Below are positions 1 to 64,000 of a DNA stretch of 64,000 nucleotides, in pieces. The position numbers and the translations under genes are program-made. Numbering within the stretch: the first letter of the stretch is position 1; every line of letters starts with the position of its first letter. The notes below the pieces were generated by a model. It was not told the DNA's origin. It ran no database searches and saw nothing but the letters and a program-made list of their open reading frames with translations. The stretch covers positions 434,001 through 498,000 of the forward strand of contig JAJCZU010000003.1 of the NCBI GenBank assembly GCA_029262235.1, given 5' to 3'. This DNA is from Candidatus Eiseniibacteriota bacterium. Lineage in GTDB: Bacteria; Orphanbacterota; Orphanbacteria; Orphanbacterales; Orphanbacteraceae.

Positions 1-2
1 GC

Positions 3-302
3 GACCCGCTGCTCCCGATCGACTGGGAACGGCCGCTCACGATCTCGTATCTCCCGTCGGCCCGCTACGATTCCTCGGTCATCGCCGCGCTCCCCCCCGT
101 GGCCGGGGTCGCGTTCGTGAACGAAAAGAACTCCCGGCTCGGGTTTCTGGTGTCGCATGAGGGGATTCTCTTCGACGGGAAGACGCTCCATCACGCCTCG
201 TCGCTCACGAACACGGTGGCCGATATCGACCTCCGGGCGTACCTCTTCGAAGGCCGGGAGAAGCCGCGATTCGACGGGATGCTGTTCTACGAGCTGAAAT
301 AG
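3..302 (+). CDS. DUF1460-like (N-acetylmuramoyl-L-alanine amidase-like) protein, 3' end only
   Basis: Only the last 99 codons are inside the window; the gene enters from the left edge in frame 3 and stops at TAG 300-302. The visible part contains GFLVSHEG, LHHASS and a terminal GMLFYEL segment, the pattern I associate with the C-terminal half of DUF1460 proteins, a papain-like (NlpC/P60-type) family annotated as amidase-like, probably acting on cell-wall peptides. The HHASS histidine fits the family's conserved histidine. Catalytic Cys and signal peptide, if any, lie outside the window, so the assignment rests on the C-terminal motif alone. Confidence 0.55.
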   Translation, partial: DPLLPIDWERPLTISYLPSARYDSSVIAALPPVAGVAFVNEKNSRLGFLVSHEGILFDGKTLHHASSLTNTVADIDLRAYLFEGREKPRFDGMLFYELK

Positions 303-305
303 AGC

Positions 306-323
306 CTCCCGCGGGCGCGGGAG
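306..323. terminator. Perfect 8-bp GC hairpin between converging gene and tRNA-Leu
   Basis: Positions 306-313 and 316-323 are exact inverted complements (CTCCCGCG / CGCGGGAG) around a 2-base gap, just after the stop codon of the left-edge gene and 11 bases before the 3' end of the converging tRNA-Leu. A run of six A lies at 327-332 on the plus strand, so neither strand has a classical hairpin-then-U-tract order. It may act as a bidirectional pause or RNA-end protection site; terminator function is inferred. Confidence 0.35.
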
Positions 324-333
324 AGCAAAAAAG

Positions 334-420
334 TGGTGCCGAGGGGGGGACTCGAACCCCCACAGACTTTCGCCCACATGACCCTGAATCATGCGCGTCT
401 ACCAATTCCGCCACCTCGGC
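334..420 (-). tRNA. tRNA-Leu (CAG), CCA encoded
   Basis: On the minus strand the 87-nt segment folds as a class II tRNA. Acceptor GCCGAGG (420-414) pairs with CCTCGGC, discriminator A, and the CCA end is encoded at 336-334. The anticodon loop reads TTCAGGG, giving anticodon CAG. The long variable arm typical of tRNA-Leu is present, as is the GGTTCGAGTCC T-arm. Confidence 0.95.
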
Positions 421-441
421 ATTTTCGGCGGCAAGGATATG

Positions 442-471
442 AGTGTAGGAGCGGCCGGAACTCGCCGTCAA
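442..471 (-). promoter_or_regulatory. Sigma-70-type promoter for tRNA-Leu
   Basis: On the minus strand TTGACG (471-466) and TACACT (447-442) are separated by 18 bases and lie about 22 bases upstream of the tRNA-Leu 5' end. The -35 box matches 5 of 6 consensus positions and the -10 box 4 of 6. Position and spacing suit a stable-RNA promoter. Confidence 0.55.
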
Positions 472-574
472 GGTGATTCCCCGACGTTTCGCTTGTCGCC
501 GGTCCCCCTTTTTTGATACCGTTTTCCTCGTTGCCTGACCCCTCTCTTCTGACCCCGTCCCAGGCGTTAATACC

Positions 575-1036
575 ATGGAAATAAAGACGGTTTGCACGAA
601 TCGCAGGGCGCGCCACGACTATAAGATCATGGACACGGTCGAAGCCGGTCTGGTGCTCATGGGGTCCGAGGTGAAGTCGCTGCGCGCGAAACACGCGTCG
701 ATCAAAGAGGCGTACGTCCGCTTCAAGGACGGCGAGCTCTATCTCGTGAACGCCACGATCAACCCGTACGAAATGGCGGGCCGGTTCAATCACGAGCCGA
801 AGCGCGACCGCAAGGTGCTGCTCAGCAAGCGCGAGATCGGGCGGCTCGAAAAACAGGTGGACACGAAGGGGATGACCCTCGTGCCTCTCAAGGTGTATTT
901 CAAGGGGAGCTGGGCGAAGGTGGAGATCGGAATCGCCGCGGGGAAGAAGACGCACGACAAGCGGGCCGCGATCGCCGAACGCGACGCGAAGCGCGAGATG
1001 GATCGCGTGCGGAAAGAGATGAACCGTGTCCGGTAA
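575..1036 (+). CDS. smpB: SsrA-binding protein SmpB
   Basis: The 153-residue product matches SmpB in length and pattern. It begins with a conserved TNRRARHDY-type stretch near residue 8-16, carries the GLVLMGSEVKSLR motif around residues 26-38 that forms part of the OB-fold, then NPYEMA near residue 62 and a basic C-terminal tail (residues 125-153) that in the family enters the ribosomal mRNA channel. SmpB binds tmRNA and delivers it to stalled ribosomes for trans-translation. The start ATG is preceded by only a weak AGGCG Shine-Dalgarno. The stop overlaps the GTG start of the downstream amidase by 11 bases, so translation is probably coupled. No ssrA gene is visible in the window. Confidence 0.95.
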   Translation: MEIKTVCTNRRARHDYKIMDTVEAGLVLMGSEVKSLRAKHASIKEAYVRFKDGELYLVNATINPYEMAGRFNHEPKRDRKVLLSKREIGRLEKQVDTKGMTLVPLKVYFKGSWAKVEIGIAAGKKTHDKRAAIAERDAKREMDRVRKEMNRVR

Positions 1037-2546
1037 GTGCGCGGCGCCGTTCGCGCCGCACGTGTCGCCCTGCGCGGCGCCGTTGGCCGCCCTGATCGTG
1101 TGCGCCCTGCTGATGCTCGCGCCGTCATTCGCGCGCGCGGACATCGAAGTGCGCATGCCGGCTTCCGAGCCGCGTACGTTCGCGACGTCCGAATGGGACG
1201 GCGTCGAGTACATCACGGCAGACGACGTCTCGCTCATCTATTCCGCTTCACTTTACTGGCGCCCCGAACTTCAGAAGATGACGCTACGTCTCGGCGATTT
1301 TCACGTGAAGGTGACGGCCGAGAACCCGAACGTCGTGATCGAAGACCGGGTCATTCATCTCGCCGCGCCGGTCCTGTTTCGGGCCGGGCATCTGCAGCTT
1401 CCGCTCGACCTCGTCACGAACATACTCCCCGACCTTTGTCCGTATCCCGTGATCTGGCGTCCCGAGCCGCGCCTCCTCACGGTCGGCGCACCCGGATCCG
1501 TCATCCTCGACGTTACGCGGAACATGCTGCCGAACGGGATCGAGCTCATCGTGCGCCCTTCGGGGCCCGCGGACTTCGTGACGCGCGAACTGGACGGCGA
1601 AATTCAGCTCGTGTTTCCCGGGAGCCGCGTGCTGAACGAGCAGGTTCCGCTGCTCGAAGACGACCCTTTCCTGCTTGACGCGCAATGGATCCAGAACGTC
1701 GACACGCTCACGTTAGTCGTGGCGAAGACGGACAGCGTGATCGACTACCAGGTGACGCGGGAGGGGCGCCCGGAGCGAATCGTCGTGCGGCTTTCCGCCG
1801 TGCCGCTCATCAAGGATCCGCAGTCGACTTCGGGCACCATGCGCGCGCTCACGAGCCCTTCGGGGCGCACGCGCCAGATCGGCCGCGTCGTGATCGACGC
1901 CGGCCACGGCGGCGCGGACATGGGCTATCAGAACGGCGCCATTATAGAAAAGGACATCACGCTCGATATCGCGAAACGGCTCGGCCGCGTGCTCGAAGAG
2001 GAGTACGGCATTGCGGTGGCATACACACGGGAAGGCGACGAAGAAGTGACGGCGGAACGCCGCACGGAGATCGCGAACGAAGCGCAGGGCGACCTGCTCA
2101 TCAGCCTGCATGTGAACGCCTCGACGATCCCGGCGCTTCGCGGCACCGAAGTGTACGTGCATTCGCCCGGCATCGGCGTTTCGGAACGCATCGAACGCAT
2201 CGTCGAAGAGGCCACGACGCGCTATCGCACCGAAGTCGTCGGCGGGCTGCTCGACCAGAGCCTGCGCATGATTCCGTGGGACGCCGTGCAGACCGGCTAC
2301 AAGAAGCGAAGCGGGGAAGTGGCGCGTTCGATTCAGCGCGCGTTTAACGAAGGCGAGGATCTGCCGACGCGCGGCGTGAAGCAGGGGCCGATCGGCGTGC
2401 TTGCGGGCGCCGACATGCCGGCCGTGCTCGTCGAGTTCGGTTTCGGGAGCTCGCGCGATGACGCGAAACGCCTGATCGAGAAGACGAGCCGCGAGCGCCT
2501 GGCCGAACAGGTCGCCCGCGCGATCCGGGAGGCGTCGTCAGGATGA
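1026..2546 (+). CDS. Secreted N-acetylmuramoyl-L-alanine amidase (Amidase_3)
   Basis: The 506-residue product starts at GTG 1026 inside smpB. Residues about 10-37 form a signal peptide ending SFARA. Residues roughly 40-250 are a beta-rich N-terminal region of copper-amine-oxidase-N/AMIN-like character. From about residue 285 an Amidase_3 domain begins with VVIDAGHGG; its zinc ligands are visible as that His, the Glu in IIEKD and the His in SLHVNAS, and the catalytic Glu in VEFGF near residue 470. Family members cleave the bond between MurNAc and the stem peptide during cell separation and remodelling. It sits between smpB and a GerMN lipoprotein whose ATG overlaps its TGA. I see the domains directly; the exact N-terminal fold is less certain. 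Confidence 0.9.
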   Translation: MSGKCAAPFAPHVSPCAAPLAALIVCALLMLAPSFARADIEVRMPASEPRTFATSEWDGVEYITADDVSLIYSASLYWRPELQKMTLRLGDFHVKVTAENPNVVIEDRVIHLAAPVLFRAGHLQLPLDLVTNILPDLCPYPVIWRPEPRLLTVGAPGSVILDVTRNMLPNGIELIVRPSGPADFVTRELDGEIQLVFPGSRVLNEQVPLLEDDPFLLDAQWIQNVDTLTLVVAKTDSVIDYQVTREGRPERIVVRLSAVPLIKDPQSTSGTMRALTSPSGRTRQIGRVVIDAGHGGADMGYQNGAIIEKDITLDIAKRLGRVLEEEYGIAVAYTREGDEEVTAERRTEIANEAQGDLLISLHVNASTIPALRGTEVYVHSPGIGVSERIERIVEEATTRYRTEVVGGLLDQSLRMIPWDAVQTGYKKRSGEVARSIQRAFNEGEDLPTRGVKQGPIGVLAGADMPAVLVEFGFGSSRDDAKRLIEKTSRERLAEQVARAIREASSG

Positions 2547-3145
2547 ACCATGCACACTCCGCCGCGCATTACGGCATGAACGGCGCCGCACACTCCGCCG
2601 CATCACGAGGAGCGCTCCTGCTCGCCACGCTTCTGTGCGCCCTGGCGCTCCTGGCCGGATGCGGGCGCGATCGCAGTCCGGAGGGGAACGCCGACGGCAT
2701 CTCGCTCGCCGAACGCGGCCAGCTCACGCGCTCCGTCCTCTGCTACTTCGCGACGGCCGACGGCGAAACGATGGAACCCGAACGCCGCGAACTGGTGCTC
2801 GACGAAGGTTCGCGCGAAACGATGGCGAAGCTGCTGATTGCCGAACTTGCCCGCGGCCCGCACCGCGAGGACCTTTACGCGACCGTCCCGCCGACGATCG
2901 AGATCGACGCGCTCTTCTTCGACGACGTCGGCGGCATGTTCGTGAGCTTCGTCGGCGCCTCTCTGCTTCCGTGGAGCTGGGGGAGTTCGTCCGAATTCCT
3001 GATGGTGCGAAGCACCGTGCGAAGCCTGGGCGCTGCGTTTCCGAGCGTGCGTCGCATTACGTTTCTCGTGGACGGGCGGCGCGCCGACTCGCTCGCCGGC
3101 CATGTAGGGACCGCGCACCCGTTCGAGGTGGCCGAATGGCGCTGA
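2543..3145 (+). CDS. GerMN-domain lipoprotein
   Basis: A 200-residue protein that starts with an ATGA overlap on the amidase stop; GGGAGG lies about 9 bases upstream. A hydrophobic stretch at residues 23-37 ends in a lipobox LAGC with Cys40, so it is predicted to be lipidated. Residues about 60-200 resemble the GerMN module found in spore-germination GerM and in lipoproteins that travel with cell-wall amidases. The order amidase - GerMN - murI - rph - rdgB is conserved in several diderm lineages, which supports an envelope role with the upstream amidase. No catalytic residues are recognised. GerMN identity is inferred from pattern and context. Confidence 0.75.
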
Positions 3146-3962
3146 CCATGCAGGGCCCGATCGGCGTCTTCGACTCGGGGATCGGCGGGCTCACCGTCGT
3201 ACGCGAAATCTTCAACCAGCTCCCGAACGAAACCGTGACGTTCTTCGGCGACACGGCGCGTCTACCATACGGGCCGAAATCGTCCGAAACCGTCATTCAG
3301 TTCTCGCGCCAGAACGCCCAGCTTCTGCTTTCGCGCGGCGTGCGTTCGATCGTTGTCGCGTGCAACACAGCGTCGGCCGTGGCGCTCCCGACACTCGAGC
3401 GCGAGTGCCCCGTTCCCGTGGTCGGCGTGATCGTGCCGGGCGCCGAGGCAGCGCTTCGCGAAACGCGCACCGGGCGCATCGGCGTTGTCGGGACGCGCGG
3501 CACGATCGCGAGCCGCGCCTACGACAACTATCTCGCTGCGCAACGCGCCGACATTTTCGTGCGCGGCGTGCCCTGCCCGCTGCTCGTGCCGCTCGCGGAA
3601 GAGGGGTGGACGGATCACCCCGTGACCGAGCGCGTCGTGGGCGAATACATCGCGCCCCTGCTGGCCGAGAAGATCGACACGCTCATTCTGGGGTGCACGC
3701 ACTATCCTGTTTTGAAGAAGACGATTCAGAAGGTCGTGGGGCCGGACGTCGTGCTGATCGACAATGCCGTCGAAACGGCGGCGCTTCTCTGCGAAAATCT
3801 GGCGCCGGCCGACCCGACCGAAACCGCGGGCCCCATACACCGTTTTATGGTATCCGACGTGCCGCATCGCTTTCAGGAAGAGGCGGAACTCTTTCTCGGG
3901 CGGCCGATCGGGTCAATCGAACAAATCACGCTCGAAGAACTCGAAGCGATTCTGGGAGGACC

Positions 3963-3966
<4 letters not shown>
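3136..3966 (+). CDS. murI: Glutamate racemase
   Basis: The 276-residue product interconverts L- and D-glutamate for peptidoglycan. It opens with [15 protein letters not shown], whose Asp13 and Ser14 belong to the substrate pocket. Both catalytic cysteines are present: Cys76 in VACNTAS and Cys187 in LGCTHYPVL. The [11 protein letters not shown] segment is also typical. I chose ATG 3136 because GAGGTG lies 5-10 bases upstream; ATG 3148 is an alternative that would shorten it by four residues. The start overlaps the GerMN stop by 10 bases, and the TGA overlaps the rph start as ATGA, so the five genes from smpB-amidase onward look like one coupled operon. Confidence 0.96.
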
Positions 3967-4697
<731 letters not shown>

Positions 4698-4701
4698 TAT
4701 C

Positions 4702-5301
4702 GTGATGGACCTGCTTCTTGCCACCGGGAACAAGGATAAAGTGAAGGAGATCGCGGCGAAGCTCGCGGGGCTTCCGTATCGTGTGCGTACGCTGGACGAG
4801 TTTCCCGGCGCGCCCGAAGTCGTGGAAGACTGCGACACGCTCGAAGGGAACGCCGTCAAGAAGGCCATTGAGATTTCTCAGTTCACGGGGCTGCTGTCGC
4901 TCGCGGATGACACCGGGCTCATCGTTCCTGCAATCAACGGGGAGCCCGGCGTCTATTCGTCGCGGTACGCGGGCGAGGACGTGAGCTACGCGGACAACGT
5001 GAACAAGCTGAAGGATCGCATGAAGGGCGTTCCTGACGGCGAACGCGGCGCGTACTTCGAGTGCGTGATCGCGGTCGCGTACCCGGACGGGGTCGTGGGA
5101 ACCGCCTCCGGGCGCGTCGACGGCGTCATTCTGCGCGAGCCGCGCGGCGAAGGCGGGTTCGGATACGACCCGCTCTTCTACCATGAAGAGTCCGGCGCCA
5201 CGTTCGCCGAACTCTCGATTGCGGCCAAGAACAAGATCAGCCATCGCGCGCTGGCCCTCGACGAGGCCAAGAAAGTCCTTGCCGGGCTTGCGCACGCGTA
5301 A
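4702..5301 (+). CDS. rdgB: XTP/dITP diphosphatase (RdgB/HAM1)
   Basis: A 199-residue HAM1-family nucleotide-cleansing enzyme that hydrolyses dITP and XTP to the monophosphates. The substrate and metal motifs are visible: LLATGNKDKVKE at the N-terminus, SLADDTGLIV in the middle, and GEGGFGYDPLFY followed by KNKISHRA near the C-terminus. Start choice is GTG 4702 (AAGGA 8 bases upstream); ATG 4705, three bases on, is almost equally good. It closes the housekeeping operon and is followed by a predicted terminator before the tRNAs. Confidence 0.94.
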   Translation: MMDLLLATGNKDKVKEIAAKLAGLPYRVRTLDEFPGAPEVVEDCDTLEGNAVKKAIEISQFTGLLSLADDTGLIVPAINGEPGVYSSRYAGEDVSYADNVNKLKDRMKGVPDGERGAYFECVIAVAYPDGVVGTASGRVDGVILREPRGEGGFGYDPLFYHEESGATFAELSIAAKNKISHRALALDEAKKVLAGLAHA

Positions 5302-5324
5302 CTAGACTCGTAACCCAATGAGAG

Positions 5325-5355
5325 ATCGGCGGTTTCGCTGCCGGTCCCGTCTTTT
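5325..5355 (+). terminator. Intrinsic terminator after rdgB
   Basis: An 8-bp stem (5325-5332 with 5338-5345, two G-U pairs, 5-base loop) is followed by CCCGTCTTTT. It separates rdgB from tRNA-Pro. The U-tract is short, so moderate confidence. Confidence 0.5.
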
Positions 5356-5358
5356 GAT

Positions 5359-5432
<74 letters not shown>

Positions 5433-5454
5433 TCTTTCTTTCTTCATCCCATGC

Positions 5455-5528
5455 GCGCCCGTAGCTCAGCTGGATAGAGCAGCTGACTTCTAATCAGCAG
5501 GTCGCAGGTTCGAATCCTGCCGGGCGTA
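5455..5528 (+). tRNA. tRNA-Arg (TCT)
   Basis: Acceptor GCGCCCG pairs with CGGGCGT (one G-U), discriminator A5528; anticodon arm GCTGA-CTTCTAA-TCAGC gives anticodon TCT; T-arm GGTTCGAATCC. It lies 22 bases after tRNA-Pro, so the two are probably co-transcribed. Confidence 0.95.
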
Positions 5529-5544
5529 CTTTTCTTCTGTACGA

Positions 5545-7404
5545 TCAGTGCAGGCGGGCCGCATCCTGGCTCGGACGCTTCCAGTGAAAATACACGGGCA
5601 TTTCCCGGCCGGCCGGATCCGCAAAGTAATGGGCGGCTTCACTCGGAGTCATCGTGAGCGCCGCTTCGAGCGCCGGGTCGCGACCCTCAGCGTAGTCCGC
5701 CCGCGTCATCGGTGTCGCAATGTCGGGAGCAATGAAGCAGCGATCGTCCAGAGGATCGGAGTTCTGCTCCCGCACCGTCGAAACTCGAAACACGATATCG
5801 CTCCCGGGAAGCGCTCGCGGGGGGTGGTTGCCGAGCGGCCCGTTGAAGAAGTTCGGGTGCGCGCCGCATGGCTCCCCGACGAAGACCGCCTGGGTTTCGA
5901 TATCGAGTTTCGTCGCGATCGTGACCCCCGCGGACTGCGTAATGCGACTCGTCAGCACGAACAGGTGCCCGGGGCGGTTGATCTTTGGCGACGCTACGAT
6001 GGCATGAACGAGTGCATGTGCCATGTATGCCCAGCCGCCTTCATTGTGTCGCAGATCGATCACGAGGCGCTCCAGATCGGGGCGTTCCTCGATCGTGAGA
6101 AATACTTCTTCCAGAAACTTTCGCCACGGCTCCCCGGACGAGCGCGGCACATTGAACTGGAGAAAGACCGCGTCGGTTCCCACGATCGGTTCGTACCAGT
6201 AGTTGCGATCGCGCCGCGCGAGCCATCGGGGCGGTGCGGAGAGAGCGTCGTGGTCCTGGATCCATCCTGCGGGCGCTGTGAAACCGGTTGACGTGCCGAG
6301 CGAGCCCAGATAGCCGGATGAGTCCGTGGGCGTCAGAGCGATGGTTCTGCTCTCGCCGCTCGTGAGCAGGAAGGTCATTTGCCCGCCGTCGTCTGAACCG
6401 CCGAGCCCGAGCGCATGCAGGTACGCGGGGAACTGCATGTGCACCTGCGCCATGTAGGTCGACATCCATACGTTTTCCGTAGGCAGCATGTGAAGCAGGC
6501 GCTTCCATGCGTCGTTCATGGGGATGTTCTGCAGAGCTGTCACGCGCGCGCCGACGAGTTCAGTGAGTTCAGGCGAAGCGGCGCGCACGAACACGCCGTC
6601 CTCGAAGCGCCAGAACCGCAGTCCGTAGCTCAATCTCATGACGCGCGAACCTCGCCTCGGATAGACCGAAGTGTGAACATCGCCCGCCATGCCCGCGAGT
6701 GCGGCGAGTTCCGCGTAGTACGCCGTGGCGCTCAGGCTTTCGACGCGTGCGGCCGCTGCCCGCGCGCGGATGGCCCAGGCCTCGCGCGTGAAATGACGAT
6801 AAGGATCCGGGTGGTCCTCCAGAATATCCTTCACGAGAAGCGCGATCCCGGCCTTCCGCTGCTCCGGCGTGGGGCCCGGCCCGTCAAAGCCGGTGTACCC
6901 TTCCCCGAACGCCCGCAGCAGTACGGTCCTGAAGCGTTCGTCGGCGCGTAGAGCGTCGAGGTCGGAGTCGTGCAGGAGCGAGTTGCCATCGACAAATCCG
7001 GCCTCGATCGCGTTATGCAATGCCTGAAGGGCGTCGTCGGTTTGATCGGAAAGAGAGAGCGCGCAGGCCATGTTGTAGAGACTGTACGCACGGTTCTCTG
7101 GATAGGCGGATGCAAGCCGGTAGAGCCGGATCGCGTTGTCATATTCGCCGTTCGCGTGATGGCACACCGCAAGCCGATAGAGCGACTCGGCGTCGTGCGG
7201 AATCACGCTGACGATTCTTTCGAAATAGGGCGCCGCAGACTGATACGCACCCGCGTCAAAGAGCGAGTCCGCCAGCGAGACGACCTTCGCATCGAGGGAA
7301 ACGTGGATTGGGGGCGCCGGCTCGGCCGCCCCGCCCTTGTCGGGCAGGGCGGCGGCCAGCAGAAGTCTCAGACAAAGAGCGGCAATGAGCGTGCGACGTT
7401 TCAT
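5545..7404 (-). CDS. Exported TPR protein with S41-type (tail-specific) protease domain
   Basis: A 619-residue protein. Residues 1-25 look like a signal peptide. Residues about 45-150 form TPR-like helical pairs (AAPYFERIVSVIPHDAESLYRLAV and following repeats). The C-terminal part, about residues 380-605, resembles the S41/C-terminal processing protease fold: a VIDLRHNEGG segment and a following FVLTSRITQSAG stretch, in which the Ser near residue 490 would be the nucleophile. Members cleave exported proteins or peptides in the periplasm. No PDZ domain is obvious. A TTGGAG Shine-Dalgarno lies 2 bases from the ATG. It lies 41 bases after the repeat lipoprotein gene and may share its promoter. 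Confidence 0.75.
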   Translation of the reverse strand: MKRRTLIAALCLRLLLAAALPDKGGAAEPAPPIHVSLDAKVVSLADSLFDAGAYQSAAPYFERIVSVIPHDAESLYRLAVCHHANGEYDNAIRLYRLASAYPENRAYSLYNMACALSLSDQTDDALQALHNAIEAGFVDGNSLLHDSDLDALRADERFRTVLLRAFGEGYTGFDGPGPTPEQRKAGIALLVKDILEDHPDPYRHFTREAWAIRARAAAARVESLSATAYYAELAALAGMAGDVHTSVYPRRGSRVMRLSYGLRFWRFEDGVFVRAASPELTELVGARVTALQNIPMNDAWKRLLHMLPTENVWMSTYMAQVHMQFPAYLHALGLGGSDDGGQMTFLLTSGESRTIALTPTDSSGYLGSLGTSTGFTAPAGWIQDHDALSAPPRWLARRDRNYWYEPIVGTDAVFLQFNVPRSSGEPWRKFLEEVFLTIEERPDLERLVIDLRHNEGGWAYMAHALVHAIVASPKINRPGHLFVLTSRITQSAGVTIATKLDIETQAVFVGEPCGAHPNFFNGPLGNHPPRALPGSDIVFRVSTVREQNSDPLDDRCFIAPDIATPMTRADYAEGRDPALEAALTMTPSEAAHYFADPAGREMPVYFHWKRPSQDAARLH

Positions 7405-7445
7405 GTCTCCAAGACGGGATTTCCCACGCTTTCGCTTAATGATAC

Positions 7446-9320
7446 TCAGTTATCCAGCGCGCCCGCATCAATCCAGTCGCGAATCATGTCCGTCTGATCC
7501 TGCGTCAACGGCGTCATGAAAAGAGGCATACGATTGCCGGTGCTCTGGTCGCCGATCACCTTGAGCCAGAGCGCGCTGTTTTGCGCGTCGCCCGGCTCCA
7601 CGCGATCGATCCCGTAGCTCGAAGCCGCGTTCACGAGGTTGTTGTACGCGGATCCGGCCGCGAGCGACATCGGCGCGCCGCCGCCCGGATGGCACCCTGC
7701 GTTCAAGCAGTTCGGCGTCAGGATCTCGCTCTGAATCTGCGAGAACGTCGGCGCCGGCGGCGCGATTTCGCCGCCACTGTCGACAAAGTCGATGTCCGTG
7801 AAGTTCGTGTTGTGCGCGAAGTCGATCGTGAGTCCCGACGGTCCGCCGGTCGCGATGTCGCGCCACGCATGATCCGCCGTCGGCGCGTCGTACTCGCCGT
7901 TCTGGTTCAGGTCCGCGTAGTAGTCCACCGTGTACTCCGTGCCCTGTTTGATGATGCCCGGAATCACGAGTGTGAAGTCCGCGCTGGCGACGCTCGCCAG
8001 GCGATACTGGCCCACCGTCTGATCGGTTTCGTTATCGATCACGCGCACTTCGAAGAGCTGCCCCACATGCGGTGACAATCCCGTCACGTTCATCGTGAAG
8101 TCGCCGCCCTGCGCCGGCGCCGGGTTTTCGATATCCGTGAAGTTCGTATTGTGTTCGAACGCGGGTTCGAGATCGCCCGCCGCAGCCAGGTCGATCCGCC
8201 ATGCGTGATCAGCCGTCGGCGGGTCGTACACGCCGTTCATGTTGAGATCCGCGAAGAAGTCGAGCGTGTGCTCCCCGTCCGCGACGCCCTTCGGAACGAA
8301 CAGTTCGAAGCCGTCTGACGGAAGCGGGTCGAGAATGATGTGGCTTTCGAGCCCGTCGCCGTGCGCCGTCTTTTCGTTCTCGCCCGCCACGATCCGGATG
8401 CCGATCATTTGCCCGATGTGGGGGCCCATGGCCGTCATTGTGAACGCGAGATCCCGGAAGTTGACCTGTTCGACGCCGAGTTCGCCGCCGCTGTCCGTGA
8501 ACTGGATATCCGTGAAGTTCGTGTTGTGCGCGAAGTCGATCGTAAGGCCCGAAGCGCCTGCCGTTGCGATGTCGCGCCAGGCGTGGTCCGCCGTGGGGGC
8601 GTCATACTCGCCGTTCCCGTTCAGGTCCGCGTAGTAATCGACGCTGTACTCCGTGCCGTCGTGAACGACACCCGGGATCGTAATCGTGAAGTCCGCGCTC
8701 GCGATGCTCGCGAGGCGATACTGGCCGACCGTGTGCCCCGTTTCCGTGTCGATGACCCGCACTTCGAACAGCTGTCCGACATGAGGCGACACGCCCGTGA
8801 CGTTCATCGTGAAGTCGAGCGCGACGTCCGGCGCCGGATTTTCGATGTCAGTGAACGTCGTGTTGTGCGCGAACGTCGGCGCGAGCGCGCCCGACGCGCC
8901 GAGCGCGATCCGCCACGCATGGTCCGCGGGTGGCGCATCATAAGCGCGATTGCCGTTCAGGTCCGCGTAGAAGTCCAGGTTGTGCGCGCCCGAAGGGACG
9001 CCGTCGGGCAGGTTCACGCGAAAGTCGGCCGCCGGCAGCGGATCGAGCACGACCTTGCTCTCGAGCTCGTTGCCGTGTGCGTTCTTCGCGCTCCCGTGCG
9101 CATTCTTCGCGGTGTCGTCGCCCACGATCCGGATCTCGACGAGCTGGCCGACGTGCGGATCCATCCCCGTCATTTCGAAGGCGAGGTCGCGGAGTCCCAG
9201 ATCGTCGCCCCCGTTCCCCGGATCCGTCGGGTTCGACCCGTCGTCCCCGCAGCCGAGAATGAATGCAGAAAACCCGATCGCAATCCCGATCGATCGTGAG
9301 AAACGGACGAAGTCGGACAT
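7446..9320 (-). CDS. Lipoprotein with ABAB internal repeats and a CxxxCH cytochrome-like C-terminus
   Basis: A 624-residue protein starting with a signal peptide and lipobox (FILGC, Cys24), so probably anchored to the outer membrane. Residues about 41-516 consist of four related beta-rich domains in the order A-B-A-B, each holding a YADLNGNGEYD-like acidic, possibly calcium-binding loop and a HAWR motif. Residues about 530-624 carry TPNCLNAGCH, a heme-binding-like CxxxCH in a planctomycete-type cytochrome setting, and an RMPLFM segment whose Met could be the distal ligand. This would suit an electron-transfer or metal-linked surface protein; no function is proven. AAGGAGAC precedes the ATG, and a sigma-70-like promoter lies about 130 bases upstream. 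Confidence 0.8.
   Translation of the reverse strand: MSDFVRFSRSIGIAIGFSAFILGCGDDGSNPTDPGNGGDDLGLRDLAFEMTGMDPHVGQLVEIRIVGDDTAKNAHGSAKNAHGNELESKVVLDPLPAADFRVNLPDGVPSGAHNLDFYADLNGNRAYDAPPADHAWRIALGASGALAPTFAHNTTFTDIENPAPDVALDFTMNVTGVSPHVGQLFEVRVIDTETGHTVGQYRLASIASADFTITIPGVVHDGTEYSVDYYADLNGNGEYDAPTADHAWRDIATAGASGLTIDFAHNTNFTDIQFTDSGGELGVEQVNFRDLAFTMTAMGPHIGQMIGIRIVAGENEKTAHGDGLESHIILDPLPSDGFELFVPKGVADGEHTLDFFADLNMNGVYDPPTADHAWRIDLAAAGDLEPAFEHNTNFTDIENPAPAQGGDFTMNVTGLSPHVGQLFEVRVIDNETDQTVGQYRLASVASADFTLVIPGIIKQGTEYTVDYYADLNQNGEYDAPTADHAWRDIATGGPSGLTIDFAHNTNFTDIDFVDSGGEIAPPAPTFSQIQSEILTPNCLNAGCHPGGGAPMSLAAGSAYNNLVNAASSYGIDRVEPGDAQNSALWLKVIGDQSTGNRMPLFMTPLTQDQTDMIRDWIDAGALDN
7773..9200 (-). repeat. 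Two tandem 714-bp in-frame duplications
   Basis: The segments 8487-9200 and 7773-8486 align at a constant 714-base offset (238 codons); for instance the GAAGTTCGTG tract at 7800 recurs at 8514. Each unit encodes one A and one B domain. Nucleotide identity is highest over the B domains, which implies a fairly recent duplication of the A-B pair. Confidence 0.85.
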
Positions 9321-9448
9321 GAGAAGTCTCCTTATATAGAAGGCGTTACGGGAGCGTAAACAGACGGAGGCCCGGCAGCCGGGTGGGGTGAGAGTGCGGC
9401 GCCCGGAGCTTCCCGTCCGTACCGGAGCAATGCCAGTACGTAAGCGTA

Positions 9449-9476
9449 ATCATACAGATCTCGCGGGTAAAATCAA
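9449..9476 (-). promoter_or_regulatory. Sigma-70-type promoter for the repeat lipoprotein
   Basis: On the minus strand TTGATT (9476-9471), 16-base spacer, TATGAT (9454-9449). The -10 matches 5 of 6 positions and lies in the only AT-rich patch of the region. The leader would be about 120 bases. Confidence 0.55.
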
Positions 9477-9637
9477 TCACGAGCGGGGGGAGGGACTCGC
9501 TGGCAGGAAGCCGCCCAGGCAGCGAGGCAGGCAGCAGGGCGACGAAACCGGGTGCCGATGGACGTGAACGGGCGAGAATCGAATCCCGAAAACCGCCCCC
9601 GGAACGCTGTCACGACCCTTTTCCGCCATTCTTTCCC

Positions 9638-9667
9638 TTGCGCGTTCCGCCCGCCCTTCGCTACTCT
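9638..9667 (+). promoter_or_regulatory. Possible promoter of tRNA-His
   Basis: TTGCGC (9638) and TACTCT (9662) are spaced by 18 bases and end 12 bases before the tRNA. Both boxes are partial matches, so this is tentative. Confidence 0.35.
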
Positions 9668-9679
9668 TTAGATCTACGT

Positions 9680-9754
9680 GGTGGGTGTAGCTCAGTTGGT
9701 TAGAGCACCTGGTTGTGGTCCAGGATGTCGCGGGTTCAAATCCCGTCACTCACC
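9680..9754 (+). tRNA. tRNA-His (GTG)
   Basis: Acceptor GTGGGTG pairs with CACTCAC; the extra G(-1) at 9680 faces C9754, the hallmark of tRNA-His. Anticodon loop TTGTGGT gives GTG. T-arm GGGTTCAAATCCC is intact. Confidence 0.95.
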
Positions 9755-9917
9755 CGTCTTAACTTCTCGAGTGGTAACGACTTAACTTTTCGCATCCCGC
9801 CCGTCTCCAAGATGTCTCCAGCGCGGTCCGGCCTGCACGGTTGGGATGGGCATCCGGCTCTCCGCATTGCTTGACGAGGTTCGCCATGCGACGGCTTGTT
9901 CCGTGCGCCGCCCTTTG

Positions 9918-10460
9918 TCAGTCCTCCAGTTCTATCGCAATGTCCTCGACCGACAGGCCCTGGGCTTCGAGCTGATCGTAGAGTTCGTCGATATTTCCTT
10001 CGAGACGATCGCGCACGGTAATCTGCTTCACGATCATGCGAACGCGCACCTGGCCATCGCTGGTTGACGTCAGCACTTTCATCCGATCGAACATGGTCGC
10101 TTTGAGTTCGATTTCCATTTCAGTCGTACCGCAGCGTTTCTGCCCGATCCGCACGGACTCGACCATCTTCTGGACGAGTTCCGGCGGAAGTGACGGGCGA
10201 CTCGAGGCCGCCGGGCACGGGGGAGTCACAGCCTGCGCGGGAGTCTGCCGGCCTTCCAGGCCTCCGGCACCCGCATCGCTGTTCTCTTCGATCCTCGCCT
10301 GGGACTTCTGCTCGCTCAGACTGTCTCTTCGAATGCGCCTTTCGCTTCCGAGGGCCTGCATGTGGGCCCGGAAGAGCTTTACAGCCCCTTTTCCTGCGGG
10401 CCGAGGCTCGGCTTTTGTTTCACGTGCCTGCGTGGATTCCCGTCTGGTGATCGCTGTCAT
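9918..10460 (-). CDS. Orphan FliK/HpaP-like C-terminal-domain protein
   Basis: A 180-residue protein with ATG at 10460 chosen because AAGGAG lies 8 bases upstream (an upstream TTG at 10484 would put that site inside the gene). Residues 1-100 are basic, low-complexity and likely disordered. Residues about 105-178 follow the hook-length-control (Flg_hook/HpaP) pattern: a hydrophobic strand EMEIELKATMF, a DGQVRVRMIV hairpin, then a helix RDRLEGNIDELYDQLEAQGL and a final strand. The usual LxPxxLG turn is degenerate here (ATMFDRM). In the family this domain binds the FlhB/SctU export switch and sets hook or needle length. It stands alone among tRNA and envelope genes, 15 kb from the flagellar cluster, so a role in flagellar export is inferred only. 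Confidence 0.55.
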   Translation of the reverse strand: MTAITRRESTQARETKAEPRPAGKGAVKLFRAHMQALGSERRIRRDSLSEQKSQARIEENSDAGAGGLEGRQTPAQAVTPPCPAASSRPSLPPELVQKMVESVRIGQKRCGTTEMEIELKATMFDRMKVLTSTSDGQVRVRMIVKQITVRDRLEGNIDELYDQLEAQGLSVEDIAIELED

Positions 10461-10708
10461 GGTTCCCGCTCCTTCCGTCGTCAATCGCTGCAGTTTCGTT
10501 CCCTCGTTTCAGTGGCCTGTTCATTCTCATAAACACGGTTCCCGGGGCGATCACGCAATAGAATCGCGCCCATCCGGGAGGAGCGGGTTTTCGTGACGGC
10601 CGGTGGAACGATCGACAGGAACTACGGCAACATGCGGGGCCATGCGGGTATACGGCGGGACAGGCAACTTAGACGGGAATCAGAACTTCGACGAGGCAGG
10701 CCCGCAGC

Positions 10709-12622
10709 CTACTTCACGTATCCGAGCGCGCGCAGCTCTTCGACCGTCGCCGGATCGAGCTCGATCGACTCCGTGTCGGGCCGGTACATGCGGGCGACCT
10801 GGTTCCAGCGTCCGAGTTCGCGCAGCAGGCTGTCGCGCATCGCGGGGCGTGCGGCAGCGAGATCAGTGATTTCGCCTGGGTCGTTCGCGAGATCGTAGAG
10901 CAGCACGGCCTCGTCGTCCGCGACGGCGACGCGCATCAACTTCCACTCTTCGGTCGTGACGGATTCGAGGGCGATCGGCTCTTCGGACGTATGGTGGGCG
11001 CCCTCTGTGTACGCGGCGAGCGGGGCGGGTGCGGCGCCGAGTCCGAGATGTCCGCGAAGGCTTCTCCCCTGCACGCGCTCGGGCACGTCCCGGCCGGTGA
11101 GTTCGAGAATCGTCGGCATGACGTCGATCGTGCGCGTGACGGGATGTACGCGAATCCCCTCGTCGATCAGGCCGGGGCACGAAACGATCAGGGGAACGTG
11201 CACGATCGACTGGAAGGTCGACGCGCCGTGATTCCAGGAGCCGTGTTCGTAGAACTCCTCGCCGTGATCGGCTGTAAAGATGACGAGCGTTTCGTCGCGC
11301 AGTCCGCGCCTGTCAACTTCGGCGAGAAGCCGGCCAACCGCGTTGTCCACGTAACGGATGTCGGCGGCGTACAGCTTGATCAGACTCTCGCGCGTGGCAT
11401 CGGCAAGCGCTTCGGCACGCGGGCGAAGGGGGTACGGGCCGCCCTTGTCGCGCGGATGATCGAGCAGCCGTTCGGCAGGCCGCGCGGGATCTTCGAGCAG
11501 GTACTCGCGCGGGCCGTAGGGACCATGCGGGTTCATGAAGTGGACGTAGAGAAAGAACGGAGCATCGCCGGTCTTGTCGAGCCACGAGAGGGCGCGATCC
11601 ACGGTCGTCGCCGCATCCCAGCGAAGCTGCGCGGGGTCGTGCAGGTCGTCGGGGTAGATTTCCTTGTCGGTCAGATCGAAATGGGGCACGCGACGGCTGA
11701 CGCGAAAGAGCAGCGTGCTTTTGTAGAGCCACGGATCCCAGAACGGACGAAACGTCTCGAATCCCTGACCGAAACCGAATCGCGGAGTCACATATCTGTT
11801 TTCAGTGAATGCGGCGGTCCGATAGCCCGCACGTTTCATGCTTTCGGCAAGTGTGACGGGCTCGTCGGGGAGGGCGCTCCCTTCCGCGTTCGCGCCGTGG
11901 CTCGACGGATAAAGGCCGGTCAGCAGGCTGGCGGTTGCGGGCAGTGTCCAGGTCGACTGCGAAATGTGCCGCTCGAAAAGGGCCCCGCCGGATGCCAGGC
12001 GGCTCAGCGCGGGGCTCGTGTTCCATTCGAATCCATAGCACGACAGATAGTCCGCGCGGAGCGTGTCGGTTAGAATCAGAATGACGTTCCGGCTGCCATC
12101 CGATTTTCCGCCGGTCAAACCGCGTGCGACCGTGCCGAGTGCCGCCGTGATCGGTTCCTTGAGAGTGCCGATGCATACGAACACGGCAACCGCCGCGACC
12201 GCCGTCAGCCGTGTTCGCCGCGTTGCTCTATATAATAGGAGAGCGCAAAGAGCGATGACGAGAAGCGCTACTGCCGCGCCGATCACGGCGCCGACGGCAC
12301 GGGCGGGAAGGGCGACCTTCAGGACGAACCATGCCCCCGTGGCGAGAGCAGGGAGCGGCATGAGAGCTGCGATCACGAGCTTTGCCGGGTCGTGAACGCG
12401 CATGAGCCGCGCGATCAGATAAAAGACCGCGGCGCCGGCCGCTCCGTAACACATGTAGTTCAGTAGAAGGTCGGCACAGTGGAGCCACGGCCGAAAGCCC
12501 GTCGAGTAGTACCTCTCGAGGAGCACGATTTCCAGATAGCCGCCCAGTGCGCCCCATACGGCGCCCGACAACAGAACGCTCAGAAATGCAGTCGGCTCGT
12601 TTCGCGATCCGTCAGGAGTCAT
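10709..12622 (-). CDS. Membrane-anchored alkaline-phosphatase-superfamily (sulfatase-fold) protein with Thr nucleophile
   Basis: A 637-residue protein. Residues 1-165 hold about four or five transmembrane helices; the rest is a sulfatase-fold catalytic domain. Metal ligands are visible in ILILTDTLRADYL (Asp near 190), the central FTADHGEEF and the NHG that follows. At the nucleophile site near residue 224 the protein has STWTLPATASLLTG: a Thr replaces the Cys/Ser that is converted to formylglycine in true sulfatases. A Thr nucleophile is known in phosphoethanolamine and phosphoglycerol transferases and LtaS, so transfer or hydrolysis of a phospho-substrate at the outer face of the inner membrane is more likely than sulfate ester cleavage. 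The substrate is unknown. Confidence 0.8.
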   Translation of the reverse strand: MTPDGSRNEPTAFLSVLLSGAVWGALGGYLEIVLLERYYSTGFRPWLHCADLLLNYMCYGAAGAAVFYLIARLMRVHDPAKLVIAALMPLPALATGAWFVLKVALPARAVGAVIGAAVALLVIALCALLLYRATRRTRLTAVAAVAVFVCIGTLKEPITAALGTVARGLTGGKSDGSRNVILILTDTLRADYLSCYGFEWNTSPALSRLASGGALFERHISQSTWTLPATASLLTGLYPSSHGANAEGSALPDEPVTLAESMKRAGYRTAAFTENRYVTPRFGFGQGFETFRPFWDPWLYKSTLLFRVSRRVPHFDLTDKEIYPDDLHDPAQLRWDAATTVDRALSWLDKTGDAPFFLYVHFMNPHGPYGPREYLLEDPARPAERLLDHPRDKGGPYPLRPRAEALADATRESLIKLYAADIRYVDNAVGRLLAEVDRRGLRDETLVIFTADHGEEFYEHGSWNHGASTFQSIVHVPLIVSCPGLIDEGIRVHPVTRTIDVMPTILELTGRDVPERVQGRSLRGHLGLGAAPAPLAAYTEGAHHTSEEPIALESVTTEEWKLMRVAVADDEAVLLYDLANDPGEITDLAAARPAMRDSLLRELGRWNQVARMYRPDTESIELDPATVEELRALGYVK

Positions 12623-12746
12623 GTGTCTCGCTCCCGGCGCGGAGGTGCAAGAGGCACGGACCGGAGGCGGCCGTCAGGAACAGGCGATTTTTTTTCACGG
12701 TTGTGAGGCACTCCTTCCGGGCCGCGGATTTGACCGGGCAATCAGG

Positions 12747-12776
12747 ATCCTACAAAGGGGTGATCAAACTTGTAAA
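12747..12776 (-). promoter_or_regulatory. Possible promoter of the sulfatase-fold gene
   Basis: On the minus strand TTTACA (12776-12771), 18-base spacer, TAGGAT (12752-12747), about 125 bases before the ATG. The -35 is 5 of 6 and the -10 is 4 of 6. Confidence 0.4.
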
Positions 12777-12821
12777 GGCCGGTCTCGGATCGATGCATGA
12801 CCCCGTTGCCGCGGAACAACG

Positions 12822-12849
12822 AAAAAGGGGCCCCTGGTCCGGGGCCCCT
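12822..12849 (-). terminator. Strong intrinsic terminator of the secreted-protein operon
   Basis: A 9-bp perfect stem (12826-12834 with 12841-12849, GGGGCCCC core, 6-base loop) is followed on the minus strand by a run of five U (12826-12822). It lies 25 bases past the stop of the gene ending at 12875. Confidence 0.85.
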
Positions 12850-12874
12850 GTCGTCGCTCAGAATATTCAGGCAC

Positions 12875-15331
12875 TTACTGCAGCAGCACGAGCCGCCGGC
12901 TCATCGTGAACGGATTCGCTTCCATGCGCGCGAAATAGACGCCGGACGGGAGTGCTTCCAGATCGTTGCCGGAAACGGTGGCCTCGTGCCGACCGGGGGC
13001 CACGAAGCGATCGACCAGCGTGCGAACCCGGCGACCGGAAACATTGTAGAGCGCGATGGTAACGTGGGAGCCGGGGGCTGGTATGTCATACAGGATCCGT
13101 GTCCCGCCGGCGGGACGCACGGGGTTCGCGCTGCCGATCGCAAACGCAAACGACGCGGGCTGTGAACCTGCGGTGATCGTGACGGGCCGCCCGTAAAACT
13201 CGGTGGTTCCGTCGTCGTAGATCACCTCGACGTCATAGGAATAGGAGACGCCGTCCTCCACATCACGGTCGATCCACGTGAAGACTGCCGGATAACTCGG
13301 CGCGCTGTCGGGCAGCGGATCCTGCGTCACGCGTACGGGATAGAGTCCTTCCCGTGTCCGCCAGATGTGATAGCCGGCGTAGTCGCCGCTCAAACGAACG
13401 CCCCAGCGAATCACGATTCCGTCGTCGCGCGACTCGCCCGAAAACTCGAAGAGCCCGGTGACGGCAGTCGGTTCGTCGGCGGCGACCATAGTCGTGCAGA
13501 CGTGGGCGCCACCCGCCGTTCCGTCGAGATCACCGTCGAGCTTCCTTCCGGCTCTATCCTTCGCCACATCGGAAACCGTGATGAGATACGTTTCGCCGTC
13601 TACCAGATCGTTCAGCGTAAACGTGAGTGCGAGTCCGCTCGAATCTTCCCAGGCATGGTCACTGACTGAGGCGCCGTTGTCGACGAAGACGATCGTGGAA
13701 GCGGCGATCGACGTGTCCATCTCTTCGGTAAACGTGATCCGCCCGTTATAGGACGACGTGCCTTCGGCGAGTTCGAACGACGGCTCGCAGAGGCAGACGG
13801 CGGGCGGGAAGTTCTCGAGCCGCACGGTCCGCGCGGCGAGGTTGTTCGTGTGAATCAGATCGGTCGCCGTCACGTGCACTTTGTAATCGCCGTCGGGGAA
13901 GCGCGCCTCGAGCGCGTGTGTCGCATCCGGGCGCCCGGCGTAGTTCGCATACGAGACGGTCTCCGTCGAATCGTCATCTCTGGCGTTCGTGTTCCAATGC
14001 TGATTCCGGACGATGTTCGTGGGGCGCCCGTTCGTCCCTTTCGTGTTCGTCAGCATGAAGTGATGGTAGATGTCCCACGGGTATGTTTCTGTGCCGACCT
14101 TGATGCTGTCGTCCTCGTTCTGAACCGTATCTACGATGGCACGCATCATCGTAATCGAGTTCGCGAACGTTCCCGACGAGTCTCCGAAGTACGCATTCGC
14201 CCAGTTGAATAGCATGTACGGAGAGCCGGACGTGCGCACGCCCTCAAACATCAGGCAGTCTCTCCGATCGGGGGGCTCTTCGATCCACCAGGAGAGCGAC
14301 ATCGGCACCTGATCCGGGAGCGTTCCGAGCTGATCGGAGACCTCGGCGATCAGATCGACGTCGCCCGCGAGCCGGATTCGCCCGAGAAGCGAGTCGGTGA
14401 TGTAGCCGGCGCCGTCTGTCGTGTCCGGGCGGAACAGCATCGTGCCGTCGGGCGTTCCTTTGTGGTTCGTATAGTCGGGATTGCTGTTGCCCGGGTCCTG
14501 GTCCGTGTTCGCGGTGAAGACGGAAAGCGGGTGCTGCGGTCGCGTGGCGTACGCCGAGTCAGTGATCACGTAATGTGTGTGATCGACGAAATTCTCCGTG
14601 AAGTGCCGCGTCGAGATCGTGCCGAGCACCTGCCCCGCGAAAACGTTCTGATTCATCGCAACCACAACAGCCGTGTCGAGATGGTTCGTCTGATAGAAGT
14701 CGATCCGGGAACCAGTCAGTACGCGAACGACCACGACCGCTTCCGTTCCCGGACCGTTTCGACGCGTATCGACGACCACGCCGCCGCGCGTCGCGACGAC
14801 CGTGTCGCCCGACGCAATCGTCCGCTGAATATCGACACCCATGTGGAACCCCGTCGAAGCGCCCGTCTCGTCGGCTCCGGCCGAGCCGATACACTCGTTC
14901 CAGTTGTGCAGAATCTCGTGCGAATTCCGCACCGTCCAGATGGTCTTGATGTTCTGGTGCGCCGGTCCCGCGAATGCGGAGTTTCCCGCGGCTCCGAGTG
15001 CGCGGATCTGATAGAAATACTCGTTCGATGTGTTGATGGCCGCGTCATTGTATGTGGTCACGTTCGCGGCCGTCGTCTGGATCACGACCCAGGGTCCCGC
15101 CGTGCCGACTCGTCGCTGAATCTCGTAGCCCGTCTCGATCGCGGAGTTGTCGGCCCACGCAAGCTGGATCTGCACGGTCCCGGAACCATAATTGGGAACG
15201 GCGCTGAAATTCGTGGGAGGGTTCGGCACCTGCGCGGCGGAGTTCGTGGCCGTCGCCAGGAGTCCGAGAAGGATCGTGGCCATCAGGAGCCGACGCGGGA
15301 AGAGAAGACGGAGTGAATGTCGAGCGTTCAT
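12875..15331 (-). CDS. Large secreted protein: FN3, M23-type metallopeptidase, Ig-like domains and FlgD-Ig/T9SS-like C-terminus
   Basis: An 818-residue protein with a signal peptide (residues 1-34). Residues 35-125 resemble a fibronectin type III domain (PNPPTNFSAVPN to EYFYQIRAL). Residues about 130-290 match the M23/LytM pattern: FHMGVD gives the HxxxD zinc motif, VVATRGGVVVDTR the core strand, and DHTHYVI the HxH ligand pair, so the metal site looks intact. Residues about 500-620 resemble a bacterial Ig-like (Big_5) domain with ITFTEEMDTSIAA, followed by another FN3-like unit. The last 80 residues match a FlgD-Ig/type-IX-sorting-like module (VSGRRVRTLVD, LPSGVYFARM). M23 enzymes cut peptidoglycan cross-links or glycine-rich substrates. 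Its ATG overlaps the preceding gene's stop (ATGA). Confidence 0.8.
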   Translation of the reverse strand: MNARHSLRLLFPRRLLMATILLGLLATATNSAAQVPNPPTNFSAVPNYGSGTVQIQLAWADNSAIETGYEIQRRVGTAGPWVVIQTTAANVTTYNDAAINTSNEYFYQIRALGAAGNSAFAGPAHQNIKTIWTVRNSHEILHNWNECIGSAGADETGASTGFHMGVDIQRTIASGDTVVATRGGVVVDTRRNGPGTEAVVVVRVLTGSRIDFYQTNHLDTAVVVAMNQNVFAGQVLGTISTRHFTENFVDHTHYVITDSAYATRPQHPLSVFTANTDQDPGNSNPDYTNHKGTPDGTMLFRPDTTDGAGYITDSLLGRIRLAGDVDLIAEVSDQLGTLPDQVPMSLSWWIEEPPDRRDCLMFEGVRTSGSPYMLFNWANAYFGDSSGTFANSITMMRAIVDTVQNEDDSIKVGTETYPWDIYHHFMLTNTKGTNGRPTNIVRNQHWNTNARDDDSTETVSYANYAGRPDATHALEARFPDGDYKVHVTATDLIHTNNLAARTVRLENFPPAVCLCEPSFELAEGTSSYNGRITFTEEMDTSIAASTIVFVDNGASVSDHAWEDSSGLALTFTLNDLVDGETYLITVSDVAKDRAGRKLDGDLDGTAGGAHVCTTMVAADEPTAVTGLFEFSGESRDDGIVIRWGVRLSGDYAGYHIWRTREGLYPVRVTQDPLPDSAPSYPAVFTWIDRDVEDGVSYSYDVEVIYDDGTTEFYGRPVTITAGSQPASFAFAIGSANPVRPAGGTRILYDIPAPGSHVTIALYNVSGRRVRTLVDRFVAPGRHEATVSGNDLEALPSGVYFARMEANPFTMSRRLVLLQ

Positions 15332-16362
15332 CGTTCGTCCTCCTCTGTCGTCAGGTCGACCGTGAGGCGTCGATCCCCTGCAGCGACTTCGACCCGGCCG
15401 GTGGTAAGGGAGACGAGGTCCGTGATCCGGACCGCCCCCGTTGTCGCCATGCCGGGAAGAGAACGGACGACACGGGTGGTTGCGCCCGGCGCGAAGGAGA
15501 TACTGTAGAAGCGGACCTCGCCGCCCGCCGTGGGCGCATCCTGCGTCACGACATAGACCTGGCCCGGCCCGGATCCGAATGCGAGTGACACGCCGAGGGC
15601 CACCGATTCCGAGAGCCGTTCCGCGCCGATCAACGATCCATCGGCCGATGCCCGAAGCTGCACGGTTTCTCCGCCGGCGAGCGCGAACTGCGTACCATCC
15701 TGGTCGAACAGCACTCTGCGGAACTCGTCAACGATTTCATTGCGAAGCACCGTGCCCGTTCGATTCACGATCACGAGATGCGACCGGCCGTCTTCGGAAA
15801 GCGTCCCGATCGCGGTGCGATCGCCCGACGGATTCGTCAGCGCGATCGGAGCGCTCCTGCCGGCCAAGGCCAGCCGCCAGAGCAGGCCGCCCTGATCGTC
15901 GTAGCGAAGCAATTCATGACGCCCCGGCTTCTGCATTCCATGTGCGATCCAGGTACCGTCCTCTTGTGGTTGCAAGGTGTGCAGGGCGAGATCCTCGCGT
16001 TCGTCGGCAGCAAGCGGAGTGCCGTCGAAGCGTAGAAACTCGATCGCGTAACGGGCGCCGATGGCGTGGTCTGCCCGCGGCACTCGTGCGAGCCCTGCCG
16101 CGCCCACGACGAGAAGCCGGTCGGCCGGCGTTGTGATTGCGCCGATCCGGTTGCCGGACGGGTCGAGAACGATGGCGGCCAGCGGGGCGTTCGGCGCGGG
16201 CCGGGTGATGGTGGCTGTATGCCCCGCGGGACCCGTGATTCGGATTTCGTCCGCACGAACGGATGCTGACGCGATCATTGCGATAAGAAACGCGGACAGC
16301 ATGCTGCAGGAACGGAAGCGCGAGCGGAACCGGGGACGGGGCCGGACGATACAGAATTGCAT
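15328..16362 (-). CDS. Exported protein of unknown function, beta-propeller-like
   Basis: A 344-residue protein. I chose ATG 16362 because GAGGG lies 5 bases upstream; a longer start at 16407 has no such site. Residues 1-35 form a signal peptide (ASASVRA). The mature part consists of repeated short beta segments with phrases such as LLRYDDQGGLLWRLAL and SEDGRSHLVIVNRTG, reminiscent of a WD40/SMP-30-like propeller, but I recognise no family. It is the first gene of a two-gene operon with the M23-containing secreted protein and is preceded by a strong sigma-70-type promoter. Confidence 0.65.
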   Translation of the reverse strand: MQFCIVRPRPRFRSRFRSCSMLSAFLIAMIASASVRADEIRITGPAGHTATITRPAPNAPLAAIVLDPSGNRIGAITTPADRLLVVGAAGLARVPRADHAIGARYAIEFLRFDGTPLAADEREDLALHTLQPQEDGTWIAHGMQKPGRHELLRYDDQGGLLWRLALAGRSAPIALTNPSGDRTAIGTLSEDGRSHLVIVNRTGTVLRNEIVDEFRRVLFDQDGTQFALAGGETVQLRASADGSLIGAERLSESVALGVSLAFGSGPGQVYVVTQDAPTAGGEVRFYSISFAPGATTRVVRSLPGMATTGAVRITDLVSLTTGRVEVAAGDRRLTVDLTTEEDER

Positions 16363-16458
16363 CGGAACCCTCGTTTGTGAAGTGGTACTGGTATGATCCT
16401 CTGGCAATCATGGCGGCGGCGGGGACCGTTCCGAACGCCGCCCGAGCGAGTGGCCTGA

Positions 16459-16487
16459 ATAATAGCACGCGTCCCGCGCCTTGTCCA
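16459..16487 (-). promoter_or_regulatory. Sigma-70-type promoter of the secreted-protein operon
   Basis: On the minus strand TGGACA (16487-16482), 17-base spacer, TATTAT (16464-16459); both boxes match 5 of 6 positions at ideal spacing, about 95 bases before the chosen start. Confidence 0.65.
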
Positions 16488-16564
16488 TTTCTTCATGTAA
16501 CAAGTAAGAGAAATTGTCGCGAACCGATTCAGTGCGGATTCAATTTTGAAGGATGGCTTACTTG

Positions 16565-18691
16565 TCAGCCCCCGGCGCGTGCGCGCATCGTATCGCGCGC
16601 GTTCCGGAACACGTCGTCGTCGGGGTTCAGCACGCACGCCCTTTCGAGAGCGGTGAGCGCTTCGTCGCTCCGCCCGGCGCGCGCGTAATAGTCGCCCAGT
16701 CGAAAGTGATAGAGCGGTCGGTCGGGCCGCAGTGTGGCGGCCCGTTCGATAAGGGGAATGGCGTCCTGCAGACGGTCCTGCTTGAAGTAGCAGACGCCGA
16801 GCAGGTAGTGGGCTTCGGCGTTCTCGGGATGCTGCGCGAGATACGGCTCGAGCAGAGGCGGCGGGGTCGCGAAGTCTTCGGCAGCGATGGCGTCGATCGC
16901 TCGCTCCATCGCGGACGGCTCGTAATAGTGCAGCGGCGCGCCGCCGAGTGACCGCGGCAATCGATACACGACGATCTTGTCGGCGTACTGCATGCGAATG
17001 GGGTAGAGCCCGGCGAACGTCCAGCCGGCGGCGAGTTCGGGGTAGCGCCGCTCGATCTCGGCCTGTTCGATGCGTGTCACGAGCACCATGTGTGTAGGGC
17101 GCAGCTCTTGGAGCAGGCCGGGACGTTCGTAGCGCCCGAGGAACGGATAAGCGGGAAGCTCGTTGTCGAGCCCGAACGTCGGTGCGTAGGGTCCGATGAG
17201 CGCGGCGTCTTCGCCGAGGCTCCGGGCAATGTCGATCGAAGCGTCACGCAGATAGTGCGTGTGCGTCGTCTTCCAGCTCACCCACCGGCCGACGTGCATC
17301 ACGAGAACTGCGATGACGAGCGTGCCGACCATCGCGCGCCGCCGGCCGGGACTCCATGCAAGTGTTACGGCGAGTTTCCGTTTCCCCGAATACGCGAGGT
17401 GCAGAATCCCGAGCACGGCGGTCGCGCCCGCGAGCAGAATCAGCGTCTCGTAGAGCGGGTCGATCCCGGGCGCCGCGCGTTCGACGAGCCCGGTCACCGC
17501 GAACGCCTGATACGCGACGAAGAAAATTACGAACAGGCCGGCCGCGCGCGTGCGCGGTTCGCGCGGCAGTGACCATGCGAGCTTGCCGTCACCGAGCAGC
17601 GCGGTGAGCGGCCGCGTCGCAAGATAGATCATCGGAATGAGCAGGGCGAGCAGGTAACGCGGGGATGGCGTGTGCTGCGTTGCGATCGTAGCCCAGCCGA
17701 GCACGAGCCAGCATAAAAACAACAGGACGAGCGGCGGTTCTTTGCGCAGCGCCGCGACCGGCTTCGAAACGATCCCGAGAATGCCGATCATCGCAAGCAC
17801 GAACAGCACGGGCATCCGCTGTACGCTGTTCGACTCCACTCCCATGTGAAACAGATTGATCCCGATCTGCGCGAGTACCTGGCGCGGATCGTCGCCGTGC
17901 TTTTCAATCGTGGCGCGGCTTGCCTGTGAAAAGATGTAATCGGCGTGCGGAACACCGAGCAGCGCCGCCCAGAGAAGGGCCGCGACCCCCATGCCGAGCA
18001 GGGCGTAAACGAGGCGGCGGTTCCGATGGCGGGCGTTCTTCTTCCCACTGCCGGCCGCGGCAATCAAAAACGCGAGCAGCATCGCGAGGGGGAAATAGAG
18101 GGCGTGCGCCTTGCCGATCAGTACGGCGGCCGCGGCGAAGAGGCCGGCCATGCCGGCCATGCCGGCCACGATCGTAGGAGAGCGCCCGGCCTCATTCCCC
18201 CGGCTCGCGCGCTCAAACAAGAACACGGACACGGCGATCAGGAAGATCATCGCGGGTTCGGCGATGGCCAGGCGGTCGTACATGACCAGGTAATAATGAA
18301 AGGCGGCGAAGAGCGTGAAGAGAATCGCGGCGGGCGGCCCGCATGCGCGCAGAATCGCCGTGGCGATCAGCAGAATCGAGAGCACGCCGAAGATCGTGTT
18401 CGCGAACGCGGCCTGCCCGCGCCCGACGCCGGCAACAGAGAACACGGCGCGCGTGGCGAGATTCGCGAGCGGGTAGAAGTAGATGTCGTTGGCGTGGTCG
18501 CGGATCCACGACCCGAAGAGCGCGTCGTTTCTCGCGTTGTGCACGACGAGGGCGCCGTCTGTATAGGGCCCCTGGCTCCAGCTCAGCTTTTCCGGCGGAT
18601 CGGCGTCGAGATCGGTCGCCCGCATCGCCCAGCCGGCGAGCAGAATCGCCCCGAGAATGAGAAGCGTGAGTGTCGCGCCCGGTTTCTGCAT
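16565..18691 (-). CDS. GT39/ArnT-like membrane glycosyltransferase with C-terminal TPRs
   Basis: A 708-residue protein read from ATG 18691; an upstream frame extension to 18874 lacks sense and is ignored. It has about 10-12 predicted transmembrane helices (residues 5-470). An early acidic motif (DLDADPPEK, then YTDGALVVHNARN) fits the first periplasmic loop of GT-C polyprenol-linked glycosyltransferases (PMT/ArnT family), where an Asp/Glu is catalytic. Residues about 600-700 form two or three TPRs (AHYLLGVCYFKQDRLQDAIPL). Members move a sugar from a polyprenyl phosphate carrier to protein or lipid. It is divergent from a methyltransferase/asparagine-synthetase-like pair, suggesting a surface polysaccharide or glycan locus. 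An extended -10 (TGGTATCAT) lies just upstream. Confidence 0.75.
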   Translation of the reverse strand: MQKPGATLTLLILGAILLAGWAMRATDLDADPPEKLSWSQGPYTDGALVVHNARNDALFGSWIRDHANDIYFYPLANLATRAVFSVAGVGRGQAAFANTIFGVLSILLIATAILRACGPPAAILFTLFAAFHYYLVMYDRLAIAEPAMIFLIAVSVFLFERASRGNEAGRSPTIVAGMAGMAGLFAAAAVLIGKAHALYFPLAMLLAFLIAAAGSGKKNARHRNRRLVYALLGMGVAALLWAALLGVPHADYIFSQASRATIEKHGDDPRQVLAQIGINLFHMGVESNSVQRMPVLFVLAMIGILGIVSKPVAALRKEPPLVLLFLCWLVLGWATIATQHTPSPRYLLALLIPMIYLATRPLTALLGDGKLAWSLPREPRTRAAGLFVIFFVAYQAFAVTGLVERAAPGIDPLYETLILLAGATAVLGILHLAYSGKRKLAVTLAWSPGRRRAMVGTLVIAVLVMHVGRWVSWKTTHTHYLRDASIDIARSLGEDAALIGPYAPTFGLDNELPAYPFLGRYERPGLLQELRPTHMVLVTRIEQAEIERRYPELAAGWTFAGLYPIRMQYADKIVVYRLPRSLGGAPLHYYEPSAMERAIDAIAAEDFATPPPLLEPYLAQHPENAEAHYLLGVCYFKQDRLQDAIPLIERAATLRPDRPLYHFRLGDYYARAGRSDEALTALERACVLNPDDDVFRNARDTMRARAGG

Positions 18692-18855
18692 AACAGCGCG
18701 AATGATACCACGATCCCGCGTGTCGCCCGCGCCGCGGCATGAGCGGGCCCTCTCCCCGCGCCCGCCCAATCTCCAGTGGATCGAATACCCCGCTTGTGGC
18801 AACATAAAACGATAAATCGCAACACATTGTGAGCCTGCACCCACGGGAGATTCCG

Positions 18856-19869
18856 GTGAAGAACGGGAAGACATTCGAAGAATTCGGAGCGGTGGCGACG
18901 AAGATTCTCGATGCGAAACTGAGCGAGTACGATCCCTGGATCTACCGCTACTACCATAGTCTGCAATCGACCGCGGGCGTGAAGCAGTATGTCCGTTACC
19001 TCGAGGGGAAACTGGCGTTCGCGGGGGTCGACGTGAAGGACCGCGCCGTGCTCGACGCCGGCTGCGGCTTCGGGCTCGCGCTCGTGCTGCTCGGCATTCT
19101 CGGCGCTCGCGAGATGCACGGCTTCGACCTGTACGACAACATGGTGAACACGATCCGCAGCTACGAGAAGCTGCTGCCCGAGCATCTGGCGAAACGGCTC
19201 AAGGTCCGGCGCGCCGACGCGTCGAACATGCCGTACGAAGACGGCCGGTTCGATCTCGTGACTTCGATCGAGGCGATTTCGCACTATCTGGACGAAGACG
19301 CGTTTCTGCGCGAAGCGCATCGCGTGCTGAAACCGGGCGGCATGCTGCTGATTTCGGACGGCAACAACGATCGCAATCCCTCCGTACGCCGCGACACGAT
19401 CGAGATCTGGGACGCGTTCGAGCAGGGTGAAGTGGGCCAGCAGGTGCACGGCCACACGATCGAAATGCCGTTCGTCAAGAAGCGCGAGCAGCTCATTCGC
19501 GAGCAGTACCCGAAGCTGGCCGATGACGCTGTTCTTGCGCTGGCGCGCGGCACTGCGGGCCTGACCCGCGACGACATCCTGGAGCGTTGCGACACGCACC
19601 TGGCGACCGGCGATCTGCCGGACCGCGTTTACGAGCGGGGCACGATTCCCGTCGACCCGATCAAGGGAGACGTGATCGAACGCCTCTTCGACCCCTACGA
19701 GCTCGCGAAACGGATCGAACGTCTCGGCTTTCGGACGCGCGTCACCGGCTACTGGGGGGGCGCGAGCGGCAAACCGCATCTCGTGGTTGCGAACAAGGCG
19801 CTCTCGATGCTCGGGCCGCTTGCAATCTCGACCGCGGGCGAGTTCCGCATTGCGGCGCAGAAGCTCTAG
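18856..19869 (+). CDS. Class I SAM-dependent methyltransferase
   Basis: A 337-residue protein from GTG 18856, chosen because GGGAGA lies 5 bases upstream; GTG 18829 is possible but has no Shine-Dalgarno. Motif I is VLDAGCGFGLAL (residues about 65-76), followed by the acidic HGFDLYDN strand, DASNMPYEDGRFDLV (motif IV region) and the HRVLKPGGMLLISDG strand typical of Methyltransf_11/25 enzymes. The C-terminal third is an added substrate domain of unknown type. It is followed 12 bases later by the asparagine-synthetase-like gene, so the two probably act in one pathway. The substrate is unknown. Confidence 0.8.
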   Translation: MKNGKTFEEFGAVATKILDAKLSEYDPWIYRYYHSLQSTAGVKQYVRYLEGKLAFAGVDVKDRAVLDAGCGFGLALVLLGILGAREMHGFDLYDNMVNTIRSYEKLLPEHLAKRLKVRRADASNMPYEDGRFDLVTSIEAISHYLDEDAFLREAHRVLKPGGMLLISDGNNDRNPSVRRDTIEIWDAFEQGEVGQQVHGHTIEMPFVKKREQLIREQYPKLADDAVLALARGTAGLTRDDILERCDTHLATGDLPDRVYERGTIPVDPIKGDVIERLFDPYELAKRIERLGFRTRVTGYWGGASGKPHLVVANKALSMLGPLAISTAGEFRIAAQKL

Positions 19870-19881
19870 CGGGGGGGGAGC

Positions 19882-21738
19882 ATGGCCGGACTGTTCGGAT
19901 TCGTCGGCCGCCCGCGCGGAACGGACGCACGAGCGCTCGGCGAGAAGCTGCGATCCATCCTTCATCAATCACCGTACGAAAAGATCGATCTCTGGACGGG
20001 TGACGAGGCGTGTCTCGGCGTAGTGCATCTCGGCCTGCTTCACCCGGCGGCCCAGCCCGCGCACGATCCCGGTACGGGCACACGGCTCGTGCTCGATGGC
20101 GAGATCAGTGAGCCGGAGCGACTGGCGGCGCGTCTGCAGGCAGCCGGCGTCGCCGTTCGCGAGAGTGCTTCGGAGCCGGAACTGCTGCTCGCGCTCTATC
20201 AGTCGCTCGGTCCCGGCGCGTTCGCGGATCTCGACGGGAACTGGGCCGTCGCGATCGTGGACGGCTCCGGGCTCACGCTGATCACCGACCGTCTCGGATC
20301 GCGCCCGATCATGACCGCGAAGACGCCGTGGGGGACCGCGTTCTTCCCCGAACTGAAGGGCGTGCTCGCGCTCGAAGATCACGGCATGCGGATCGATCGG
20401 AACGCGGTCGTCGAATTCTTCCTGCTGCATTTCGTGATGGGCACCAAGACGTTTATCGAGGGCGTGACGCTCGTTCCGCCGGCCACGGTCATGCGCGTTG
20501 AAGGCGATGAGATCAGCGCGCGGCGCTACTGGACGGTGCAGGCCCCGCGCGTGTACGAAACGCGTACGGACGCCGAGTGGATCGAAGGATACGCCACGCG
20601 CCTCCAGCGGGCGGTACGGAAGCGCGTGAGCAAACCGCCGACGGCCGGGTTGACGCTCTCGGGCGGCTTCGATACGCGCCTGATTCTTGCCGCGACCGAT
20701 CGCAGCCGTCCGCCGCTTCACACGTTCACATTCGGAGAGCCGCGATCGTGGGATCGTCGTTTTGCGCGGCGTGCGGCGCGGGCGCGCGGGACGGTTCATC
20801 ACGAAACGGGACCGTGTTACGAAGAGATGGTCGCGCGCCTCGATCGATACGTCTGGTTCACGGACGGGATGATCCCGTGCCACCACGGGCAGATCGCGGC
20901 GCTCTTTCCGTTGCTTCGCGAGAACGTGGATGTGGTGCTCGAAGGAATTTCCGCCGCGACCGGGCCTCTGGTCCTTTACGCGCGGGGCCGTCTGCATGCG
21001 ATGGCGAAAACGCCCGAAGACGATTTTATTCGCAGGATGCACGCGTATCGGACTGCGGCTCGCCCGGCGCTCTTTCGCACGCTCCTCGCAGACTCGTACG
21101 GCGCGCTCGTTGACGAGTATCCGACGCAGGAGTTCGTGGACAACCTGGGCGACCCGGACGACTTCCCGTGGATTCGGGCGGTTCGGTTTGCATGGACGCA
21201 GCATCTCAGGCGATTCAGCGGCACGGGGGGGCGGTACCTCCGCACGGCTACGGAAGTGAGGCAGCCTCTCTGCGATTACGATCTGCTGGACTACACCCTG
21301 CAACTTCCGCTCGGCGTGCTGATCGATCCGAACTTCGTGCACAATGTGGCTTCGCGGCTGGCGCCGGAACTCGATCGCGTGCCATTCGCGCGCGACGGGC
21401 TCCCGGGCATTCCGACGCTCGCGGAGCAGTTCTGGCAGTGGCGCGTGAACCAGGTCAAGAACTGGCTCGGGCGTGTAACGGGCGGCGGAATTCCTCGCCG
21501 TGACTCGCGTGTTCTGATCGACCACGCCGTGCCGCTTGCCGGCCGTTTCGGAGAGCGCGTAGCGACGGTCCTGACGGACTCCCGCCTCGCCGGGCGTGGC
21601 ATTCTGAACGGCGCGCGCGTTCGTGAGATCGTGCGCGAACACGAGGAGGGCCGCACGGATCACACGAAACTGCTCTGGACGCTGTTCGGCTTCGAGCTCT
21701 GGTGCCGTCAGTTCTTCGACGGGGAACACCTGGAGTAG
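19882..21738 (+). CDS. Asparagine-synthetase-like protein lacking the glutaminase cysteine
   Basis: A 618-residue protein with the two-domain AsnB layout: a class II glutamine amidotransferase-like N-terminus (residues 1-190, with LVLDGEIS and DLDGNWAVAIVD) and an ATP-dependent synthetase domain (about 215-610) whose PP-loop is LTLSGGFDTRLIL near residue 260. Genuine AsnB proteins begin Met-Cys, the Cys being the glutaminase nucleophile; this one begins Met-Ala-Gly-Leu-Phe, so it cannot hydrolyse glutamine by the usual route. The PP-loop Ser is also Thr (SGGFDT). Such proteins may use free ammonia or, like beta-lactam synthetase and lasso-peptide cyclases, adenylate a carboxylate for another nucleophile. 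GGGGGGGGAG precedes the ATG. Context (methyltransferase, glycosyltransferase) hints at a surface glycan or small-molecule pathway. Confidence 0.8.
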   Translation: MAGLFGFVGRPRGTDARALGEKLRSILHQSPYEKIDLWTGDEACLGVVHLGLLHPAAQPAHDPGTGTRLVLDGEISEPERLAARLQAAGVAVRESASEPELLLALYQSLGPGAFADLDGNWAVAIVDGSGLTLITDRLGSRPIMTAKTPWGTAFFPELKGVLALEDHGMRIDRNAVVEFFLLHFVMGTKTFIEGVTLVPPATVMRVEGDEISARRYWTVQAPRVYETRTDAEWIEGYATRLQRAVRKRVSKPPTAGLTLSGGFDTRLILAATDRSRPPLHTFTFGEPRSWDRRFARRAARARGTVHHETGPCYEEMVARLDRYVWFTDGMIPCHHGQIAALFPLLRENVDVVLEGISAATGPLVLYARGRLHAMAKTPEDDFIRRMHAYRTAARPALFRTLLADSYGALVDEYPTQEFVDNLGDPDDFPWIRAVRFAWTQHLRRFSGTGGRYLRTATEVRQPLCDYDLLDYTLQLPLGVLIDPNFVHNVASRLAPELDRVPFARDGLPGIPTLAEQFWQWRVNQVKNWLGRVTGGGIPRRDSRVLIDHAVPLAGRFGERVATVLTDSRLAGRGILNGARVREIVREHEEGRTDHTKLLWTLFGFELWCRQFFDGEHLE

Positions 21739-21745
21739 TCGAAGG

Positions 21746-21770
21746 CCGGGCATTCGCTGCCCGGGCTTCT
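21746..21770 (+). terminator. Hairpin after the asparagine-synthetase-like gene
   Basis: A 7-bp stem CCGGGCA/TGCCCGG (21746-21752 with 21758-21764) with loop TTCGC is followed by GGCTTCT. The U-tract is weak, but the location 7 bases past the stop and before selD supports a terminator. Confidence 0.5.
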
Positions 21771-21823
21771 ACTGAGAGTGCTATTCTGACGGCACGTGAA
21801 AAAAGACAGGAAAGGGGAATGGA

Positions 21824-22882
21824 GTGTTTCGCAACTTCTTCAGAAAGAAAAAGACGCTGACGGGTCTCTCGCGGACCTGCGGCTGAGCGGCGAAGCTCTC
21901 TCCGGCGGTCTTGTCGGAGGTCCTAGCAAAAATGCCGGGCTCGTCCCACGCAGAGTTGCTCGTGGGGTACGAGTCTTCCGACGATGCCGCCGTGTATCGT
22001 ATCGACGGGGAGCGGGCGATCGTGTCGACCGTCGATTTCATCACGCCTCCTGTCGATGACCCCGCGTGGTTCGGTCGGATTGCCGCGGCCAACTCGCTTT
22101 CGGATATTTATGCCATGGGGGCGAAGCCGCTTTTCGCGCTGAACCTCGTGATGTATCCCGAGAAGGTGCTCGGGAAGCGCGTCCTCGGGGAAATCCTGGC
22201 CGGCGCGGCGGAGAAAGTGAAAGAGGCGGGCGCGGTTCTGGCAGGCGGGCACTCGGTCGATGACAGGGAGCCGAAGTTCGGGCTCTGCGTGACAGGCATC
22301 GTCGACATTCCGCTTCTACTGAGAAACAGCGGCACCATTGCCGGGGACGCGATCATCCTGACGAAACCGCTCGGGACGGGCGTTCTCTTCAACGCGGTCA
22401 AGGCAGGGGCCCACTCCTTTTCCCGACTGGAAGAGATGTTGCCCCAGGTTGCCCGATTGAACGGGGACGGACTCGCCGTACTGCGAAAGCATGGAGTGAG
22501 GGCCCTTACGGACGTGTCCGGGTTCGGGCTCGCCGGCCATCTGTGCGAGATCGCGCGTTCGAGCAACGTCACGGTCAAAGTGCAGTCGGCCGCGATTCCC
22601 GTCTATGAAGATGCCGTCGCCCTGTATCGCGCAGGGCACACCACGGGGAGCAACCGGGGAAACCGGGAGAACGTGGCGGCGGAGATACGCGTGGCCGCGT
22701 CCTCTCCCTCGGAGCGCGAGGAACTGTGGTTCGATCCCCAGACATCGGGCGGCCTTCTGGCTGCGTTACCCCGTGAATCCGCCCTCCGCGCGGTCGAAGA
22801 ACTCCGCGAAGCGGGCTATTCCGGCAGCGCGATCATCGGCGAAGTGGTTTCGCCGGGGATCGAACGCCTGATCTTCGAGTAG
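21824..22882 (+). CDS. selD: Selenide, water dikinase, selenocysteine-containing
   Basis: SelD makes selenophosphate from selenide and ATP for tRNA-Sec charging. Read from GTG 21824 (GGGGAAT 6-9 bases upstream) through the in-frame TGA at 21884 as selenocysteine, the product is 352 residues: LTGLSRTCG-U-AAK places Sec21 and Lys24 exactly where SelD has its catalytic Cys/Sec and Lys. Further SelD motifs are ESSDDAAVYR, SLSDIYAMGAKPLFALNL, VLAGGHSVDD, DVSGFGLAGH and FDPQTSGGLLA. A conventional caller would start at TTG 21911 and lose the active site. A SECIS hairpin follows the TGA. No selA, selB or selC is seen nearby. Confidence 0.93.
21884..21919 (+). promoter_or_regulatory. Bacterial SECIS element with its UGA codon
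   Basis: After the UGA (21884-21886) comes a 13-base spacer, then a 7-bp stem CTCCGGC (21900-21906) pairing with GTCGGAG (21913-21919, one G-U) and a 6-base loop GGTCTT. The loop GGU begins 21 bases after the UGA. A small stem with a GGUCU apical loop at this distance is the form bound by SelB in E. coli fdhF. Confidence 0.88.
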
Positions 22883-23166
22883 CCGGCCGGCCTTTCCGCA
22901 GGAATTCCTTTCCCACTCGATTGACTCATTCCCGTCATCCCCCCTTTCCCGGGGAAAATCCCGCCCGTTCCTGTCCCGATTCCGACCGAAAGGGAAATCT
23001 TCTTCCGTCCCCCGGTTCCCATCGAGGGCCATGCATGCCCACAGGTTCCCGGCTCGTCGCGCTAACTCGCTTGGAAACATAAAGATAAATTCGTCAGAAA
23101 CGAAAAGCATAGGGGAAGAGTGATGGGAATCGTACCGCGAGAAGCGGGAAGGAGAGGGCATCTTCG
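22883..23166 (+). other. Leader region between selD and the flagellar sensor gene
   Basis: 284 bases without a supported gene. It begins with a palindromic GGCCGGCC followed by CTTTCC (weak terminator candidate), then a C/T-rich stretch, then an AT-rich patch at 23071-23092 (TTGGAAACATAAAGATAAAT) that probably contains the promoter of the sensor-regulator operon and resembles a patch upstream of the methyltransferase gene. Confidence 0.45.
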
Positions 23167-24399
23167 ATGGATGAGAAATCGCAGACCCCCGGGAACCTCG
23201 GTACCGCTCTGGCGAGCGTGGCGGAGAGTATCGGGTCGCTCGATCAGGCATGTTCCGAACTCCAGCGGAGCGCGGACAATTATAACCACGGCCTCGAAAG
23301 CTCGAATCAGGAGCTGAGCGCGGTGGTGGTCCAGAAGGACATCCTGCTCGACCGCCTCACTACCATATTGAAGAAGGTTCCCGCGGGAATCATTCTGCTC
23401 GACGACCAGGGCGTGATCCAGGACGTGAACCCGGCTACGGAACAGCTTACGAATTACAATCGCGACGAACTCGTCGGCCGCGAGTACTGGGAATGCTTCG
23501 GCGTTTCCACATACCGGAACGGGCCGGGCGCCGTGGTGCAGGGAAGGAATTCCATTTCCGACTATCACAAAGTGATCCCGAATCGCGAAGGCGCCGGTCT
23601 TCACGTGCGCGCTTCGTGCACGCCGATCCGTTCGGCGTCGGGCGAGCTTTCGGGCGTGCTCGAAGTGCTGGAAGAAGTGTCGCGCCCGGGCTTTCTGTCA
23701 CACGAAGATCATCGCCGCCTGATGCAGGAAGCGCTTCGCAGCTACGCGGAGGAGCTGACGAGCAAGATCCGGTCGCCGCTTGCGGGCGTGGCGGGCTTTC
23801 TCGAGATGCTGCACGAAGAACAGAACGAGTCGAATCGCAAAGTCATCGGGAAGATCATCGCCGGCGTGCTGGGGATCGAGGAAACGCTCGACGCGGGGCT
23901 CGCCCGCATCTCGCAGCCGGTCATCGAACCGCAGGTACAGGATCTCGCCGGCGCGATCGACCGCGCGGTGCTTCACTTCCGCCGCAGCACGGCGATCACC
24001 GTGCAGTTCGAAATCGACAAGCATTACGCCGTAACGGAATCGCTCGTGAAGCTCGACTACGACGGCTTCGAGCGCACGGTCGCGGCCGTGCTGCAGAACG
24101 CGCTCGAATCGAGCGCCGAGCAGCGCCCCCTCATTAAAGTATCGCTTCTCGAAGACCCCGAAGAACAGGTTTACGCGATCGAAGTCAGCGATCACGGCAT
24201 GGGGATGACCGACGACGTGCTGCGCCGCTGCGAACAGCCTTTCTTTACGACGAAGGAACACGGCCTCGGCATCGGCCTCACGATCGCGCAGCGTTTCGTG
24301 ACGAGCCACGGCGGACGGCTTCGCATTCATTCGGTGCCGACACGCGGCACTACCGTATCGCTGCAGTTGCCGCAATGGGAGACGAATCATGCAGTCTAA
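23167..24399 (+). CDS. FleS/FlrB-like PAS sensor kinase with the phospho-acceptor His replaced by Ser
   Basis: A 410-residue cytoplasmic protein with no transmembrane segment. Residues 1-65 form a coiled coil; a PAS domain covers about 66-170 (IILLDDQGVIQDVNPATEQL). A dimerisation helix region follows, whose H-box reads ELTSKIRSPLAGV; aligned with the usual xHE(I/L)RxPL the histidine is Ser199. The ATP-binding domain keeps its N-box (VLQNALESS), G1 (DHGMGM), F-box (FFTTKEHG) and G2 (LGIGL) near residues 300-380. In flagellar systems such kinases phosphorylate the sigma-54 activator encoded next door; here autophosphorylation by the standard route is not possible. The gene overlaps the regulator gene by 11 bases, so they are co-translated partners. 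Confidence 0.85.
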   Translation: MDEKSQTPGNLGTALASVAESIGSLDQACSELQRSADNYNHGLESSNQELSAVVVQKDILLDRLTTILKKVPAGIILLDDQGVIQDVNPATEQLTNYNRDELVGREYWECFGVSTYRNGPGAVVQGRNSISDYHKVIPNREGAGLHVRASCTPIRSASGELSGVLEVLEEVSRPGFLSHEDHRRLMQEALRSYAEELTSKIRSPLAGVAGFLEMLHEEQNESNRKVIGKIIAGVLGIEETLDAGLARISQPVIEPQVQDLAGAIDRAVLHFRRSTAITVQFEIDKHYAVTESLVKLDYDGFERTVAAVLQNALESSAEQRPLIKVSLLEDPEEQVYAIEVSDHGMGMTDDVLRRCEQPFFTTKEHGLGIGLTIAQRFVTSHGGRLRIHSVPTRGTTVSLQLPQWETNHAV

Positions 24400-25915
24400 G
24401 GCCGACCTCACGTGCCTCGTGATCGAAGCGGACGAGCTTCTGCGCGACTTCCTTCAGGAGTACCTGACACGGAACGGCGCGCGCACGACCGTCACGCCCG
24501 ATCTCGAAGAAGGCGCGGTGGCCGCGCGGCTTTCGTCGTTCGATCTGATCCTGGTCGAAGAAACGCCGGGCGGCGAGTCGACCGCGCTCATGCGGAAGCT
24601 CATGCAGTCGTGTTCGGACTCGCGCGTCGTCGTGATCGCTTCGATCGGGAGCCTCGAGTCATCGGTGCACGCGTTCCGGAACGGCGCTTACGACTATCTG
24701 ACGAAGCCGATCGGGTCGGAAGAGCTGCGCCGCCTGCTGGCGCGGGTCCGGTCCGAATCCGCCGCCGCGGCAACGGCAGAGAAACCGGATGCGAAAGTCG
24801 CCGCGAGTCCCGCGGGAAGCGCCGGGAACGGGCTCGGAAGATCGACCGGCGGTTCCGCGCCTGCGCCGGTCGCGGGCAGTGAATCGGAGTCGATCATCGG
24901 GTCGAGCGCCGTGATTCACGAAGTGCGCCAGCTCGTGCGTATCGCGGCGCGCTCGGACGCCACCGTGCTGATCTCGGGCGAAACGGGAACCGGAAAGGAA
25001 CTCGTTTCCCGTTCCATTCACGATCAGAGCGACCGCAGCAACGATCCGTTCCTGAGCCTGAACTGCGCCGCGCTGCCCGAATCGCTTTTCGAAAGCGAAC
25101 TGTTCGGGCACGAGAAGGGCGCGTTCACGGGCGCGATTCAGGCGCGCAAGGGACGCTTCGAACGTGCCGGCTCCGGCACGATTCTGCTCGACGAGATCTC
25201 GGAAGTGAGCCTCGGCCTCCAGTCGAAGCTGCTCCGCGTGCTGCAGGAGCGTGAGTTCGAGCGGATCGGGTCCACGACCACGGAACGCCTGAACGCCCGC
25301 GTCCTTGCCACGACGAACCGCGATCTCGCGACCGAAATCAAGAACGAACGTTTTCGCTCGGACCTCTATTACAGGCTGAGCGTCTTTCCGATTCATCTGC
25401 CGCCGCTGCGTGAGCGCGGCCAGGACATTCTGGAGCTCGCCACGCATTTCCTCGCGCAGTTCGCGGCGCGCAACGAGAGCGCCCCGCCCCGCACGCTGAG
25501 TGAAGCGGCGCAGGCGAAGCTGCTTGCGTACTCCTGGCCCGGCAATGTGCGCCAGCTGCACAACTGTCTCGAGCGGGCCTGTCTTCTGGCGACGTCCGAC
25601 CGCATTCTCGCGCAGGACCTCGCGATCGCGGGCGCGGACCCGGTTCGCGAAGACGGCGGCGGCATTCTCGAAAATCCGAAGTCGGTGCTCGAGAAGATGG
25701 AAGAAGAACTGCTTCTTCGCGCGATTCAGGAATGCGCCGGCAATCGCACGGAAGCGGCGCGCCGGCTCGGCATCACGACACGCACCCTGCGGAACAAACT
25801 TCACCGGATGGGAAAGATGGGATTCATGAAAGGGGAAGATATTTCCGGAAAGCCGGTTCCTTCCTCCTTTACGCCGATGGACTCGGAGAGCTTCGCGCGG
25901 TCCTTGACGACCTGA
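24389..25915 (+). CDS. Sigma-54-dependent flagellar activator (FlrC/FleR/FlgR type) with degenerate receiver
   Basis: A 508-residue protein in three parts. Residues 8-120 are a receiver-like domain whose acid pocket is E13-A14-D15 rather than DD, and whose phospho-acceptor position is Glu57 (DLILVEETPG); the conserved Lys in YDYLTKPI remains. Residues about 170-400 are a complete AAA+ domain: Walker A GETGTGKE, the sigma-54-contacting GAFTGA loop near residue 244, Walker B TILLDEIS, and the WPGNVRQL sensor-2 region. Residues about 445-485 are a Fis-type helix-turn-helix (NRTEAARRLGITTRTL). It should open sigma-54 promoters of flagellar genes; the Glu may mimic the phosphorylated state. It immediately precedes flgB. 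Confidence 0.92.
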   Translation: MQSKADLTCLVIEADELLRDFLQEYLTRNGARTTVTPDLEEGAVAARLSSFDLILVEETPGGESTALMRKLMQSCSDSRVVVIASIGSLESSVHAFRNGAYDYLTKPIGSEELRRLLARVRSESAAAATAEKPDAKVAASPAGSAGNGLGRSTGGSAPAPVAGSESESIIGSSAVIHEVRQLVRIAARSDATVLISGETGTGKELVSRSIHDQSDRSNDPFLSLNCAALPESLFESELFGHEKGAFTGAIQARKGRFERAGSGTILLDEISEVSLGLQSKLLRVLQEREFERIGSTTTERLNARVLATTNRDLATEIKNERFRSDLYYRLSVFPIHLPPLRERGQDILELATHFLAQFAARNESAPPRTLSEAAQAKLLAYSWPGNVRQLHNCLERACLLATSDRILAQDLAIAGADPVREDGGGILENPKSVLEKMEEELLLRAIQECAGNRTEAARRLGITTRTLRNKLHRMGKMGFMKGEDISGKPVPSSFTPMDSESFARSLTT

Positions 25916-25943
25916 TCGGGACAGGTTTTTCACATGGCGCAAC

Positions 25944-25959
25944 TGGTCTGATAGTTGCT
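25944..25959 (+). promoter_or_regulatory. Candidate sigma-54 promoter before flgB
   Basis: TGGTCTGATAGTTGCT keeps the -24 GG and -12 GC at exact spacing and matches TGG...TTGCT of the consensus, but positions 4-6 differ. The start site would fall about 12 bases before the flgB ATG, giving a very short leader, so the call is moderate. Confidence 0.45.
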
Positions 25960-25982
25960 CCATTTCCTTGTGGAGGAAAAGC

Positions 25983-26366
25983 ATGGACAAGCTTTCGATA
26001 TTCGGACCCGGGCTGCAGAACCTGCGCCAGATTCTGGACAAGACCACTTTCTCGCAGAAGGTGCTGTCCAAGAATGTTGCGAACGCGGAAGTGCCCGGTT
26101 ACCAGGGAGAGCGCCCGAACTTCGAAGACGCGTTGAACGAGCGCGATCTGAACCTGCGCGCTACCGACGAAAAGCACATCACTTCGGTGAAGGATCACGC
26201 GCAGTTCAAAACGGAGAAGGACGATACCGGCAATCCCGACGGGAGCGTCGACATGGAGAACACGCTCGTTTCGCTTGTGAAAACGCGCATGAATCACGCG
26301 CTGACCGCGCGGCTTGCGACTCACAAACTTCGTTCACTTCGCAGCGCGATCAGCGGCAATCGATAG
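25983..26366 (+). CDS. flgB: Flagellar proximal rod protein FlgB
   Basis: 127 residues. The N-terminal rod motif LSKNVANAEVPGYQ (about residues 32-45) and a C-terminal heptad helix (LVKTRMNHALTARLAT) are those of FlgB, which joins the MS-ring/FliE to the rod. ATG 25983 was chosen for GGAGGAAA four bases upstream. It heads the run flgB-flgC-fliE, the usual proximal rod trio. Confidence 0.94.
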   Translation: MDKLSIFGPGLQNLRQILDKTTFSQKVLSKNVANAEVPGYQGERPNFEDALNERDLNLRATDEKHITSVKDHAQFKTEKDDTGNPDGSVDMENTLVSLVKTRMNHALTARLATHKLRSLRSAISGNR

Positions 26367-26378
26367 GAGTAGGTTCCG

Positions 26379-26879
26379 ATGGAAACAAGTGCCACATCAT
26401 CGATTCAGGTAAGCGCCTCGGGAATGGCGGCGCAGCGGAAGCGCATGGAAGCGATCGCGAAGAATCTCGCGAACGCCGATTCGGTTGCGCGCCCCGGCGA
26501 GGACGTCTACAAAGCCGTTCGCGTCGACATTTCCCAGAAGGAAACGACGGCGAAAGTTGCCCAGCCCGAGGGGCCGGACCAGGTTTCTGTTGGTCGTACG
26601 AACGCGCGACACATGCGGTCGAGCAAACCCGACGTTCGCATCAAGGACGTGTCCCAGCGCGAGCAGGTCGAGGGCATCGAGCAGCAGATCGACACGGAAG
26701 CGGTTCTCGTCTACGAGCCGGGGCATCCGTATGCGGGCGAAGACGGGTACGTCAGAAAGCCGGACATCAATCCGATTGTCGAGATGGTCTCTCTTATGGA
26801 AGCCACGCGCGCGTATGAGGCGAACCTCGCGGCGCTGAAGAATTACCAGGACATGTACGACCGATCGATCGAGATCTAG
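26379..26879 (+). CDS. flgC: Flagellar proximal rod protein FlgC
   Basis: 166 residues; MEAIAKNLANADSVA near residue 23 is the N-terminal rod/hook-family signature and YVRKPDINPIVEMVSLMEATRAYEAN-type C-terminus (about 125-150) is diagnostic for FlgC. AGGAGTAGG precedes the ATG. FlgC forms the rod with FlgB, FlgF and FlgG, and is exported by the flagellar type III apparatus. Confidence 0.96.
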   Translation: METSATSSIQVSASGMAAQRKRMEAIAKNLANADSVARPGEDVYKAVRVDISQKETTAKVAQPEGPDQVSVGRTNARHMRSSKPDVRIKDVSQREQVEGIEQQIDTEAVLVYEPGHPYAGEDGYVRKPDINPIVEMVSLMEATRAYEANLAALKNYQDMYDRSIEI

Positions 26880-26891
26880 AGGCGGTTTTTC

Positions 26892-27224
26892 ATGGGTATC
26901 GACTTCATCAACTTCAATACGCCCGGGGCGCAGGGGCTGGACGATCTCGCGAAGACGTTCAAGATCAAGGACGCCGGGATCGAGCCGGAGGGCGCGAGCG
27001 GATCGGGTTCCTTCGCGCAGACGCTGAAGGATGTGCTGGGTCAGGTATCCGAGATGGACAACTCCGCGGATGCCAAGATCGCGAGTATGAACCGGGGCGA
27101 AAATGTCGACCCGCACGATGTTCTGCTCGCGGTGCAGGAAGCGAACATGGCGCTGGATCTACTGATTCAGGTGCGGAACCGCCTTGTTGACGCGTATCAG
27201 GAACTGTCGAGAACACCGCTTTAG
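26892..27224 (+). CDS. fliE: MS-ring/rod junction protein FliE
   Basis: 110 residues; SFAQTLKDVLGQVSEMDNSADAKI in the middle and PHDVLLAVQEANMALDLLIQVRNRL towards the C-terminus match FliE. It links the FliF ring to the FlgB rod and is needed for rod export. GAGGCGG precedes the ATG by 7 bases. Confidence 0.96.
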   Translation: MGIDFINFNTPGAQGLDDLAKTFKIKDAGIEPEGASGSGSFAQTLKDVLGQVSEMDNSADAKIASMNRGENVDPHDVLLAVQEANMALDLLIQVRNRLVDAYQELSRTPL

Positions 27225-27238
27225 GAAAGAGGACGGAT

Positions 27239-28738
27239 TTGGAAACGCTACGTGACTTGTGGAACAAAGTGCAGACCCGGTGGACGGCCCTCGACGGCCG
27301 CCAGCGCATGCTTCTCGGCAGCGTGGTCGGGATCGTGCTGCTGAGCACGACGCTGACCGTTCTGCTCGCGAACCATAAGAAGTATGCGGTGCTCTATACG
27401 AGCCTCGATTCAGTGATGGCGAACGAGATCATCAGCCGCCTCGACGAGAACCGTACGCCGTACAGGCTTGAAAACGGCGGGCGCTCGATTCTCGTGCCTG
27501 TCGATCAGGTGCACTCGCTGCGCCTCGAACTTGCGGCGGACGAAGGCGTGTTCACGCAGTCGAAGGGCTACGAAGTGTTCGATCAGAGCAAGTTCGGCAT
27601 GACCGGCTTCATGCAGCAGCTGAACTACCAGCGCGCACTCGAGGGAGAGCTCGCGCGGACGATTTCGGACCTCGAAGAAGTGCGCGCCGTGCGTGTGCAT
27701 CTCGTGCTGCCGAGCAAAACGATGTTCACGGAAGAGACGTCGGGCGCGAGCGCGTCCGTCATGATGCGCTTCAACCCCGGCATGCAGCTCACGCCGCGCC
27801 AGGTTACAGGAATCTCGCGCCTCGTCGCGGGGAGCGTCGAACACCTGGACGTCTCCGGCGTCACGATCGTCGACTATCACGGCAATCTGCTTTCGACCCA
27901 GGAAAAGGAAGAAGGCGGCGAAATGTCGGGCACGCAGCTCGAAGTCGTGCACTCGGTGGAAGAGTCGATCCGGCGCAAGGCGCAGACGCTTCTCGATCGC
28001 GTGCTCGGGCCCGGCGAGTCGGTCGTGCGCGTTTCGACTGAAATCGATTTCGAAACGATCGATCGGAACGTGGAGAGCTACGACCCCGATAACTCGGCGG
28101 TCCGGAGCGAAGAGATCAGCGAAGAGCTGCTGACGGAATCGCAGGAGATCCGCAACTCCGTTACCAATTATGAAGTAAACCGCACGGTCGAGCATATCCG
28201 CAAGCGCCCGGGCGGCATCAAACGCCTGACGCTCTCGGTCACGGTCGGCGGTACGTATGCGGAAGGCGGCGGCGAGGACGCCCCGAAAGTATTCGTGCCG
28301 ATGCCGGACGCGGAGCTCGACAAGCTCGGCTCGCTCGTGAAGAACGCCGTCGGCTTCGACGTGGAGCGCGGCGACCAGTTCCATATCGCTTCGATCGAAT
28401 GGAACCGTGAGTACATCGAAACGCAGAAGAGCGAACTGCAGAAGGCCGAATGGGGCGCCCTGATCATGCAGGGTCTCAAGTACCTGGGCTGGGTGCTCGC
28501 GGCCGTGATCTTCTTCCTGATCTGGAAGAAGACGCTGAACTCGCTTTCGACGGCGTTCGAGAACATGCGCGTTCCCGAGCCGCCGCCGGCGCAGAACGCG
28601 GCCCGGCCGCAGCCGGCGGGACCCGCGGCGCGGCGCGAGGCATCGTCGGTCGTCGACCGCCTTACGGAAGTGATGGACGCGAATCCGGACGAAACGGCAG
28701 AAGCATTGAAGACCATGCTGGCGAATCAAGAAAGCTGA
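27239..28738 (+). CDS. fliF: Flagellar MS-ring protein FliF
   Basis: 499 residues from a TTG start (AGAGGA 7 bases upstream). A first transmembrane helix lies at about 25-44 and a second near 410-430. Between them are the ring-building motif domains: LYTSLDSVMANEIISRL, QLNYQRALEGELARTI, VRVHLVLPSKTMF, and VVRVSTEIDFETIDR. The C-terminal cytoplasmic tail (AEALKTMLANQ) binds FliG. Slightly shorter than the roughly 530-550 residues of enterobacterial FliF. Confidence 0.95.
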   Translation: METLRDLWNKVQTRWTALDGRQRMLLGSVVGIVLLSTTLTVLLANHKKYAVLYTSLDSVMANEIISRLDENRTPYRLENGGRSILVPVDQVHSLRLELAADEGVFTQSKGYEVFDQSKFGMTGFMQQLNYQRALEGELARTISDLEEVRAVRVHLVLPSKTMFTEETSGASASVMMRFNPGMQLTPRQVTGISRLVAGSVEHLDVSGVTIVDYHGNLLSTQEKEEGGEMSGTQLEVVHSVEESIRRKAQTLLDRVLGPGESVVRVSTEIDFETIDRNVESYDPDNSAVRSEEISEELLTESQEIRNSVTNYEVNRTVEHIRKRPGGIKRLTLSVTVGGTYAEGGGEDAPKVFVPMPDAELDKLGSLVKNAVGFDVERGDQFHIASIEWNREYIETQKSELQKAEWGALIMQGLKYLGWVLAAVIFFLIWKKTLNSLSTAFENMRVPEPPPAQNAARPQPAGPAARREASSVVDRLTEVMDANPDETAEALKTMLANQES

Positions 28739-28739
28739 G

Positions 28740-29729
28740 ATGGCCGCAAAGACCACACAGTATACGAGTCGCCAGCGGGCCGCGATCGTCGTGATGACGC
28801 TCGGTGAGCAGGCGAAACCGCTCCTGGACGCGATGGGTACGCCCGAAGTCCAGCTGATCGCCGAGGAGATTACTCGCCTCGGCAAGATCGAAGAGGCGGA
28901 GCGTGACCTTGTGGTGACGGAATTCCTGAACCGGCTCTCGGTGAAGAGCACGGCCAGTGTCGGCGGGCTCGAGCGCGCCGCGCAGATGCTCGAAATGCGG
29001 TTCGGCGACCGCGAGGGGAGTCGCGTATTGAAGCGGCTCGAATGGAAGTCGGGGGCGGCGATCAACAGTTTCGCGCGCAAGGATCCCGATGAGTTCGCGG
29101 CCGTGCTGGAGCGCGAGAATCCGCAGACAGGCGCGTTCCTCGTGACGCAGCTGGAGGTCGAACTGGTGCCGGTCATCATGGAGAAGCTCGAATCGAAGCG
29201 CCGTCAGAACCTGCTCGTGCGCGTCGCGAAGATGCGCGAGATCAGCCCGGACGTCGCATTGCTCGTTTACAGCGCGTTCGACAAGCCGGACGTCGTGGAA
29301 GAGGAAGTCGAAGTTCTCGGCGGGGAGCAGGCGGCGGCGTCGCTCCTGAACTTCCTCGATATGGAGTCGCAGAAGGACGTGCTCGACGGCCTCGCGGAGA
29401 GTGACAACGAGATGGCCATGCGCGTGAAGAAACTGATGTTCGTGTTCCGCGACCTGCTGCTGCTCGACGATCGCTCCATGCAGTCGGTCTTGAAGATGCT
29501 CGACCAGAAAGATCTGATCGTGGCACTGACCGACGCGGATGCCGTGATCGCCGAGAAGTTCTTTACGAACATGTCGAGCCGCGCCGCAGACGCGATCAAA
29601 GAGGAAATGAGTTTTCTCGGCAAGGTGCCGAAGCAGGATGTGGAAGATGCGCGGCAACGCGTAATCGATCAGGTACGCGAGCTCGAAGAAAAGGGTGAAA
29701 TCGTGATCGACCGGACGGGTGGAGAGTAA
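28740..29729 (+). CDS. fliG: Flagellar motor switch protein FliG
   Basis: 329 residues, standard FliG length. The N-terminal part (QRAAIVVMTLGEQ) binds FliF; the middle has the EHPQ-equivalent ERENPQTGAFL; the C-terminal torque domain holds charged-helix segment FVFRDLLLLDDRSMQSVLKM and GKVPKQDVEDARQRVI. FliG couples stator force to rotor rotation. It starts two bases after fliF and its TAA overlaps the fliH ATG by one base. Confidence 0.96.
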   Translation: MAAKTTQYTSRQRAAIVVMTLGEQAKPLLDAMGTPEVQLIAEEITRLGKIEEAERDLVVTEFLNRLSVKSTASVGGLERAAQMLEMRFGDREGSRVLKRLEWKSGAAINSFARKDPDEFAAVLERENPQTGAFLVTQLEVELVPVIMEKLESKRRQNLLVRVAKMREISPDVALLVYSAFDKPDVVEEEVEVLGGEQAAASLLNFLDMESQKDVLDGLAESDNEMAMRVKKLMFVFRDLLLLDDRSMQSVLKMLDQKDLIVALTDADAVIAEKFFTNMSSRAADAIKEEMSFLGKVPKQDVEDARQRVIDQVRELEEKGEIVIDRTGGE

Positions 29730-30376
29730 TGGATAACCGGGGACGCGTACTGCGCGGCAAGGAACGTCACGAAGAGGGCTTTCTGCTGCGCGTGCCGACA
29801 CGCCATGACGAGGCGCGCGCCGGCCGCGGGGACGTGCAGCATCTGCTGGCGGAAGTCGAGGCGCTTTCCGCACAGATGGAAAGCGTGAAAGCGGAACACG
29901 AAGAGACGCTTTCGACGAGCCTGAGCGCGCTCGAAAGTGAATGGCGGGAGAAGCTGGAAGCGTTGTCGCACTCGCTGGGCCGCCTCGTGCAGTCGTTCAC
30001 GGACGAGCGCACGGAGTACTTTCGCGCACTCGAGCGGTTCGCGTTCGAGGTGGCGATGACAACAGCGAAGCGCGTACTGAAAGACGAGTGTCGCACGAAC
30101 CCGAAGATCGTGCTGGCGGCCGTGCGGGATCAGCTTCACAGGCTTCATGAAACGGAGCGCGTGGAACTGGTTTTGAATCCGGCCGATTACGAGCTGATCA
30201 AGGATCTCGATCTCTCGCAGGAATTCGGCGGAGCGGAAGAGCGCATCACGATGCGGAGCAGCCAGGAAGTGCGCCGCGGGCGCGGGCAGATTCGAAGCGA
30301 CATGGGCACGCTCAAGATCGGGGCGCTCGACCAGGTGAAAGTCATTGAAGAGAACATCAAGGAGATGACGCGATGA
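29729..30376 (+). CDS. fliH: Flagellar export ATPase regulator FliH
   Basis: 215 residues. A charged coiled coil fills residues about 35-90, followed by the FliH/V-ATPase-E-like C-terminal domain (FAFEVAMTTAKRVLKDE, VELVLNPADYELIKD, and a final GTLKIGALDQVKVIEE strand-helix). FliH dimerises, binds the N-terminus of FliI and docks it to the export gate and C-ring. Position between fliG and fliI is the standard one. Confidence 0.93.
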   Translation: MDNRGRVLRGKERHEEGFLLRVPTRHDEARAGRGDVQHLLAEVEALSAQMESVKAEHEETLSTSLSALESEWREKLEALSHSLGRLVQSFTDERTEYFRALERFAFEVAMTTAKRVLKDECRTNPKIVLAAVRDQLHRLHETERVELVLNPADYELIKDLDLSQEFGGAEERITMRSSQEVRRGRGQIRSDMGTLKIGALDQVKVIEENIKEMTR

Positions 30377-31785
30377 CATCGCGACTCATCGTAACCAACA
30401 GTTACAAGAACCGGGTGCGTGAAATCGAGCCCGTGCTCTCGTTCGGCCGCGTGCAGAAGGTCGTCGGCACGACGATCATCGCGAAGGGACCACATACGGC
30501 GCTCGGCGACTGGTGCCGCATCAAGCTCAGAAGCGGGCGCATGCGCGACGCGCTGGTCGTCGGCTTCCAGAATCATCAGGTCGTCCTGATGGCGTTCGGT
30601 CCGGTCGAAGGAATCGGTTCGGGCGACGAAATCGTCTCGGCATCCACGCCGTTCTCGGTCGGTGTCGGCGACGGCCTGCTCGGACGCGTACTCGACGGGC
30701 TGGGACAGCCGATCGACGGGATGGACCATCCGCGCGCGGAAGAACATCGGTCGCTCCTCTCCGAACCGCCGCCGCCGCTCACGCGCGCCTCGATCCGCGA
30801 GCCGTTTCATACCGGTATCCCGGCGATCGACGGCCTGCTTACGATCGGCCGCGGTCAGCGCGTCGGCATCTTTTCGGGAAGCGGTGTCGGCAAGAGCACG
30901 CTGCTCGGCAACATCGTGCGAAACGGTTCGGCCGACGTGAACGTGATCGCCCTGATCGGCGAACGCGGGCGTGAGCTCAAAGATTTTCTCGAGAAATCGC
31001 TCGGTCCCGAGGGGCTGCGCAATTCGGTCGTCGTGAGTGTCATGTCGAACGAATCCGCGGCGCTGCGCATTTCAGGCGCGTACACGGCCACGACCATTGC
31101 CGAGTACTTCCGCGACCGCGGGGCGAACGTGCTTCTGATGATGGATTCGCTGACCCGCGTGGCGATGGCGCAGCGCGAAATCGGTCTCGGCGTCGGCGAA
31201 CCTCCGACCACGCGCGGCTATCCGCCCTCGGTCTTCGCGATGATGCCGAAGCTGCTCGAACGGGCAGGGACGAGCGAGCGCGGTTCGATCACCGGGATCT
31301 ACTCCATTCTGATCGAAGCGGACGACATGAACGATCCGGTCGGCGATTCGGCACGGTCGATTCTCGACGGCCACATCGTTCTCTCCCGCGCACTGGCCGC
31401 GAAGGGACATTACCCGCCGGTCGACGTGCTCCGGAGCGTCTCCCGCACGATGCCGGACGTCGTGAGCGCACGGCATCTGTCCGTCGCGACACGCATTCGT
31501 TCGTACATGGCGGAATACGAAGAGATCGAAGACTTGATCAATCTCGGCGGATACAAGATCGGGATGAATCCCGAAATCGACCAGGCCGTGCGCAAAGAAC
31601 CGGCGATTCGCGCGTTTTTGAGACGCGACTCGTACGACTCGACCCGCTTCGGCGAACTGGAAGCGTCACTGCAACACATACTGGAAGAAGCGCATGACGA
31701 ACCGGCAACGCAAGGAACGCATGGCCAAATGGTACGAGCTCAAGGAACGCCTGGCGCGGTACCGGCTGGAAGAAGTGCGTCGTAA
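30373..31785 (+). CDS. fliI: Flagellum-specific export ATPase FliI
   Basis: 470 residues, a F1-beta-like type III export ATPase. Walker A is FSGSGVGKST (about 165-176), Walker B ANVLLMMDSLTR, and the signature GEPPTTRGYPPSVFA follows. It energises delivery of axial proteins to the FlhA/B gate. AAGGAGAT lies upstream and the start overlaps fliH. The last 30 residues (from HDEPATQG) extend past the normal end and are overprinted on the start of fliJ in another frame. Confidence 0.96.
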   Translation: MTSRLIVTNSYKNRVREIEPVLSFGRVQKVVGTTIIAKGPHTALGDWCRIKLRSGRMRDALVVGFQNHQVVLMAFGPVEGIGSGDEIVSASTPFSVGVGDGLLGRVLDGLGQPIDGMDHPRAEEHRSLLSEPPPPLTRASIREPFHTGIPAIDGLLTIGRGQRVGIFSGSGVGKSTLLGNIVRNGSADVNVIALIGERGRELKDFLEKSLGPEGLRNSVVVSVMSNESAALRISGAYTATTIAEYFRDRGANVLLMMDSLTRVAMAQREIGLGVGEPPTTRGYPPSVFAMMPKLLERAGTSERGSITGIYSILIEADDMNDPVGDSARSILDGHIVLSRALAAKGHYPPVDVLRSVSRTMPDVVSARHLSVATRIRSYMAEYEEIEDLINLGGYKIGMNPEIDQAVRKEPAIRAFLRRDSYDSTRFGELEASLQHILEEAHDEPATQGTHGQMVRAQGTPGAVPAGRSAS

Positions 31786-32155
31786 CAAACGCGCGGAAGA
31801 AGAGCGGCTCGCGCACCTGATGGACGAGCTCGACCGCCGGCAGGACGAACTCGCCGCCGCGGTACAGACGAGCGAGCGGGCGAACTGGATGCGGCGCCGG
31901 GAGTTCTGGGAGTCGGCCCGGAAGGAAGTGGAACGACAGGCGGGCATCGTCCGCATTTATGAGGAGCGTGAGGAAGAGGCGTCTCTCGAACGGATCGAAG
32001 AAGAGAAGAGCAAGCGCCTCGTCGAAAACCTGGTAGAACGGCTGCGCACCGAGGAGCATCGCGTGTACGAAACGAACGAACAGCGCATGCAGGATCAGAG
32101 CGCGGTCACAAGAAAACATATGCAGAGTCGGGAAACCGAAGCAGAGAAGGAGTAA
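31694..32155 (+). CDS. fliJ: Flagellar export chaperone FliJ
   Basis: 153 residues, almost entirely charged coiled coil (about residues 10-150), matching the antiparallel coiled-coil FliJ that fits into the FliI hexamer. ATG 31694 gives the usual length and has GGAAGAAG upstream; ATG 31721 with AAGGAAC is the alternative. The gene overlaps the 3' end of fliI by 92 bases in a different frame, longer than usual. Identity rests on coiled-coil content, size and position. Confidence 0.8.
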   Translation: MTNRQRKERMAKWYELKERLARYRLEEVRRNKRAEEERLAHLMDELDRRQDELAAAVQTSERANWMRRREFWESARKEVERQAGIVRIYEEREEEASLERIEEEKSKRLVENLVERLRTEEHRVYETNEQRMQDQSAVTRKHMQSRETEAEKE

Positions 32156-32158
32156 GTG

Positions 32159-32887
32159 ATGGCTGACGAGAACAAAGAAGCGAAACCGAAAGGCGGGGGA
32201 GCCCCGATCGGGATCATTCTGGGGGGCGGCGTCGGCGTCCTGATCATGTCGATTCCGATCTATCTGATGGCGCAGGGAATTCTGGCAGTGGAAGGGCCGA
32301 AGTTCCGGCTTTCCGATCAGCTGATCATGTCGGACAGCCTGCTTTCGGCTTACTACGCGACGCAGGACGCGTTCGGCCTCATGGATGGCCAGGAACAAAT
32401 GAGCGCCACGAACGGACACCCGGGCGCCGCGCAGGGGCAGATTCAGACGGCGTCGGCCGGGGGAGCGCCCGCGCCGATCCAGAACGCCGCGCAGCCCGCA
32501 GTGCAGGAGCCCGAGACGAAGCCGGAGCCCGCGAAAGCGGCAGCGAGCGAGTCGAAGCCGAAAGCGGCGGCACCCAAAGCCGCTACGGGAACCGTGGCGA
32601 AGAGCACGGCTGCGCCTGCGCAGTCCGATCCGCTCACGGTCGCGGTATTCAACAAGCCGGGCAAGGAAATGGTCGTCGACCAGGAAAAGCTCGCGCGCCT
32701 CGTGAAAGTGTACGAAAAGATGCGCCCGAAACAGGTCGCGGTCATTCTCGGCACGATGTCGATCGATCAGGCGGCGGCGATTCTCGTTCTCATGAAAGAC
32801 AAGAGCGCGGCGGAAGTGCTGGCGGCTACGGAAGCCAAGCGCGCCGCACGCATCAGCCAGATCATGGTTCAGAAGCAGGCGGGGTAA
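32159..32887 (+). CDS. MotE-like flagellar protein (MgtE-N-like domain)
   Basis: 242 residues from ATG 32159 (AAGGAG 6 bases upstream; GTG 32156 is too close). Residues about 18-42 form a single transmembrane helix; residues 80-160 are a long Ala/Pro/Lys-rich linker; residues about 165-240 contain the MgtE-N-like helical repeat with VYEKMRPKQVAVILGTMSIDQAAAILVLM. Such proteins occur between fliJ and fliK in many bacteria; MotE, a stator chaperone for MotC in Sinorhizobium, is the named member. A stator or export accessory role is inferred from domain and position. Confidence 0.75.
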   Translation: MADENKEAKPKGGGAPIGIILGGGVGVLIMSIPIYLMAQGILAVEGPKFRLSDQLIMSDSLLSAYYATQDAFGLMDGQEQMSATNGHPGAAQGQIQTASAGGAPAPIQNAAQPAVQEPETKPEPAKAAASESKPKAAAPKAATGTVAKSTAAPAQSDPLTVAVFNKPGKEMVVDQEKLARLVKVYEKMRPKQVAVILGTMSIDQAAAILVLMKDKSAAEVLAATEAKRAARISQIMVQKQAG

Positions 32888-32892
32888 CGACT

Positions 32893-35265
32893 TTGAATCT
32901 GCTCGCACTCCTTTTCGGGAATCAGACGGAAATGCCCGCCGCAAGGTTCGGGCAATCGTCTCCGTCTGTCCCGTTCGCGGACATGCTCCGTTCCATCGGA
33001 GCAGTGCGCCCCGAAACGCCGATCATCGAAACTCCGGCCGCATTGCCGGAGGTTCCGGCGTTGACGGAGGGTGAGAGCGGAGGCGAAGTCGTGCCCGGTC
33101 TTGCGACTCTGCCGCTCCTGCTTACGGGCGAGGGCGAGGCTGTTCCGGAACCTGCTATCGATCCCGGCGTGTCCGCGCCGGCGAATGAGAGTGGCACGGT
33201 TCTCGCGCCGCCCGGTGAAGTGATCGCGAACCAGGAAGCGGCCTCGCCCGGTGAAGCGATTGCGCCCGTTGAATCGGTCGCGTCCCTCGCCGAGTGGGGC
33301 CGAGTGACCGGTCGCGATGAAACGACTGTCTCGAGCGAAACGGAAGTCGCGCGCACACACGATGCGCGCGTGACGCGCGAGACGCATCACGGGGGCGCGG
33401 ATCATGCCACGCGAGCGCATGCGACCGATGACGCGAACCACGCCGCCTACGCGCGTGCGTCGCGCGCGTCGAACGCCGTCGCGACCGTGGCGAACGCGGC
33501 GCCGATTGCTCGCGAAAGCGCCGCCGCACAGGCCCTGACCGAGGCAGACGTGCCGCGCGATACGGGCAATCCTGCGGGCGCGATTGCCAGCGAGCGTACG
33601 GCAGGGAACGCGGAGGCGCCGGCAGTCGAGCGGGATGCAGCCGCCGACACGAAACGCACGAACGCGACTTCGGGCGAAACGCGGACGAAGCACGCGGCGC
33701 AGCCTCTGCGTGAGTCAGCGGCGCCGGCGGACGGGAAAGCGGCACGCGAATCGAGCAGGCGGCAGGCTGCGAAGATCGAACCGCTGCCCGAATCGACGAC
33801 AACGACCGCGCCAGCCGGAAAAGCGGAGATGCGCGGTGCCGATCGCGGGAACACGCATGCAGCAGCCGGCATGATCGAACCGATCGTCGAGCCGGGCAGG
33901 GAAGCGCGCGTCACCGAGAGCGCGGACGCGAACAGAATGGCCGTGTCTCCGGTCGAACAGACGACGTCTCGCGCTGCGGTGCGCGATACGGCTGCGGCGG
34001 AGCCCGCGCCGGAACCGGAGTTCGTTCCCGTGCCGGCACGCGCATTTGCTGAAGCACGCGCTGCCGCGCCGTCCGATCTGCGCGAAGCGCTGAATCAGGC
34101 GGCCCGGACCAGGCAGACAGCCCAGGAAACGCAGACAGCCCAGACAACGCAGTCAGCGCAGACAACGCAGACGGGCGAGACCGCATCGACCGCGTCGTCT
34201 GCGTCAGCCGTTCCTTCGGACAAGGCCACGGGCACGCAGCCTGCCCTCGACATCAAGATCGTGCCGCGCGGTGACATGGTCCGGTCCGAGACGCAACTGC
34301 GCGTGGACGGCGCCGCGAACGGGGGAGTAACGGAAGCGACGATGGATGACCGGGTGACGCGCGTGCTCGAAAAGATTCCGACCGACTTCACGCGTGATCG
34401 CCTGTTCACGGAGAGCGAAGCGCATGCCGGAACGATGCGCGGACGCACGGCGCTCCGGACGGTGCGCGAGCCGCTTCACTATTATAGGGCCGCCGCGAAT
34501 CTGGATGCCCCGGTCGGGACCCTTTCGGGCAGCGCCTCAACCGGCGCCATCGGCACGACCACGAACGCGACCGGCGCGACTGCCGCTTCCGGCGCGACCG
34601 CCATGCCCGGCTCGACCGCCGGGTCGCACGAAGGCGAGTCCGCCCCCGGGTTCGCCGGCGGCGATGACGCGGACGCCGCCGCGTTCGCCACGCTCACGAA
34701 GACCGAGTCGCGTGCCGGCGCGCTCGCGAACCAGGCCATGTTCGCGGTCGAGAACCCGGTCGACTTCGAAACGCCGATCGAGGCCCTTCCGCAGGGAATC
34801 ACCACGGGGGCGATGAATCTGGGGAACCCGGTCAACGAAGCAGGCCTCCGTACGCAGACCCTGCGTTCGCCGCTTCCCGAAGCGATCGACCAGATCACGC
34901 GCATGGTCGTGAACGATCAGAAGAACGTGACGATTCAGCTGACTCCGGCCCATCTCGGGACCATTCAGGGGAAGATCGCGGTGCATAACGGCCGGGTAAT
35001 CGTGAAACTCGACGTCGACACGGAGAACGTGCAGGGAGTTTTGAAGTCGTCGGTCGACCAGCTCCAGGAGGCTCTGCAGCGGGAAGGAATGGACCTCCAG
35101 GCCCTCGCCGTTACCGTAAGTGGCCAGGAAGGGAACGGAAAGGCCTGGCAGGGTCATCCGAGGGAATCGCGAGCCTTCCCTGCCCGCGAAAAGACCAGGA
35201 AAAACAGCGAAAAAGCAGAGGATACGGGCAAGAACAGCGAAAGATCGCTCAATCTATTGATCTAA
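32893..35265 (+). CDS. fliK: Flagellar hook-length control protein FliK
   Basis: 790 residues, about twice the E. coli length. Start TTG 32893 follows the preceding stop by five bases. Residues about 30-640 are low-complexity, rich in Ala, Thr, Glu and Arg, the molecular-ruler part. The folded C-terminal Flg_hook domain lies near residues 660-755: LPEAIDQITRMVV, then the TIQLTPAHLGTIQGKIAV strand pair and the helix LKSSVDQLQEALQREGMDL. It stops hook growth by switching FlhB specificity. It is followed directly by flgD and flgE, the hook genes it acts on. Confidence 0.9.
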   Translation: MNLLALLFGNQTEMPAARFGQSSPSVPFADMLRSIGAVRPETPIIETPAALPEVPALTEGESGGEVVPGLATLPLLLTGEGEAVPEPAIDPGVSAPANESGTVLAPPGEVIANQEAASPGEAIAPVESVASLAEWGRVTGRDETTVSSETEVARTHDARVTRETHHGGADHATRAHATDDANHAAYARASRASNAVATVANAAPIARESAAAQALTEADVPRDTGNPAGAIASERTAGNAEAPAVERDAAADTKRTNATSGETRTKHAAQPLRESAAPADGKAARESSRRQAAKIEPLPESTTTTAPAGKAEMRGADRGNTHAAAGMIEPIVEPGREARVTESADANRMAVSPVEQTTSRAAVRDTAAAEPAPEPEFVPVPARAFAEARAAAPSDLREALNQAARTRQTAQETQTAQTTQSAQTTQTGETASTASSASAVPSDKATGTQPALDIKIVPRGDMVRSETQLRVDGAANGGVTEATMDDRVTRVLEKIPTDFTRDRLFTESEAHAGTMRGRTALRTVREPLHYYRAAANLDAPVGTLSGSASTGAIGTTTNATGATAASGATAMPGSTAGSHEGESAPGFAGGDDADAAAFATLTKTESRAGALANQAMFAVENPVDFETPIEALPQGITTGAMNLGNPVNEAGLRTQTLRSPLPEAIDQITRMVVNDQKNVTIQLTPAHLGTIQGKIAVHNGRVIVKLDVDTENVQGVLKSSVDQLQEALQREGMDLQALAVTVSGQEGNGKAWQGHPRESRAFPAREKTRKNSEKAEDTGKNSERSLNLLI
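34113..34166 (+). repeat. Three 18-bp tandem repeats in fliK
   Basis: Units at 34113-34130, 34131-34148 and 34149-34166 start GCAGACAGCC or close variants and code for QTAQET-like hexapeptides. An in-frame 18-bp repeat could change ruler length in six-residue steps by slippage. Confidence 0.8.
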
Positions 35266-35287
35266 ACAGACGAAAGGAGGTGTAGGC

Positions 35288-35974
35288 ATGGATTTTGGAC
35301 TGGAAAGCCTGATCGGGACGCCTGAGGCGACACCGGTCGAGTCCGCGAGGGATCGGTTTGAACCGGATCTCAACCGGGACGACTTTCTGAAGCTGCTTCT
35401 CACGCAGCTGCAGTTGCAGGATCCGTTCGAGCCGATGGAGAACCAGGACATGATTGCGCAACTCGCGCAGTTCAGTTCGCTGGATCAGTTGACGGGGATG
35501 AACGATTCCCTGGAAGAGAGTATCGACGTGAACGTACTTCTCGGGCAGATGCAGAACAACAACATGGCGACCAACATGATCGGTCGCACGGTTCTTCTGG
35601 ATATCCCGGTCGTGCGCGCGGGCAATGGCAACGAACCGGCAATCGGAGTGCAGCTGGACGGACCGGTCACGGATCTCAAGATCGATATCTATGATTCGGC
35701 CGGATCGCTCGTAGCGACTCTTCCGCAGGGATCGCTGCCGGCGGGCGAGCATTCGTTCTCATGGGACGGCAAGAGCCTTTCGGGTGAAACCGTACCGGAC
35801 GCAACGTATGCGTACGAGATTCGAGGAACCGACGCACTCGGGCAGGCAGTTACGCTTCCCGGTTTCGTGCTCGGTACAGTGGACGCCGTTCGATACCAGG
35901 ACGGCATTGCCTGGCTTCAGGTGAACGGGGCGGACGCGCTGATGGCGCAGGTTCGCGAAGTTCGCAGCGAGTAA
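35288..35974 (+). CDS. flgD: Hook capping protein FlgD
   Basis: 228 residues. The N-terminal export/cap region has DDFLKLLLTQLQLQDPFEPMENQ-type sequence and AQLAQFSSLDQL (residues 30-75), followed by the FlgD Ig-like domain (SAGSLVATLPQGSLPAGEHSFSWDG, about 130-160). FlgD caps the growing hook. The Shine-Dalgarno AAAGGAGGTG at 35273-35282 is a complete anti-SD match, the strongest in the window. Confidence 0.95.
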   Translation: MDFGLESLIGTPEATPVESARDRFEPDLNRDDFLKLLLTQLQLQDPFEPMENQDMIAQLAQFSSLDQLTGMNDSLEESIDVNVLLGQMQNNNMATNMIGRTVLLDIPVVRAGNGNEPAIGVQLDGPVTDLKIDIYDSAGSLVATLPQGSLPAGEHSFSWDGKSLSGETVPDATYAYEIRGTDALGQAVTLPGFVLGTVDAVRYQDGIAWLQVNGADALMAQVREVRSE

Positions 35975-35995
35975 GGCAGGGAAACGGAGACGGGG

Positions 35996-36376
35996 ATGCA
36001 TAAGGATCTTCAAGCCATTCACCAGATCTGGCCGGTCTCTCCGGAAACCCGGACGAAGCCGCAGGCTCCCGCGAAGGAGCAGGGCGACTCGTTTCAGAAG
36101 GTTCTCGAAGACACGGCAGGTCAGGAGAACGCGGTTCGCTTCTCGAAGCACGCGATGGACCGTCTGCAGTCGCGCCAGGTCGACCTGGGCATAGCGGAGC
36201 TCGACCGTCTGAACGACGCGGTCAAGCGGGCGGGCGACAAGGGTGCGGAGGAATCGGTCGTGTTTCTCGACGAACTCGCGTTCGTGGTGAGCGTGAAGAA
36301 CAAGATGGTGATTACGGCGCTTCAGTCGGGTAAGGACAACGTCTTTACGAAGATCGACAGTGCAGTGATCGCTTAA
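35996..36376 (+). CDS. Flagellar operon protein of the TIGR02530 type
   Basis: 126 residues. The segment VRFSKHAMDRLQSRQVDLGIAELDRL and the following VKRAGDKGAEESVVFLDELAFVVSVKNKMVITAL match a small family found between flgD and flgE in many bacteria (TIGR02530, FlgN-unrelated). Its role is not well defined; association with hook assembly is inferred from synteny. GGAG lies 7 bases before the ATG. Confidence 0.8.
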   Translation: MHKDLQAIHQIWPVSPETRTKPQAPAKEQGDSFQKVLEDTAGQENAVRFSKHAMDRLQSRQVDLGIAELDRLNDAVKRAGDKGAEESVVFLDELAFVVSVKNKMVITALQSGKDNVFTKIDSAVIA

Positions 36377-36390
36377 GGAAACAACAGTTC

Positions 36391-36448
36391 GGGAACTGGA
36401 CCCCTTGAGGGAGGTTCCCCCATCGGCCGCCGATTGACTGACGCGGCC
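36391..36448 (+). promoter_or_regulatory. Structured leader upstream of flgE
   Basis: Two hairpins lie in the 89-base gap: GGGAAC/GTTCCC (36391-36396 with 36414-36419, with an inner CCC/GGG) and GGCCGC/GCGGCC (36425-36430 with 36443-36448). No U-tract follows. They may act in mRNA processing or control of flgE translation; function is not shown. Confidence 0.35.
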
Positions 36449-36465
36449 CTAGGGAGAGTAGAAAA

Positions 36466-38397
36466 ATGGCAGGACTCAGTTCTTTCTATACCGCTGTGTC
36501 GGGTATGAAAGGTCAGCTTTTCAGCATGAACGTGATCGGGAACAACATTGCGAACGTGGGAACGTCGGGCTACAAGTCCGGTCGTGCTTCGTTCCAGGAG
36601 TCGCTCGTTTCGACGATTCGCGACTCGACCGGTCCGCGCGGCGTGAATGGCGGCATCAATGGTATCCAGGTGGGTCTCGGCATGGAAGTGTCGAGCGTCG
36701 CTTCGAATAATACGCAGGGAACGCTGCAGACGACGGGCATCCTGACGGATCTCGCGATCGAGGGCAACGGCTACTTCGTGACGCGTCAGGGACAGAATCA
36801 GTACTACACGCGTTCGGGCAACTTCACGTTCGACGCCAACGGATTCCTGACCGACCGCTCCAGCGGTTCGATCGTACAGGGATGGCTCGCGGACAATCGG
36901 GGCGTCATTCCGTCCGGTACGCCGACCACGAATATCCGACTTCCGTTCGGTGAAACGGTGCCGGGACAGGCGACCGAAGAAGTGAAGTTCGCGGCGAACC
37001 TGAACGCCGACGCGACGGACAGCCTTGCGTCGCTTTCGGCTGCGGGAGTAACGGGGATCGATTATGTGAACGGCACGGTCGACAACGGCGCGGGCGGTAC
37101 GCACTCGATCACGGTTACGGGAACGAACGCGACGAGCAGCACGGCTTCGGGCACGGTGGCGGCGCTTACGGGCAGTGAAACGCTCGGCAGCCTCGGCGTC
37201 ATGAACGCCGGCGACTTTGCCATCAGCGTGGACGGCGGAGCGAGCGTGCCGGTGCTCGGTCTCGCGCTTACGTCGACCGTGACGGACCTGATCAACGCGG
37301 TCAACAACCTGAACATCGGCGTGACGGCCGCACTGGACGGCGGCGGTGCCGTGAGCATCACGCGCGACTATGCGGGCGACGGCACGCTTCACTATGTAAC
37401 GACCTCCGCGGCCGTCGTGGACGGTTCGAACGACAACATCACGGCTGCGGTCTTCGGCCAGGCGGACACGGTTTCGCTCGTCGCCAACTCGGGCGTTGCC
37501 AGCTCGATCGCGGCGATCGATACCTTCACACCCTACAACAAGCCGTCGCTCGGTGGCGTCGCTCTCACGATCACGATGGATCCGGTGACGGGGCTGGCCA
37601 ACGGCTTCTCGGACGTCGGTAAAGGTGGCGTGACGGTCACGGCCTCCGGCGGTCTTGCCGCGGGCACGGCCGAGATCACGACGGAAGATACGGACCATGC
37701 GACGTCACTTCTCGTGTTCGACTCGCTCGGTCGCGAGCACACGCTGAACGTCACGTTCACGCGCTCGGCGAACACGAACCAGTGGTACTGGAACGCGTCG
37801 TTCGACGGCGGCGAAGCGATCACCGCGGGTGGCTCGGGCCTCGTGGAGTTCAACGAAGACGGCTCGCTCCGTTCGTGGAACGCGAACGACAGCTCGCTCA
37901 CGCTCGATCTCGAGCCGGGTACCGGCGCCGAGTCGATGTCGCTCGATCTGTTCACGGGAACGGTCGGCGGCTATGACGGGCTGACGCAGTTCTCGTCCGT
38001 CGCGACCGCGACTGCGATTTCGCAGGACGGCTACGGCATGGGCAATCTGAATTCGATTTCGATCGGCGCCGACGGAAAAATCCAGGGCGTCTTCTCGAAT
38101 GGCGTGCTCCGGGACATGGGGCAGGTCGTACTTGCGAAGTTCGCCAACGGTGACGGACTGATGCGTGCGGGCGGAAACCTTCTGATGGAATCCGCCAACT
38201 CAGGGCAGGCGATTATCGGCGCGGCCGGCACCAACGTGGATGCCCGCATCGCCAGCGGCGCTCTGGAAATGTCCAACGTCGATTTAGCGGAAGAGTTCGT
38301 GAACATGATCGTCGCACAGCGTGGATTCCAGGCGAACGCCCGGGTCATCACGACGGGCGATGAAATGACCACCGAGCTCATCAATCTGAAGAGATAG
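36466..38397 (+). CDS. flgE: Flagellar hook protein FlgE
   Basis: 643 residues, larger than the 400-residue enteric protein because of expanded outer domains. N-terminal D0 has MNVIGNNIANVGTSGYKSGR; residues about 95-140 contain the FlgE/F/G signature GNGYFVTRQGQNQYYTRSGNF; the C-terminus (VDLAEEFVNMIVAQRGFQANARVI) is the matching D0 helix. The middle (about 190-430) is Thr/Ser/Gly/Ala-rich beta-sheet exposed on the hook surface. It builds the universal joint capped by FlgD. AGGGAGAG precedes the ATG. Confidence 0.96.
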   Translation: MAGLSSFYTAVSGMKGQLFSMNVIGNNIANVGTSGYKSGRASFQESLVSTIRDSTGPRGVNGGINGIQVGLGMEVSSVASNNTQGTLQTTGILTDLAIEGNGYFVTRQGQNQYYTRSGNFTFDANGFLTDRSSGSIVQGWLADNRGVIPSGTPTTNIRLPFGETVPGQATEEVKFAANLNADATDSLASLSAAGVTGIDYVNGTVDNGAGGTHSITVTGTNATSSTASGTVAALTGSETLGSLGVMNAGDFAISVDGGASVPVLGLALTSTVTDLINAVNNLNIGVTAALDGGGAVSITRDYAGDGTLHYVTTSAAVVDGSNDNITAAVFGQADTVSLVANSGVASSIAAIDTFTPYNKPSLGGVALTITMDPVTGLANGFSDVGKGGVTVTASGGLAAGTAEITTEDTDHATSLLVFDSLGREHTLNVTFTRSANTNQWYWNASFDGGEAITAGGSGLVEFNEDGSLRSWNANDSSLTLDLEPGTGAESMSLDLFTGTVGGYDGLTQFSSVATATAISQDGYGMGNLNSISIGADGKIQGVFSNGVLRDMGQVVLAKFANGDGLMRAGGNLLMESANSGQAIIGAAGTNVDARIASGALEMSNVDLAEEFVNMIVAQRGFQANARVITTGDEMTTELINLKR

Positions 38398-38398
38398 C

Positions 38399-38441
38399 AC
38401 CTACCGTTCCTTAGGGGGAGTCCCCGCGTTGGGAGGTAGGT
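38399..38441 (+). promoter_or_regulatory. Stem-loop between flgE and fliL
   Basis: ACCTACC (38399-38405) pairs with GGTAGGT (38435-38441) around a nested GGGGA/TCCCC hairpin, starting at the flgE stop. No U-tract follows, so it is more like an mRNA-stability or processing element separating hook and motor genes than a terminator. Confidence 0.4.
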
Positions 38442-38461
38442 AGCGAACACGGAGTGAAACT

Positions 38462-39001
38462 GTGGCCGATCAAACTACCGATCCCAATGTGGCGGACTCC
38501 CCTTCTCCTGAAGAAGAGTCTCCCAAAAAAGGCATGAGTCCGATCGTGCTTTTCCCGATGGTGGGCGTGCTTTACGGCGTGATCCTCCTGGTGGGCTGGT
38601 TCGTGACGTCCGCGTTTGTCGGGCCCGCGATTGCCGACCACCTCGTGGGAAAAGAACGAGAAAAGGTCTTCAAGGAAATCCTGGACGACGGGAAGTCGGG
38701 GCCGAACGAGGTTCTGATGATCGATGATCTCGTCGTGAACCCGGCCGGTTCGCAGGGAACGCGCTACGTCGCGACTTCGATTGGTATCGAAATCAAGACC
38801 GAGTCGCTCCCGGCGTTCGAAGCCCGCATACCGAAGATTCAGGATTGTCTGATCCGGATCCTCGGGTCGAAGACGGTCGACGAGTTGTCGGACGTCACGA
38901 CGCGGGAAACGCTCCGGGAGGAGATCAAGGAAGAAGTCGGGTTCCTCGTAAGAGGGCACGAGATTATTTCCATCTACTTTGTGAGCTTTGTACTGCAATG
39001 A
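38462..39001 (+). CDS. fliL: Flagellar basal-body-associated protein FliL
   Basis: 179 residues from GTG 38462 (ACGGAG 7-10 bases upstream). One transmembrane helix at about 30-52, then a periplasmic FliL domain with LMIDDLVVNPAGSQGTRYVATSIGIE (about 85-110) and a C-terminal ETLREEIKEEVGF / ISIYFVSFVLQ stretch. FliL forms a ring around the stator and stabilises MotAB. Its TGA overlaps the fliM ATG. Confidence 0.93.
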   Translation: MADQTTDPNVADSPSPEEESPKKGMSPIVLFPMVGVLYGVILLVGWFVTSAFVGPAIADHLVGKEREKVFKEILDDGKSGPNEVLMIDDLVVNPAGSQGTRYVATSIGIEIKTESLPAFEARIPKIQDCLIRILGSKTVDELSDVTTRETLREEIKEEVGFLVRGHEIISIYFVSFVLQ

Positions 39002-39864
39002 CAGCTGTGCTGAACGGGAGCGAAGCGAAATGCCGGCCGTATGATTTCCGGAGGCCTCAAAAGCTGACGGAGTCGAGCCGCGTGAAGCTTCGAAAAGATC
39101 AGACGGGTCTGGCCGAACGCCTCGTGAAGTGCCTGAAGGAGACTTCGGGACTCTCGTGCGTGTTCGCACTGACGCGGTCGATCGAAACGGTGTCGCAGGA
39201 CCTCGCGGTCGGCGGGCCGTCTCTCGTGTATCGCCTGCAGCTGAAGCCGGAGAATCGTCCGGTGCTGTTCGGTATCGAGGCGGGCGTGGTGCAGGCGGCT
39301 GTGGAGCAGATGCTCGGCGGCACCGGCACGATTGTCGATGTGGACCGTCCGCCCACGGAGATCGAGACCATTCTGATGAGCGCTGTTGCGAAACGAATCC
39401 AGGACGAGCTTGCGAGACGATGGGAGCTTCCGTTCCCGGCGGATGCGCCTTCCGTGTTCGTGCCGCCGAAGGATGATGACGAGGAACTCGTGACCGGCAT
39501 TCTGTCGGACTTCGAGTGCACGCTCGGCGAGGCGAAGTCGAAGGTGTGGATGTTCTATCCGTTCCAGGAGTTCGCGGGCGTGCTCGGCCTGGATGTGCGC
39601 GATCGCAAAACCGGAGACGGCGAGGCGGAGGAACTGGGTCAGGAGCGGGCGCTTTCGATCCCGCTCGAGATCCAGGTTCGCTACCCGAAAGTCGACCTCC
39701 AGGTTTCGGAGATCGGCCGCCTGAAGAAGGGCGACATCGTCACCATGCCGCAGCGATGGGATGAAGAGATCGAGATCTATGTAGAGAACCGGCTGATGTT
39801 TCTGGGATTCCCGGGTGAGAAAAAAGGAAATCGCGCCGTCAAAGTTACGCGGCCCTGCGAGTAG
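38998..39864 (+). CDS. fliM: Flagellar motor switch protein FliM, N-terminally short
   Basis: 288 residues from ATG 38998, which overlaps the fliL stop (ATGA). RPYDFRRPQKLTESSRVKL (residues 13-31), EQMLGGTG (the FliM GGxG site near 103-110) and the C-terminal SpoA domain (VDLQVSEIGRLKKGDIVTM, near 235-255) identify it. It forms the middle of the C-ring. The usual N-terminal LSQxEIDALLxG peptide that binds CheY-P is reduced to MTAVLNG, and the protein is about 40 residues shorter than typical. Confidence 0.9.
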   Translation: MTAVLNGSEAKCRPYDFRRPQKLTESSRVKLRKDQTGLAERLVKCLKETSGLSCVFALTRSIETVSQDLAVGGPSLVYRLQLKPENRPVLFGIEAGVVQAAVEQMLGGTGTIVDVDRPPTEIETILMSAVAKRIQDELARRWELPFPADAPSVFVPPKDDDEELVTGILSDFECTLGEAKSKVWMFYPFQEFAGVLGLDVRDRKTGDGEAEELGQERALSIPLEIQVRYPKVDLQVSEIGRLKKGDIVTMPQRWDEEIEIYVENRLMFLGFPGEKKGNRAVKVTRPCE

Positions 39865-39873
39865 GGGAGAGTC

Positions 39874-40464
39874 ATGAGCGAAGAGAATTCAAAAGACACG
39901 ATCAAAGAAACGGCGGCCACGCCGGCCACGCCGGCGGAAGAGACGCCGAAGGCCGGGGCAACGCCTGAAGCGACGGCCGAAACGCCGGCCGCGACGCAGG
40001 CCGCGACGGCGACGGCGGATGCGGACACGGAGGCAGCGGGTGCGGGCGACGGGGAAGCGGCGCCGGAAGCGGGCACGACCGGTTCTCCCGATGCCGTGCA
40101 GGCCGAGAGCGTGCCGGAAAGCGCCGAAGCGGCGACCGCGGCCGAAGTCGACGGGGAACCCGTGCGCCAGGTATCGCTCGAGTCGCTTCAGGATACGGCG
40201 GCGCAGGAAGCCGGCGTCGACAACTGGGGCCTCGTGCTCGATGTGGTCGTCCCCGTCAGCGTCGATCTCGGTCGCTGCACGATGGCGATCAGGGACGTCA
40301 TGAGAATTCGCGCCGGCTCGGTCGTCACGCTCGACAAGCCGCTTGGCGAACCGGTCGATCTCCGTATCAACGGCGAGGTGATCGGAAGCGGAGAGGTGGT
40401 CGTGGTAGGCGATCAGATCGGAATTCAGATCGTGGACCTGAAGCAGAAGGGGCGCTCGAAATGA
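39874..40464 (+). CDS. fliN: Flagellar motor switch protein FliN with long N-terminal extension
   Basis: 196 residues. Residues 1-95 are Ala/Thr/Glu/Pro-rich and probably disordered; residues about 120-190 are the SpoA fold: VLDVVVPVSVDLGRCTMAIRDVM, SVVTLDKPLGEPVDLRINGEVIGSGEVVVV, and QIGIQIVDL. FliN forms the base of the C-ring and binds FliH. GGGGAGAG precedes the ATG; the stop overlaps the fliO start. Confidence 0.94.
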   Translation: MSEENSKDTIKETAATPATPAEETPKAGATPEATAETPAATQAATATADADTEAAGAGDGEAAPEAGTTGSPDAVQAESVPESAEAATAAEVDGEPVRQVSLESLQDTAAQEAGVDNWGLVLDVVVPVSVDLGRCTMAIRDVMRIRAGSVVTLDKPLGEPVDLRINGEVIGSGEVVVVGDQIGIQIVDLKQKGRSK

Positions 40465-40976
40465 TGCGAGTCCTGCTCGTTCTCATTGTATGGGCACTGT
40501 TCGCACTGGCGCCGGTGGCTTCGTTCGCGGAAGACGCGAGTCAGTCCGCGGTGGATGCCGGCGCGGCATCGCTCGACGTTCCCGTAGCTGAAGCGTCTTC
40601 GCTCTTCGCGGACCGCGGCGGCGTGGACCCGACGCACGATCTCCTGAAGCGCTGGTTCAGCGTGATGGGACTTCTCGTGCTGGTCGGCGGACTCGCGTGG
40701 TTCCTTCTGAAGCGCGGCCGCTTTCCGGGACTTGCCGCGCGACGCGGTCAGATGCACGTCGTCGACCGGCTTTTCCTCGGCCCGAAGCGTTCGATTCAGG
40801 TAGTACAGATCGGCACGAGACAGCTCATTGTCGGGATCACCGAAATGCAGATCACCACGCTCGGCGAACTGGAAGAAGGAGCGCTTGTCTCCCTCGACGG
40901 CGGTTCCGGGCAAACAGGGGGCGCGTCGTTTCCGTCGTTCCTGCAGGGCGCGAACCAGGCGAGGGATAAAGAATGA
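40461..40976 (+). CDS. fliO: Flagellar biosynthetic protein FliO
   Basis: 171 residues. Signal-like N-terminus (residues 1-24), a transmembrane helix near 72-92 (VMGLLVLVGGLAWFLL), then the FliO cytoplasmic domain with MHVVDRLFLGPKRSIQVVQIGTRQLIVGI. FliO helps assemble the FliP-FliQ-FliR export core. It overlaps both neighbours (fliN, fliP) by four bases. Confidence 0.9.
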   Translation: MMRVLLVLIVWALFALAPVASFAEDASQSAVDAGAASLDVPVAEASSLFADRGGVDPTHDLLKRWFSVMGLLVLVGGLAWFLLKRGRFPGLAARRGQMHVVDRLFLGPKRSIQVVQIGTRQLIVGITEMQITTLGELEEGALVSLDGGSGQTGGASFPSFLQGANQARDKE

Positions 40977-41737
40977 TCGTGCGTCACTCACGCGTCGTCC
41001 TGATCGCGCTCGCCATCGCGGCCGTGTTCGCGGCCCTCGTCGCGTTCGTTCCCGAGGCGCATGCGGCTCCGGGGCTTTCGATCGAGCTGAACAACGAAGA
41101 CCAGCCGCTCGACCTTTCGACCGCGGTCAAGATCGTCTCGTTCCTCACGATCCTGACGCTGGCTCCGGCGCTCGTGATTCTCGGAACGTCGTTCACGCGG
41201 ATCGTAATCGTATTCTCGTTCCTGAAGCAGGCGATCGGGCAGCCGCAGTCGCCGCCGAATCAGATTCTCGTGGGACTCGCGCTCTTTCTGACCGCGTTCA
41301 TCATGACACCGGTCTGGCTCCAGGTGAAGGAGCAGGCGATCGATCCCGCCGCGCGCGGTGAGATTGAAGAGAGCGAAGCGTGGTCCCGTTCGGTGGGGCC
41401 CCTGCGCGACTTCATGCTCAGCAACGTGCGCGAACGCGACCTGAACTTCTTCCTGCAGCTGCAGAAGATTCCGGCGCCGCAGACGAAGGAGGAAGTGCCC
41501 ATGAGCATTCTCGTGCCGGCGTTCGTCATCAGTGAAATCAGCATCGCGTTCCAGATCGGATTTCTGCTTTTCATTCCATTTGTCGTGATCGACATGATCG
41601 TCGCGAGCGTCCTCATGTCCATGGGGATGATGATGCTCCCGCCGGTCATCATATCGATGCCGTTCAAGATTCTCCTTTTCATACTCGTTGACGGGTGGCA
41701 CCTCGTAACGTCGTCGCTCGTCAGCAGTTTCGGGTGA
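40973..41737 (+). CDS. fliP: Flagellar type III export core protein FliP
   Basis: 254 residues with a cleavable-looking N-terminus (EAHAA) and four transmembrane helices. Diagnostic stretches: TSFTRIVIVFSFLKQAIG, GLALFLTAFIMTPVW, and the C-terminal FVISEISIAFQIGFLLFIPFVVIDMIVASVLMSMGMMMLPP-type region (about 180-235). FliP with FliQ and FliR makes the helical export gate above FlhA. Confidence 0.97.
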   Translation: MIVRHSRVVLIALAIAAVFAALVAFVPEAHAAPGLSIELNNEDQPLDLSTAVKIVSFLTILTLAPALVILGTSFTRIVIVFSFLKQAIGQPQSPPNQILVGLALFLTAFIMTPVWLQVKEQAIDPAARGEIEESEAWSRSVGPLRDFMLSNVRERDLNFFLQLQKIPAPQTKEEVPMSILVPAFVISEISIAFQIGFLLFIPFVVIDMIVASVLMSMGMMMLPPVIISMPFKILLFILVDGWHLVTSSLVSSFG

Positions 41738-41741
41738 TCCC

Positions 41742-42011
41742 ATGACCGAAGGCGTCATCATCGATGTCATCCGCGAAGCGGCGATGCAGATTCTGATGGT
41801 GGGCGGGCCGATTCTGATCAGCGGGCTCGTCGTCGGCCTCGGAATCGGGCTGCTGCAGACCGTGACCCAGATCCAGGAAGCGACGATCGCGTTCATTCCG
41901 AAGATGGTGCTCGTCGTGCTCGTCTTCATTCTCGTGCTGCCGTACATGATGGCACGCATGGTCGCGTTCGCCACGATGCTCATGGGCGACTTCCGGCCGT
42001 TCATCCAGTGA
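41742..42011 (+). CDS. fliQ: Flagellar type III export core protein FliQ
   Basis: 89 residues, two transmembrane helices (about 16-40 and 50-72), with GLGIGLLQTVTQIQEATIAFIPK between them, the FliQ signature. It lies between fliP and fliR as in most flagellar loci. Confidence 0.96.
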   Translation: MTEGVIIDVIREAAMQILMVGGPILISGLVVGLGIGLLQTVTQIQEATIAFIPKMVLVVLVFILVLPYMMARMVAFATMLMGDFRPFIQ

Positions 42012-42021
42012 GAGTGACCGT

Positions 42022-42810
42022 ATGAATCTGAACCTCGAAGCAATCGCAGCCGTTACCGAGAGGCACGTGCCCCTGTTCGGACTCGCGGCGCTCCGGGCGT
42101 CGGGACTCGCGATCACGGCGCCGATGTTCGCGCACTACGCGCTCCCGAGAAGCGTGCGCAACTGGCTCATGCTGAGCATGGTGTTCGCGCTCTACCCCAC
42201 GATGAACATCGTGATGCCCGAGGGAATCGCGCTGCCGCTCGTAGTCGCGCAGGAACTCGCGATCGGCATCCTGCTCGGCTTCGTGGCCGGGATCGTGGTG
42301 CTCGTCGGGACGTACGCCGGCCGCCTGGCCGGGGTTCAAATGGGCTTCGGGATGGCGTCCGTGGTCGATCCTGCCCAGGGGGAAGAAGGGGCGCAGCTCG
42401 ACAGGCTGCAGTCGCTCGTCATGCTCGTCGTGTTCATTTCGCTCGGCGGACATCTCGTGATGATCGGCGCGCTGCACAAGAGTTATCTGCTCGCGCCGAT
42501 CGGTACGCCGATTGCGCCGGTCGATCTGATCGACGGTTTTCTGACGCTCATGTTCGGCATGTTTCGCTCGGCGCTCGAAATCGCGGCGCCGTTTCTCGTA
42601 ACGACCATGCTTGTTGAAGTGGGGCTCGGCATTCTCGCGCGGAGCGCGCCGCAGATCAACATCATGAACGTCGGTTTCGGCGTGCGTATTCTCGTCGGCC
42701 TGTTCGTGATCGTGGTGTTTCTGCCCGCGTACGTGCTGATCGCGACACACTATGTCGAAACGATACCGGGACACCTCGCAAGCCTGATTCAGGCGCTGGG
42801 GGAGAAATAG
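42022..42810 (+). CDS. fliR: Flagellar type III export core protein FliR
   Basis: 262 residues with about six transmembrane helices. Near residue 105 GVQMGFGMASVVDP is the FliR family motif, and QINIMNVGFGVRILVGLFV near 212-230 is typical too. FliR completes the FliPQR gate and contacts FlhB, whose ATG directly follows its TAG. Confidence 0.96.
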   Translation: MNLNLEAIAAVTERHVPLFGLAALRASGLAITAPMFAHYALPRSVRNWLMLSMVFALYPTMNIVMPEGIALPLVVAQELAIGILLGFVAGIVVLVGTYAGRLAGVQMGFGMASVVDPAQGEEGAQLDRLQSLVMLVVFISLGGHLVMIGALHKSYLLAPIGTPIAPVDLIDGFLTLMFGMFRSALEIAAPFLVTTMLVEVGLGILARSAPQINIMNVGFGVRILVGLFVIVVFLPAYVLIATHYVETIPGHLASLIQALGEK

Positions 42811-43914
42811 ATGGCGGGCGGGCACGATCGCACAGAACGGGCAACACCCAGGAAACTCCAGAAGGAGCGAGGCAAGGGCCAGGTCGCACAGGCGACCGAG
42901 TTTCGGTCGGCGCTCGTGGTCTTCGCGTTCGGTCTCGCGCTCAAGTACGGCGGCGTGCCGTGGCTCAGCGGGATCGCCGACCACATGCGTTTCTCCTGGA
43001 CGCTCAGCGACGTGCCGGTCATCGACACGAACTTCGCAGCGATGTACGCGCGGAACTGGGGAACGTGGTTCGCGATTACGCTGGCGCCCATCATGCTGCT
43101 TGCGCTCACGCTCACGGTCGCGACGACCGGCGCCACGCAGGGCGGCTTTCTCGTCACCACGCACCCCCTGAAGCCGAATTTCGGGCGCCTGAATCCATTG
43201 AAGGGAGTGAAGCGCATCTTTTCGCAGAAGACGCTCTTCAAGCTCTTCGTCGATATGGGGAAGCTGATCTTCCTGGGCGTCATTGTGGGCATTCACGTCA
43301 AAAGCGTCATGCTCCTGCTGCAGGACTCGCAATGGAAAGACATTACGTCGTCGCTCAAGATTCTGGAATCGGAGCTCGGCACGCTCGTCATTCAGTGCGG
43401 GCTTCTGCTGCTGGTTTTCGGGCTTGCGGATCTCGTGTTCCAGCGCCACTCGTTCGGCAAGGACATGATGATGACGAAGCGCGAAGTGAAAGACGAAGTG
43501 AAGGACGCGGAAGGCGATCCGTACGTGAAAGCGCGGATCAAGAGCGAGCAGAGAAGCATTGCGAAGGGGCGCATGATGCAGGACGTGCCGAAAGCCGATG
43601 TCGTGCTCACGAACCCGACGCACTACGCCGTGGCGCTCAAGTATGAGCCGGGCGAGATGGGCGCGCCGAAAGTGCTCGCGAAGGGTGTGGACCATGTGGC
43701 GTTTCGCATTCGCGAGATCGCGGAAGAGCACGGCGTTCCGATCGTGGAGAACCCGGAACTCACGCGTGCCCTCTATAAAGTGGCCGATATCGGGAGTGAA
43801 ATTCCGATGGACCTTTATAAAGCCGTCGCCGGGGTCTTGAGCTTCGTCTACAAGAAACGCGGAATCAATGGTATCCCGGGCGTTCCGTCCGGCAGCGCCG
43901 GAGGAAATGGATAA
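42811..43914 (+). CDS. flhB: Flagellar export switch protein FlhB
   Basis: 367 residues with four transmembrane helices (about 30-210) and a cytoplasmic domain. The N-terminus DRTERATPRKLQKERGKGQVA and the autocleavage site LTNPTHYAVAL with Asn268-Pro-Thr-His are intact. FlhB switches export from rod/hook to filament substrates when signalled by FliK. The last base overlaps the flhA ATG. Confidence 0.97.
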   Translation: MAGGHDRTERATPRKLQKERGKGQVAQATEFRSALVVFAFGLALKYGGVPWLSGIADHMRFSWTLSDVPVIDTNFAAMYARNWGTWFAITLAPIMLLALTLTVATTGATQGGFLVTTHPLKPNFGRLNPLKGVKRIFSQKTLFKLFVDMGKLIFLGVIVGIHVKSVMLLLQDSQWKDITSSLKILESELGTLVIQCGLLLLVFGLADLVFQRHSFGKDMMMTKREVKDEVKDAEGDPYVKARIKSEQRSIAKGRMMQDVPKADVVLTNPTHYAVALKYEPGEMGAPKVLAKGVDHVAFRIREIAEEHGVPIVENPELTRALYKVADIGSEIPMDLYKAVAGVLSFVYKKRGINGIPGVPSGSAGGNG

Positions 43915-46022
43915 TGGCCACGCTTCTGCCGGCGAAAAAGATCGGCCCGTTCCAGACGGACATGCTCCTTGCGGTGATGGTGCTCAGTATCGTGGGCGTC
44001 ATGATCGTGCCGCTCCCCGCGGGCATGCTGGATATTCTGCTTACGATTAATCTGAGTTTCTCGCTCGTCGTGCTCGTAAACGCGCTCTACGTAAAGGGGC
44101 CGCTCGAACTCAGCACGTTCCCGACGATCATGCTGATCGCCACGCTGCTTCGCCTTGCGCTGAACGTCGCTTCCACGCGGCTCATTCTCGGCGACGCCTA
44201 CGCGGGCGACATGATCAGCTCGTTCGGTTCCTTCGTCGTGAAGGACAACTACGTCGTGGGGTTCGTGGTCTTCCTGATTCTCGTCGCGATTCAGTTCTTC
44301 GTGATCGTCAAAGGGACCGAGCGGAACGCCGAAGTCGGCGCGCGCTTTACCCTCGACGCGATGCCGGGGAAGCAGATGAGCATCGACGCGGACCTGAACG
44401 CGGGCCTCATCAACGAGGAGGAAGCGAAAGCGCGCCGCGAGGATCTATCGCGCGAGGCAAGCTTCTTCGGGGCGATGGACGGGGCCGCGAAGTTCGTCAA
44501 GGGGGACGCCATTGCCGGCATCCTGATCACGCTCGTCAACATTCTGGCGGGCATGGTGGTCGGTGTGCTGCAGCTGGGGCTCGCGCCGATGGAAGCCGTG
44601 CAGACGTACACGAAGCTCACGATCGGGGACGGCCTCATGAGCCAGCTCCCGGCACTCGCGCTCTCCGTTGCGGCGGGGATCGTCGTGAGTCGCGCCGCGG
44701 AGAAGACGAGCCTCGGCGAGAACCTGCAGCGCCAGCTGTTCGAAGAGAAGAAGCCGATGGCGATCGTGGCGGCTGCCCTTGTTGTGCTTGCCATGCTGCC
44801 CGGGCTTCCGGCGATTCCGCTTCTTACAGTGGCGGCGCTCCTGGCCCTCAGCCTGCGGAAGGGAAAAGCGCTTCCCGTCGATCCGGATGCGGAAGGCGAA
44901 GGAGCCGGCGCGAACGCGGACGACGAGCCTTCGCTTCAGGACTCCATGCGCGTCGACCGGCTCGAGCTCGCGCTCGGATTCGGGCTTATTCCGCTCGTCG
45001 AGCACAAGGATCGCGATTTTCTCGACCGCGTGGCCGGCATGCGCCGCAAGATCGCGCAGGAAGTGGGAATTTTCCTTCCCAAGATCCGTGTGCGGGACGA
45101 CGTGGGGCTCGAGCCGAGTGGTTACGAGTACAGGCTGCGCGGCCATCGGATCGGCAAGGGCGAAGTTTTCCCCGGTCAGCTGCTCTGCATCGGGCCGCCG
45201 GACAAGCTCGCGAAGCTCGAAGGCGTCGATACGCGCGAACCGGCGTTCGGCCTGCCCGCGAAATGGGTCGCGAACCCGCTGCGCGGCGATGCCGAACGCG
45301 CCGGCCTGACCGTGGTCGACAGCATTGTTGTCATCATCACGCACCTGACCGAGCTCATGCGGAAGCATGCGCACGAAATCATCGACCGCCAGGACGTGCA
45401 GGACCTGATCGACCGCCTCGCGGAAGACTCGCCGGCGCTCGTCAAAACGAATATTCCGGACAAAGTCGCGCTCGGCACCGTGCATCGCGTGCTCGAGGCG
45501 CTGCTGCGTGAGTCGGTTCCGATCGTGGATCTCGGGTCGATCGTCGAGGTCATCGTCGACCAGTCCGAGCAGGTGAAGGATCCCGACCTCCTCACGGAAT
45601 ACGTGCGGGCGCGGCTGACGCGCACGATTACGGAATCCGCAACGAGCAGCGGCAACGTGCTGGCGGCCATCAGCCTCGACCCGCGTCTCGAGACGATGCT
45701 CGTCAAGCAGGTGCGCGAGTCCGGTCTGCAGCTCGCGGGGAACGTGACGCCGAACGTGCTGGATGCCGTGTATACGGGCATCGAGCACATTCTTTCGGCT
45801 GTAAAGGAACGAGGGTTGTCCCCCGTAGTCCTCTGCAGTCCTCAGATCCGTCTGGCATTCAGGCGAATGATCGAACCGCATTATCCCAACCTTCTCGTAC
45901 TGTCCTATCACGAAGTGATCGAGGATGCCGATGTTCAATCCGTAGGTGTACTTACGTTGGAAGGACCACGGAAGCAATCAGCATCGAATCATGATCAATC
46001 GGACCAACCAATATCAGTCTGA
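43914..46022 (+). CDS. flhA: Flagellar export gate protein FlhA
   Basis: 702 residues, full length. Eight transmembrane helices lie in the first 330 residues, with the FHIPEP signature region (FPTIMLIATLLRLALNVASTRLIL, DAMPGKQMSIDADLNAG). The C-terminal cytoplasmic domain (about 345-690) forms the nonameric ring that binds chaperone-substrate complexes. In many bacteria flhF and flhG follow; here fliA starts inside the end of flhA. Confidence 0.97.
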   Translation: MATLLPAKKIGPFQTDMLLAVMVLSIVGVMIVPLPAGMLDILLTINLSFSLVVLVNALYVKGPLELSTFPTIMLIATLLRLALNVASTRLILGDAYAGDMISSFGSFVVKDNYVVGFVVFLILVAIQFFVIVKGTERNAEVGARFTLDAMPGKQMSIDADLNAGLINEEEAKARREDLSREASFFGAMDGAAKFVKGDAIAGILITLVNILAGMVVGVLQLGLAPMEAVQTYTKLTIGDGLMSQLPALALSVAAGIVVSRAAEKTSLGENLQRQLFEEKKPMAIVAAALVVLAMLPGLPAIPLLTVAALLALSLRKGKALPVDPDAEGEGAGANADDEPSLQDSMRVDRLELALGFGLIPLVEHKDRDFLDRVAGMRRKIAQEVGIFLPKIRVRDDVGLEPSGYEYRLRGHRIGKGEVFPGQLLCIGPPDKLAKLEGVDTREPAFGLPAKWVANPLRGDAERAGLTVVDSIVVIITHLTELMRKHAHEIIDRQDVQDLIDRLAEDSPALVKTNIPDKVALGTVHRVLEALLRESVPIVDLGSIVEVIVDQSEQVKDPDLLTEYVRARLTRTITESATSSGNVLAAISLDPRLETMLVKQVRESGLQLAGNVTPNVLDAVYTGIEHILSAVKERGLSPVVLCSPQIRLAFRRMIEPHYPNLLVLSYHEVIEDADVQSVGVLTLEGPRKQSASNHDQSDQPISV

Positions 46023-46728
46023 TCAGAACGACCGCGTCGAGAATGAACGCGAACGCACGATTCTGTCCCACATCAAGCTTGTAAAAGCGATCGCCCGCGG
46101 CATCCATCGGAACGTGCCGTCTTCGATCGAGCTTGCGGACCTGGAGAGTGCGGGATCGATCGGCCTCATCCGTGCCGTTGATGCATACGAATCGGAGCGC
46201 GGTACCCCGTTCGACGCCTTCGCGCGGAAGTACATCCGCGGCTCGATCCTCGACGTGCTGCGCAAGGCCGACCCGGTCGGTTACACCACGCGCAGAAAAA
46301 TCCGCACGATCGACACGAACGTGGCGCAGCTGCTGCAGAAGCTCGGTCGCACGCCGAGCACGGACGAAATCGCCCGCTCGACGCATATGGAGCCGGCCGA
46401 AGTGCTCCGCCTCATCGACTACGCGGACGCGATCACGGTCGAGGAGCTGGCGGACCCGGATCTGCACGCGGGCCGCGGTCCGGACGGCGAGCCGGCGAAG
46501 AACGCCGAGGATCGACTCGAGCAGCGCCAGCTTCTTCGCCTCGTCACGCAGTTCCTGCTCGCGATGCCCGAGAACGAACGGCTCGTAATCACGCTCTACT
46601 ATTTCGAAGGATTGCGCATGAAGGAGATCGGGCGTGTGCTCGAGCTCACGGAGTCGCGCATTTCGCAGATCCATCAGCTGGCGCTCGCGGCGCTCCGCGC
46701 AGAGATCATGGAAGCGCTGGGATGGTGA
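45991..46728 (+). CDS. fliA: Flagellar sigma factor FliA (sigma-28)
   Basis: 245 residues from ATG 45991, which overlaps flhA by 32 bases; GTG 45946 would add 15 residues but neither start has a clear Shine-Dalgarno. Region 2 is IELADLESAGSIGLIRAVDAYE with FARKYIRGSILDVLRKAD; region 3 GRTPSTDEIARSTHM; region 4 LVITLYYFEGLRMKEIGRVLELTESRISQIHQLAL is the -35 binding helix-turn-helix. It directs late flagellar genes and is held by FlgM until the hook is complete; a FlgM-like gene lies at 59147. Confidence 0.95.
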   Translation: MINRTNQYQSDQNDRVENERERTILSHIKLVKAIARGIHRNVPSSIELADLESAGSIGLIRAVDAYESERGTPFDAFARKYIRGSILDVLRKADPVGYTTRRKIRTIDTNVAQLLQKLGRTPSTDEIARSTHMEPAEVLRLIDYADAITVEELADPDLHAGRGPDGEPAKNAEDRLEQRQLLRLVTQFLLAMPENERLVITLYYFEGLRMKEIGRVLELTESRISQIHQLALAALRAEIMEALGW

Positions 46729-46928
46729 CGTGGGGAGACGCCGGCCCCGAACGGGCGCGCGTCGTTTCGTTTCTGCCGCAGCATCGTGTGGTTCTTTCGT
46801 TTCGCGGCGAGTACGTCGTGGCCTATGCGCGCCTGCCGCTCAAGAAAGGGGACCGTGTTCTCGTGAACGTGCAGGAGTCGAAGGATCGGACCACGCTCCG
46901 GATCGTGGGGGAGGCCGGCCGTGTATGA
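46722..46928 (+). CDS. Small protein resembling the N-terminal beta domain of FliK-like proteins
   Basis: 68 residues; ATG 46722 lies inside the end of fliA. The sequence is a compact all-beta pattern: RARVVSFLPQHRVVLSFRG, then YVVAYARLPLKKGDRVLVNVQ and a final TTLRIVGE strand. This gene-expression-coupled mini-domain resembles the N-terminal module of long FliK-like proteins (a strand, a gating 'PLxxGDxVxVxV' turn, and an LRI strand). I do not recognise a named family. It is translationally linked to fliA and the next gene, so a flagellar role is inferred from context. Confidence 0.6.
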   Translation: MVTWGDAGPERARVVSFLPQHRVVLSFRGEYVVAYARLPLKKGDRVLVNVQESKDRTTLRIVGEAGRV

Positions 46929-47658
46929 TCTTCTGGAAGCGCTGAAACACGATCTTCGCGACCGGCCCGCCATGAGTGATCCCACAGGCAGCGAAATCGA
47001 ATCGGTTCTGCCGCGCCTCTCCCGGGCGCTGCCCGACCTGGCAAAGGGTGCGGTTCCGTATGACCGCGTGCTGCACGCGGCCGAAACGTTGATCCTGCTT
47101 TCCCGTCTCGCGCTTCCCGACCATCCCCGCATTCTTGAAGTGATCGAGCGCGGGCGCAACCGTACGCTCGGCCAGGCCGTCGCGGCGCTCGTCCGCGTGG
47201 CGACCGCCGTTCTCGAACAGTCGGGCCCGCGCATGGCCGCGACGATCGAAACGTTTCTCGAAGACGTGCGGACCGTGAGCGGGAGCGCGGTCGACTATCT
47301 CGAAGAAGGAAGAAAGCTCCGGGCGGCGTGGCTGATCGGCTACTTCCACGAGCAGAGCGAGGAGGGAGAAGTGGTGCTCCCCGCGCTCGGTTTCGAGGCC
47401 GGCGGCAGCCTGAAAGGTCGGCTGATCGACTTTCTCGAACGCGCGGAGACGATGCGCCGCACCGGGCTTCTGAAAGCGCGCACGCAGGAAGGGAACGACC
47501 TGTTCCGTCTGCAGGTCTACTGCGGCAACGCGATCGACCGGATCGAGTATCTGCAGCTGCAGCTCGGGGCCGGCAACGCGATTCAGTGGGAGTTCCCGGA
47601 CCAGCGGAACGGATGGCGCGACTGCGTCGTAACGATCAAGCCGGAGGCGCGGGCATGA
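46921..47658 (+). CDS. Unknown helical protein in the fliA operon, possibly the second half of a split FliK-like protein
   Basis: 245 residues from GTG 46921, with GGGGGAGG 5 bases upstream and an 8-base overlap with the previous gene. Residues about 25-190 are predicted mostly helical (SRALPDLAKGAVPYDRVLHAAETLILLSRLAL and similar amphipathic stretches); the last 45 residues switch to beta (EYLQLQLGAGNAIQWEFPD, WRDCVVTIKPEA). The order short beta module, helical middle, amphipathic 'LQLQL...W' beta end resembles FliK-like proteins lacking a ruler. No catalytic motif or signal peptide. Function unknown. Confidence 0.55.
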   Translation: MYDLLEALKHDLRDRPAMSDPTGSEIESVLPRLSRALPDLAKGAVPYDRVLHAAETLILLSRLALPDHPRILEVIERGRNRTLGQAVAALVRVATAVLEQSGPRMAATIETFLEDVRTVSGSAVDYLEEGRKLRAAWLIGYFHEQSEEGEVVLPALGFEAGGSLKGRLIDFLERAETMRRTGLLKARTQEGNDLFRLQVYCGNAIDRIEYLQLQLGAGNAIQWEFPDQRNGWRDCVVTIKPEARA

Positions 47659-47834
47659 TCGCACACTGGTATATCGAAGAAACGAACGAAGCGATCGCGC
47701 GCTGGGCGGAGCTTCTGGCCGAACGCGAGGCCGATGTGCTGCGCGCGGTTCTCGATTCGCTCCCCGACGACCCCGATTGTTCGGTCTGGAAGGCCGACCG
47801 GAAAGACATTTCCCCCCCGGAAGCGGGGGACTGA
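47655..47834 (+). CDS. Small unknown protein closing the fliA operon
   Basis: 59 residues; ATG overlaps the previous TGA (ATGA) and GGAGG lies 8 bases upstream. Residues 5-40 are an amphipathic helical stretch (ETNEAIARWAELLAEREADVL), the tail is acidic/proline-rich. Too short for a family call; translation is supported by coupling and spacing. A 6-bp GC hairpin overlaps its 3' end (47811-47830). Confidence 0.55.
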   Translation: MIAHWYIEETNEAIARWAELLAEREADVLRAVLDSLPDDPDCSVWKADRKDISPPEAGD

Positions 47835-47931
47835 GAAAGAACTTCCCTCCGCCCCGCGCGGCCGTTCGGCCTTCATGGGAACACGGGGAACTGCCGTACC
47901 CTCCTCTGCCCGTAACAGGGCGAATCTTCTT

Positions 47932-47947
47932 TGGCACATCGCTTGCT
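47932..47947 (+). promoter_or_regulatory. Consensus sigma-54 promoter of the flgF operon
   Basis: TGGCACATCGCTTGCT matches the -24/-12 consensus TGGCACRNNNNTTGCW at every defined position. Transcription would start near 47958, giving a leader of about 50 bases to the flgF GTG. The activator at 24389 is the obvious partner. Confidence 0.92.
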
Positions 47948-48008
47948 CTCTCATCTGTCAGTAATAGAAACGAATGTCTTTGTTCACTTGAGGGAGAGGC
48001 GAACGACC

Positions 48009-48722
48009 GTGGAACCGATGTTCTCATTCTCGATGGACGCGCTCGTCAGGCGGGCCCGCGATCAGGAACACGTAGCGAGCAACCTGGCGAACATGAACAC
48101 GCCGGGTTTCAAAGCGACGCACCCGTTCTTCGACGCGCTCGAAGAAGCGGTGGCCGGCGCCTCGCCGCGCGAATCGACATACGGCGACAGCAACAAGAGC
48201 TACGTCGACTTCAGTCAGGGCTCGCTCCGGCAGACGGGCCAGGCGCTCGACGTGGCGCTGAACGGTGACGGCTTCTTCGTCGTCGAGAGCCCCGAAGGCG
48301 AAACCTATTCGCGCGCCGGCAACTTCCGCCTGAACGCCGAAGGCGAAATTGTCACGGCTGAAGGCTACAAGGTCATGGGCGAAGGCGGCCCGATCGCGAT
48401 CGAGGGCGGTGAGGTCGTGATCGACAAGACCGGCCTGATTCAAGTCGACGGCGAAGAGATCGGGAAGTTTCAAATCGCGCGTTTCAGCGACACGTCGGTA
48501 CTCCGGCCGGTCGGGGGAGCGCGTTTCCGGAATACGAGTGAAGAAGGCCCCGGCAGCGCCGAGGGCATCGAAGTCAACCAGGGATCGCTCGAGGATCCCA
48601 ACGTACAGGGCAAGATTGAACTGATCACGATGGTGCATCAGATGAGTCTGTTCGAATCGAGCCAGCGCGCAATCAAGATGCAATCCGAAGCGCTGCGCCG
48701 TGTTGCGAACGATCTGTTCTAA
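48009..48722 (+). CDS. flgF: Flagellar distal-rod-associated protein FlgF
   Basis: 237 residues from GTG 48009 (GGAGAGG about 10 bases upstream; ATG 48018 would be too far). N-terminal EHVASNLANMNTPGFKA and GFFVVESPEGETYSRAGNFRL mark the FlgE/F/G family, and the C-terminus ends KMQSEALRRVANDLF. The short length and position just before flgG indicate FlgF. It heads the sigma-54 operon flgFGAHIJN-flgKL-fliW. Confidence 0.92.
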   Translation: MEPMFSFSMDALVRRARDQEHVASNLANMNTPGFKATHPFFDALEEAVAGASPRESTYGDSNKSYVDFSQGSLRQTGQALDVALNGDGFFVVESPEGETYSRAGNFRLNAEGEIVTAEGYKVMGEGGPIAIEGGEVVIDKTGLIQVDGEEIGKFQIARFSDTSVLRPVGGARFRNTSEEGPGSAEGIEVNQGSLEDPNVQGKIELITMVHQMSLFESSQRAIKMQSEALRRVANDLF

Positions 48723-48736
48723 CGAAGGAGAATCAG

Positions 48737-49525
48737 TTGTTACGAGCAATGCGGACCGCCGCTACGGGCATGATGGCCCAGCAGATGAATGTCGACAACA
48801 TCGCGAACAACCTCGCGAACGTCAACACCACGGGCTTCAAGAAAGCGCGTGTCGAGTTTCAGGACCTTTTTTACCAGCGACAGAAATCCGCCGGCAGTCC
48901 GACGGCATCGGGAGACCGGACGCCGCTTCCGCTCGAAATCGGGTACGGATCGACGCCCGTTTCCACGCAGCGCCTCTTCTCGCAGGGGGAACTCGTGGCG
49001 ACCGGGAATTCGGCGGACGTCGCGATCAAGGGCGACGGCTTTCTCCGCGTCATCCTCGCGGACGGCCGCGAAGCGTACACGCGTGACGGGAGCTTCAAAA
49101 TCAGCGCGGAAGGCGCCGTGATCACGAGCGACGGCAATCGTCTCGACCCGGAGCTTACCGTGCCGGCCGACGCCTCGCAGATCACGATCGACGGTTCGGG
49201 AACGGTGTCAGTTTCCTTCGGGGCCGGCGGCGAAGCGCAGGTGATCGGACAGATCGAACTCGTGCGTTTCATCAACCCGGCCGGACTTCACGCGCTGGGC
49301 CAGAACCTGTTCCTGCCGACGGACGCTACGGGTGATCCGATCCCGGGTACGCCAGGCCAGGACGGTTACGGTTCGCTGGCGCAGGGGTATCTCGAAGTTT
49401 CGAACGTGGATATCGTAAGCGAAATGGTCGAGCTGATCACGGCGCAGCGCGCCTATGAGATCAGTTCGAAAACGATCAAGGCCGCAGAAGACATGATGAG
49501 TATGGCGAATGACATTGTCCGCTAG
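48737..49525 (+). CDS. flgG: Flagellar distal rod protein FlgG
   Basis: 262 residues, the standard FlgG length, from TTG 48737 (GAAGGAG 6 bases upstream). MRTAATGMMAQQMNVDNIANNLANVNTTGFKKAR is the classical FlgG N-terminus, and NVDIVSEMVELITAQRAYEISSKTIKAAEDMM-type the C-terminus. FlgG forms the distal rod that passes through the P and L rings. Confidence 0.97.
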   Translation: MLRAMRTAATGMMAQQMNVDNIANNLANVNTTGFKKARVEFQDLFYQRQKSAGSPTASGDRTPLPLEIGYGSTPVSTQRLFSQGELVATGNSADVAIKGDGFLRVILADGREAYTRDGSFKISAEGAVITSDGNRLDPELTVPADASQITIDGSGTVSVSFGAGGEAQVIGQIELVRFINPAGLHALGQNLFLPTDATGDPIPGTPGQDGYGSLAQGYLEVSNVDIVSEMVELITAQRAYEISSKTIKAAEDMMSMANDIVR

Positions 49526-50273
49526 AACCACCACCAGCAGCGAGGTACGCGGTAACAGCTATGCCGCGGTCGCGCTTGTACTTGCGCTGGCCGTGGTGCT
49601 CACGATTCCCGCGCTCTGCTTCGCCGAGCCTGTCGCACTGCCGCCACGGCTCGACACGGCCGTGAACGCCTACCTGCGGGCCGAGTACCCGGACGCCGTG
49701 GCGATCGAGATCACGAGCGCGCGGCTCCCGGGCAGCTTCGAAGAGTACCCGGCGTCGCGCATGCGCGTCGAGCTGCCGCGCGTGCTCCGCAAGACGGGCC
49801 CGATTGCGTTTCGGTTGATCGACGCCGGACCTGACGGCGACCGTTCGATCGGAACGCTCTGGGTGGAAGCCGCCGTGCTCGAGAAAGCGCTCGTGGCGAA
49901 GACGGCGCTGAAGCGCGAAACGAAACTGAAGGAAGCGCTGCTCGTGACGGCCCGCGTGAACGTCCGCAAAGTGAACGGCGCGCTCATGCACACATGGCCC
50001 GCCGGTCGCGACATCCGGTTGAAGCGCGCGCTGCGCGAGGGACAGCCGGTGCTTTCGTCGTGGGTCGAAGCCGTGCCCGACGTGCAGCGCGGCGAAACGA
50101 TTCACGTGTTCGGGCAGGACCACGGACTCGAGGTCGCGCTTGCGGGAACGGCCATGGAAGAAGGTTTCATCGGCGACATCATTACAGTACGGAACGAAAC
50201 GTCGGGAAAACGAATCGAAGTCGAAGTGACCGGCAGGCGCCGGGGCGAGATATTGCAGGGGGACAACGGATGA
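49509..50273 (+). CDS. flgA: Flagellar P-ring chaperone FlgA
   Basis: 254 residues, start inside flgG (17-base overlap). A transmembrane/signal segment lies at about 18-40. The C-terminal half is the SAF-like domain with RDIRLKRALREGQPVLSSWVEAVPDVQRGETIHV and GFIGDIITVRNETSGKRIEVEV, the region that binds FlgI. It guides P-ring assembly in the periplasm and is followed by flgH and flgI. Confidence 0.92.
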   Translation: MTLSARTTTSSEVRGNSYAAVALVLALAVVLTIPALCFAEPVALPPRLDTAVNAYLRAEYPDAVAIEITSARLPGSFEEYPASRMRVELPRVLRKTGPIAFRLIDAGPDGDRSIGTLWVEAAVLEKALVAKTALKRETKLKEALLVTARVNVRKVNGALMHTWPAGRDIRLKRALREGQPVLSSWVEAVPDVQRGETIHVFGQDHGLEVALAGTAMEEGFIGDIITVRNETSGKRIEVEVTGRRRGEILQGDNG

Positions 50274-50902
50274 AACGGCTGATACGAAATGGGACGGCTG
50301 CGCGGAGTCTTGCGCGAGCTCTGATGCCGATCGTGCTCGTCCTCGTGACGATTGCGCAAATCCTTGCGACGAGTTCGTCTGCGTTTGCGCAGTTCACGAC
50401 GCAATCCTCGCTCTTTGCCGATCCGAAAGCACAGGGTGTCGGCGACATTCTGACGCTCGTGATCGTGGAGAAGACGAGCGGGTCGAACACGGCCGCCACG
50501 GCGGCCAACCGGTCGGACACATACGAACAGAAAGCATCGCTCGGCACGGGCGCTTTCGACTTTCTCCCCGACTTCGGCTGGGACGCCGAGTTCGGGAGCG
50601 ACCACCAGGGCGCCGGGCAGGCCACGCGGCAGGGCAACCTGAACGCGCGGATCTCGGTCATCGTCGACAGCGTCTACGCGAACGGCAACATGCGGATCGC
50701 CGGCACGCGCGAAGTGCAGATCAACGGCGAAACGGAAATCCTCACGGTGTCGGGGCTCGTTCGTCCGGCGGACATCGGACCGGGAAACGTCATCTTCTCG
50801 ACGCACGTGGCGGACGCCCGCATTTCGTATCGCGGTGACGGCCAGGTCGATCGCGTGCAGCGGGGCAACTGGATCTCGAGGGTAATCGGATGGATCTTCT
50901 AA
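50270..50902 (+). CDS. flgH: Flagellar L-ring protein FlgH without lipobox
   Basis: 210 residues from ATG 50270, overlapping flgA by four bases. Residues about 1-40 are a signal peptide ending SAFAQ; no cysteine is present there, so the usual lipidated Cys of FlgH is missing. The mature part is typical: SLFADPKAQGVGDILTLVIVEKTSGSN, QGNLNARISVIVDSVYANGNMRIAG, and LTVSGLVRPADIGPGNVI. FlgH forms the outer-membrane bushing around the rod. Confidence 0.93.
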   Translation: MKRLIRNGTAARSLARALMPIVLVLVTIAQILATSSSAFAQFTTQSSLFADPKAQGVGDILTLVIVEKTSGSNTAATAANRSDTYEQKASLGTGAFDFLPDFGWDAEFGSDHQGAGQATRQGNLNARISVIVDSVYANGNMRIAGTREVQINGETEILTVSGLVRPADIGPGNVIFSTHVADARISYRGDGQVDRVQRGNWISRVIGWIF

Positions 50903-52026
50903 ACGTCTCGAACCGCAAGCGGTTCATTGTCATGGCGCTCGTGATTCTCGCGTTCATCCTGTCGGGGCAGGCGAACGCGGCTTCACCGCGACTGAAAGAC
51001 CTCGCGGATATCAATCTCGGCGGCGCGGAGATCCAGGTCATGGGCTACGGCCTCGTGATCGGACTCGACGGCACCGGCGATTCGAAATCGTCCGTGTTCA
51101 CGACGCAGGCGCTCGAGAACATGCTGCGCAAGATGGGAATCACCGTGCCCGAGGGCAAGGTGAAGACGAAGAATACGGCCGCCGTGATGGTGTCAGCCAA
51201 AGTGAACCCGTGGCATACGCCGGGCACGCCGCTCGACGTTTCCGTTTCGTCGCTCGGCGACGCGAAGAGCCTGGCGGGGGGGACGCTGCTCAGCACGGCG
51301 CTCGGGACGCTGAACAACCAGTTTGTCGCCACGGCGCAGGGACCGGTTTCGGTCGGCGGTTACTCCGTCGATGCGGGAGGCGGCAACGAAGTCAGCAGCA
51401 ATCACGTGCTGGTCGGCCGCATTCCGAGCGGGGCCACGATCGAGCGCGCACTCGCATTTCCCGTATCTCCCGACAGTTCGATCACGGTGCAGCTTCGCAA
51501 TCCCGACTTTACGACGGCCGAGCGCGTGGCGCAGGCGATCGCGGGACTCGGTGACGGTGTTACGGCGGTCCCGCTCGACGGCGCGCGCGTGCGTGTCGAA
51601 GCGAGCCAGCTGCAGACGGCCGAAGAGCGCATCGGCTTTCTCGCGTCGCTCGAAGTCTTGCGCGTCCAGCCCGACGCCGCCGCGCGCGTGATCATCAACG
51701 AACGCACGGGCACGATCGTAGCCGGCCAGTTCGTGACGATCAGTCCGATCGCGATCGCGCACGGCAGCCTTTCGATCCGCATCGGCAACGAGAGTTTCGT
51801 ATCGCAGCCGGAACCCCTTTCGAAGGGGGAAACGACCACGGTGCGCGACCGCTCCGTTCAGGTAACCGAAAGCCCGGGCCGCTTCGTCCCGCTCGACGAA
51901 CCGGCAAACGTCGGCGAACTCGCCTCGATGCTGAACTCGCTCGGCGTTTCGGCCCGCGATCTGATCGCGATCTTTCAGGCTCTCAAAGAGGCCGGCGCAC
52001 TGCGTGCCGAGCTGAGGATCATCTAG
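50890..52026 (+). CDS. flgI: Flagellar P-ring protein FlgI
   Basis: 378 residues, full length, with a signal peptide (residues 1-30) and GYGLVIGLDGTGDSKSS, KNTAAVMVSAKVNPW, VLVGRIPSGATIER and the long C-terminal domain down to LGVSARDLIAIFQALKEAGAL, all FlgI hallmarks. It makes the peptidoglycan-associated ring. It starts 13 bases before the flgH stop. Confidence 0.97.
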   Translation: MDLLNVSNRKRFIVMALVILAFILSGQANAASPRLKDLADINLGGAEIQVMGYGLVIGLDGTGDSKSSVFTTQALENMLRKMGITVPEGKVKTKNTAAVMVSAKVNPWHTPGTPLDVSVSSLGDAKSLAGGTLLSTALGTLNNQFVATAQGPVSVGGYSVDAGGGNEVSSNHVLVGRIPSGATIERALAFPVSPDSSITVQLRNPDFTTAERVAQAIAGLGDGVTAVPLDGARVRVEASQLQTAEERIGFLASLEVLRVQPDAAARVIINERTGTIVAGQFVTISPIAIAHGSLSIRIGNESFVSQPEPLSKGETTTVRDRSVQVTESPGRFVPLDEPANVGELASMLNSLGVSARDLIAIFQALKEAGALRAELRII

Positions 52027-52028
52027 CA

Positions 52029-52766
52029 ATGGAAACGCGCGGTATCGACACAGGCATGATCCGCGAGCTTCGTTATGCGGGCGACGCCCGGGCGGGCGCG
52101 GCCCGCGACATTCCGGCGAAGGATCTCGAGGCGCTCTTCCTCAATTATATGCTGCACACGATGCAGGAGGCAGGGCGTGCGCTCTTTGACGACGAGTCGT
52201 CGCCGGACGACGCGTATCTCGACATGGCTACCGAAAGTCTTGCGCAGCTTTTTGCGGAAAAGGGCGGCATCGGGCTCCAGGGGCTCATCGAGGACCGCAT
52301 GAAGCCGGCGGATGAAGTCACGCTGAATAAAAGCATCGACCGGATGGCCAGGATGAAAGAATCGAAGCAACCCGTGACGGACTTCGAGAGCTCGATCGCA
52401 CGAGCCGCTCAAGAATTCGATCTACCGCGCGATTTGATCAGTGCAGTGATACAGGCCGAGTCCGGGGGCGATCCGAAAGCGGTCTCGCCGGCGGGGGCGC
52501 GCGGGCTCATGCAGCTCATGCCGGCCACGGGTCGCGAGATGGGCCTTTCGAACCCGTTCGACCCGGAAGCGAACATTCGCGCCGGCTCGAAGTATCTGAA
52601 GCAGATGGTGGACATGTGGGACGGCGACCTGACGCTGGCGCTCGCTTCGTATAACGCGGGGCCCGCCAACGTTTCGCGCTACGGGGGCGTTCCCCCGTTT
52701 CAGGAAACGCGTCAGTACGTGAACAAGGTCATGACGAACTACGAGGATATGAGCCGTGCCCGCTAA
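52029..52766 (+). CDS. flgJ: FlgJ-type rod-cap protein fused to an SLT lytic transglycosylase
   Basis: 245 residues. Residues about 20-95 are the rod-binding domain (LEALFLNYMLHTMQEAGR, LAQLFAEKGGIGL). Residues about 125-235 are a GH23 SLT domain: catalytic Glu144 in VIQAESGGDPKAV, GARGLMQLMPAT, and LALASYNAGPANVSRYGG. The E. coli-type FlgJ carries a GH73 glucosaminidase instead. The enzyme would open peptidoglycan for the growing rod. ATG follows the flgI stop by two bases. Confidence 0.93.
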   Translation: METRGIDTGMIRELRYAGDARAGAARDIPAKDLEALFLNYMLHTMQEAGRALFDDESSPDDAYLDMATESLAQLFAEKGGIGLQGLIEDRMKPADEVTLNKSIDRMARMKESKQPVTDFESSIARAAQEFDLPRDLISAVIQAESGGDPKAVSPAGARGLMQLMPATGREMGLSNPFDPEANIRAGSKYLKQMVDMWDGDLTLALASYNAGPANVSRYGGVPPFQETRQYVNKVMTNYEDMSRAR

Positions 52767-52775
52767 GGAGACTTT

Positions 52776-53273
52776 GTGAAAGCCCTGATCGTCGACCTGA
52801 CGGGACTCGTCAAGAGGCAGATCGAGACGCTGCGCGTGCTGGAGCAGGTGATGTTCCGGCAGAACAAGGCGCTCGTGAGTCGTGACGTCGGCGAAATCGT
52901 CGAAACGGTCATGGAGCAGGGGCGATGCCTGGCCGCGATCGGCGAACTCGACAACGAGAGAAAGCGCATCGTGGTGCGCCTTGCCGAGCACGACGCCTGC
53001 AAAGTGAACGCGACGCTGACCGAGATCGCCGCGCGCGTGAACGGCGACCAGGGGGACGAACTCCGGGCGCTCGGCCAGTCGATGAAGCGCACGCTCAAGA
53101 ACGTGGGTGAAGTGAATCTGCGTAATCGCGAGCTGATCGATCAGTCGCGCCGCGTCGTGCAGGAGATTCTGAGCGAACTCGGCAAGCAGAAGACGGGCGG
53201 TCTTCAGTACGACCAGTCCGGGTCCACGACGGGGCAGGCAACGACCCGCAAGATTCTCGACCGGACGACTTAG
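52776..53273 (+). CDS. flgN: Flagellar chaperone FlgN
   Basis: 165 residues, GTG start with AAGGAG upstream. Mostly helical with LVKRQIETLRVLEQVMFRQNKALVSRDV (about 10-40), the FlgN pattern. It escorts FlgK and FlgL, which follow, to the export gate. The last 30 residues are polar and likely flexible. Confidence 0.85.
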   Translation: MKALIVDLTGLVKRQIETLRVLEQVMFRQNKALVSRDVGEIVETVMEQGRCLAAIGELDNERKRIVVRLAEHDACKVNATLTEIAARVNGDQGDELRALGQSMKRTLKNVGEVNLRNRELIDQSRRVVQEILSELGKQKTGGLQYDQSGSTTGQATTRKILDRTT

Positions 53274-53287
53274 GAGAAGGTGACGCC

Positions 53288-54673
53288 ATGATGTCGATGC
53301 ACGCAAGTCTCGAGATTGCCAGAAGGGCGCTTTCCGCTCATCAGCTGGCACTTGCCGTCATTGGTAACAATATTTCGAACGTGAATACGCCCGGTTACAG
53401 CCGCCGCTCGTCGGTGCTGCAGCAGACGGCGGACTACGATTCGCGGAGCGGCATGGTCGGAACGGGCGTGGAAGCGGTCGACGTGCGTCGCGCGCGCGAT
53501 TCCATCCTCGAACGCCTGTATCGCGATCGCTCGTCCAGTCTCGCGCAGTGGAGCACGATGGACCACAGCCTCCGCGAAGTCGAAGCCGTGATGGGCGACC
53601 TCACCGAGGACGGGATCACGGGCGCGCTCTCCGAGTTCTGGAACTCGTGGAACGAGCTCAGCAAGCAGCCCGACGACATGGTCCTGCGCGGCCAGGTCGC
53701 GGGCAAGGCGAACGCGCTCATGTCGCGCGTCAAGGGAATCGACGGCCAGCTTCATCAGATCGAACAGGATCAGGTCCGCCAGGTGCAGGGTACGGTGCGC
53801 GAAGTGAATAACATCGCGATGCGTCTTGCGGACATCAACAAAATGGTGATCGAAGGCGAGGTGCAGGGCCAGCAGGCGAACGCACTCCGCGACGAACGCG
53901 ACCTCCTGCTCACGGATCTTGCCGGCCTCGCCGGCATTCAGGCGTACGAGGAGTCGACGGGCGCGGTCACGGTTCACTTCGGCGGCAACGTTCTGGTGCA
54001 GGGCGGAAGCTCGCGCACGCTGCGTGTCGAAAGCGGAGGATCGTTCGAAAACCCGACGGGCCCGCTCGAAATCTACATCGGTGAGGGCAAGAACAAGATC
54101 AACCCCACCGGCGGCAGCCTCGGCGGCCTCCTGAACGCGAAAAACGACTACGTGGGCGACTACCGCGCGAAGCTGAAGGGCTTCGTGAGCCAGTTTGTCC
54201 AGAGCGTCAATGCCGTGCACAGAAGCGGGACCGACCTGAACGGCGGTTCGGACATCAACTTCTTCGACCCGGCGGGGCTCGATCCCGTAAGCATGCGCCT
54301 GAACCCGGCGCTCGCGAGCGATTTGACGAAGATCGCGGCGTCGGCGGGCGGTCTCGCGGGCGACGGCGACATCGCGACGAGAATGTACGAACTGCAGACG
54401 TCGAAGGAGATGGCCGGTGGCTTCTCGAGCTTCGACGGCTTTCTGAACGATCTCATCGGCACGATCGGAACCGATATCGCGCGCGTTTCGGGCAGCGTCA
54501 AGAACGAGGAGATCCTCGTACTCGACCTCGAGAATCGCCGCCTCGAAACGAGCGGTGTTTCGATCGACGAAGAGATGACGCTTCTGATTTCGCATCAGCA
54601 CGCGTACGAAGCGATGGCACGCGTGACGACGGCAATCGACGAAATGATGCAGACACTGATCGCATCCGTATAG
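53288..54673 (+). CDS. flgK: Hook-filament junction protein FlgK
   Basis: 461 residues; GGAGAAGG lies upstream of ATG 53288. LALAVIGNNISNVNTPGYSRRSS near residue 20-40 and a C-terminal heptad segment MTLLISHQHAYEAMARVTTAIDEMMQTLI identify HAP1. It links hook and filament. Confidence 0.95.
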   Translation: MMSMHASLEIARRALSAHQLALAVIGNNISNVNTPGYSRRSSVLQQTADYDSRSGMVGTGVEAVDVRRARDSILERLYRDRSSSLAQWSTMDHSLREVEAVMGDLTEDGITGALSEFWNSWNELSKQPDDMVLRGQVAGKANALMSRVKGIDGQLHQIEQDQVRQVQGTVREVNNIAMRLADINKMVIEGEVQGQQANALRDERDLLLTDLAGLAGIQAYEESTGAVTVHFGGNVLVQGGSSRTLRVESGGSFENPTGPLEIYIGEGKNKINPTGGSLGGLLNAKNDYVGDYRAKLKGFVSQFVQSVNAVHRSGTDLNGGSDINFFDPAGLDPVSMRLNPALASDLTKIAASAGGLAGDGDIATRMYELQTSKEMAGGFSSFDGFLNDLIGTIGTDIARVSGSVKNEEILVLDLENRRLETSGVSIDEEMTLLISHQHAYEAMARVTTAIDEMMQTLIASV

Positions 54674-54687
54674 GTGAAGGTGACACC

Positions 54688-55800
54688 ATGGCGATTCGAG
54701 TTCCTACAAATTATCTGAGAGCGAATCTGCAGACGGTCATGAGCGGCGCGATCAGCCGCATTCTACGCGTGCAGAACGACATCGCCACAGGGCGCACGGT
54801 GCGTGCCGCTTCGGACGACCCGCTCGCGGCGATCGAGATCCTGGACATCCGTTCCACCATGCGGCGGAACAGCCAGTACTCGAAGAACATCGTCGACGCC
54901 CAGGAGAATCTGGTGGCGACGGAAACCGGTGTGCAGTCGTCGCTCGAACTGCTGCTGCAGGTAAAGGAAATTGCGCTCTCCGCAGCCAACGACGGCACCG
55001 CGATCGACCGCGATTCGGTCGGCGCACACATCGATTCGCTTCTCGAAGATCTCGTGAACCTCGGCAATCTGAATCACCGCGATCACTATCTGTTCGGCGG
55101 CAAGAACTACAACACACCGCCGCTCACGATGCAGACCACGGTGTCGTCAGAGCCGTTCACGCTGGGTGCGCCCGGCGATACGGTCGACCTCGCGAATGCC
55201 CGGATCACGTCCGGAAGCATGATCGTCATGAACGAAGCGGGCACGGTGACCTATACGGAAGGCACCGATTACACGGTCGACTATGCGACCGGGGTCATGA
55301 CGACGCTGGGCAGCGGCACGATGGGCGCCGGCAATTTCGCCGTAACGTACGAAACGGATACGGCGAGCGCGATCGAACTGAACGGGGACAGCGCGGATTT
55401 CATCACGCGCGTCGTCGGCAGCGAGTATGGCGTGGAAGTGAACGAAACGGCCGATTCGCTGTTTGCGGGAGGCGCGAGCTTCGAAACGCTGATCAAACTC
55501 AAGAACGCGCTCTGGAAAGATGACAGCGCGACCGTGCAGGCGCTGCTCCCGGAACTCGAAGCGTCGATCGAAGGGATGACCGAACGGCTCGGCAGTATCG
55601 GGGGACGCGTGGAGGAACTGTACCATCGCGCGAACCTGATCGACGAAATGAACATTCGGCTCGACGAACTGAAGTCGAACCTCGAAGACACGGACCTGGC
55701 GTTTGCGGCGCTGCAGCTTTCGACGGAACAGGCGGCGTACGAGTCCGCGCTGTCCGCGAGCGCGCGCCTCATGACGATCAACCTGACGCATTTCCTGTAA
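54688..55800 (+). CDS. flgL: Hook-filament junction protein FlgL
   Basis: 370 residues. Flagellin-like N-terminus (IATGRTVRAASDDPLAAIEILDIRS, about 30-55) and C-terminus (LEDTDLAFAALQLSTEQAAYESALSASARLM) with a domain insertion in between. It is HAP3, downstream of flgK. AAGGTGAC precedes the ATG. Confidence 0.94.
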   Translation: MAIRVPTNYLRANLQTVMSGAISRILRVQNDIATGRTVRAASDDPLAAIEILDIRSTMRRNSQYSKNIVDAQENLVATETGVQSSLELLLQVKEIALSAANDGTAIDRDSVGAHIDSLLEDLVNLGNLNHRDHYLFGGKNYNTPPLTMQTTVSSEPFTLGAPGDTVDLANARITSGSMIVMNEAGTVTYTEGTDYTVDYATGVMTTLGSGTMGAGNFAVTYETDTASAIELNGDSADFITRVVGSEYGVEVNETADSLFAGGASFETLIKLKNALWKDDSATVQALLPELEASIEGMTERLGSIGGRVEELYHRANLIDEMNIRLDELKSNLEDTDLAFAALQLSTEQAAYESALSASARLMTINLTHFL

Positions 55801-55831
55801 TTGCGGGAATGCGAGCAAGGATAAGTATTTC

Positions 55832-56248
55832 ATGCGCGTGACGACCAGCCGGTTCGGCGTGATCCACTTCGAGAAGGAGGGGATCGTGACCTTTCCGACC
55901 GGAATCCCCGGCTTCGAAGAGAACCGCCGGTACGTTCTGGTGCATTCGGAGAAACTCGAGCCGTTTCGGTGGCTTCAGTCCGTCGAAGACCCGGACCTTG
56001 CGTTCCTCGTGGTCGATATTCACGTGCTCTGCCCCGACTACGATCTCCAGCTCGGCGGAGACGACCGCAGCGACCTCCGGTTCGAGGACGAGGACGAGCT
56101 CGGCGCGCTCGCGATCGCGGGCCTGACCGGGCCCGAGCACGGCGACCTCTCCGTCAACATGCAGGGCCCCCTGATCATCAACGCGAGCAGCCGCCGCGGC
56201 AAGCAGGTCATCCATTCGTCCTACCCGGCGCAGCTCAAAGTGACTTGA
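55832..56248 (+). CDS. fliW: Flagellar assembly factor FliW
   Basis: 138 residues; VTFPTGIPGFEENRRYVLV (about 19-37), PFRWLQSVEDPDLAFLVVDI and the NMQGPLIINASSRRGKQVI C-terminus are FliW. FliW binds flagellin and the translational repressor CsrA. csrA usually sits next to fliW but is not found here. AAGGAT precedes the ATG. Confidence 0.95.
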   Translation: MRVTTSRFGVIHFEKEGIVTFPTGIPGFEENRRYVLVHSEKLEPFRWLQSVEDPDLAFLVVDIHVLCPDYDLQLGGDDRSDLRFEDEDELGALAIAGLTGPEHGDLSVNMQGPLIINASSRRGKQVIHSSYPAQLKVT

Positions 56249-56324
56249 AACGTGATGACATTGTCCCACGCGTTCCCTTTCCGTCCCCGCCCTTCCCACT
56301 TCGTACGATTTCTGACCCGCCCGC

Positions 56325-56351
56325 TCAAGTTCCTGCCCTTTCATGCGATTG
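56325..56351 (+). promoter_or_regulatory. Candidate sigma-28 promoter of flagellin
   Basis: TCAAGTTC (56325-56332; TAAAGTTT 6 of 8), 11-base spacer, TGCGATTG (56344-56351) holding the conserved CGAT core of GCCGATAA. Transcription would start near 56358, 64 bases before fliC. The FliA gene at 45991 supports it. Confidence 0.5.
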
Positions 56352-56421
56352 GGGAGGTTGAAGCCAGAATTTACAGGCTGATTCAGAAGCGACTCGAAAC
56401 CTCTTAACAAGGAGCACAAGG

Positions 56422-57264
56422 ATGGCGGGCGCGGATCTCAGTAGAATTAATACTAACGTAGCGGCTCTCAATGCGTTGAAGAGCCTCCGGGACAACAACA
56501 ACTCACTGACGATGCATCAGCTTCGTCTCGCGACGGGTCGTCGCATCAACTCTGCCGGCGAAGATCCGGCCGGGATGGTCTTTGCGAAGCGCCTCGAGTC
56601 GAGGACTCGTGGTCTCGCCGTCGCCCGTGACAACATCGGTGATGTGAACAACCTGATGTCGAACGCCGAAGGCGGTCTCCAGAACATCAGTGAGATCCTT
56701 CTCACGATGAAAGAGAAAGTTCTCCAGGCTGCGAACGACACGCTGGGTACGGAAGAGCGCGCAGCTGTCGAGAGCCAGCTCGACGAACTCGCGGCCGAAA
56801 TCGACGACATCGTGACGTCGACCGAATGGGGCGGCAGCGCTCTTCTCGACGGAACCTTCATTACGAAGCAGTTCCAGGTCGGTGAAGGCGCCGCGGACAC
56901 GATGGCGTTCGGCATCACGCAGGATCATGACGCCGCCGGTCTCGTTGTCGATGACGCTTCTCTCGACGTCTCGACGTCCGCCCTGAGCACGACGGCGCTG
57001 GGCCTCATCAACACGGCCATCACGACCGTGAATACGAGCCTCGGTACGATCGGTTCGTCGCAGCTTCGTATCGGGATCAAGGAAGCGAATATCTCGACGT
57101 CGCTCAACAACGAACTCGCGGCTCACAACCGCGTGTACAACGCGGACTTCGCGGCCGAGCAGGTCGAAGTCGTGAAGCTGCAGCTTCTGCAGCAGTCCTC
57201 GACGGCGATGCTCGCCCAGGCGAACGTGGCTCCGCAGTCGGTCCTCCAGCTTCTGGGTGGCTAA
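56422..57264 (+). CDS. fliC: Flagellin FliC
   Basis: 280 residues, a short flagellin. N-terminal INTNVAALNALKSLRDNNNSL and RLATGRRINSAGEDPAGM (about 8-50) and the C-terminal FAAEQVEVVKLQLLQQSSTAMLAQAN (about 248-273) are the conserved D0/D1 helices; the variable outer domain is only about 90 residues. AAGGAG and a second GGA flank the start, a pattern compatible with CsrA binding. Sigma-28-like promoter upstream; a GC hairpin follows. Confidence 0.97.
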   Translation: MAGADLSRINTNVAALNALKSLRDNNNSLTMHQLRLATGRRINSAGEDPAGMVFAKRLESRTRGLAVARDNIGDVNNLMSNAEGGLQNISEILLTMKEKVLQAANDTLGTEERAAVESQLDELAAEIDDIVTSTEWGGSALLDGTFITKQFQVGEGAADTMAFGITQDHDAAGLVVDDASLDVSTSALSTTALGLINTAITTVNTSLGTIGSSQLRIGIKEANISTSLNNELAAHNRVYNADFAAEQVEVVKLQLLQQSSTAMLAQANVAPQSVLQLLGG

Positions 57265-57291
57265 TCGCGGACGAGTCAGGCAATGACGGGA

Positions 57292-57315
57292 GCCCGGGTC
57301 GTTCGCGGCCCGGGC
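57292..57315 (+). terminator. Hairpin after fliC
   Basis: GCCCGGG (57292-57298) pairs with CCCGGGC (57309-57315), 10-base loop, followed by CACCCTTCCC. Not a clean U-tract; probable transcript end or stabiliser of flagellin mRNA. Confidence 0.5.
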
Positions 57316-57351
57316 CACCCTTCCCTCAGGTCTTAGGGAGAGGATTTGAAA

Positions 57352-57669
57352 ATGCAGAACAATGGGGAAGCCCGGTATAAGACATCCGCCATCGAGAACG
57401 GCTCGCCGGCGGATTTAGTGCTTCGGCTTTACGACCACATTCTCGAGCGCTGTGAAGCGAAAGACTTCATGGGCGCCAAGAAGGCGGTCGTCGAATTACA
57501 GGGGTCTCTCGATCTCGAATATCTGGACGTCTCCGGTCCTCTGTTTCGGCTTTACGAATACGTGGCCGATTGCCTGCGGAAGCAGGATTACGAAGAAGCG
57601 GAACGCATCATTCAGGATCTCCGGGGTTCGTGGCTGACTGCGATGGAAACGGTCGGCGCCAGCGCCTGA
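57352..57669 (+). CDS. fliS: Flagellin chaperone FliS
   Basis: 105 residues from ATG 57352 (GAGG 8 bases upstream; TTG 57346 is too close). ADLVLRLYDHILERCEAKDF and LFRLYEYVADCLRKQDYEEAERI are the four-helix FliS pattern. It keeps flagellin unfolded until export. Confidence 0.92.
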   Translation: MQNNGEARYKTSAIENGSPADLVLRLYDHILERCEAKDFMGAKKAVVELQGSLDLEYLDVSGPLFRLYEYVADCLRKQDYEEAERIIQDLRGSWLTAMETVGASA

Positions 57670-57688
57670 TTGATCCGAGGGCAAGTTC

Positions 57689-59122
57689 ATGATCGATTTC
57701 AACGCAGGTGTAAGAAGCGCAGAACTGGTCGAGTTCCTCGATCTCTTCATGTCGCGGGCCCGTCAGAAAGTCACGGACGTCCAGAAGCAGAAGGACGACC
57801 TGGGAGTTCGCACGGCGGTCTTCAACGACTTGCAGAGCAAGCTGAAGGATCTCAAGCGCAAAGCCGAGACAATCGCGGGCATCGGCTCGCTCTCGCCGTT
57901 TCAGGCGAAGCAGGTCGCGAACAGCGACGAGTCGGTACTCCGCGTGACGGCGACGAACGGTGCGGAGACCGGGGCGCATCAGATCAGCGTGCAGCAGGTC
58001 GCGAAGCCGCACACGGTACTGTCGGATCAGTACACGCGCGACGGCAACGAGCTCAGCACGTCGTTCTCCGGAGCGCAGACGTTTACGATCATCGTGGACG
58101 GAGTCGGGCACGCCGTGAACGTGGATATTACCGCGGGCGCGACGAATGATGTCGTGCTGGACGAAATCGCCCAGGCGATCAACGCCACGGACGATCTGCC
58201 GGCCTCGGCGAGCCGGATCCGGGATACGGACGGCACGGCGCGCCTCACGATCAACAGCGCGGAAACGGGCGGCGCGAACTCGATGTCGTTCGTCGACACG
58301 AGCTTCTTCCTGGGCATGCTGTCGCAGATGGGCGTCATGAACGGCACGGAAGCTGACGCCACCACGGGCGGTTACGTTTATGCGGACCTCGGCGGCGGGG
58401 AACTTGACGCGAAATTCACGCTTGACGGTATCGCGATTCAGCGCGGCAGCAACTCGCTCACCGACATCATCGGCGGGGCGACGATCGACATCCTGCGGGC
58501 ACAGGAGCCGACGGAAGCGCCGACGGCTATCGATATATCCGCCGACACCGAAGCGGTGAAAGCGAGCGTGCAGGAGTTTCTGGACTCGTACAACGATTCG
58601 TACGCGTATCTCCAGGAGAAGGTGCGGATCGATCAGACGACGTATGAGCGCGGGGACCTGGCCGGAGACTTCAGCTACAAGAGCCTCTGGCTCAGCATGC
58701 GGTCCACGCTGGCGAATTCCGTGACGATGACGGATCCCGAAGATCCGACGAGCCTCGGCCTGATCGGTATTACGGCCGGTCGCGACGGCGTATTCACGAT
58801 CACGGACGAAACGAAACTGTTCGAGATGGTCGTGAACGATCCCGAGATGCTGGCGGAGATGTTCAACGATACGACGGGAATCGGTTCGCGCGTTGATGCG
58901 CTGATCGACCGATACGTCTCGACCGACGGCATTATCGACAGCAGCAAGGACTCGGTGGAATCGAGAAAAGCATCATTCGATCGCAGGCTCGATTCCCTCG
59001 AGAGACAGAACAAGACGCTGGAGAATCGCCTGATCCAGCAGTTCGGCGCGTTGCAGGAAGCCAGGAATCTGACGGCGGCTTTCCAGGCAACGCTGGGCAG
59101 TATTGGCGGATTTCTCGGGTAA
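57689..59122 (+). CDS. fliD: Filament cap protein FliD
   Basis: 477 residues. N-terminal HAP2 region (QKQKDDLGVRTAVFNDLQSKLKDLKRKAETI), a hypervariable centre, and the C-terminal coiled-coil region with RKASFDRRLDSLERQNKTLENRLIQQFGAL. It caps the filament and drives flagellin folding. It follows fliS by 19 bases. Confidence 0.95.
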   Translation: MIDFNAGVRSAELVEFLDLFMSRARQKVTDVQKQKDDLGVRTAVFNDLQSKLKDLKRKAETIAGIGSLSPFQAKQVANSDESVLRVTATNGAETGAHQISVQQVAKPHTVLSDQYTRDGNELSTSFSGAQTFTIIVDGVGHAVNVDITAGATNDVVLDEIAQAINATDDLPASASRIRDTDGTARLTINSAETGGANSMSFVDTSFFLGMLSQMGVMNGTEADATTGGYVYADLGGGELDAKFTLDGIAIQRGSNSLTDIIGGATIDILRAQEPTEAPTAIDISADTEAVKASVQEFLDSYNDSYAYLQEKVRIDQTTYERGDLAGDFSYKSLWLSMRSTLANSVTMTDPEDPTSLGLIGITAGRDGVFTITDETKLFEMVVNDPEMLAEMFNDTTGIGSRVDALIDRYVSTDGIIDSSKDSVESRKASFDRRLDSLERQNKTLENRLIQQFGALQEARNLTAAFQATLGSIGGFLG

Positions 59123-59146
59123 CGAGAAGAAGGGAAGAGTGGTGAC

Positions 59147-59458
59147 ATGAGAATCGATGATGCGGGTCGGTTCTTGGATCCGAAGATCACTCGGCCGGTA
59201 GAGAAAAGCTCCGAGCCGAAACAGGTTGCGGAGAAAAAGGCGAGTGGAGGCAAGCGGGTCGAGAAGGATGCAATCTCGATCCGAGCGAACGATCCCGGGA
59301 TCGAAAAGATGGCCTTGCGCGAGACGGACCCTGGCGTCGAGGGGCTTTCCCCTGACCAGGTGGATGAGATCCGTTCCAAAATCCGGAGCGGTGCCTACGA
59401 CGAAGTGCGGGTCCTGGAAGCGATTGCGCGCCGGATCCTCGAGAGGCTCGGCCTTTAA
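59147..59458 (+). CDS. flgM: FlgM-like anti-sigma-28 factor
   Basis: 103 residues. Disordered, charged N-terminus; the C-terminal region carries KDAISIRANDPG and SPDQVDEIRSKIRSGAYDEVRVLEAIARRIL, the FlgM sigma-binding helix pattern. It would hold FliA until exported through the completed hook. AAGGGAAGAG lies upstream. Confidence 0.75.
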   Translation: MRIDDAGRFLDPKITRPVEKSSEPKQVAEKKASGGKRVEKDAISIRANDPGIEKMALRETDPGVEGLSPDQVDEIRSKIRSGAYDEVRVLEAIARRILERLGL

Positions 59459-59470
59459 AAGGGAGCGTTC

Positions 59471-59689
59471 ATGCTCTTGCTGACCCAGTTGAACGGGAGG
59501 CGCATCGTCGTCAACCCCGAGATCGTGGAGTTTCTGGAGTCGATTCCGGACACGATCATCTCGCTGACAACCGGGCGCAAAGTGATTGTTCGTGAGCCCA
59601 TCGATCTCGTGCAGGAGATGATGGAAGACTACTACCGTAACTTTTTTACGCGCAATCCCAGAGTGAGCGTGGACAGAGGCGATCAATAA
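59471..59689 (+). CDS. flbD: Flagellar protein FlbD
   Basis: 72 residues; LTQLNGRRIVVNPEIVEFLESIPDTIISLTTGRKVIVRE is the FlbD-type small-protein pattern found before motA in Bacillus and clostridia. Function unclear, implicated in hook/motor gene clusters. The TAA is followed directly by the motA ATG. Confidence 0.9.
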   Translation: MLLLTQLNGRRIVVNPEIVEFLESIPDTIISLTTGRKVIVREPIDLVQEMMEDYYRNFFTRNPRVSVDRGDQ

Positions 59690-60460
59690 ATGGATATCGG
59701 AACAGTTATCGGGCTTGCGGCGGGAACCATACTGCTCCTTGTCTCTATTCTCATGGGCGGGAGCCTGGGATCCTTCATCAACGTGCCTTCGCTCCTGATC
59801 GTCGTGGGAGGGAGCGCGGCGGCGACGCTCATCAACTACCCGCTGCCTGACTTTCTGGGTGTCATGAAGGTTGTGAAGAACGCCTTCCTGAACAAGCCTT
59901 CGAACCCGACCGAACTCATTGAGATCATGGGCCGTCAGGCGGAAATCGCGCGCCGCGACGGCCTTCTCGCTTTGGAAAAAGAGACGGCGAATATCGAAGA
60001 CCCCTTTCTGAAAGCCGGCCTTGAACTCGCCATCGACGGCATGGACCTCGAGCAGATCGAGTCCATTCTGTCCATGGAGATGGAGATGCTCGAAGAGCGT
60101 CACAAGCGCGGCCAGGAGATGTTCCGGCAGCTCGCGAAGTACGCGCCGGCCTTCGGTATGATGGGGACCCTGATCGGTCTCATTCAGATGCTCAAGAACG
60201 TGAACGATCCGTCGGCGATTGGTCCCGGTATGGCCGTTGCCCTTCTGACCACGTTCTACGGAACGCTGGTCGCCAACCTGATCTGTCTGCCGCTTTCGGG
60301 CAAACTCGAAAAGCTTTCGCAGAACGAACAGATTGCGAAGTCTCTCGTGCTCGAAGGCATCAAGGCCATCCAGATGGGCGACAGCCCGAAACTCGTCGAG
60401 AAGAAGCTGCGGTCGTTCCTTCCGACGACCCTGCGGCTTGAACTGGATGCGGCCGCGTAA
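59690..60460 (+). CDS. motA: Stator protein MotA
   Basis: 256 residues with four transmembrane helices (about 5-25, 32-50, 150-170, 180-205). RAxxRDGLLALE-type cytoplasmic loop and the PAFGMMGTLIGLIQMLKNVNDP motif with the catalytic-loop prolines are MotA hallmarks. Forms the ion channel with MotB. Confidence 0.95.
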   Translation: MDIGTVIGLAAGTILLLVSILMGGSLGSFINVPSLLIVVGGSAAATLINYPLPDFLGVMKVVKNAFLNKPSNPTELIEIMGRQAEIARRDGLLALEKETANIEDPFLKAGLELAIDGMDLEQIESILSMEMEMLEERHKRGQEMFRQLAKYAPAFGMMGTLIGLIQMLKNVNDPSAIGPGMAVALLTTFYGTLVANLICLPLSGKLEKLSQNEQIAKSLVLEGIKAIQMGDSPKLVEKKLRSFLPTTLRLELDAAA

Positions 60461-61215
60461 TGGCGAAGAAGAACGTTACCGTCATCACGGTTCAGGAAGA
60501 GCCCGCGTCCTGGCTCGCTACGTTCGGCGACCTCGCGACACTTCTCTTTACATTTTATTGCCTGATTTACGCCTCGTGCACGTATCGCCAGGGCAGCTGG
60601 GAAACGGCCAAGAGTCCCGCGCTCGAAAAGATGCTGTCCCTGCTCGGCGGGGGGACCCAGAACAGTCTCGTGATGGGGAGTGGCGACGGGCCGATGTCCG
60701 GGCAGACGGGCGTGGTCGCGCTCTTCATTCACGGCCAGGAGATGACCCCGGATCACGCGCAGCAGCTCGAGGAGACGCTCGACGACTTGAACGAAGAAGG
60801 AAACGCGCACGGCATCGACAACGCGGCAGAAGTAGAGCACCGGGACGAAGGCTACGTGTTTCGTCTGAGCACGCCGCTTCTGTTTGCGAACGGGGGGCGC
60901 GAAGTCAGTCATGAGGCGGACGCGCTGCTTGCGATCATTGCGAGAATCGCACGGGACCATGAACTCGAGGTCATCGTCGAAGGGCACACGTGTGATCTTC
61001 CTGTCGGAGACAATTCCGGGGCGACGAACTGGGAACTGGCGGGATTCCGCGCGGGGTCCGTCGGGAGACGCATTCTCGAGTACGGCATCGGCCGATCGAC
61101 TCTCTATGTGCGATCGGCGGGCCAGTATCGCCCGATGGTCGAGAACGAAAACGAAACGCAGCGGAGGCAAAACCGTCGCGTGGAGATCTACGTCAACTTC
61201 GACAAGGACTCGTAA
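60460..61215 (+). CDS. motB: Stator protein MotB, first copy
   Basis: 251 residues. One transmembrane helix (residues about 18-38) with the essential channel Asp24 in TFGDLATLLFTF; periplasmic OmpA-like peptidoglycan-binding domain (about 125-245) with VIVEGHTCDLPVGDN and ETQRRQNRRVEIYV. It overlaps the motA TAA by one base. Followed by a second MotB-like gene. Confidence 0.93.
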   Translation: MAKKNVTVITVQEEPASWLATFGDLATLLFTFYCLIYASCTYRQGSWETAKSPALEKMLSLLGGGTQNSLVMGSGDGPMSGQTGVVALFIHGQEMTPDHAQQLEETLDDLNEEGNAHGIDNAAEVEHRDEGYVFRLSTPLLFANGGREVSHEADALLAIIARIARDHELEVIVEGHTCDLPVGDNSGATNWELAGFRAGSVGRRILEYGIGRSTLYVRSAGQYRPMVENENETQRRQNRRVEIYVNFDKDS

Positions 61216-61224
61216 GGGAACGCC

Positions 61225-61929
61225 ATGCCCAGGGAGAAGAAAAAGTTCATCATTCTTCCCGCGGATGACTCGTTCGACATGACGTTCATCGCGCTCATGC
61301 TTCTTCTGCTCTGCTTCATGGTCATCATGGTGTCGATGGCGCAGCTTGACGACCCCCGGTTCCGCGAGGCGATCGGCTCCGTAAAAGGAGCGCTTTCGTT
61401 TCTCACGCACGCGGAATCGCAGAGCCTCGCGCTCGACGGTTCCCCCGGCGTTCTGACCCAGCGCGGAGAGGACGCGAAGACGAAAGCGGTCGAGGCTGTA
61501 CAGGAGCTCGCGGAGGCGGAGTTCGGCGACGACGCGGCGCACCTCGTGCGCGTCGAGATCACCGAGGACGGGGCGATCATTTCACTCGGCGCCGTTCTGC
61601 TCTTTCCGTCGGGTTCCGCTGGTCTGCAGGATCAGGCGAGCCCGGTTCTCGATGAAGTGGCGAACATTATTATGGAATGGAACGGGACCGCCGAGGTCCG
61701 GGGTCATACGGACGACCTGCCCACCGCGGGCGGGGCCTATCCGTCGAACTGGGAACTGTCCCTCGTCCGGGCAGCCAGTGTCGTGCGTTACCTGGAGTCC
61801 CGGGGCGTCGACGGATCGAGATTATACGCGGCCGGCATGGGGAGTACGCAGCCCGTAGTCGCCAACCTGTCAGCCGCTCACCGCTATCTCAATCGAAGGG
61901 TTGAGATCGATATTGTTGCCGAAGACTAA
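61225..61929 (+). CDS. Second MotB-like stator protein
   Basis: 234 residues; transmembrane helix with the channel Asp18 in SFDMTFIALMLLLLCFMV, and an OmpA-like domain (EVRGHTDDLPTAGG, SNWELSLVRAASVVRYL, HRYLNRRVEIDIV). It carries the proton-channel Asp, so it could pair with MotA in place of, or together with, the first MotB. AAGGGAAC precedes the ATG. Confidence 0.9.
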   Translation: MPREKKKFIILPADDSFDMTFIALMLLLLCFMVIMVSMAQLDDPRFREAIGSVKGALSFLTHAESQSLALDGSPGVLTQRGEDAKTKAVEAVQELAEAEFGDDAAHLVRVEITEDGAIISLGAVLLFPSGSAGLQDQASPVLDEVANIIMEWNGTAEVRGHTDDLPTAGGAYPSNWELSLVRAASVVRYLESRGVDGSRLYAAGMGSTQPVVANLSAAHRYLNRRVEIDIVAED

Positions 61930-61942
61930 AGGCGGAGCCGTT

Positions 61943-62803
61943 ATGCAAGAACCGAAAATTCTGCTCGATGATCGGATCACTTTACCGAGCGCGCCGACCG
62001 TCATCCTCGAGATTCAGAATCTCCTCTCTCGTGAGAGCACCACGGTGGATGAAGTCGCGATCAAGCTCGGCGAAGATCCCGCGATTCTCGCGCAGATTCT
62101 GCGCGTCGTGAACTCCGCCTATTACGGACTGTCCCGGGAGGTGACGTCGCTTCGGTTCGCCGTTGCGCTTCTCGGCTTCAAAGAGATCCAGCGTCTTACG
62201 CTCTCTCTCGCCGTCGTCAATTCGATGGACCTCGGGGTGTCGAAGCATCTGCATCGTTACTGGGTGCACTCGAGCCACATCTCGCTGATCATGAAGCATC
62301 TCGTGCGCACGAACTATCCGCTGCTCGACGTGGAGCAGGTCTGGATCGCCGGTTGCCTGCACGACATCGGCAAGCTGCTCTATTTCAAATTCTGCCCGGA
62401 TCTCGTCGAGAAGATATCGGAAGAAGCGGAAGAAACCGGCGTGCTCTACTCCGACATCGAGAGGCGCGAATCGATCTACGCGGCGTCACAGGTGGGCGCG
62501 CGTCTCTGCGAAGAATGGAATCTTCCAAGCTGTGTCGTATATGCGGCAGAAACGCACACGATGGACGATCTGGCGTCCTGTCAGGCCACAGGGGGCAACA
62601 GGGACATACGCACTCTTGTAACGATTGGAAATCTTCTTTCGGAAATGACCCTTCGGCCGATGAATGAAGAGACAGAGCAGAAAATACTGGAATTTACGAA
62701 GGCCGAACTGAAGATCGACGAAGATGAGATGCTTCTTCTCCTCTCGACCGTAAAAGAGCTGAAGATGGAGGCGGAATCGTTCGCACTGCAGGTGGCCCGA
62801 TGA
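61943..62803 (+). CDS. HDOD-domain protein
   Basis: 286 residues from ATG 61943 (GGCGGAG 5 bases upstream). HDOD motif: LPSAPTVILEIQNLL near residues 14-28, LRVVNSAYYGLSREVTSLRFAVALLGF, and the HD pair in GCLHDIGKLLYF (about 134-145). HDOD proteins act as signalling or regulatory scaffolds and some bind nucleotides; the substrate is not known. It is last in the transcriptional run before the GspE/PilB gene and could link motility to surface behaviour. Confidence 0.88.
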   Translation: MQEPKILLDDRITLPSAPTVILEIQNLLSRESTTVDEVAIKLGEDPAILAQILRVVNSAYYGLSREVTSLRFAVALLGFKEIQRLTLSLAVVNSMDLGVSKHLHRYWVHSSHISLIMKHLVRTNYPLLDVEQVWIAGCLHDIGKLLYFKFCPDLVEKISEEAEETGVLYSDIERRESIYAASQVGARLCEEWNLPSCVVYAAETHTMDDLASCQATGGNRDIRTLVTIGNLLSEMTLRPMNEETEQKILEFTKAELKIDEDEMLLLLSTVKELKMEAESFALQVAR

Positions 62804-62822
62804 ACCAGCATGGAGAGTAAAT

Positions 62823-64000
62823 ATGAATCCGCCGGACATCATGCAAGCGGGAGGCGGACAGTCGGAGGTCGCGGGGGCCGTCCAGAAGACGGGTTCGGGG
62901 AAGCCCGCGAGCCAGGTCCTGAGCGAACTCTGGATCGAGAAGGGGCTACTGGCCGAGAACCAGGTCAGGCACGCCACACGCATCCGCGACAGGCTTTCGA
63001 GTCATAAGTCTCTCGCCGATGTCGTCAAGGAACTCGGATACGCCAGGCACCACGATCTGGAAAGCGCCCTCGCCGGAGCGCACCTCGCACTTCCCTTCTA
63101 TGAAATCATGCTCGAAATGGGGCACCTGCGGGCGTCGGACATCAAATCCGTCCTGAGCCTGCAGGAGGACGCCCCGGACAAGTCGATCGCCGATCTCATC
63201 GTCGAAAACCACTTTGCCAATGAAGAGTCCGTCGCCATGGCGCGCGCGTGCGAAATCGGCTGCGCACTGCTTCGGTTCGATTATTCCGATGTCGAGGAGC
63301 GCCTTCTCAAGGCAGAGCACCTCGCCACGTGCGAGAAGCATCGCTTCGTGCCCGTGAAGCGCGAGGGAGGCGAGATCGTTGTCGCGTTCTGGGCGCCCGA
63401 CGACAGAGAAGCCGTTCACGCGGCGAAGCGTCTTCTGGGCCAGAACATTCATGCAACGCTCGGGACCTGGGGGGCGATCTCGCAGGTCATTCGCACGCAC
63501 AAACGAAACGAAATCAAGACGGTGGCGGGCAGCGAATCCAGTGTGGTTCGCATCGTGGACGAGATCATCGAAACGGCGATTCGCGATGGCGTGAGCGATA
63601 TCCACATCGAGCCGATGCAGGACTCGATCCGTGTACGATACCGGAAAGACGGCGTCCTGATCCCGCACGAAACGTTCCCGAAGGAGATCGCTCTTTCGCT
63701 TGCGAGCCGCCTCAAGATCGTGGCGGGCGCCGACATTGCCGAGCGCCGGCGCCACCAGGACGGCCGCATGGCCGTTGTCGATCCCGTTTCGGGCCAGGAG
63801 GTCGACCTCCGCGTCTCGTTCTACGTGACGGTGCACGGCGAGAAATGCGTCATGCGCATCCTGAGCCGCGGCACGAATCTGCTTTCGATCCGAAACATCG
63901 GGATGGGGCCGCGCGTTCTGGAGCGCCTGTACCGCGACGTGCTGGATATTCCGAGCGGCGTCGCGCTCATTACGGGCCCGACCGGTTCGGGCAAAACCAC
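62823..64000 (+). CDS. GspE/PilB-type secretion/pilus ATPase, cut by the right edge
   Basis: 392 codons visible. Residues about 25-180 form two MshEN-like N-terminal domains (SELWIEKGLLAENQV, GHLRASDIKSVLSLQ). From about residue 230 the GspE core starts: GVSDIHIEP, VRYRKDGVL, KIVAGADIAERRRHQDGRM, and the asp-box DLRVSFYVTVHGEKCVMRIL; Walker A GPTGSGKTT lies at the edge. Pilus extension or type II secretion ATPase; downstream genes needed to decide. ATG 62823 has GGAGAG upstream. Confidence 0.93.
   Translation, partial: MNPPDIMQAGGGQSEVAGAVQKTGSGKPASQVLSELWIEKGLLAENQVRHATRIRDRLSSHKSLADVVKELGYARHHDLESALAGAHLALPFYEIMLEMGHLRASDIKSVLSLQEDAPDKSIADLIVENHFANEESVAMARACEIGCALLRFDYSDVEERLLKAEHLATCEKHRFVPVKREGGEIVVAFWAPDDREAVHAAKRLLGQNIHATLGTWGAISQVIRTHKRNEIKTVAGSESSVVRIVDEIIETAIRDGVSDIHIEPMQDSIRVRYRKDGVLIPHETFPKEIALSLASRLKIVAGADIAERRRHQDGRMAVVDPVSGQEVDLRVSFYVTVHGEKCVMRILSRGTNLLSIRNIGMGPRVLERLYRDVLDIPSGVALITGPTGSGKT

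Follow-up and report, generated by a model that had tools for sequence, protein, structure and literature searches.

An in-frame UGA very probably encodes selenocysteine in the active site of SelD from a Candidatus Eiseniibacteriota bacterium

The analyzed stretch of DNA (64,000 nucleotides; referred to as the window) contains a selD gene on the forward strand, which encodes 352 residues when its single in-frame TGA, at codon 21, is read as selenocysteine (Sec). The most likely start is GTG 21824, since this frame has no other ATG, GTG, or TTG codon after the upstream stop and before the TGA. The SelD profile TIGR00476 matched residues 12-319 with a score of 355 bits (cut-off, 125 bits), and the alignment with selenide, water dikinase (SelD) from Escherichia coli (PDB 3u0o; E value of 5e-62) began at query residue 12; both ran across the TGA. 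In the surrounding sequence, LTGLSRTCGUAAKLSP, U21-A-A-K24 was aligned with C-G-C-K of E. coli SelD, and the U-x-x-K spacing was kept. The earlier note had placed the TGA at the catalytic Cys/Sec position, and this was borne out: there is one SelD frame, and only this TGA interrupts it. The longest unrecoded frame started at TTG 21911, as had also been claimed, and its 323-residue product lacked the active-site loop; the claim that the gene is missed by normal gene calling is true for plain ORF callers. A scan for sigma-70 promoters upstream of selD gave no match, and an Rfam search of the whole window detected tRNAs only. A codon-usage scan for further read-through TGAs in the window yielded eight weak candidates; it did not list the selD TGA itself and so is of low sensitivity where the N-terminal part is short.

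Table 1. Features of the selD locus and related features of the source genome. Positions without a prefix are those of the window.
Feature	Position	Strand	Basis
selD, 352 codons and stop, Sec at codon 21	21824..22882	+	TIGR00476, PDB 3u0o
Sec UGA codon, selD codon 21	21884..21886	+	aligned with catalytic Cys17 of E. coli SelD
Putative bacterial SECIS hairpin, CUCCGGC/GGUCUU/GUCGGAG	21900..21919	+	fold, bacterial SECIS rules
Shortened frame from plain ORF caller, 323 aa, without active-site Sec	21911..22882	+	ORF finding
Oxidoreductase-SelD fusion, 833 aa	L002:1417-3918; SelD part C3:267450-268472	-	TIGR03169, TIGR00476
tRNA-Sec (selC), anticodon TCA	C2:858038		70.7 bits; ARAGORN
selB, 641 aa	C2:513182		370 bits
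selA	C2:76529		TIGR00474, 539 bits
SelW-like candidate (L150), short UGA-interrupted frame, MHITIKYCGAUNYLP (CGAU)	C4:1231473-1231682	-	PF10262
AhpD-like (peroxidase-related) candidate (L149), NECEYULVHHG (CEYU)	C6:187503-187622	-	PF02627
ResA/TlpA-like candidate (L141), WATWUPGC (UPGC)	C6:299281-299631	+	PF00578
Thioredoxin-like candidate (L152), FYTEWUGACK (UGAC)	C8:13367-13648	+	PF00085

A hairpin follows the UGA exactly where it had been described (CTCCGGC-GGTCTT-GTCGGAG in the DNA): a 7-bp stem, in which one pair is G-U, closed by a 6-nt loop starting with GG, at a UGA-to-loop distance of 20 nt. It agrees with the rules given for bacterial SECIS elements, namely a stem of 4-16 bp, a loop of 3-9 nt with G in its first two positions, and 16-37 nt from the UGA (PMC13188914). 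When the gene was recoded synonymously with the window's own codon usage, which was judged a better null than shuffling, 66 of 3000 sequences (2.2%) had an equally stable hairpin; plain minimum free energy z-scores from shuffling were weak (-1.57 and -0.51). By itself, the hairpin is only modestly unusual, and alone would not carry the selenoprotein claim. Among SelD genes, hairpins of -8 kcal/mol or below were found in 28 of 52 of the Sec type versus 1 of 58 of the Cys type, and hairpins of -4 kcal/mol or below in 45 of 52 versus 12 of 58 (p of about 1e-12; such p-values are indicative, the related sequences not being independent). The hairpin tracks the UGA rather than SelD as such.

SelD relatives were taken from the genome search set and from named public genomes, and 111 copies covered the catalytic position. 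The codon there was TGA in 52, TGT in 35, and TGC in 24, with no other codon. The six closest relatives found, to which the window SelD showed approximately 52% identity, all shared its TCGUAAK motif, with TGA as the codon for U, and grouped with it in a quick tree (support of 89); the closest relatives originated from SAR324, Lambdaproteobacteria, Gemmatimonadetes, Deltaproteobacteria, and Desulfobacterales.

The source genome (4.47 Mb in 11 contigs, 95.5% complete) contains SelA, SelB, and tRNA-Sec, a complete Sec-decoding set, as had been predicted in the earlier note; all three were found by genome profile and tRNA searches. Among 79 genomes from the genome search set, SelB was present in 35 of 36 with a TGA-type SelD versus 4 of 43 others (p of about 1e-16). 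The sole exception, G067 (99% complete), has a TGA-type SelD (L042; C17:261399-262394) and no SelB match at E ≤ 1e-60, which could reflect a divergent SelB, a gap, or a relict. A genome from the same family as the window genome (G006, 91% complete) has SelB above the cut-off, while SelD was not found there, with just a weak ThiL-like match; this is possibly a gap.

Further selenoproteins had been expected, and four additional TGA-interrupted redox protein candidates were identified in the genome: SelW-, AhpD-, ResA/TlpA-, and thioredoxin-like (Table 1). In each of them the UGA replaces one Cys of a CxxC motif, giving CxxU or UxxC. The ResA/TlpA-like domain ends a long lipoprotein-like frame and has a strong 8-bp hairpin after the UGA, while the thioredoxin-like protein, with a long C-terminal part, is probably secreted. 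That SelD might be the genome's lone, self-serving selenoprotein was rejected in view of these genes. Selenoproteins were sought family by family, and their count is a lower bound. Formate dehydrogenase α is the commonest bacterial selenoprotein; in the genome profile search no member scored above the cut-off, and no TGA was found. There was also no match to TIGR03167 (tRNA 2-selenouridine synthase, SelU/YbbB) in the 95.5% complete genome. Within these family searches, selenophosphate appears to serve Sec synthesis alone.

The genome also encodes a second SelD, as the C-terminal part of a fusion whose N-terminal FAD/NAD domain is a pyridine nucleotide-disulfide oxidoreductase (404 bits with TIGR03169; SelD domain, 273 bits with TIGR00476). 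Its SelD domain carries Cys in a CAGC (CxxC) motif and is 36-38% identical to the window SelD, which is a separate gene. Fusions of an NADH-dehydrogenase-like domain to SelD (Ndh-SelD) that carry CxxC have been known since 2008 (PMC2398784). A same-genus genome (G001) has a similar fusion copy in an open frame of 881 residues with no TGA. The earlier note had regarded a second full-length selD with Cys as grounds for rejecting the Sec reading, and formally the fusion is such a gene. This criterion is too strict, and the Sec reading is not refuted, because Cys-SelD fusions are known in Sec-decoding genomes (PMC4561486, PMC2398784), because Sec- and Cys-type SelD also occur together in genomes G036 and G051, and because the fusion leaves the conserved TGA, the hairpin, and the four other UGA-containing redox genes unexplained.

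The presence of this Cys-containing fusion would fit a different view of the locus, in which a Cys-type selD gene has acquired its TGA by nonsense mutation, or shows it through a sequencing error, and the task of SelD falls to the Ndh-SelD fusion. The TGA, however, stands at the only codon where Sec-type relatives carry TGA (52 of the 111 copies), and the six closest relatives, which span several phyla, have it in the same TCGUAAK motif, which strongly argues against a chance nonsense codon. The frame downstream is intact, few synonymous recodings fold into as stable a hairpin, and the same kind of UGA occurs in four other genes of the genome; a mutation or error is very improbable. A UGA inside a conserved gene might also be expected if UGA encoded one of the usual amino acids (Trp or Gly) in a variant genetic code. 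TGA nevertheless terminates 9 of the 22 long frames in the window, which points to context-dependent recoding, the aligned catalytic residue of SelD relatives was always Cys or Sec and never Trp or Gly, and tRNA-Sec, SelA, and SelB are present, leaving a variant code a vanishingly small chance.

Plain ORF finding delivers the 323-residue frame, and the true product might start at TTG 21911 (or ATG 21932) and so lack the active-site loop. The codons upstream of the TGA nevertheless align with SelD relatives (TLTGLSxTCG), and their third positions look like those of coding sequence, with a GC3 of 0.80 compared with 0.78 in the gene body. SelD lacking the catalytic Cys/Sec and Lys would be inactive, as established for E. 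coli SelD, and such a shortened product is exceedingly improbable. Recoding of the UGA as Sec is the preferred reading: the gene is almost certainly a functional selD with Sec as its own active-site residue, judging from homology that runs uninterrupted across the conserved TGA, selA, selB, and selC, the hairpin, and the further UGA-containing redox genes. Both Sec insertion and enzymatic activity are inferred from sequence. The proposal of the earlier note that this organism decodes UGA as Sec gains support from selA, selB, tRNA-Sec, and the other UGA-containing redox genes.

In the proposed pathway, the UGA would be decoded by SelB and tRNA-Sec under the direction of the downstream hairpin, and Sec21 together with the nearby Lys24 would convert selenide and ATP into selenophosphate. 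SelA would then use selenophosphate to charge tRNA-Sec, for SelD and for at least four other probable selenoproteins. As a counterpoint, the Cys-type second SelD could supply selenophosphate without the Sec-SelD gene, and by inference it may prime the synthesis of Sec-SelD. A more specific version, that the two form a bootstrapping pair in which the Cys fusion makes the first selenophosphate for Sec insertion into a more efficient Sec-SelD that then takes over the main flux, is conceivable but unlikely; if true, it would solve the circularity of an enzyme needing its own product. The coexistence of the two forms is mildly interesting and lends itself to the question of how an enzyme that depends on itself gets started; any division of labor is hypothetical.

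Among prokaryotic selenoprotein families, Sec-SelD ranks second in size. In one set of reference prokaryotic genomes, 19% of the detected SelD genes encode Sec, always at the same position (PMC4561486). The window gene shares with known Sec-SelD/SPS2 the catalytic Sec, a SECIS-like hairpin directly downstream, the TIGR00476 match, and the co-occurrence with SelA, SelB, and tRNA-Sec, and there is no essential difference. The window SelD is divergent in sequence, and its catalytic residue stands in a TCGU context that is common to the SAR324, Lambdaproteobacteria, Gemmatimonadetes, and Deltaproteobacteria copies. SelD from E. coli, which has Cys where the window SelD has Sec, and from Aquifex (2yye) could be aligned nearly over the full length, including the catalytic position and Lys. 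The second SelD of the genome, with its CAGC motif, corresponds to the Ndh-SelD fusions (TIGR03169 and SelD) in PMC2398784 and PMC4561486. Sec-SelD is well-known, textbook biology, and the window gene adds an example from a bacterium of a poorly sampled lineage, in which UGA very probably specifies Sec. Annotation of this genome needs selenoprotein-aware calling: plain calling misplaces the start of selD, and it is likely that no fewer than four other genes are split or truncated.

The SelD copies of a single bacterial family (L048 in G002, L021 in G003, and the window copy) were scattered across the quick tree, with Sec forms of two clades and a Cys form near Thorarchaeota copies. This scatter suggests replacement by horizontal transfer.
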